A stretch of DNA of 21,865 nucleotides from a virus. The notes under the pieces are model-generated. The model was not told where the DNA came from and ran no database searches. It saw only the letters and a program-made list of their open reading frames with translations. This document shows positions 1 through 21,865 of this stretch, one piece after another. A program made the translations under genes and the position numbers. Position 1 is the stretch's first letter. Each line of letters opens with the position of its first letter. Location: the IMG/VR virus record IMGVR_UViG_3300031772_007047, positions 1 through 21,865 of that record; one strand, written 5' to 3'.

Positions 1-11
1 AAGCCCTTACG

Positions 12-320
12 ATGTTTTTCGAAGACCCAGAAGCATCTATAGCTTGTTTTTCAGGCTCAATAACAGAAAGTCTTACCCACCCACGGGGGATTAAAAAAGT
101 TATTCCCTATTTAATCAAAGCTTCTATAGTCGGTTATATGCTGGCGACTTTTGTAAGTCCGGCTATTGAAGAAAGATTTAGGCTCACAAAAAATGAGGCC
201 ATAGCGACCTCATTTATTATCGGTTATGCCGGAATTCGAATCTTGGCCGCAGCTGAGCGTATAGCCGAAAAAGAGCTAGGACGCCGACTAGGAAAAGATA
301 AAGAAAATGATATTAGTTAA
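12..320 (+). CDS. Holin-like small membrane protein
   Basis: The 102-aa product has two hydrophobic stretches, at about residues 31-50 and 63-80, separated by a charged turn (EERFRLTKNE). It ends in a highly charged tail rich in Lys, Glu and Arg. Size, two membrane segments and a charged C-terminus fit a phage holin that permeabilises the cytoplasmic membrane at lysis, but no signature motif makes this certain. The frame is open to the left edge of the window, so the true start could lie upstream; the ATG at 12 is the first available one. No endolysin is adjacent inside the window. Its stop overlaps by 8 bases the end of the convergent small gene at 313-450. It could instead be another small virion or membrane protein. 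Confidence 0.6.
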   Translation: MFFEDPEASIACFSGSITESLTHPRGIKKVIPYLIKASIVGYMLATFVSPAIEERFRLTKNEAIATSFIIGYAGIRILAAAERIAEKELGRRLGKDKENDIS

Positions 321-450
321 TAACTACAGACTCATCAAAAATATCAGTTGAGTTAGCTTCAGGTTCGGTTGTCTGAGAGACAGGAGTTGACTCTTTAGTT
401 TCCTCTTTTTTGAGGTTCTCTTTGCGAGGGCGGTAATCGAGCGAGCGCAT
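313..450 (-). CDS. Small hydrophilic protein, 45 aa, unknown function
   Basis: This leftward frame runs from the ATG at 450 to the TAA at 313-315. The product begins MRSLDYRPRK, continues with a Lys/Glu-rich stretch, then a Ser/Thr/Pro/Glu-rich part, and ends in an acidic tail (IFDESVVIN). The composition looks like a real small protein. It lies downstream of the terminator at 481-508, so it needs readthrough or its own promoter, and I see no clear promoter. The frame stays open upstream of the ATG through the terminator hairpin, so a longer form starting at a non-ATG codon cannot be excluded. The function is unknown. Confidence 0.5.
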   Translation of the reverse strand: MRSLDYRPRKENLKKEETKESTPVSQTTEPEANSTDIFDESVVIN

Positions 451-480
451 AATGCGAATCCGTTTAACAAAAGGATAGCA

Positions 481-508
481 AGAAAAAAGCCCTCGTAAAG
501 GAGGGCTT
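481..508 (-). terminator. Rho-independent terminator of the leftward portal operon
   Basis: On the minus strand a hairpin of 7-8 base pairs (AGCCCTC paired with GAGGGCT, six-base loop) is followed directly by TTTTTTCT. It lies about 23 bases beyond the stop of the gene ending at 531. It is the clearest intrinsic terminator in the window and marks the end of the leftward structural operon. Confidence 0.9.
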
Positions 509-530
509 GTTTAAGTTTTACTTGAGCTTA

Positions 531-1442
531 TCAAGCAGGATCCATGAACAGCAGTTTGCTGCGCATAGTCTCAGGGCCCATTTGACTCAGGTAGCGCCAG
601 GCATTTTCAGGGCTGCGGTTCATAACATCACTGAACTGCTCCCACTGTTGCTGGGGTGCGGGACCATTGGCTACACCGCCTGCATTAGCAGGAGGAGCAG
701 GCATGTCATAACGAGGCTGATAAGCCTGAGCTTGTTGCTGGTAGTTGGCATTGTCGCCGTCGATGTCCACGGGGACAACCTCCGTGAAATAACGATCAGT
801 GTAGTTAGCCAGATGGTCGGGATCGATCAAGATGGTCTGCATCGCGTCGTGGCGAGCAGACAGTACATCCATTTTCTGAGCTTGGTCAATGAGGAGATCC
901 TCAAGCGAGCAAGCGTACTGGTTCAGGATGCCAGGAGCTTCGATCCCGAAGTGGTTAACGACCTCGGCGGTTACGGGGCTTACGCTCGTTTGCCGGGCCG
1001 TAGAAGTTTGCGAGGAAGTTTGGGTCGGTGAAGCGTTGGTAAACGAGGTCGGCGCTACCTGCTGTTCCTGGTAAGCCCAGGGCTGGGCCTGTAAATTCTG
1101 ACTGCTCAGTTGAGTAGCCGGTTCCGTAGCCACCTGGTAAGGCGACTGTTGAACCTGGCTGAGGGACTGAGAGTTCACCTGGGACAGCACCCGTTCCAGG
1201 GAACCCATCGCTGCTTCCCAAGGATTGTTCGGGAAGGATTGCGACGTTAACTGGTTGAACTGGTTGCTGGTAGAAGGGGCCGTACCCTGTTGTACCTGCG
1301 ACGGCGGTTGGGCCGTAGGTACCGAAGCTACCGCCGGGGTAGAGGTTTGCGCCACCCATTGTGGGTAAGCGGTTGAGCCCTGGTCTGAGGACGCCACCGG
1401 GGAGACCGGGCTCGGGGTTGAAGCTTGGATCTGCTGGCTCAT
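531..1442 (-). CDS. Gln/Ser/Pro-rich protein downstream of the portal; C-terminal half well supported, start uncertain
   Basis: The frame from the ATG at 1442 encodes 303 aa. Residues 1-160 are Ser/Thr/Pro/Gln-rich and overlap, in another frame, the end of the portal-like gene. Residues 161-303 lie outside the overlap and read as an ordinary helical protein (segments such as CSLEDLLIDQAQKMDVL and DPDHLANYTDRYF). In the overlap 10 of 17 prolines use CCG, whereas none of 12 in the unique part do. The N-terminal half may therefore be only a shadow of the portal frame. However, no ATG, GTG or TTG occurs in this frame between the portal stop and codon 191 (about 872). Possible starts are 1442, the ATG at 1208 (after GGGAAG) and the GTG at 1133. 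Position next to the portal would suit a scaffold or head protein, but nothing proves it. Confidence 0.65.
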   Translation of the reverse strand: MSQQIQASTPSPVSPVASSDQGSTAYPQWVAQTSTPAVASVPTAQPPSQVQQGTAPSTSNQFNQLTSQSFPNNPWEAAMGSLERVLSQVNSQSLSQVQQSPYQVATEPATQLSSQNLQAQPWAYQEQQVAPTSFTNASPTQTSSQTSTARQTSVSPVTAEVVNHFGIEAPGILNQYACSLEDLLIDQAQKMDVLSARHDAMQTILIDPDHLANYTDRYFTEVVPVDIDGDNANYQQQAQAYQPRYDMPAPPANAGGVANGPAPQQQWEQFSDVMNRSPENAWRYLSQMGPETMRSKLLFMDPA

Positions 1443-3168
1443 AGCTACCCGAATAAGTTAGTTCTTCCGCGAGGTGGTCGAAGGTCCTGTAAAGAAGCGG
1501 AGTTATGTTCAGTCTAGGATCAGCCGCAAGGGGCTGATTAGGCGCAAGGGGATGCGGCGACTGCAACATCTGGGTTAATAATACCATAAATTGTTGCATA
1601 GCTGATTGAGTTTGTTGCACCATGCGGAAGGGAAAACCCTTCAACATATCAGCTCTCTCAGAGTCAGTTTTTTCAGGAAAAAGGAATTTAAGAGCGTCAA
1701 CGCTATCCACACCAAGCTCTTGCAAGTTACGAACAACGATTGACTTTTGGTTAATGTCATACGCTGTGTCTTCGTAAACATCACCCTGAAACCTATAAGT
1801 AACAGCGCGATCTCCATCCTCAGGTAGCCCAATAACCCCAGGAGGGACTTTATTTTCTTGCAGAGCAAGTTGAATGGTTTCAGTAACTTTAGCTTCGTAA
1901 CGAGTTACAGTTTTTTGATATTTTTCAAAATTTTCTTCTGTTTGTTCTTTTGGGAGACTTGGTTCTTTGAGCCCAGCAGCTGCAATAAACGATTCACGGA
2001 AAATAATTTCTTGGTGATAGATCATCATCTCTAAGAGACGATTGAATCCATAAGTTAGGAAGCTTTTATTTTTACGAAGAGCCGTGGCTTGGGCACGGCC
2101 CATCAAACCTTTAATTTCTGTGGCGGTAGCGCCAGCTGAAATTGAAATCTCATCAACACCACCTAGGGCCGTACGGATCTCTTCTCTTAAAAGAAGTGTG
2201 TAACGGTTCATGTCGCCGTTAACCGGATCCGGGGTCATATAACCCACGCGGTCGGACGGTTCAACGTTGGCAATAATGCGCGGAACACGCAAACCGCCGC
2301 CCATTCCAGCCCCAAAAGGCTCACTTACGCGAGTCGAAGGACTATCAAGACCAGAAAATCCGCTTTGACTGCTGATTGTCGGCCTAAAAGTACTTCCGGC
2401 ATCACTGGCTTCGACCAGATCGCTGCGGGGGCGCGAACTAATCAGCGTGGGGTTGCCAAAAAACTCAATATTTTTAGCAATGTTACGAATTAACTCGTCA
2501 TGGAGCACAAGTTGCTCCATAAACGGATCAAAATCACCTTCGCCTTCTGTGCCACTAGTGTTCGGCTTGTTTAAAACCTCAACAGCAGGGATAAAACCGA
2601 GTGTGTTAGGCCGTTTCTTGACTGGAGATAAGACAGAACCAGGTTCTAGATCAAAACTGAGCTCAGTGTCGGTTTCTACTTCACTAATTTCATCTGCTGT
2701 AATAGTTAAACGTACATATCGTTTATTTTGACCATAACTATTACTAGGCAACCCAAGACTTGCGTGCTTAACCTTATAGCTGTAAACAATAATTACTTCC
2801 TCAACCTCACCATTTAGATCGTGATACACACGATATTGATTTTTATTGAAAAAATAAATTTGATACTTAAGTTTTGGATTGGGGCGGAAATAAAACAACC
2901 CACAACCGTCTATTAAAAAATTGCGAATAATTGCAGGAAAACGAATATCTAATTTATTTAAAGAAATAACGTCATCTAAAAAACGAGTACGACTTTTGTA
3001 CGTATCTTGATCACAATAGAAAGTAAGACCCTTCTTAATCATCAGAAGGATCATTTGCTGAAGATGGCTTAAAACAACCATAGTCGATGACTGGTTGCTT
3101 CGATCTTGAGTGCGAGACGCCTCTAAGATCTCGTTAAACCTTTTCCTAGTCTCAGTCGAGCTGGCCAT
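955..3168 (-). CDS. Portal-like protein (737 aa)
   Basis: Portal proteins form the dodecameric ring at the capsid vertex through which terminase pumps DNA. Support here is a long N-terminal alpha/beta region, a central helical part containing GGVDEISISAGATATE and GLMGRAQATALRKN followed by a long helix with paired Met residues (typical of portal stem/wing regions), and position in the same operon as the large terminase. The C-terminal roughly 170 residues form a Gly/Pro/Tyr-rich low-complexity tail ending in a basic cluster (RKPRNRRGR), longer than in most portals. Codons in the tail stay normal for this genome (CCA and CCC proline, GGT and GGC glycine), so the frame looks genuine to its stop. 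The tail overlaps the next gene by about 490 bases. The start ATG lies 36 bases after the preceding stop. Confidence 0.78.
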   Translation of the reverse strand: MASSTETRKRFNEILEASRTQDRSNQSSTMVVLSHLQQMILLMIKKGLTFYCDQDTYKSRTRFLDDVISLNKLDIRFPAIIRNFLIDGCGLFYFRPNPKLKYQIYFFNKNQYRVYHDLNGEVEEVIIVYSYKVKHASLGLPSNSYGQNKRYVRLTITADEISEVETDTELSFDLEPGSVLSPVKKRPNTLGFIPAVEVLNKPNTSGTEGEGDFDPFMEQLVLHDELIRNIAKNIEFFGNPTLISSRPRSDLVEASDAGSTFRPTISSQSGFSGLDSPSTRVSEPFGAGMGGGLRVPRIIANVEPSDRVGYMTPDPVNGDMNRYTLLLREEIRTALGGVDEISISAGATATEIKGLMGRAQATALRKNKSFLTYGFNRLLEMMIYHQEIIFRESFIAAAGLKEPSLPKEQTEENFEKYQKTVTRYEAKVTETIQLALQENKVPPGVIGLPEDGDRAVTYRFQGDVYEDTAYDINQKSIVVRNLQELGVDSVDALKFLFPEKTDSERADMLKGFPFRMVQQTQSAMQQFMVLLTQMLQSPHPLAPNQPLAADPRLNITPLLYRTFDHLAEELTYSGSYEPADPSFNPEPGLPGGVLRPGLNRLPTMGGANLYPGGSFGTYGPTAVAGTTGYGPFYQQPVQPVNVAILPEQSLGSSDGFPGTGAVPGELSVPQPGSTVALPGGYGTGYSTEQSEFTGPALGLPGTAGSADLVYQRFTDPNFLANFYGPANERKPRNRRGR

Positions 3169-3204
3169 CTACACACATTACGGAAAATTAAGACTTGAAA
3201 AAAA

Positions 3205-3363
3205 TCACTTGCGGAAGGTAGCTTCCTTGGCTTTTTGAGCTTTAGCTTTAGCCCGTTTGCGAGTTTCCATAGATCCAGTGAGTTCCTGACCACTAGGAGT
3301 CTTTTTAGACTCACGGTCAGCTGCAAACTTCTCAAGGACCTCGGCAGGCATTTTGTCAGACAT
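3205..3363 (-). CDS. Small basic helical protein, 52 aa
   Basis: The ATG at 3363 overlaps the TGA of the GT17 gene by 8 bases, a typical translational coupling. The product begins MSDKMPAEVLEKFAADRE and ends in a Lys/Ala-rich helix (RKRAKAKAQKAKEATF). A different, longer frame over the same bases encodes Leu/Arg-rich sequence with no protein character, so this shorter frame is preferred. The very basic C-terminal helix would suit nucleic-acid or capsid binding, which is only inference. It sits between the GT17 and portal genes on the same strand. Confidence 0.65.
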   Translation of the reverse strand: MSDKMPAEVLEKFAADRESKKTPSGQELTGSMETRKRAKAKAQKAKEATFRK

Positions 3364-4168
3364 CTGGCAAAAGATACGCTTTGACTCGTTCCAGTTTAAC
3401 CGCTTCCTTAGGCAAATTTTCGATCGGATACGAGGTTAACAGATGATCTTCACGACCAAGCATGTCAGTATTACCTTCTTTAGGTTCAAACTCATCACAG
3501 AGTTTCTGAACTTCAGGACGATCCCAGATGTAGTACTCAGCGATAGACCGCAATTTAGTCTTACGCTTATCAGCGTCACCCATCCAACTTAAATGCCAAC
3601 CAGCGTCCCTGTTGCCAAAATAACGATTGTTCTGCGTGGCACGCATAGAGGATAACGTACCGAGTTGTTTTAAACGTCCTACTGTACTAACCACACCGCA
3701 TCGCCAATCAAAAAGCTCATTTTTTGGCGAAACTAGCTGCCGATCAGCTCGTCCGTAGTGCATAGACATGCTCAAACGGACAGTCTTTTCCTCTTCCTCT
3801 TTGACTACTTCTAAGAGTTCTGGAAACTTAGCTGGGTTTGCAATTTCATCACAATCCGAACAAATAAAAACTGTGTCGTCAGGCATCATATGCAGTCCGA
3901 CACCTAAAGCATCCCGTTGCCCTCGTTCACGAATCCAAGGATCGGGAGCTTCCTCAATAGAAGGTAGTTCAACGTGAAGAACCTGAATTTTCTCCTCAGG
4001 TAAACCAAGCTCACGAATAGTGTCTAAGCACGTAAATGGCTTCTCCTCTCCACGGTGTGTACGGTTAGCATCCGTAATCAAAAAACCATCCACGTGATCT
4101 TCGAGCGCTCTGATCCTGAGTTCAAGGATTTCGCGCTCGTTAAAGTAACAGAAGCAATCTAAAAGCAC
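3356..4168 (-). CDS. Glycosyltransferase family 17-like protein
   Basis: The 270-aa product matches the pattern of GT17 enzymes (the family of eukaryotic beta-1,4-N-acetylglucosaminyltransferase III, also common in bacteria and phages). The start reads LLDCFCYFNEREILELRI, followed by VDGFLITDANRTHRG at about 26-40, the metal/nucleotide-sugar motif SDCDEI at 104-109, and GWHLSWMGD at 190-198. All are family hallmarks. It should transfer a sugar from a nucleotide donor; the acceptor is unknown. The start is a GTG placing the family N-terminus exactly at residue 1, with no clear ribosome-binding site. The 3' end overlaps the 52-aa gene. It is one of several scattered glycan genes in this phage. 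Confidence 0.88.
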   Translation of the reverse strand: MLLDCFCYFNEREILELRIRALEDHVDGFLITDANRTHRGEEKPFTCLDTIRELGLPEEKIQVLHVELPSIEEAPDPWIRERGQRDALGVGLHMMPDDTVFICSDCDEIANPAKFPELLEVVKEEEEKTVRLSMSMHYGRADRQLVSPKNELFDWRCGVVSTVGRLKQLGTLSSMRATQNNRYFGNRDAGWHLSWMGDADKRKTKLRSIAEYYIWDRPEVQKLCDEFEPKEGNTDMLGREDHLLTSYPIENLPKEAVKLERVKAYLLPDV

Positions 4169-4198
4169 TGTGACAAAAGAGTGTCGTACTATATTAAC

Positions 4199-4492
4199 TC
4201 AATCGCCCAGTTGAAGGTACTTCGTAGCTTTGTCTTTCGCACGTTTTAATAAATTCCCATTGGAGCGATCTAAAATCGTTCCTTCATCAGACCCCACTCC
4301 CGTGGACTCCTCATTAGGAGGAACAGGAGCCTGTGTAGTTTGTGCATATGTGTAATCAGTTTCTTCATCCGCTAAACTCTCAGCAAACGCATTACTAGAT
4401 GGTTGATTAGCGTTACGCTGCTCATCAGCAGCACGCATGTTCATTTGGTAAGCCTTAGCAAAACCAAAAGCAGCCTGATTATAAGGATTCAT
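4199..4492 (-). CDS. Small acidic/polar protein, 97 aa, unknown
   Basis: The product begins MNPYNQAAFGFAKAYQMNM and continues with a low-complexity Asn/Ser/Glu/Thr-rich middle, then a basic Lys-rich C-terminal helix (LLKRAKDKATKYLQLGD). Its ATG shares a base with the TAA of the upstream gene (TAATG), so the two are translationally coupled. I recognise no family. In a structural operon it could be a minor virion or head-completion component, but that is position-based inference only. Confidence 0.75.
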   Translation of the reverse strand: MNPYNQAAFGFAKAYQMNMRAADEQRNANQPSSNAFAESLADEETDYTYAQTTQAPVPPNEESTGVGSDEGTILDRSNGNLLKRAKDKATKYLQLGD

Positions 4493-4776
4493 TAGTAAAG
4501 CACAGAGACGCCATTAACGCTGCCACTGATCAAAGCTGTACATGCAATAGGAATTAAATCATCCCCCCGTAAGTTGACGGTAGTTATGTGCTGACCAGGT
4601 GCATCTGAAAGCTCGACAGTAAGATAGTCCCCCGAACTGATTGGCTTAGCCTCAATAAATACTGCTCGACACGTAGCAAAGTTTTTACGGCCTTGCGCAG
4701 GAGCCCACCGGAAACCACTTGCGTAGGGCAGCATAGAAGTCTGCCCATACATAGAGCCAAACGCGCGGATATCCAT
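4492..4776 (-). CDS. Small beta-rich protein, 94 aa, possible minor virion protein
   Basis: The product opens with MDIRAFGSMYGQTSMLPYA and has alternating hydrophobic strands toward the end (LIPIACTALISGSVNGVSVLY). This pattern suggests a small beta-barrel or beta-sandwich. It is co-transcribed with the next gene through a TAATG junction at 4492. Small beta proteins in such operons are often head decoration or connector proteins, yet no diagnostic motif is present. The function is unassigned. Confidence 0.75.
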   Translation of the reverse strand: MDIRAFGSMYGQTSMLPYASGFRWAPAQGRKNFATCRAVFIEAKPISSGDYLTVELSDAPGQHITTVNLRGDDLIPIACTALISGSVNGVSVLY

Positions 4777-4807
4777 ATAGAGCGACTGTTTTGTCTATCT
4801 TAACGCG

Positions 4808-5029
4808 TTAACTGTTCTTCTCCAAATAACTAATTAAGCGATCTAAATACCACCGAGCTTTCTTAAGATCTTCTAAACCGTTTTTGTGTTTTTCCCTCGA
4901 CACGTACTTAAGCACATTCATTTTGCAACCGCCGCAAAACTCTTCAGGAGACAGGCACGACTCCATATAGTCAATTGTCTCAATAGAACCAGGGTTGTAG
5001 TGATCAGGGTGATTTACAGAATTACTCAT
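4808..5029 (-). CDS. DUF3310-family protein
   Basis: The 73-aa product has the DUF3310 pattern: VNHPDHYNPGSIETIDYMES at residues 5-24, a Cys-containing middle (FCGGCKMNVLKYVSR) and a C-terminal helix (LEDLKKARWYLDRLI). The family is widespread in phages, is sometimes annotated as nucleotide-kinase-like, and has no firmly established role. The ATG at 5029 is chosen because its ATGAGTAA overlaps the stop of the upstream glycosyltransferase by 8 bases. A longer in-frame start at 5053 would add residues inside the upstream gene without family support. Confidence 0.85.
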   Translation of the reverse strand: MSNSVNHPDHYNPGSIETIDYMESCLSPEEFCGGCKMNVLKYVSREKHKNGLEDLKKARWYLDRLISYLEKNS

Positions 5030-5906
5030 AACCAAACATCTCCGTAATATCAAGTACGCGACCCAGTTTATCCTCTAGTTCCGAACTGTATTTTGTGTCG
5101 CAGTGCTCGACTAAACCGCAAGGAGCAATCTGGATTTTATTACCAGTTTTTACAATAGGTACGACTCGACGATGCTCCTGCCCTTCTCTCAAATTCTCAA
5201 AAGCAAGTCCCATAGAACTCCTATCAGCGATGGGCCAACAACGAAACTGGGTAAGTTCAAAACTTTTTACAGGATCTGAACTACTGGAGTTTATATATTT
5301 TTCAGCCATTTTCTGATCAAGAATCATCATCCCCATATAAGGATTGCCTAGTGAGACAAATCCTACAAACCAATCGTCTAGAGGCATTAAATGAGATTCA
5401 ACTTGATAGGGTCTATCGCCCCACACGGCTGGAGTCGGTTTATTTAACTGCCAGACACGGTGGTTGTCGAAAGGTACTAATTTAGATTCATAAGACTCAT
5501 AGCGACAGAAGCCTGGTTCTAGGTTTAGTTTATTTAATTTATCTTTGTATAAAAACCAATACAAGAAATTTTCGTTTGTAAAATAAATATCATTCTCTGT
5601 ATATACATAGAAGTCGTAATACTGATTTAAAACTGCTTCACGCAACATCTCTTTATGTGCCCAAGTAAGAGAATAACCTTCCCAAAACTCAGAAGCTACA
5701 ACAATATGCAAAGTATTAAAAGTAACACTAGACTCAATTAACTCTTTTAAAATATCTTTATCAGCTTTGTGTTCATAATCAATATAGATAAAAATATCCT
5801 TTATACCAGGTATTTCTTCGTAACCACGGAGGGTTTTAAGGAGGACATCAAATCTGGATAAAGGATCATGAGCTGTAATAAAAATCAAAAATTTGTAGTT
5901 TTTCAT
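5022..5906 (-). CDS. Glycosyltransferase-like protein (GT-A type)
   Basis: The 294-aa product begins MKNYKFLIFITAHDPLSRFD, a first beta strand and loop typical of GT-A nucleotide-sugar enzymes. It carries YTENDIYF at about 102-109 in the position of the DxD metal motif, followed by aromatic-rich segments and a late LMPLDDWFVGF stretch. It is probably a phage-borne sugar transferase; donor and acceptor are unknown. The ATG at 5906 is preferred over an in-frame TTG one codon earlier because it forms a TGATG overlap with the terminase stop. The gene is AT-rich compared with the portal tail region. An unusual lipid- or polysaccharide-modifying enzyme is the alternative. Confidence 0.7.
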   Translation of the reverse strand: MKNYKFLIFITAHDPLSRFDVLLKTLRGYEEIPGIKDIFIYIDYEHKADKDILKELIESSVTFNTLHIVVASEFWEGYSLTWAHKEMLREAVLNQYYDFYVYTENDIYFTNENFLYWFLYKDKLNKLNLEPGFCRYESYESKLVPFDNHRVWQLNKPTPAVWGDRPYQVESHLMPLDDWFVGFVSLGNPYMGMMILDQKMAEKYINSSSSDPVKSFELTQFRCWPIADRSSMGLAFENLREGQEHRRVVPIVKTGNKIQIAPCGLVEHCDTKYSSELEDKLGRVLDITEMFGYE

Positions 5907-7429
5907 CAATATTCCACCTCAAAATTACCTCGACGCTGCAGAAAACAAACTAAGTGAGTGTATGCGTCCAATAAATCGTCATGGGACGTTGCTCCGATAT
6001 TAATCAACTGATCAAATAAAATATCAAATTTACGATATCTATTAAATGTTACTTTTTTATTCTCCAGAAGACCTAAGGTTCCTCGAAAACGAGAAATTTT
6101 ATCTCCTCTAAAACCTTTTACCTCATGAATGTGAAGGTTACCTAAGCCCCACTCATTCAACATAACTCGTCTTAAGTCAGCAGCTAGAGAAGCCTGATAG
6201 GCAACTGATTCAACGACTAACGAACAAGTCGAGTAAGTCGGAAAGTACTTACCATCACTATCTTCTTGAAGTATTCCCCATTCAATAAGCATCTTACATA
6301 GTAAGTCTATTTTTTCAAGGTTACCTATAGAGCGTACCTGATGCGCGTCAATAATATAGTACTTATCTTTTAGACGACCCCCTAATACAAATGCTGTGTA
6401 GTCTGATGTTTCATTTTTACTAGCTGATAAATCAATCCCTACTGCGAGGCAGTCAAACTCTGTTACAACGTCTCCTTTAACTAACAAGTCTGGCGAAAGA
6501 ACTAGATCCGAAGTCATCACAGGTTGTTGTTGATATTGGAAAGCAAAGGCAACCGGATCAAGCTCTTTTTGTGCAAGCAAGTAATCGACACTCCATTGCT
6601 CAGGCCAATAACTAACTGGTTCGCTATCGTCGTCGTAAGTCAGTGCTTCTTGTTGAACTTGTTTCCAGCCTTTATCAGGCACAAACATTGTTTTATGAAT
6701 ATCTAGTGGGTGAAATCGAGTACCGAGACAAATTGCTCGCCCACCCTCAAAAATAATTGGCGAGATCACAGAACTCCAGTTGTTGTTCATTTCTTCCCTA
6801 ATAGTAGGATTTTTAATGTCAGTACTGGATTTAATAGGGTCATCTACAATAACAAGGTGAGCACGTTTTGATGTGATAGAACCCCTAAGACCCGCAGCTC
6901 GGAGGGTAAATTCTTCGTCGCCCACACGGCTTATGCCTGCATAATCAAAATCGATACTCCAACCAATATCCGATTGCATTCCTGAACGCAACTGAACTTT
7001 TGGAAAAATCTTTTTATAAGCTGAAGAGTCAATAATCTGCTTGATAATACGGCTCTTAGGAATAGCTGTGGCGATGTTATACGAACAATAAATAATCTGC
7101 AGCGGTAGCCCTGCAGTAGTATGACGTCCAATAATCCATGCAGTAAACATATTGAGCACAGTAGACTTAGCACTACCCCTAGGCGCTAAGATATCTAAAT
7201 TAGGTCCTGCAATATCTAAAAGATATCTATTACTCTCACCTGTAATTAAGTGTTTATGCCACTCCAGCATATGAGCTGCTGGGGCTTTATCCATAATTGT
7301 ACAGAACGTATGAAAGTCATTAGCGGCACGTAGAAAAATATTATCAATCGCCCCAGTCTCTGAATCCACAGCTTTTGTTGCGCGAAGCTTTAGGGCACGA
7401 CGATATGCAAATGTCTCTCTGCTAGGCAT
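5906..7429 (-). CDS. terL: Terminase large subunit
   Basis: This is the packaging motor ATPase and nuclease, 507 aa. The ATPase domain has a Walker A-type motif APRGSAKST at residues 82-90, a Walker B motif HLVIVDD ending at residue 197, and a coupling motif CLGTRFHPLD around 234-243. The C-terminal RNase H-fold nuclease domain shows the expected acidic residues: D333 in GIDLSAS, E407 in VVESVAY, and the DDLLDA cluster at 484-489. The start is ATG at 7429, close to the divergent GT4 gene. No clear small terminase subunit is adjacent; the 176-aa protein at 9737-10267 is a remote possibility only. It is the most secure call in the window. Confidence 0.95.
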   Translation of the reverse strand: MPSRETFAYRRALKLRATKAVDSETGAIDNIFLRAANDFHTFCTIMDKAPAAHMLEWHKHLITGESNRYLLDIAGPNLDILAPRGSAKSTVLNMFTAWIIGRHTTAGLPLQIIYCSYNIATAIPKSRIIKQIIDSSAYKKIFPKVQLRSGMQSDIGWSIDFDYAGISRVGDEEFTLRAAGLRGSITSKRAHLVIVDDPIKSSTDIKNPTIREEMNNNWSSVISPIIFEGGRAICLGTRFHPLDIHKTMFVPDKGWKQVQQEALTYDDDSEPVSYWPEQWSVDYLLAQKELDPVAFAFQYQQQPVMTSDLVLSPDLLVKGDVVTEFDCLAVGIDLSASKNETSDYTAFVLGGRLKDKYYIIDAHQVRSIGNLEKIDLLCKMLIEWGILQEDSDGKYFPTYSTCSLVVESVAYQASLAADLRRVMLNEWGLGNLHIHEVKGFRGDKISRFRGTLGLLENKKVTFNRYRKFDILFDQLINIGATSHDDLLDAYTHLVCFLQRRGNFEVEY

Positions 7430-7449
7430 GTGATTTAAGAAAGTGTCTG

Positions 7450-7455
7450 TATACT
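7450..7455 (+). promoter_or_regulatory. Possible -10 element for the rightward GT4 cassette
   Basis: TATACT (5 of 6 to the sigma70 consensus) lies 23 bases before the GT4 start codon in the 49-base divergent gap. No good -35 is found at 16-18 bases. The surrounding CTGTATACTG is nearly palindromic, so the same site could present a -10-like box to the leftward terminase operon too. Confidence 0.3.
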
Positions 7456-7478
7456 GATAGGCAAGATTCTACTGCCAA

Positions 7479-8651
7479 ATGGCAAAAATTCTCTGGTACG
7501 GCGACATCCTTTCAAACACAGGATTCGCCAGAGTTACACACAGCATTCTTGAGCACTTAGCTGACACACACGAAGTTGTAGCGTTTGGCATTAACTACAA
7601 CGGAGATCCTCACGACTTACCCTTCAAGGTCTACCCTGCAGGTACTCAAAACCCATCCGATCGCTTTGGTATCGGGCGCCTACCTCAGGTAGTACAGACG
7701 GAAAAACCAGATTTTATCATTTGCTTAAACGATATCTGGGTTGTCAACCAAGTCTGGGAACGAGTTCACCTCCTCAAAGACTCGCTCAACTTTAAATTTA
7801 TTGCTTATTTTCCAGTCGACTCAGCATATTACGTAAGTTCTATGCTCGATTACATAAAGGATTGGGATTTTGCAATTACTTTTACAGTGGAGCAGGCTCA
7901 TAGGCTGATGGCTCAGGGCGTCCAACCACGACTGCTTGGAGTTGTGCCGCACGGCTTGGATCAAGGCAAGTTCTTCCCTATTGAACAAAACGAAGCCCGC
8001 AGAGCTCTACGACTCCCAGAAGACAAATTTATTGTTCTTAACGCAAATAGAAACCAACCTCGTAAACAAATTGACTTAACAATTAAAGCGTTTGTCGAGT
8101 TTGCAGTAGATAAACCTGATACCCTCCTCTATCTCCACATGAGCGAAAAAGATCTTGGATGGGACGTACACGCAATATTTGACACTGAAATGAAACGCCG
8201 GGGACTATCTTCTGACAACCGCATGATTATGACAACGGCAAATATTGACTACATTAATGCGCCACCAGATGAGTTACTAAATAAAATTTATAACGCATGT
8301 GACGTGGGAATCAATACAGCCAACGGAGAAGGCTGGGGACTAATTCCATTCGAGCACGCTTCATGCAAAAAGCCACTTGTGTTGCCTAACCACACGTCTT
8401 TTGGAGACATCTGGAAAGGAAGCGCTTTGCTTGCTGATGTTGCCGCCTGGGTATACGACAAAGACCTTAGCGTAGAGAGAGGTATTGTCGATGTTAGTGA
8501 TGCTGCCGCAAAACTAACAAAACTATACGCAGACAAATCTTTTTATAACAACGTGGCCGAGTCATGCTTCAAGGTCACGCAGAATCCTGCCTATCGCTGG
8601 GACCACATTTCTGAAGCATTCAACAAAGCCATGGAGGAGCTGAGCAAGTGA
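7479..8651 (+). CDS. Glycosyltransferase family 4-like protein (GT-B fold)
   Basis: The 390-aa product has the GT-B architecture. Its N-terminal domain starts with a beta strand and SNTGFARVTHSIL at 12-24. A linker PHGLD at 157-161 and NANRNQPRKQIDLTIKAF at 188-205 match the start of the C-terminal donor-binding domain. The donor signature GEGWGLIPFEHA at 283-294 corresponds to the GT4 E-x7-E region. It should transfer a sugar from a nucleotide donor, probably in the host cytoplasm. It is the first gene of a two-gene rightward cassette within leftward genes, and its stop overlaps the next start by GTGA. The acceptor is unknown. Confidence 0.92.
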   Translation: MAKILWYGDILSNTGFARVTHSILEHLADTHEVVAFGINYNGDPHDLPFKVYPAGTQNPSDRFGIGRLPQVVQTEKPDFIICLNDIWVVNQVWERVHLLKDSLNFKFIAYFPVDSAYYVSSMLDYIKDWDFAITFTVEQAHRLMAQGVQPRLLGVVPHGLDQGKFFPIEQNEARRALRLPEDKFIVLNANRNQPRKQIDLTIKAFVEFAVDKPDTLLYLHMSEKDLGWDVHAIFDTEMKRRGLSSDNRMIMTTANIDYINAPPDELLNKIYNACDVGINTANGEGWGLIPFEHASCKKPLVLPNHTSFGDIWKGSALLADVAAWVYDKDLSVERGIVDVSDAAAKLTKLYADKSFYNNVAESCFKVTQNPAYRWDHISEAFNKAMEELSK

Positions 8652-9733
8652 CACAATTTCATCGCTATCGCACCTATCACAACAGCGTAGCTTGTCGAGC
8701 TTTTGCTCCCACAGAGTCTGGCTTCCCCTCAGTTTTTGATCAAGCTTATGAGATAGGAGGAACGTTTACCAAAATTACATCGGGGTTACCAGCAGACAGC
8801 TTTGCTAATTTCAGCCCCTGTGTGATCCAGCACCGAGGCGCAACTCTGATCGCGTGGCGGTCACAACCCAAACACTTCGTGTTCAGACACGACATGAAGT
8901 ACTTCTATTATAACAATACTCCTACAGATATCTATATTGGTCAGATGTTAACCGATGACACAATTGTAGCTCCTCGAAAACTAATCAACAAACCACACCG
9001 ACTCAGTTACGAAGATCCTCGTATTTTTGTGTCACCCGATGACAATCTGATGTGTCAATTTGTAACAAGTACTTACGCAACAAAGTGGGACACAACAAAA
9101 CACAAAATTATAAAAACACCGAAAGTTTGTACAGGAGCTGTAGATGAATTTGGGAACTTAGTCGATAAATTTTATCCACCAATAGGACTTAACTTAGAGG
9201 AAGGTAAAGCGGAGAAGAACTGGTGTTTCTTTTCTGATTTTCAAAAACTAAGGCTTCTTTATTCAACACAACCAATCGTCATCAAAACGCCAGGCGAGTC
9301 TGACAAAATTATCGACTCGTCTTGCTTGAAACAAGTGACTGGTGAGCACCCAACATTTAACTCAACAGCACCAATTCTTGTAGAAGACGAATGGTTGGTT
9401 TTCTATCATTGGAAGTTCATGGCTCACGAGATTGATAGACGTCCTTATCTGATGTACGGCCTTGGTGCTTACACATTAGATAAAGACTTAACTCGCGTCA
9501 CGAAGATGCTCAATGAACCTCTTTTTATAGGTTCTACAAACGATGACCTAGTTACGTGGACTGACCCCGTAGGTAACGACATCTCGAACCAACCAGCTTG
9601 TATCTTGCCTTTCGGTTGTTTTATGGATCAAAACGAAGATTTAGTTATGTCACTAGGCGTGAACGACTACTTCATGGGTATTTTTAGAACACCTGTGCTC
9701 AACGTGCTCTCGTTACTAGAACCTGTTGGGTAA
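8648..9733 (+). CDS. GH130-like five-bladed beta-propeller protein (glycosidase/phosphorylase-like)
   Basis: The 361-aa product shows blade motifs of the GH130/GH43/GH32-like propeller group: FSPCVIQHRGATLIAWRS at 55-72, EDPRIF at 122-127, EKNWCFF at 189-195, and STAPILVEDEWLVFYHWK at 239-256. Known GH130 enzymes are mannoside phosphorylases or hydrolases, but the specific catalytic activity cannot be read here. The start is GTG, overlapping the GT4 stop (GTGA), with AGGAG upstream at a good distance. Pairing with a GT4 enzyme suggests building and trimming of one glycan. It ends 3 bases before the convergent leftward gene. It could be a binding propeller without catalysis. Confidence 0.65.
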   Translation: MTQFHRYRTYHNSVACRAFAPTESGFPSVFDQAYEIGGTFTKITSGLPADSFANFSPCVIQHRGATLIAWRSQPKHFVFRHDMKYFYYNNTPTDIYIGQMLTDDTIVAPRKLINKPHRLSYEDPRIFVSPDDNLMCQFVTSTYATKWDTTKHKIIKTPKVCTGAVDEFGNLVDKFYPPIGLNLEEGKAEKNWCFFSDFQKLRLLYSTQPIVIKTPGESDKIIDSSCLKQVTGEHPTFNSTAPILVEDEWLVFYHWKFMAHEIDRRPYLMYGLGAYTLDKDLTRVTKMLNEPLFIGSTNDDLVTWTDPVGNDISNQPACILPFGCFMDQNEDLVMSLGVNDYFMGIFRTPVLNVLSLLEPVG

Positions 9734-9736
9734 GTC

Positions 9737-10267
9737 TCAACTTTTTTCTTCTTTTTCGATGGTCGACCACACAACCATCGAGGCATCTTCTAGTAACGAA
9801 TATATAGTAGGAGCGTCTTCAAAGCTGTTCATTAGCTCACGTATACAGCGGTCAGCGCCAGCTAGCAACAAACCTCGGCGATCTAAGCCATCTGTAATTT
9901 GCCTGACCACTTGAATGTGAGAACGAATTTCTTTTTGAAGAACAGCAATTTTAGTTGCGGCTGTTGCGTGGTCCAACATGCCCGTAAGGGTCATTTGCCT
10001 TACGTTGTGCAGGTCGATCTTTAAAGAGTCAATCTCAATAAGAAGTATCTTACGAAGATCTTCCTTGGGATACTTTTCCTGCACCCAGGCCGTAAGATCA
10101 GAAATTGAACCTGTATAACTTGGCTTTAAAAACCGAGCATATAGATAAGCCTCAATATCACTCGCGGCATTTTTTGCGTAGTGTTTAAACGCATCCTGCT
10201 GAGACTTGTCTAAGGAACTAAGCCAAGTTCCAACAAAAGTTGAATCTCCAATAGTTGATTTAATCAC
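9737..10267 (-). CDS. Helical protein, 176 aa, unknown (virion or packaging accessory)
   Basis: The product is largely alpha-helical and charged, with predicted helices around KSQQDAFKHYAKNAASDIEA and a long helix containing IDSLKIDLHNVRQMTL, ending in an acidic Lys/Glu tail. The start is GTG, forming a GTGA overlap with the stop of the preceding gene; the next in-frame Met lies far inside. It is the last gene of the leftward structural operon before the rightward cassette. Size and helicity would allow a small terminase or a neck component, but no motif supports either. Confidence 0.8.
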   Translation of the reverse strand: MIKSTIGDSTFVGTWLSSLDKSQQDAFKHYAKNAASDIEAYLYARFLKPSYTGSISDLTAWVQEKYPKEDLRKILLIEIDSLKIDLHNVRQMTLTGMLDHATAATKIAVLQKEIRSHIQVVRQITDGLDRRGLLLAGADRCIRELMNSFEDAPTIYSLLEDASMVVWSTIEKEEKS

Positions 10268-11001
10268 GCAAACATTCGTGTGCCGGCGAGAGCCGTATTA
10301 ACTCCAAACTGTTTTAAAGCTAACTGACCTTTGGTAGCCGCTTTTGTTCGTGCTAAGTCACCAAGTGTCCGCACTTTGTCTAACTGAGCTGCATTTTCAA
10401 ACTGCTGGGCACCCAAAGCCAACAAACCTTCATTTTGTGCGCGAGTTTGAGCAATTTTATTAAGCGTTTCAGCTTGGTTTTTAGCTACGTCACCACGCAG
10501 CTCCTCTTGAAACGAACGAACTTTAATGTTTGTAGTGCCAAGTTGATTGGCAAGTTGATTTTGTCCAGCCAGAGATGCTGAACCAGCTTGTGCTAGAAAC
10601 TGAGGTGCTTGAAGCTCCGTGGCCAACTTAGCTTGACCTAAGCCATATAGAGTGTCGAGGCCCTTGCCAGATGCGTAACCAGCTACAGAAGATTGCAGCT
10701 GAGCATCCTTTTGAGCCCTCTGGAGTGCTTCAGTCAATATACTTAATTGAGCCGAAGCTTTAGTCGTAGCTTCTTGCCCAACTGCACCAGCTAAAGCGCC
10801 CTGAAGCAGGCTCACTCCCTGAAAAGCAGCAGTCAGAGGGTTGTTTTGCGCAGCCAATTGCGCTGCATATTGCGCGTAAGCATCAGTAGATTGACTGCCG
10901 CTGCTTTTTTTACCTCCAAGAAGAGAAGGTAGTAAGCTCCCACCGACACCTGTGGCTAAGCCTCCAAGAACTGCTGGTAGAAGAACTGCTGGTAACGCCA
11001 T
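10264..11001 (-). CDS. Putative DNA-ejection / internal virion protein (245 aa)
   Basis: The N-terminus is hydrophobic and Gly/Leu-rich for about 30 residues (MALPAVLLPAVLGGLATGVG), then a Lys/Ser linker (GGKKSSGSQSTD), then a long Ala/Gln/Leu helical region with coiled-coil-like spacing to the end. Internal ejection proteins of short-tailed phages such as P22 and T7 commonly combine membrane-active segments with helical bodies, which is the basis for the call. It is the third of three adjacent genes with the same arrangement. A tandem 15-base repeat lies in its hydrophobic start. It could instead be a small tape-measure-like or neck protein. Confidence 0.6.
   Translation of the reverse strand: MALPAVLLPAVLGGLATGVGGSLLPSLLGGKKSSGSQSTDAYAQYAAQLAAQNNPLTAAFQGVSLLQGALAGAVGQEATTKASAQLSILTEALQRAQKDAQLQSSVAGYASGKGLDTLYGLGQAKLATELQAPQFLAQAGSASLAGQNQLANQLGTTNIKVRSFQEELRGDVAKNQAETLNKIAQTRAQNEGLLALGAQQFENAAQLDKVRTLGDLARTKAATKGQLALKQFGVNTALAGTRMFA
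10966..10995. repeat. Tandem 15-bp direct repeat in the start of the 245-aa gene
   Basis: AAGAACTGCTGGTAG and AAGAACTGCTGGTAA lie head to tail and match at 14 of 15 bases. On the coding (minus) strand they duplicate the hydrophobic peptide unit LPAVL. The copies keep the frame, as expected from slippage in a repeat-tolerant segment. Confidence 0.85.
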
Positions 11002-11003
11002 GA

Positions 11004-11627
11004 TTAACTAATGGTGGATGAAGGAGTACCAAAGCTGGATCGACCTTGGCCGGCAAGAGAAGCGCCGCCTTGAAGAACATTGGGATTAGGCATACCAGCG
11101 GTATAAGCCAGTTGCATCATCCCTAAACCAAGCGTGGCATCTCGATTAATTTGCGCTTCAGTGATGCCACGCCACGCGGCAATCGTATCACCCTCGATCT
11201 TTCGGCGAGTTAGTTCACGGGTCTGCTCCATACCCGCAATACGATTAAGCTCTTGGGATCGCTCCCAGTTTGCTTGATCGATTGAAGCCCGATCAGCATA
11301 TAGCCGCGGGTCTAAGTTAGCGAGTGCAATTTTTGCTTGAAGCTCGTTAGACCCCTTGAGCTGCTCCAGTAAAGCGGCTGCTTGAGCTCCACCAGCTCCC
11401 GACTGCAAGCGAATTTGCTCTAAAGCAAATCTTGCTTTTTCACGCTCAAGCGCTAAGTCACGCTGAAATTGAGAATTTTTTGCAAATTCTTCAGCTTTAC
11501 GCTGATTAATTTTTTCTTCAGGGGAGTCTCCGCCAAAAGCACGCTCTAGAGCAATAGCCCCCGCAGTAGTGACACCTACCCCAAGAGCATTCTTTAACAG
11601 GCCCGCAAGCATCGGATTTATTGCCAT
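11004..11627 (-). CDS. Putative DNA-ejection / internal virion protein (207 aa)
   Basis: A hydrophobic Gly/Ala-rich N-terminus (LAGLLKNALGVGVTTAGAIA) is followed by a long charged helix (about residues 38-75, rich in Glu, Lys, Arg and Gln). A further helical body contains an aligned ARG/ASN/GLN-rich section, and the tail is Gly/Ser-rich. The layout matches its two neighbours. It starts at ATG 11627, 5 bases after the preceding stop, and is followed 2 bases later by the next gene, so all are one transcript. The role is inferred from composition and context only. Confidence 0.6.
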   Translation of the reverse strand: MAINPMLAGLLKNALGVGVTTAGAIALERAFGGDSPEEKINQRKAEEFAKNSQFQRDLALEREKARFALEQIRLQSGAGGAQAAALLEQLKGSNELQAKIALANLDPRLYADRASIDQANWERSQELNRIAGMEQTRELTRRKIEGDTIAAWRGITEAQINRDATLGLGMMQLAYTAGMPNPNVLQGGASLAGQGRSSFGTPSSTIS

Positions 11628-11632
11628 TTCTC

Positions 11633-12148
11633 TTACATCCCCTGCGCGACAGTTTGAAGCGATGGATCAATATTAGGACGGGATAAGTAACTTTGGAGAA
11701 ACTGCTGTGCCACACCGGATGAAGCTTGAGCTCCCGTGCCAGCAGCTTGAGCAATAGCAGGAATAGCTGCGACAGGAATCGCAACTTGGGCCCTGGCTAA
11801 CTCACGAGCACCAGCTTCATCAGCAGAGATCCGAAGCTCAGCTTCGCGCTCATTAACGATGTCTTGAGCGTCTAGCAAAGGAAGGTTACCACCCAAGCGA
11901 TTAAGTACCGAACGACGCATATTTTCACCAGCAACAAATTTCTCAATTTCCTTGACGTCTTGCAAGGTAATCATGTATTTGCTACCAGAAGTCCCCTGCG
12001 GAGTAGGTGACTCCAACGCCCCGGTGGCCGCTTGAGCAAGCCCCATACCTCCGGCAACAAGAAGGCTACCAAGCACCTCTTGAAGCAATCCTCCTGGCGT
12101 AAGACCGCCTAACTTACCAATAGCAGCAGCGGGAATAGGCGTTGCCAT
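11633..12148 (-). CDS. Putative DNA-ejection / internal virion protein (171 aa)
   Basis: The N-terminal roughly 45 residues are hydrophobic and Gly/Ala-rich (PGGLLQEVLGSLLVAGGMGL), followed by a soluble helical domain (VKEIEKFVAGENMRRSVLN, AQDIVNEREAEL). A second Ala-rich hydrophobic stretch at about 120-148 (VAIPVAAIPAIAQAAG) could also insert in a membrane. It is the first of three adjacent genes with this plan. Membrane-active segments plus a helical core are compatible with an ejection protein. Spacing to its neighbours is 3-5 bases, so they are co-expressed. Confidence 0.6.
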   Translation of the reverse strand: MATPIPAAAIGKLGGLTPGGLLQEVLGSLLVAGGMGLAQAATGALESPTPQGTSGSKYMITLQDVKEIEKFVAGENMRRSVLNRLGGNLPLLDAQDIVNEREAELRISADEAGARELARAQVAIPVAAIPAIAQAAGTGAQASSGVAQQFLQSYLSRPNIDPSLQTVAQGM

Positions 12149-12151
12149 TAG

Positions 12152-12391
12152 TTAATAACCTCCAGGATTGTCGTATTTAGTCCCACTTAAGGGCTTCTTA
12201 ATTAATTTTATAGGATCTTGCTGATTGTCGGCACTTATACCAAGCTCAAGCTGTTGAGGTGACGGGTAAGCACTTGTTTGAGGAAAGTTGCTCTCTATGT
12301 AAAGACGCATAAACGTATTAGCATCTAGCTCTGGAGAAAGTTTACGAACATCTCGCTCTTTAAGTTGTTGTTGACGAGCGTTTAATTCCAT
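12152..12391 (-). CDS. Small polar protein, 79 aa, unknown
   Basis: The product starts MELNARQQQLKERDVRKLSP, a charged helix, and continues with NTFMRLYIESNFPQ and a Pro/Gln/Ser-rich part ending GTKYDNPGGY. Its ATG shares one base with the stop of the preceding gene (TAATG), and it is followed after 3 bases by the first putative ejection gene. No family is recognised. A minor structural component is plausible from position. Confidence 0.75.
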   Translation of the reverse strand: MELNARQQQLKERDVRKLSPELDANTFMRLYIESNFPQTSAYPSPQQLELGISADNQQDPIKLIKKPLSGTKYDNPGGY

Positions 12392-12888
12392 TAGCTCAGT
12401 TGCTGATAAGCACGAGAAGGCTCGATGCCGTTAGAAGATGGTGCGTTTAAAACGCTGTAATTAGAACCAAGATTTGGAGTATCGTACTCAAGAGGACGTT
12501 GTGAAGAAAGACGATCTGATTCTTCGTCTTCTTGCTCAGCAAGTTGCTCCAAAAGCATCATGATCAAATCATATTCTTCAGGGTCTAAAGACGAGATTAG
12601 CTCCATGAGATAAGCATCCTCGTGGGGCCTTTCTGGCTCAGTGCGGAGACGAGATGCCAGCTGAGCTTTTTGCATCGGCATCGTGTTATCTGGGTACCCG
12701 TTCAATGAACGAGTAGCACCTGTATAAAACCCATCTCCCTCCATCCCAGGCATCGGAGGGAGTCCTTGACTGTAACGACGAACAATTTGAGCCGTAGCGG
12801 GAGTAGCTGCCGCCATCTCCGCAGGAGTTTGCGGAACAGGAAGTCCAAGAATCCGCGCAGCTAATTCGTAATCGGCTTTAGAAAACAC
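12391..12888 (-). CDS. Pro/Met/acidic protein, 165 aa, unknown
   Basis: The N-terminus (FSKADYELAARILGLPVPQT) looks like a short helical domain. Next come a Pro/Ala/Met-rich linker, an acidic helix (LDPEEYDLIMMLLEQLAEQE) followed by DEESD, and a Ser/Asn-rich tail. The start is GTG at 12888, lying within the last codons of the HTH gene (11-base overlap). No ATG exists near the N-terminus. The acidic helix might mediate protein-protein contacts, for example as a scaffold or chaperone for the neighbouring virion proteins; this is inference. Confidence 0.75.
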   Translation of the reverse strand: MFSKADYELAARILGLPVPQTPAEMAAATPATAQIVRRYSQGLPPMPGMEGDGFYTGATRSLNGYPDNTMPMQKAQLASRLRTEPERPHEDAYLMELISSLDPEEYDLIMMLLEQLAEQEDEESDRLSSQRPLEYDTPNLGSNYSVLNAPSSNGIEPSRAYQQLS

Positions 12889-13150
12889 CGGACACCACCA
12901 CGGCTAGTTCTTCTATCTTACCTTGTATCTTTAAGATATCGCCAGGATCACAACTGAGAGCCATACACAGTTTTTCTAAAACGTCTGGAGATGGTATGTA
13001 CACAGGATCTTTATATATATTTCGTGTAGTTGTAGGAGATAGATCCGCTAACTTGCTTAAAGCAAAAGACGAAAGTTTTTTCGAATCTAGAATCAACTTA
13101 AGATTATTGACTAAGCAACCACTGGCTGTGCGAGACGAATAAAAAGGCAT
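12878..13150 (-). CDS. XRE/Cro-type helix-turn-helix regulator (HTH_26-like)
   Basis: The 90-aa product contains a Cro/C1-type domain. It starts around NNLKLILDSKKLSSFALSKL at 15-34 and continues through LSPTTTRNIYKD (recognition region) and SPDVLEKLCMALSCDPGDIL. The last segment is the classic closing helix pattern of XRE proteins. It should bind a DNA operator as a dimer. It is embedded in a structural operon between a YkgJ gene and virion-type genes, so it may set the timing or level of late genes, but no operator could be identified. The start is the ATG at 13150, one base after the YkgJ gene stop. Confidence 0.85.
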   Translation of the reverse strand: MPFYSSRTASGCLVNNLKLILDSKKLSSFALSKLADLSPTTTRNIYKDPVYIPSPDVLEKLCMALSCDPGDILKIQGKIEELAVVVSGVF

Positions 13151-13151
13151 T

Positions 13152-13517
13152 CTACTTAAACTTAGCTATGTCTATCATAAATTGAGGATCTAAATTATAC
13201 GTAGAAATTAAATTATTACACGCAGATGCTGTTAACGCGTACACAGTATTAACTTCGCTATTTAACTCTAGAGCAATCTCTTTACTTATTTGTTTTACAT
13301 TGCAAAGTAAAGGTCTAGAGGAGTAGATAGTACATAAATTATCTTTTAACATATTACAGCAACCTGAGTCATCCCAAGAGTAAGGAAAAGATGCTGCTGC
13401 TCTATAAAGTATAGACTCTTTAGGATAAGTTAACGCTTCAGCATGTATCCTGCTAACGCTGCGACAACACAACGAACAACCTGTGCAAGGAAAATCGCCG
13501 TCAAAAACAATAGACAT
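13152..13517 (-). CDS. YkgJ-family cysteine-cluster protein
   Basis: The 121-aa product carries the YkgJ/CxxCxxCC pattern: C11, C14, C17, C18 (FPCTGCSLCC), then CC at 53-54, C62 and C72 in the LCTIYSSRPLLC segment. The family is thought to bind a metal, zinc or an iron-sulfur cluster, with no settled activity. It lies directly after a methyltransferase gene (stop at 13519) and before the HTH gene, one base away on each side, so the three are co-transcribed. Association with methyl or sugar transfer is a possibility from position. Confidence 0.88.
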   Translation of the reverse strand: MSIVFDGDFPCTGCSLCCRSVSRIHAEALTYPKESILYRAAASFPYSWDDSGCCNMLKDNLCTIYSSRPLLCNVKQISKEIALELNSEVNTVYALTASACNNLISTYNLDPQFMIDIAKFK

Positions 13518-13518
13518 A

Positions 13519-14208
13519 TCAAACGTCCGCCAAAACTAAACCATTACTGATATTTACTAAGCCAGTGCCAGAGAAATGCCCAAACGAAGTTAAATCAATT
13601 TTGGGGCTTTGGATTTGCCGCCACAAAGGCATTTCAGATGTAAATCGAATATCGTCTAACAATAAAAAACGAGGTTTACTTGAAAAAGAAAGAGCTGAAA
13701 GCTTGTTAAGAAAACTTCTCTCAAATGACCCGTCTTTGGGCCCATCACACATAATAAAATCAGCATTTAGTAATAGATCTTTATGCCTATTAAATGTATC
13801 TTGATGTTGTAAATTCTCTAAATATTGAGTCAAGCGACCACCGTTATCTACGAAATCAGAGTCTCTTAGATAAGTAGTTGAAAACTCACCCCAAGAAGTC
13901 AAATCAAAAGTTGTTACTTTTGCATTAGGTGCGTAATCAAGCATTACCCGTGTACCGGTACCGTAATGAGTGCCGATATCTACAATGCTGTTAAGAGCAG
14001 AACTATCATCTAATGCACTAAGTAAACCAGACAGCAGACGATAGTGATCACCAGGAAAAGCATTAGCAAAAGGATTGTCGATGTCTAGACGCGTTTTTGC
14101 TGCAAAAAAAACAGCTTTACAAACTAACGACCAATCCAAAAAATTCTGGGCTGCTGCGTCATCATCTACAGACCAGCAAGCCGATTCAATAACGTGACGA
14201 ACAAGCAT
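13519..14208 (-). CDS. Class I SAM-dependent methyltransferase (Methyltransf_24-like)
   Basis: The 229-aa product has the Rossmann motif I SIVDIGTHYGTGT at about 74-86, an acidic motif II region (VTTFDLTSWG), ADFIMCDGPKDGSFE at 149-163 and a strand ending in LLLDDIRF at 182-189. These are the marks of the cephalosporin-hydroxylase/O-methyltransferase-like group. It probably methylates a sugar or small molecule; no substrate can be read. It sits next to the GT2-like gene (stop at 14210, start at 14208), which supports a glycan role. DNA methylation is less likely because no NPPY or DPPY motif is present. Confidence 0.82.
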   Translation of the reverse strand: MLVRHVIESACWSVDDDAAAQNFLDWSLVCKAVFFAAKTRLDIDNPFANAFPGDHYRLLSGLLSALDDSSALNSIVDIGTHYGTGTRVMLDYAPNAKVTTFDLTSWGEFSTTYLRDSDFVDNGGRLTQYLENLQHQDTFNRHKDLLLNADFIMCDGPKDGSFERSFLNKLSALSFSSKPRFLLLDDIRFTSEMPLWRQIQSPKIDLTSFGHFSGTGLVNISNGLVLADV

Positions 14209-14209
14209 G

Positions 14210-14980
14210 TTAAAAACCTAAGTGCTTACGGCGGACAAACTCTAGATCGTATGTGGTGAAATCTATTGGAAGCTCAGAAACATTGAAAGGTGTCTTATAA
14301 GTCTCGCCTTCGACATGTGCTTGCCACGCCTCGCTCCATTTCATATGGAGGTACTTCTTATTAAGCTCGTGCGCTACGTGGACAGCTGTCTGAAGTTGTG
14401 GCTCAGATCGCCAAGTTTGAGAGCCGTCTGAATAATCTTTACGTGAACCGTGGTAGTACTCGTGATCCAAATTTAAAACTCGTTTTAAATCATCGTGTAT
14501 AAACCTCATTCCATAATCCATATCTTCACAGTATCCCGGATATAAATTTTCATCAAATAAACCATACTTAGTCACAACCCAATCTTTTAACAAAAAGATA
14601 TCCCAACCCCCACCGGATCCATGGACAATTCCAATCTCTTCATCCTGGGCTTTCTCATTCATTTCTTGGAGAAACCCAGGCTCAAACATAATGTCGTGAT
14701 TGGAGATAACCCAATATGGCGCCCGCATAAAGCATTTAATAATCAAGTTCCATGCGCCAGAGCACCCAACATTTGCTGGCATATGCGTAACGTGAATCTG
14801 TTTTACAAACGGATTCGACAACTTACGAACACTTTCTACCGCGTCCGTAATCTGACCCCTACCGTTGTTGTTAAATACGACAAAATTATCGACTGGATAG
14901 TCAATGCTCATAAAGAGCCTGTGTAACCAGTAAGGGTTATTAACAATCGCTGTACCCAATACAGGGATAGATTCGCGCAT
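14210..14980 (-). CDS. Glycosyltransferase family 2-like protein
   Basis: The 256-aa product has a GT-A fold pattern. The N-terminal strand IPVLGTAIVNNPYWLHRL leads to VVFNNNG, then the GT2-like PANVGCSGAWN at 68-78 and the metal-binding region SNHDIMFEPGFL at 93-104, where HD replaces the usual DxD. Later LYPGYCEDMDYGMRFI at about 151-166 carries the ED catalytic-base pattern of rhamnosyl/GT2 enzymes. It should transfer a sugar to a surface or virion glycan. The ATG at 14980 follows the NrdR-like gene stop by 12 bases. The acceptor is unknown. Confidence 0.85.
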   Translation of the reverse strand: MRESIPVLGTAIVNNPYWLHRLFMSIDYPVDNFVVFNNNGRGQITDAVESVRKLSNPFVKQIHVTHMPANVGCSGAWNLIIKCFMRAPYWVISNHDIMFEPGFLQEMNEKAQDEEIGIVHGSGGGWDIFLLKDWVVTKYGLFDENLYPGYCEDMDYGMRFIHDDLKRVLNLDHEYYHGSRKDYSDGSQTWRSEPQLQTAVHVAHELNKKYLHMKWSEAWQAHVEGETYKTPFNVSELPIDFTTYDLEFVRRKHLGF

Positions 14981-14992
14981 GGGGCTGTTACT

Positions 14993-15442
14993 TTATGGCA
15001 ATATACTACCAGAAATTATCGCTTGATACAGGTTACAGCCTTGAGCGTCTTCAGTCAGAGCCTCTGGTATATCAAAGGAACAACCAAAAGATAACAAGTG
15101 AACGCAGTCGTCGCAAGGAATCTTACCGGGTATTACTTTTGACTCAGCTTGTAGGGGGGTTGTTCTTAGAGGAGGCGCAATATCTAAAAAGATTTGTTGA
15201 AGTTTATTAATTTTAGATCTGAGAGTTCTTAACTCATCATACAGATCAGAAGTCACTTCAAAAGTAGTGTACGCGTAATCACACGAAGAGCATGAATATC
15301 TCCTGCGCACACCATCAAATACTTTACGGCTTTCTTTGACTCTTGATGTATGCGCCTCGCAACTGGGACACTCTTTAAGCTGACGGTACTCGTAGAGACT
15401 GCGAAGTTGATTGTCGTCGTGTTGTTTCTTTTGAGCTGCCAT
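14993..15442 (-). CDS. NrdR-like zinc-ribbon protein
   Basis: The 149-aa product begins with a charged N-terminus and then has a treble zinc ribbon: CPSC at about 25-28, the NrdR-like stretch RVKESRKVFDGVRRRYSC, a second CSSC, and YAYTTFEV. Bacterial NrdR has the same ribbon (CPxC, R-rich strand, CxxC, FTTFE) followed by an ATP-cone, which is absent here. Instead a coiled-coil-like helix and a second Cys cluster (IPCDDCVHLLSFGC) follow. It may bind DNA as a regulator. The ATG at 15442 is chosen because an upstream in-frame ATG at 15481 would lie inside the tRNA. It has no Shine-Dalgarno; the leader is 14 bases after the tRNA 3' end. Confidence 0.75.
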   Translation of the reverse strand: MAAQKKQHDDNQLRSLYEYRQLKECPSCEAHTSRVKESRKVFDGVRRRYSCSSCDYAYTTFEVTSDLYDELRTLRSKINKLQQIFLDIAPPLRTTPLQAESKVIPGKIPCDDCVHLLSFGCSFDIPEALTEDAQGCNLYQAIISGSILP

Positions 15443-15456
15443 TTGATTGTTGTTAA

Positions 15457-15538
15457 TACTGCAGGTGGGACTTGAACCCACATGAGATAAACTCAGCGCA
15501 TTTTAAGTGCGCAGCGTATGCCATTCCGCCACTGCAGC
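15457..15538 (-). tRNA. tRNA-Leu (anticodon UAA)
   Basis: The minus strand folds as a class II tRNA of 82 bases. It has a 7-bp acceptor stem GCTGCAG/CTGCAGT (with a G-U first pair), a D-arm with GCG/CGC stem, an anticodon stem GCGCA/TGCGC with loop CTTAAAA (anticodon TAA), a 14-base variable arm with TGAG/CTCA, a T-arm GTGGG TTCAAGT CCCAC, and discriminator A. CCA is not encoded. It reads UUA codons, common in the AT-rich phage genes. It lies between two leftward genes and must be cut out of their transcript. Confidence 0.95.
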
Positions 15539-15561
15539 GGCTTGTGGACTGTAGCAATAAA

Positions 15562-15777
15562 TCAAACGTCTGGATCGTTTGTTTCAGATGTTTTCCAAGT
15601 TTCATCCCCCGGAAGTGGTTCTGTACCGTACTCAAACGTATCGTAGTTCTCGTCGTTACGAGGATCCTCTACAAACACATAGTGCGTAGTCTCAACTTCA
15701 ATAAACTCTTGTAAGTTAGACAGAGCTTGGGAGAGGAGCCTTTCTTCCTCAGGCGTCAGTTTTTCAGGTGTGGTCAT
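15562..15777 (-). CDS. Small acidic protein, 71 aa, unknown
   Basis: The product begins MTTPEKLTPEEERLLSQALS, a helix, and ends in an Asp/Glu-rich tail (VFVEDPRNDENYDTFEYG). No family is recognised. The ATG at 15777 is preferred; a TTG two codons upstream overlaps the stop of the membrane-protein gene at 15780-16052. It lies just before the tRNA-Leu on the same strand. The high negative charge recalls DNA-mimic or inhibitor proteins, but this is only a possibility. Confidence 0.65.
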   Translation of the reverse strand: MTTPEKLTPEEERLLSQALSNLQEFIEVETTHYVFVEDPRNDENYDTFEYGTEPLPGDETWKTSETNDPDV

Positions 15778-15779
15778 AG

Positions 15780-16052
15780 TCAACGATAAATAGGGACAAA
15801 AGCGTTAGCAACACGGCCACACTGCCAGTCATCATACTTTCCGTATTTTTGCAATTGTGCTTGCATACATGTGGTTTTGATGGCTGTGTACTCCTGCATT
15901 CGCTGTCGCTCTATCCGACTGTACTTAATCCACTCGGGAACAAACGACAAAAACACAAAAGTAAAAAAGATTAAAACAAAATAAGTGGGGCCTTTCCAAG
16001 CGACGGCCGCCTGAATGGCGTGTTTGGAGTCAATGTTGATGTTGGTAGTCAT
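15780..16052 (-). CDS. Small single-pass membrane protein, 90 aa
   Basis: Residues about 22-42 (PTYFVLIFFTFVFLSFVPEW) form one strong transmembrane segment, preceded by a polar N-terminus and followed by a basic helix (KYSRIERQRMQEY) and two late Cys residues. The topology resembles small phage inner-membrane proteins such as spanin-like or superinfection-exclusion proteins, without a specific motif. The first gene after the promoter at 16076-16104, it starts at the ATG at 16052; a GTG three codons upstream is also in frame. No Shine-Dalgarno is seen. Confidence 0.7.
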   Translation of the reverse strand: MTTNINIDSKHAIQAAVAWKGPTYFVLIFFTFVFLSFVPEWIKYSRIERQRMQEYTAIKTTCMQAQLQKYGKYDDWQCGRVANAFVPIYR

Positions 16053-16075
16053 GTGAGTCACTCAGTGACACGACA

Positions 16076-16104
16076 AGCATACACACCAAACCGGGTCCTG
16101 TCAA
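16076..16104 (-). promoter_or_regulatory. Sigma70-like promoter for the leftward operon
   Basis: On the minus strand TTGACA (16099-16104, perfect -35) is followed after exactly 17 bases by TATGCT (16076-16081, 4 of 6 to TATAAT). The predicted start lies near 16069, giving a short leader of about 17 bases before the ATG at 16052. It is the best promoter match seen and would drive the leftward genes down to 9737. Confidence 0.65.
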
Positions 16105-16144
16105 GAAAACCCTGCTACGATGCTGACATACCCAAGTTTTGTCC

Positions 16145-16858
16145 ATGACCACGACAAACAAGCCCAGCTTCAAAGAGCTTATGGCCCAGCTGGGCGAAGA
16201 AACCGAGACAAGCGCCCCCGTAGTTCAGATCCAAGGCAAAAAGAAACTTGACGACCGGTACAAATTTAACCAGGGCTGGTACGACGCTCTACTCAATACC
16301 GATATGGTGCTTTGCACCCACAATGAAGCTGCAGAACTACGTCTAGAGCCGACCAAGGAACGTCAAGTTGTCGAAATTGGCGTTTACGAAGGCGCATCCA
16401 GCTGTTTTTGGTCGGATTTTTATCTTTCACATCCCGAGTCTCGCCTAATTTCAATTGATCCATTTACTGGAAGTACCGAACACCACGAAACCCCTGAAAA
16501 CTACCCGGAACTGCCGAATATTGAGCTGATCGCTCGCGGAAATATCGCCAAATCAGAGAACGCAGCCAAAATTGAAATTATCAAAGGCTGTAGTTGGGAT
16601 GTTTTTCCTGAACTGAATCGCAGGAATCAAGGCAAACCTTGGATTGATCTCCTCTATATTGATGGCGCACACGACTCTACCTCTGTCGCACGGGATATCA
16701 CGTTGTTTGTTCCTATGGTCAAGACTGGAGGTATTGTTATTTTTGATGATTATGGTCACCCTGATGTGAAGCGAGGTGTCGATATGGCGCTTAATGCTTT
16801 TGCTTCAATGGAGTTAGCTGTGTTTACAGGGTGGCAACTCGTAGCAAAAGTAGCTTGA
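16145..16858 (+). CDS. Class I SAM-dependent methyltransferase (Methyltransf_24-like)
   Basis: The 237-aa product has motif I QVVEIGVYEGASSCFW at 74-89, ISIDPFTGS at about 102-110, the acidic motif LLYIDGAHDSTSVARDI near the middle, and GGIVIFDDYGH near the C-terminal third. These are the marks of the CmcI/O-methyltransferase-like group seen in glycan and antibiotic gene clusters. The N-terminal 35 residues are a Thr/Gln/Lys-rich extension. The ATG at 16145 is preferred over a TTG two codons earlier; no Shine-Dalgarno is visible. It is transcribed away from the promoter at 16076-16104. The substrate is unknown, but a sugar is likely given the many glycan genes. Confidence 0.85.
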   Translation: MTTTNKPSFKELMAQLGEETETSAPVVQIQGKKKLDDRYKFNQGWYDALLNTDMVLCTHNEAAELRLEPTKERQVVEIGVYEGASSCFWSDFYLSHPESRLISIDPFTGSTEHHETPENYPELPNIELIARGNIAKSENAAKIEIIKGCSWDVFPELNRRNQGKPWIDLLYIDGAHDSTSVARDITLFVPMVKTGGIVIFDDYGHPDVKRGVDMALNAFASMELAVFTGWQLVAKVA

Positions 16859-16874
16859 TTCAAGGAAACACGTT

Positions 16875-16918
16875 GTGTGGGAGGCGGTAACTACGGAGTT
16901 TCTCGCCGCTTTCCACAC
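16875..16918. terminator. Long stem-loop between convergent genes, possible terminator
   Basis: GTGTGGGAGGCGG pairs with CCGCTTTCCACAC, including two G-U pairs, giving about 13 bp, with a possible inner AACT/AGTT helix. It starts 17 bases after the methyltransferase stop and precedes the convergent gene at 16958. No U-tract follows on either strand, so it may be a bidirectional transcription stop or an mRNA 3'-end stabiliser. Confidence 0.4.
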
Positions 16919-16957
16919 TTCTTCCCACCAGTAGCTAAGCACGCACACAGTTTTTTC

Positions 16958-17179
16958 TTACACCTCTGCCCTTTTATCTTCTACAGCTTGCCTTTGGGCC
17001 GCTTTTTTAGCATCCCAATCCGCTGGCTTCGTCCTCCGCGTCAATTGTATTTTCCGTTCATCCACCAGGTGCCAGCTGCTAACAAAACTTTGCTCGCCCC
17101 ACGCTGCCTTAACTAGGATCCCATAATCATCAACCTGAATTACTTCAAAATCAACTTCATCGACATGCACATACGTCAT
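16958..17179 (-). CDS. Small protein, 73 aa, unknown
   Basis: The product begins MTYVHVDEVDFEVIQVDDYG, a beta-rich start like a small SH3 or ribbon fold. It continues with ILVKAAWGEQSFVSSWHLVD and ends in a Lys/Arg/Ala/Glu helix. The ATG at 17179 is used; a GTG three codons upstream is also possible. It is convergent with the methyltransferase gene and divergent from the next. Function is unknown. Confidence 0.7.
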   Translation of the reverse strand: MTYVHVDEVDFEVIQVDDYGILVKAAWGEQSFVSSWHLVDERKIQLTRRTKPADWDAKKAAQRQAVEDKRAEV

Positions 17180-17276
17180 GTATTTCACAATTTGTTCGTT
17201 CAGTCAGATCAACTATAAACTACCTTGAAATTTATGCGTGTTAAACTAACAATAGATAGGTCGGAGATTTTTAAAA

Positions 17277-17597
17277 ATGCAAATGAACGATATCATAAGC
17301 ATGTTGACACCTGCAAAATCTAATAATTTTTTAAATAGTTTTATTGAGTCTATTATTCTTGGCGCTCCTAAAACTTATGATTTTGATGAAAGCGTCTTAA
17401 TGAAAGGGGATGATCAAACAGGGATGATGGTACCTCCTAACTGGACGCCTAGACCCAAACCCAGTATCAATAACTCTGAAGACTTGCGAAATACACTATA
17501 TGGATCAAATGCGTGCGCAAAATGTCGTGAAGCTCAAATGACTCAAATGAGAAACGGAGTAATGAATATCGTGGATCCTTGCCGAGGCGTTTGCTGA
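17277..17597 (+). CDS. Small protein with a C-terminal cysteine pattern, 106 aa
   Basis: The product has a hydrophobic/helical N-terminus (MQMNDIISMLTPAKSNNFLN, SFIESIIL), a Pro/Asp-rich middle and four Cys residues at 80, 83, 102 and 106 (CAKC and CRGVC), possibly a small metal site. GGAG at 17263-17266 lies 10 bases before the ATG at 17277, one of few convincing ribosome sites here. A TTGAAA at 17225-17230 with a weak -10 could serve as promoter. It is followed 9 bases later by the 280-aa gene in the same direction. Family unknown. Confidence 0.75.
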   Translation: MQMNDIISMLTPAKSNNFLNSFIESIILGAPKTYDFDESVLMKGDDQTGMMVPPNWTPRPKPSINNSEDLRNTLYGSNACAKCREAQMTQMRNGVMNIVDPCRGVC

Positions 17598-17606
17598 AAT
17601 TAAGTC

Positions 17607-18449
17607 ATGGCAAACGGAATTCAGTACTTACCGACATATCGCTCAGGTTTCACAGGTCCTAGCGAAAAGATTGGCGGCTCGTCGCCTTACCATATTGATT
17701 TAAAGGTACTTCAAACACTGCCGCTGCAGGAACGAATCCGCGCCATGGATTCTCTTGCCGATCAATACAAATCGATTGGTCGCGAAATCGAGTTCTCCAA
17801 CCAAGCCGTATCCGGTAAACGCTGGAACCCAACCGCGCCCATAGATGAAAAAGTTAACCTACTTGAACTAGCTGCTAAAGCCCACGCTCCGCGTGGTGGC
17901 TGGGATTCGTACGACTTTTATGTCCCGTTCGCAGGCAAGTCCCGTTTCGATCCTGGTGCAGTTGAAGGTGCTTCAATTTATATTCCTGGTGTCCCTGGTG
18001 GAAAAATTACTCGTGGATCCGGTGGTGGTTACGGATACTTTAGCGAAGCTGTAGATCCCGGCGGTAGGGTTGTCTTCCGCGTAGGTCATGGTGACGTCAG
18101 CCGACCAGAAACTGACGCAGAAGTTTTAGTTGCACGGCAGGCTGCACAACAAACTCAGGGGGGTCAAACACAAGATAACTCTGCTGAAGAATTACTTAAC
18201 AAAACAATTGAACGAATTCTGAAGCCCGCACCACCTGAATTTAAATCGAGCTACGCTGGCCCTAGTGAAGAAGAATTCCGTCGTCGCCGCAACCAACTTG
18301 AAAGCACAATGCTTGAACTCATGATTGATCAAGCATCTCGTCAAGAAAAGCAGCCAACCACACCTCAACTTGTTCAAAACATGAGCGGCGCTCAAGCTGC
18401 AGCTATGGGACTCCGTGGGTTTGGGCAAACTCCGAAGTCAGTGATTTAA
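17607..18449 (+). CDS. Virion-type protein with a faint M23-peptidase-like segment (280 aa)
   Basis: The N-terminal part is helical (LQTLPLQERIRAMDSLADQY). A middle part of about residues 100-170 is Gly-rich beta structure: YDFYVPFAG, GGKITRGSGGGYGYF and GRVVFRVGHGD. This resembles the order of strands in M23/LytM peptidases, but the full HxxxD and HxH zinc ligands are missing, so activity is doubtful. The C-terminal third is a Gln/Glu/Arg-rich helix (EEEFRRRRNQLESTMLELMI) ending in a Gln/Ala stretch. It could be a tail-associated or lysis-related protein. Its 3' end overlaps the convergent zinc-ribbon gene by 47 bases. Confidence 0.7.
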   Translation: MANGIQYLPTYRSGFTGPSEKIGGSSPYHIDLKVLQTLPLQERIRAMDSLADQYKSIGREIEFSNQAVSGKRWNPTAPIDEKVNLLELAAKAHAPRGGWDSYDFYVPFAGKSRFDPGAVEGASIYIPGVPGGKITRGSGGGYGYFSEAVDPGGRVVFRVGHGDVSRPETDAEVLVARQAAQQTQGGQTQDNSAEELLNKTIERILKPAPPEFKSSYAGPSEEEFRRRRNQLESTMLELMIDQASRQEKQPTTPQLVQNMSGAQAAAMGLRGFGQTPKSVI

Positions 18450-18669
18450 TTCCGCCAAGCTTTAATTTCCGAATACCCGTCATCAAATAAGCGTAATCAC
18501 GCGCTTCAGTTACGTGCGTCTCCTGGTCGCACACATTACACGTACCATTCCAAACAGAACTACAGCCTACGGAATAAATGCCGTATTTGGCGCCGCACTC
18601 GCCACAAACCGTATAGGCATTCTCAAGTTTTTTAAGTAGCTGCTTCTCCTCTTTAGTTAGCCGCTTCAT
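18403..18669 (-). CDS. Small zinc-ribbon protein, 88 aa
   Basis: The product starts MKRLTKEEKQLLKKLENAYT and has a zinc-ribbon pattern CGECG at 22-26, C36, and CNVC at 44-47. Next comes a charged helical C-terminus. It probably binds zinc and may contact nucleic acid or protein. The ATG at 18669 overlaps the upstream gene by 17 bases and has GGTGA upstream at good spacing; an in-frame GTG three codons earlier is less likely. The 3' end overlaps the convergent 280-aa gene by 47 bases, an unusually long tail-to-tail overlap. Confidence 0.75.
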   Translation of the reverse strand: MKRLTKEEKQLLKKLENAYTVCGECGAKYGIYSVGCSSVWNGTCNVCDQETHVTEARDYAYLMTGIRKLKLGGIKSLTSEFAQTHGVP

Positions 18670-18871
18670 AATTTTCACCAGGAAACAGAGTGTGCACGGC
18701 AGATTCTACCTGAGTAACAAACTTACGACGACGATCCAGCTCCTCATATAATGCTTTCTTAAGATGTGGGATGAGTTTATCTACCATATCCTCCTCCATG
18801 TACTCAAAAATGCTTTCCTCTAACCTGCCGTACACAGACTCTTCGTAATGAAAAGGGTGTTCAAAGGACAT
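18653..18871 (-). CDS. Small acidic helical protein, 72 aa
   Basis: The product begins MSFEHPFHYEESVYGRLEES, rich in Glu, and is largely helical (MVDKLIPHLKKALYEELDRR) with a C-terminal tail. The ATG at 18871 is preferred because GGA lies 5-6 bases upstream; a TTG nine codons earlier is also in frame. It overlaps the zinc-ribbon gene downstream and is divergent from the small frame at 18934. No family is recognised. Confidence 0.7.
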   Translation of the reverse strand: MSFEHPFHYEESVYGRLEESIFEYMEEDMVDKLIPHLKKALYEELDRRRKFVTQVESAVHTLFPGENYEAAN

Positions 18872-18933
18872 CGTTCCAATGGCGGATGACACCCGCAACG
18901 ATAAAGCAATTCGTCACCAGGAAGCTTACAAAT

Positions 18934-19071
18934 ATGAAAGTCCTAACCCAGGCCACACGATCTGAAATATTTGAACAATCGGCGGCTTTAGGTCCTAACG
19001 CACTCGCCCAAATCTTAAACACCTTCTGCCTCCGACGCATAAACCGTACAAATCTGGAACTAGTCTACTGA
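18934..19071 (+). CDS. Candidate small protein, 45 aa
   Basis: From the ATG at 18934 the product reads MKVLTQATRSEIFEQSAALG and continues with NALAQILNTF to a basic end. AGGAAG is upstream at a longish distance. A longer form from the ATG at 18886 adds 16 residues and would overlap the divergent gene's upstream region. The composition is protein-like but short; it may not be expressed. It is a rightward gene between leftward ones. Confidence 0.4.
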   Translation: MKVLTQATRSEIFEQSAALGPNALAQILNTFCLRRINRTNLELVY

Positions 19072-19080
19072 CTTACCATA

Positions 19081-19263
19081 TTATTGAATATCTAATTCTC
19101 CATTCTCATCCCAGGTCATGCTGTGCATTAGCTGATAGGTGGGTTCTTTCATGCGCCGTGTGGCGACAGGGTTAGAAGCTCGATTTGGCTCCCCAGACGT
19201 CAGAGCCAACAACTTACCAAGTTGTACAGTTATGCGATGAGATATTTTGCGTGGATCCCCCAC
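19081..19263 (-). CDS. Small protein, 60 aa, unknown
   Basis: The frame starts at a GTG (19263) and has no ATG before residue 38. The sequence reads DPRKISHRITVQLGKLLALT, then Ser/Gly/Pro/Asn and a polar C-terminus ending in MTWDENGELDIQ. It looks coding by composition, and stops 9 bases from the convergent small frame. The GTG start and weak context keep confidence moderate. A stem-loop lies just upstream, at about 19263-19304. Confidence 0.5.
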   Translation of the reverse strand: MGDPRKISHRITVQLGKLLALTSGEPNRASNPVATRRMKEPTYQLMHSMTWDENGELDIQ

Positions 19264-19338
19264 GGTGCCTTAGCGTGTTCTTTACTTTAGTAAGCTAGAC
19301 ACCGCAAGGAATCTCAGGTTTGTTAAAACATTATGTAG

Positions 19339-19662
19339 CTACACACCACCTATCGGAAACCCACTCTGCCTCAGTCGCTCACGGCCACGGTCGAAAAGAC
19401 CGCTTTCACGAAGACGTCTAATACCCGCATCAAGCGCTGCCATTGCCTCGGGAGACTCAGGACCACCAGGATCATCGTCAATCGGGCGTACAATTTTAAA
19501 ACTTGGATCAGCAGCTACTTCTGTGCCAGAGTTACGCAAAAACATATCTAAAAACTGTTGTCCTAATAATTGAATTTTTTGATCATTTGCATTAGGACGA
19601 TACGGTAAAGTCTCAACAGAGGTACTATCTACTTCAGGTTGAAAAACAAAATCTTGAAACAT
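19339..19662 (-). CDS. Small protein, 107 aa, unknown
   Basis: The product begins MFQDFVFQPEVDSTSVETLP, then a helix (KIQLLGQQFLDMFLRNS), a Pro/Asp-rich linker (VRPIDDDPGGPESPEA) and a basic helix with Arg repeats (GIRRLRESGLFDRGRERLRQ). The ATG at 19662 is taken; a TTG five codons upstream is also in frame. The start codon overlaps, on the opposite strand, the ATG of the candidate at 19661-19837. No family is recognised. Confidence 0.7.
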   Translation of the reverse strand: MFQDFVFQPEVDSTSVETLPYRPNANDQKIQLLGQQFLDMFLRNSGTEVAADPSFKIVRPIDDDPGGPESPEAMAALDAGIRRLRESGLFDRGRERLRQSGFPIGGV

Positions 19663-19837
19663 GTTGTTTTTCGTCAATAAAACTCAGTCTATCTTAGAAC
19701 CACCTAGAGGGGGTAAACGCGCCGTAGTAGTTATTTTGCTGCTGTGGATAATCGGCAGCATAATCATGTATTTAAATTCTCAATATTTACAAATTATTAG
19801 CTTCCAGAATAAATGCCGCAACAACAAACAGCAGTAA
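19661..19837 (+). CDS. Candidate small membrane protein, 58 aa (rightward)
   Basis: The frame begins at the ATG at 19661 and includes a positively charged stretch (PPRGGKR) followed by a clean hydrophobic segment AVVVILLLWIIGSIIMYL, matching the positive-inside rule for a single membrane pass. It ends with a polar basic tail. It competes with two opposite-strand frames, so it may be an antisense shadow. No ribosome-binding site is seen. If real, it could be a lysis or exclusion factor. Confidence 0.3.
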   Translation: MLFFVNKTQSILEPPRGGKRAVVVILLLWIIGSIIMYLNSQYLQIISFQNKCRNNKQQ

Positions 19838-19887
19838 GAAAAAAAAACACCAATCAAGAAAATAACTGGCCACACTAGGGAGCTCAT
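19780..19887 (-). CDS. Candidate 35-aa membrane microprotein coupled to the 276-aa gene
   Basis: The ATG at 19887 forms a TGATG overlap with the stop of the gene at 19887-20717, the same coupling used across this genome. The product starts MSSLVWPVIFLIGVFFSYCC and stays hydrophobic to its basic end (WKLIICKY). It is probably a single-pass membrane peptide. Its length is at the limit of confident calling, but the direction and coupling support it. Confidence 0.45.
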   Translation of the reverse strand: MSSLVWPVIFLIGVFFSYCCLLLRHLFWKLIICKY

Positions 19888-20717
19888 CAGACAGATCCTG
19901 GTAGTAAACCTCGTTTTTCAGCTAAACGATAAGCAAGATCCGGGTTTGCCTCGACCCAAGTCATAAACTTCTCAGCAGGCATACCTTCAGCGGCACCACT
20001 TTCATAAAGACGCCGTTGAAGCTCTCCGCCCTTAGCCATCTCCATCCCGAGAACACGTTGACGCGCATAAAGTTGAGCAAGCTCATTCATGCTTTGGCGT
20101 TGAGGGGTTGGCGATACGGGAACTTCTCGTGAGACAGGAGGTCTACGTTCCTCAACTGGACGTCGTACTGCGGGGGGAGTTGCATCACGTTGAGGCTGAG
20201 GAGCTTGAACCTCAGCATCAGCTACTGCTGGATTAAACCTGTCTACTCGATAATTACCAACTAAAATAGTGCCATCACCGTACTTAACTGGACGAGGTGG
20301 TCCATAATCGTTGGCGTTAGAAACGCCCGGCACGCGTCTTGCCGTAGCTTGTTCAATAGCTTGCTGCTCAGCCACGCGGGAAACCATATCTTCTCGCGAT
20401 TTGTAACCAAGGCGTCGCCAGTTGCCATAGGTGTCATCACTCTGAGGAGTATCACCGCCAAGCATTAGAGTCATGTTAAGCGGTCCAGAAGAAAGATATA
20501 ACCCAGCGTCCACTAAATTTTTTATAGGATTGTCTTTTGGTAAAAATTCACTTGCAACAATTCCAGCAATCTCAGGCTTGAATCCAATAGTAGGCCGAAC
20601 AAAACTGCTATTTAGTGCACGACCAGCCATGCGTGCCGGCGGAGATTGTGTAACTGCACGAAAAGCTTCAGAAGCTCGGGCCTGTACCGACCGCTTAAGA
20701 TCATCGAGCCAGTTCAT
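19887..20717 (-). CDS. Structural-type protein, 276 aa, unknown
   Basis: The product begins MNWLDDLKRSVQARASEAFR, an amphipathic helix, then has a globular part (IAGIVASEFLPKDNPIKNLV, PLNMTLMLGG), a long Pro/Arg/Gln-rich linker (about residues 180-215), and a C-terminal helical domain (MNELAQLYARQRVLGMEMAK). A flexible Pro-rich linker between two domains is common in virion proteins. The ATG at 20717 is preferred over a GTG five codons upstream because GGGTGA lies 10 bases before it. The gene follows the terminator/promoter pair at about 20741-20791. No family is recognised. Confidence 0.75.
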   Translation of the reverse strand: MNWLDDLKRSVQARASEAFRAVTQSPPARMAGRALNSSFVRPTIGFKPEIAGIVASEFLPKDNPIKNLVDAGLYLSSGPLNMTLMLGGDTPQSDDTYGNWRRLGYKSREDMVSRVAEQQAIEQATARRVPGVSNANDYGPPRPVKYGDGTILVGNYRVDRFNPAVADAEVQAPQPQRDATPPAVRRPVEERRPPVSREVPVSPTPQRQSMNELAQLYARQRVLGMEMAKGGELQRRLYESGAAEGMPAEKFMTWVEANPDLAYRLAEKRGLLPGSV

Positions 20718-20740
20718 TTCTAAACTAATCACCCCTGAGC

Positions 20741-20769
20741 ATTAAGTATAAGCCCAGCCATATAGTCAA
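20741..20769 (-). promoter_or_regulatory. Possible promoter restarting leftward transcription
   Basis: On the minus strand TTGACT (20764-20769, 5 of 6) is followed after 17 bases by CTTAAT (20741-20746, 4 of 6), with an alternative TATACT overlapping. It lies directly after the terminator and 24 bases before the ATG at 20717. The match is modest. Confidence 0.4.
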
Positions 20770-20791
20770 AAAAATAGGGGCAAAAAGCCCC
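20768..20791 (-). terminator. Rho-independent terminator, leftward
   Basis: On the minus strand GGGGC-TTTTT-GCCCC (5-bp stem, 5-base loop) is followed by TATTTTTTT. It lies 43 bases after the stop of the small gene at 20835-21002, so it ends that transcript before the 276-aa gene. Its U-tract abuts the TTGACT of the next promoter. Confidence 0.85.
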
Positions 20792-20834
20792 AGGATTCCC
20801 CTTGTCCGTGCATTCCTTTACAGGAACCCAACTA

Positions 20835-21002
20835 CTATAGCGTGGGATTCTCGTGCGAATAACGAGGACCAATCCTCACACCACGGTAAATGCGACGATG
20901 GCTTGACTCCAAGCGCATTTTTTGCCGCTCAAGCACCTCTTTCTGATGCTCATCAGTGTCATACTGTTTGCTGCGATACTGTATTACTGCTATACAAAAC
21001 AC
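20835..21002 (-). CDS. Small basic protein, 55 aa, unknown
   Basis: The frame starts at a GTG (21002) and reads FCIAVIQYRSKQYDTDEHQK, then a charged helix (EVLERQKMRLESSHRR) and a basic end IYRGVRIGPRYSHENPTL before tandem TAG stops. The composition is strongly protein-like, and an opposite-strand frame over the same bases is not. No ATG is available near the N-terminus. It is followed by the terminator at 20768-20791. Function unknown. Confidence 0.6.
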   Translation of the reverse strand: MFCIAVIQYRSKQYDTDEHQKEVLERQKMRLESSHRRIYRGVRIGPRYSHENPTL

Positions 21003-21062
21003 ACATTAAACTTCTAAACCCCTACTTTGGTTTAAAATTTAAAAGTACTCTGCATTCCTCCC

Positions 21063-21284
21063 GTGACAAGGGAGTGGGACACACCTGTCCGCAAACCATG
21101 GAACAAAATGATTAAAGCGTCACTAGATGCTATAGATCAACATAATGATCATTATTTAAAGACAAATAACTACAAACACCTAGTAGCAGCTTACTATCTA
21201 CGTCAGTACGTAACTTATGTGAAAGATATAATCTTAGAGAGTGAAAAAAATCAAGAAAATTCTCCAAAATTATTAGAAAAATAA
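21063..21284 (+). CDS. Small helical protein, 73 aa, unknown
   Basis: The product begins with a GTG (TREWDTPVRKPWNKMIKASL) and is helical throughout (DAIDQHNDHYLKTNNYKHLV, AAYYLRQYVTYVKDIILE), ending in a polar tail. The GTG is preferred because WDTPVRKPWNK reads as native sequence; an ATG at 21108 would give 58 aa. No Shine-Dalgarno is seen. It is divergent from the 55-aa gene and its end overlaps the convergent gene by 34 bases. Confidence 0.65.
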   Translation: MTREWDTPVRKPWNKMIKASLDAIDQHNDHYLKTNNYKHLVAAYYLRQYVTYVKDIILESEKNQENSPKLLEK

Positions 21285-21526
21285 TTAGCGTCACCGTAAT
21301 TACTAAGGCTCAAAGCAGACGTAGAAGTTGGCATAGAAAACTCGGACTCCTTATATAACCGAGCTTTTAATAAAGCATCTCGATAAGGATTTGGGTTAGT
21401 GAGTATTTGATTGATCACGGGGGTAGCAAAACCTGTCCTACCGAGAAATTCACCTTTTAAAACAACAGGGTTTCTAGCTAACTCAGCAATAAGTCGCTTA
21501 GAAGGGAATCCGTAGATATCGTCCAT
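21251..21526 (-). CDS. Small protein, 91 aa, unknown
   Basis: The product begins MDDIYGFPSKRLIAELARNP and continues with VVLKGEFLGRTGFATPVINQ, an Asn/Pro-rich turn, and a Ser/Asn/Phe-rich end (SNYGDANYFSNNFGEFS). It starts at the ATG at 21526, 2 bases after the preceding stop, so it is in one leftward operon with it. Polar, aromatic tails of this kind occur in minor virion proteins, but no family is recognised. The 3' end overlaps the convergent small gene by 34 bases. Confidence 0.75.
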   Translation of the reverse strand: MDDIYGFPSKRLIAELARNPVVLKGEFLGRTGFATPVINQILTNPNPYRDALLKARLYKESEFSMPTSTSALSLSNYGDANYFSNNFGEFS

Positions 21527-21528
21527 GA

Positions 21529-21865
21529 TTAAAAATTGGAGTCAGCTTTTTTAGCTTCGGGAAGCATACGATCTAAGTAAGCTTCAGCCCGTGCTTGCAC
21601 TTTCCGCGTGGTCTCAATTAGATCAGGATTAAGTCCAAGTTTTAAATAATTTTTTGCAATAGTTTCCCCCATATCCCACTGGGTAGAATCACTTAAATTT
21701 TGTACGCTAGGAATAAAAGGCGCTTCATGTATTGTGGGTGCATTAAATACCTGACGAATATATTCATCACGTGCATTAGTGGATGGAGTGTAAGGGTTAG
21801 CCATTAAAGCGTAAGCTTTATCAATAACTGCTTCTACATGCGCTCCTGGATAGTTTCTATACCAA
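21529..21865 (-). CDS. Protein, partial at the right edge, unknown
   Basis: The frame is open to the right end of the window. Upstream of the ATG at 21804 it reads WYRNYPGAHVEAVIDKAYAL, which looks native, so the gene probably begins outside the window and 21804 is an internal Met. The visible part continues MANPYTPSTNARDEYIRQVF, then a Pro-rich stretch and a helical C-terminus (ARAEAYLDRMLPEAKKADSN). It is the upstream neighbour of the 91-aa gene. Function unknown. Confidence 0.7.
   Translation of the reverse strand, partial: WYRNYPGAHVEAVIDKAYALMANPYTPSTNARDEYIRQVFNAPTIHEAPFIPSVQNLSDSTQWDMGETIAKNYLKLGLNPDLIETTRKVQARAEAYLDRMLPEAKKADSNF

Follow-up and report, generated by a model that had tools for sequence, protein, structure and literature searches.

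A conserved overlap at the end of a phage portal gene very likely encodes half of a second, scaffold-like protein

Dual coding in two frames of one strand is generally known among viral overlapping genes (PMC7017920, PMC8227390), and 84% of the overlaps in viral reference genomes are shorter than 50 nt (PMC7017920). Several described systems of tailed phages share features with the arrangement reported here. The lambda Rz/Rz1 genes and other embedded spanin pairs (PMC5295617) are same-strand genes for two unrelated proteins, read in different frames from their own start signals. In lambda C/Nu3, the scaffold arises from a start within the head gene that precedes it, in the same frame as C, and the T7 order of gp8 portal, gp9 scaffold, and gp10 capsid places an acidic protein of ~300 aa between the portal and the major capsid protein. 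Out-of-frame overlaps of ~500 nt between two head-assembly genes are not known to be common in tailed phages and are, to our knowledge, unusual.

We analyzed a stretch of viral DNA of 21,865 nt (IMGVR_UViG_3300031772_007047; hereafter, the window), in which the gene for a portal-like protein overlaps a second gene on the same strand (Table 1). The window resembles the spanin pairs in that one strand of a tailed phage appears to encode two unrelated proteins in different frames, each with a putative start signal of its own. However, spanins are lysis proteins, with Rz1 embedded in Rz, whereas the window has two putative head-assembly genes that share a terminal overlap of ~500 nt. The start inside a preceding head gene is reminiscent of Nu3, from which the second gene differs in frame. 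The gene order recalls that of T7, although T7 has no comparable out-of-frame overlap and no sequence homology to the second protein was found there. Synechococcus phage S-EIV1 (KJ410740) carries the same gene pair, the portal-like AHV82224 and AHV82225, with the same overlap (554 nt) and an ATG led by a Shine–Dalgarno motif for the second gene. Compared with viral overlaps in general, those of this type are long (446–641 nt) and are kept in 382 loci.

In the overlap, frame 0 encodes the Gly/Pro-rich tail of the portal and frame +1 the N-terminal residues of the second protein, which are rich in Ser, Gln, and Pro. The second gene is convergent with a holin-like gene (window 3-320, plus strand; phrog_2359, E 1.1e-5). 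An antisense ORF of 174 aa (507-1031, plus strand) lies across the end of the overlap. Since relatives in the window's clade conserve no antisense frame across the overlap, this ORF is likely spurious. Elsewhere in the window, two glycosyltransferases (families 17 and 2) and one methyltransferase are found among the structural genes, at 3356-4168, 14210-14980, and 16139-16858, and a protein with an NrdR-like zinc ribbon is encoded at 14993-15481 on the minus strand.

Table 1. Features of the overlap locus, in window coordinates.
Feature	Position	Strand	Evidence or remark
Gene for portal-like protein, 737 aa	3168..955	minus	PHROG matches
Overlapping second gene, 303 aa, pI 4.27; orphan family, putative scaffolding protein (inferred)	1442..531	minus	
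Dual-coded overlap, 488 nt, 162 codons	955..1442	minus	Both frames constrained; both homologous across clades
ATG start of the second gene	1440..1442	minus	ATG in 155/155 loci of the window's clade
In-frame TAA, 18 nt 5' of the ATG, closing the second frame upstream	1458..1460	minus	
NPWEAAMGSLERVL motif (second protein), within the overlap; helix predicted at 74-89	1185..1226	minus	
FGIEAPGILNQYA motif, where the unique half of the second protein begins	912..950	minus	
C-terminal three-helix region of the second protein, residues 263-300	543..656	minus	AlphaFold2 and invariant residues
Block 5' of the ATG with reduced synonymous change, candidate cis element	1443..1590	minus	
TGGTATTATTA, extended -10-like; candidate internal promoter for the second gene (only suggestive)	1576..1586	minus	
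Terminator-like hairpin 3' of the second gene	487..508	minus	AAGCCCTCCTTTACGAGGGCTT then TTTTCTTGCT

The first-pass annotation had described a two-frame overlap of 488 bases and 162 codons, which held exactly. It had also noted that CCG makes up 10 of the 17 proline codons of the second frame within the overlap and none of the 12 beyond it, and had concluded that proline codons favor the portal frame. The counts held; the conclusion did not, since within the overlap the portal frame shows just as strong a skew: CCA accounts for 12 of 23 proline codons there and for 4 of 32 in the portal core. The codons of either frame are distorted by the other, and proline codon choice favors neither. As both frames are skewed, codon usage does not separate an older from a younger frame. 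The lack of a usual start downstream, the third claim, was confirmed: no ATG, GTG, or TTG is present in the second frame from the portal stop to Met190 (window 875-873). By itself, the open frame in the window is only weak, suggestive evidence. When synonymous portal codons were permuted, the second frame stayed open in 2186 of 20000 shuffles (11%), and when portal codons were resampled with portal-core usage, it was open in 353 of 20000 (1.8%).

Relatives were sought in IMG/VR, GTDB genome contigs, and a phage collection, and define four clades: the window's clade, the clade of S-EIV1 (42% portal identity), a mainly marine clade (46–49% portal-core identity to the first two), and a fourth that lies close to S-EIV1 (56% identity). 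Among the clades, portal identity falls to about 45%. All 382 resolvable loci (155, 81, 64, and 82; 18 cut-off loci were excluded) have an open +1 frame that begins at a start codon 446–641 nt ahead of the portal stop and continues beyond it. Some of these loci are near-identical, and the distinct overlap sequences number 87, 68, 52, and 65. Of the six frames compared in the window's and S-EIV1 clades, the +1 frame downstream of the start is alone in being conservatively open. In simulated evolution under portal constraint alone, 2–10% of tips were open on average, and in none of 800 replicates were all tips open. The open frame is thus conserved across relatives far beyond chance.

The overlap products, compared between clades as profiles, are homologous in both frames. 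Of the six clade pairs, one gives only a weak match in the second frame (E 0.017); controls with shuffled columns yielded no comparable match. The overlap is older than the split of the four clades. No relative without the overlap was found in genome contigs or in four portal searches of viral contigs. These searches rank close relatives first, and an outgroup lacking the overlap may therefore exist unseen. As all relatives found carry the overlap, no homologue shows which of the two frames is the older.

For the analysis of selection, the non-overlapping portal core served to build trees, on which changes were counted by parsimony and classed by their effect in each frame. The alternative-frame dN/dS compares second-frame-altering with second-frame-silent changes among portal non-synonymous changes; a transition weight of 3 was assumed in the counts, so that absolute rates are approximate. 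A ratio of about 1 or above is expected for a non-coding frame. In the overlap, the ratio is 0.51 [0.41-0.64], 0.39 [0.31-0.48], 0.67 [0.58-0.75], and 0.47 [0.37-0.58] in the four clades, with 1.13-1.19, 1.02-1.06, 1.25-1.41, and 0.97-1.00 in the upstream controls. Per available site, second-frame-silent changes are 1.5–2.6 times as frequent as second-frame-altering ones. The portal frame is also constrained in the overlap, with dN/dS of 0.46, 0.71, 0.86, and 0.70 and all intervals below 1, and portal third-position divergence is halved, from 0.50 upstream to 0.24. Purifying selection thus acts on both frames. The first-pass annotation had proposed this comparison of rates and held that protein sequence conserved in both frames would support dual coding; both lines of evidence were obtained.

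Constraint is unevenly distributed along the overlap. It is strongest for the second frame in the first 20 codons after ATG 1442, where the alternative-frame dN/dS is 0.04. A 20-codon stretch at NPWEAAMGSLERVL has alternative-frame values of 0.15–0.16 and portal-frame values of about 0.9–2.8. Dominance therefore alternates: the second frame rules around the NPWEAA helix, where the portal tail drifts, and the portal frame holds the neighboring stretches. Pro74 and Ala78 of the NPWEAAMGSLERVL motif do not vary among 60 sequences of the four clades; Phe165, Gly166, Pro170, Leu173, Asn174, and Tyr176 of the FGIEAPGILNQYA motif are likewise invariant in the four clades, and Trp267, Pro278, and Lys296 of the C-terminal region are invariant as well.

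The start codon of the second gene is present at each clade's own position in all 382 loci. In the window's clade, the alignment places the ATG within the nearly invariant TCGGGYAGCTATGAGCCAGCAGATCC, and nearly all loci keep the upstream TAA at an identical offset. A Shine–Dalgarno-like motif precedes the start in 227 of 227 loci of the three other clades (S-EIV1 has AAGGAGATGAGTTATG and the marine clade AAGGAGTTAAGTTACAGTG, for example) and in 0 of 155 loci of the window's clade. The block immediately 5' of the ATG has a synonymous rate of 0.117 vs. 0.35 further upstream. In each of the four clades, synonymous change is reduced over the 60 codons that lead up to the start, most weakly in the marine clade. 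A hidden additional ORF in this block was considered and rejected, as no other conserved open frame was found there in any frame in the window's and S-EIV1 clades. The sequence CTGGTATTATTA is exact in most loci of the window's clade and mismatched only in the first base in the window. A sigma-70 consensus scan of window 400-3400 gave no site, and the internal promoter at TGGTATTATTA is for this reason no more than a possible candidate. The RNA around the start and leader shows no covariation support for structure and unremarkable energies (z-scores -1.1 to +0.9).

The upstream gene is assigned to a portal protein by homology to portal families. Its best match is phrog_20475, a 'virion structural protein' (2.6e-162); matches to phrog_64 portal protein reach 4e-6 in the window and up to 6.9e-10 in relatives, and those to phrog_104 portal up to 6.9e-6. 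A search of PDB sequences with the portal gave no match, and its fold model was unusable (low confidence, mean pLDDT 41).

The second protein belongs to an orphan family. No PHROG match was obtained for any of 60 members, Pfam gave only sporadic weak matches, none of them convincing, and no solved structure in the PDB matched. The family is acidic (pI 4.05–4.27). The AlphaFold2 model has low overall confidence (mean pLDDT 55); it predicts a disordered N-terminal half except for the NPWEAA helix, and helices at 156-220 and 263-300, with pLDDT block means of 78–94 for C-terminal residues 261-300. The only significant match in a fold search of a viral structure library was a 133-residue protein, most probably the truncated S-EIV1 homologue of the second protein itself. 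In S-EIV1 and one contig of the window's clade, the portal gene is followed by the second gene, a further gene, and the gene for the major head protein, which was recognized by phrog_1357 (E 1.4e-19 and 3.2e-22). The capsid gene was not found in the window itself. Acidity, disorder, the helical C-terminus, and position incline us, by a modest margin, toward a capsid scaffolding protein. Both function and expression are inferred here. As no homology to known scaffolds was found in sequence or fold, 'scaffold-like' is the proper label at present.

One objection to dual coding is that the true start of the downstream gene lies later, either within the overlap or past the portal stop, the earlier open frame being accidental. 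Standard gene callers choose such a start, the gene begins 23 nt past the portal stop in the public S-EIV1 record, a single sequence would be open by chance in 2–11% of cases, and the window's clade lacks a Shine–Dalgarno motif at 1442. Against this stand the frame open in every one of the loci, the Shine–Dalgarno-led starts at the equivalent place in three clades, and the absence of a usual start in the window between the portal stop and Met190. A later start is also hard to reconcile with second-frame constraint that peaks directly after ATG 1442, and we regard it as very unlikely. The first-pass annotation had left overprinting and a later start as its two options, and had named stops in the Ser/Gln-rich frame of homologues, or a start mapped after the portal stop, as grounds for refutation. 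To the extent that sequence permits, this was tested on the 382 loci, none of which had such a stop, and overprinting is the option supported. A different explanation for the conservation would be a DNA or RNA element, such as a packaging site, an RNA structure, or a promoter, rather than a second protein. Reduced synonymous change does extend from the ATG 60–80 codons in the 5' direction, through a region that has no second frame. Within the overlap, however, the signal is frame-specific, with silent changes in the second frame in excess; stops are excluded in that frame only, the products align between clades, and RNA folding is without support. This explanation is all but excluded.

Ribosomal frameshifting from the portal into a portal fusion protein is compatible with the +1 relation of the frames, and examples of programmed frameshifting are known from structural genes of phages. 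It can be virtually ruled out, judging from stops, starts, and constraint and not from slippery sites: an in-frame stop lies a few codons 5' of the conserved start codon in the clades examined, three clades have Shine–Dalgarno motifs ahead of the start, and constraint on the second frame sets in at the start codon. Harder to dismiss is the view that dual coding is real and the second protein is a portal-associated core, head-completion, or ejected internal protein. The absence of homology to any known scaffold, the occurrence of long Gln/Ser/Pro-rich regions in other virion proteins, and the further gene between the second gene and the capsid gene speak for it. On the other hand, acidity, size, a helical C-terminus, and a position between portal and capsid genes match scaffolds such as T7 gp9 and P22 gp8, and we consider a non-scaffold role the weaker of the two assignments.

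Comparative genomics thus shows that the open frame and its start are conserved, that purifying selection acts on both frames, and that both products are homologous between clades. On this basis, and without transcript, ribosome-profiling, or proteomic data, the 488 nt are very likely a true dual-coding overlap; this degree of confidence applies to dual coding and not to the scaffold step. In the proposed mechanism, the portal mRNA would be read in frame 0 to give a portal protein with a flexible Gly/Pro-rich tail, while a second ribosome entry at ATG 1442 would read the +1 frame into a separate acidic protein of 303 residues, whose N-terminal half would be encoded by the same bases as the portal tail. 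Internal initiation may be aided by an upstream element, possibly an internal promoter. A bolder reading, which we offer only as a possibility and only as a whole, is that the assembly partner of the portal is built into the portal gene, whose tail region doubles as the N-terminal half of the scaffold; that the conserved element 5' of the scaffold start (promoter-like TGGTATTATTA in the window's clade) would allow scaffold production from within the portal gene in large excess of the 12-copy portal; and that this arrangement has been kept since before the four-clade split.

The orphan family has remained hidden from annotation because of limits on same-strand overlap, Prodigal permitting at most 60 bp (PMC2848648). 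In S-EIV1, AHV82225 is given 133 aa, whereas the conserved frame has 325 aa, so that 192 residues are missing. Other features of this genome were observed in passing. Its major capsid gene is apparently misannotated (KJ410740 60784-62010, corresponding to 15245-16471 of the analyzed S-EIV1 stretch): the plus-strand ORF at 15320-16471 of the analyzed S-EIV1 stretch encodes a 383-aa phrog_1357 major head protein recorded only as its C-terminal part (AHV82228), with the hypothetical minus-strand AHV82227 placed opposite the N-terminal part. The S-EIV1 terminase large subunit (8541-11081 of the analyzed stretch) contains an intein (Pfam Intein_splicing, residues 202-526), and the window terminase (7429-5906, 507 aa) is much shorter.

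The overlap is fixed in every relative found and adds an orphan protein family. With hundreds of genomes and alternating dominance of the two frames, this widespread group of phages related to S-EIV1 constitutes a natural test bed for two proteins sharing one sequence. Since S-EIV1 is part of a cultured host–phage pair, dual coding at this locus is directly testable.
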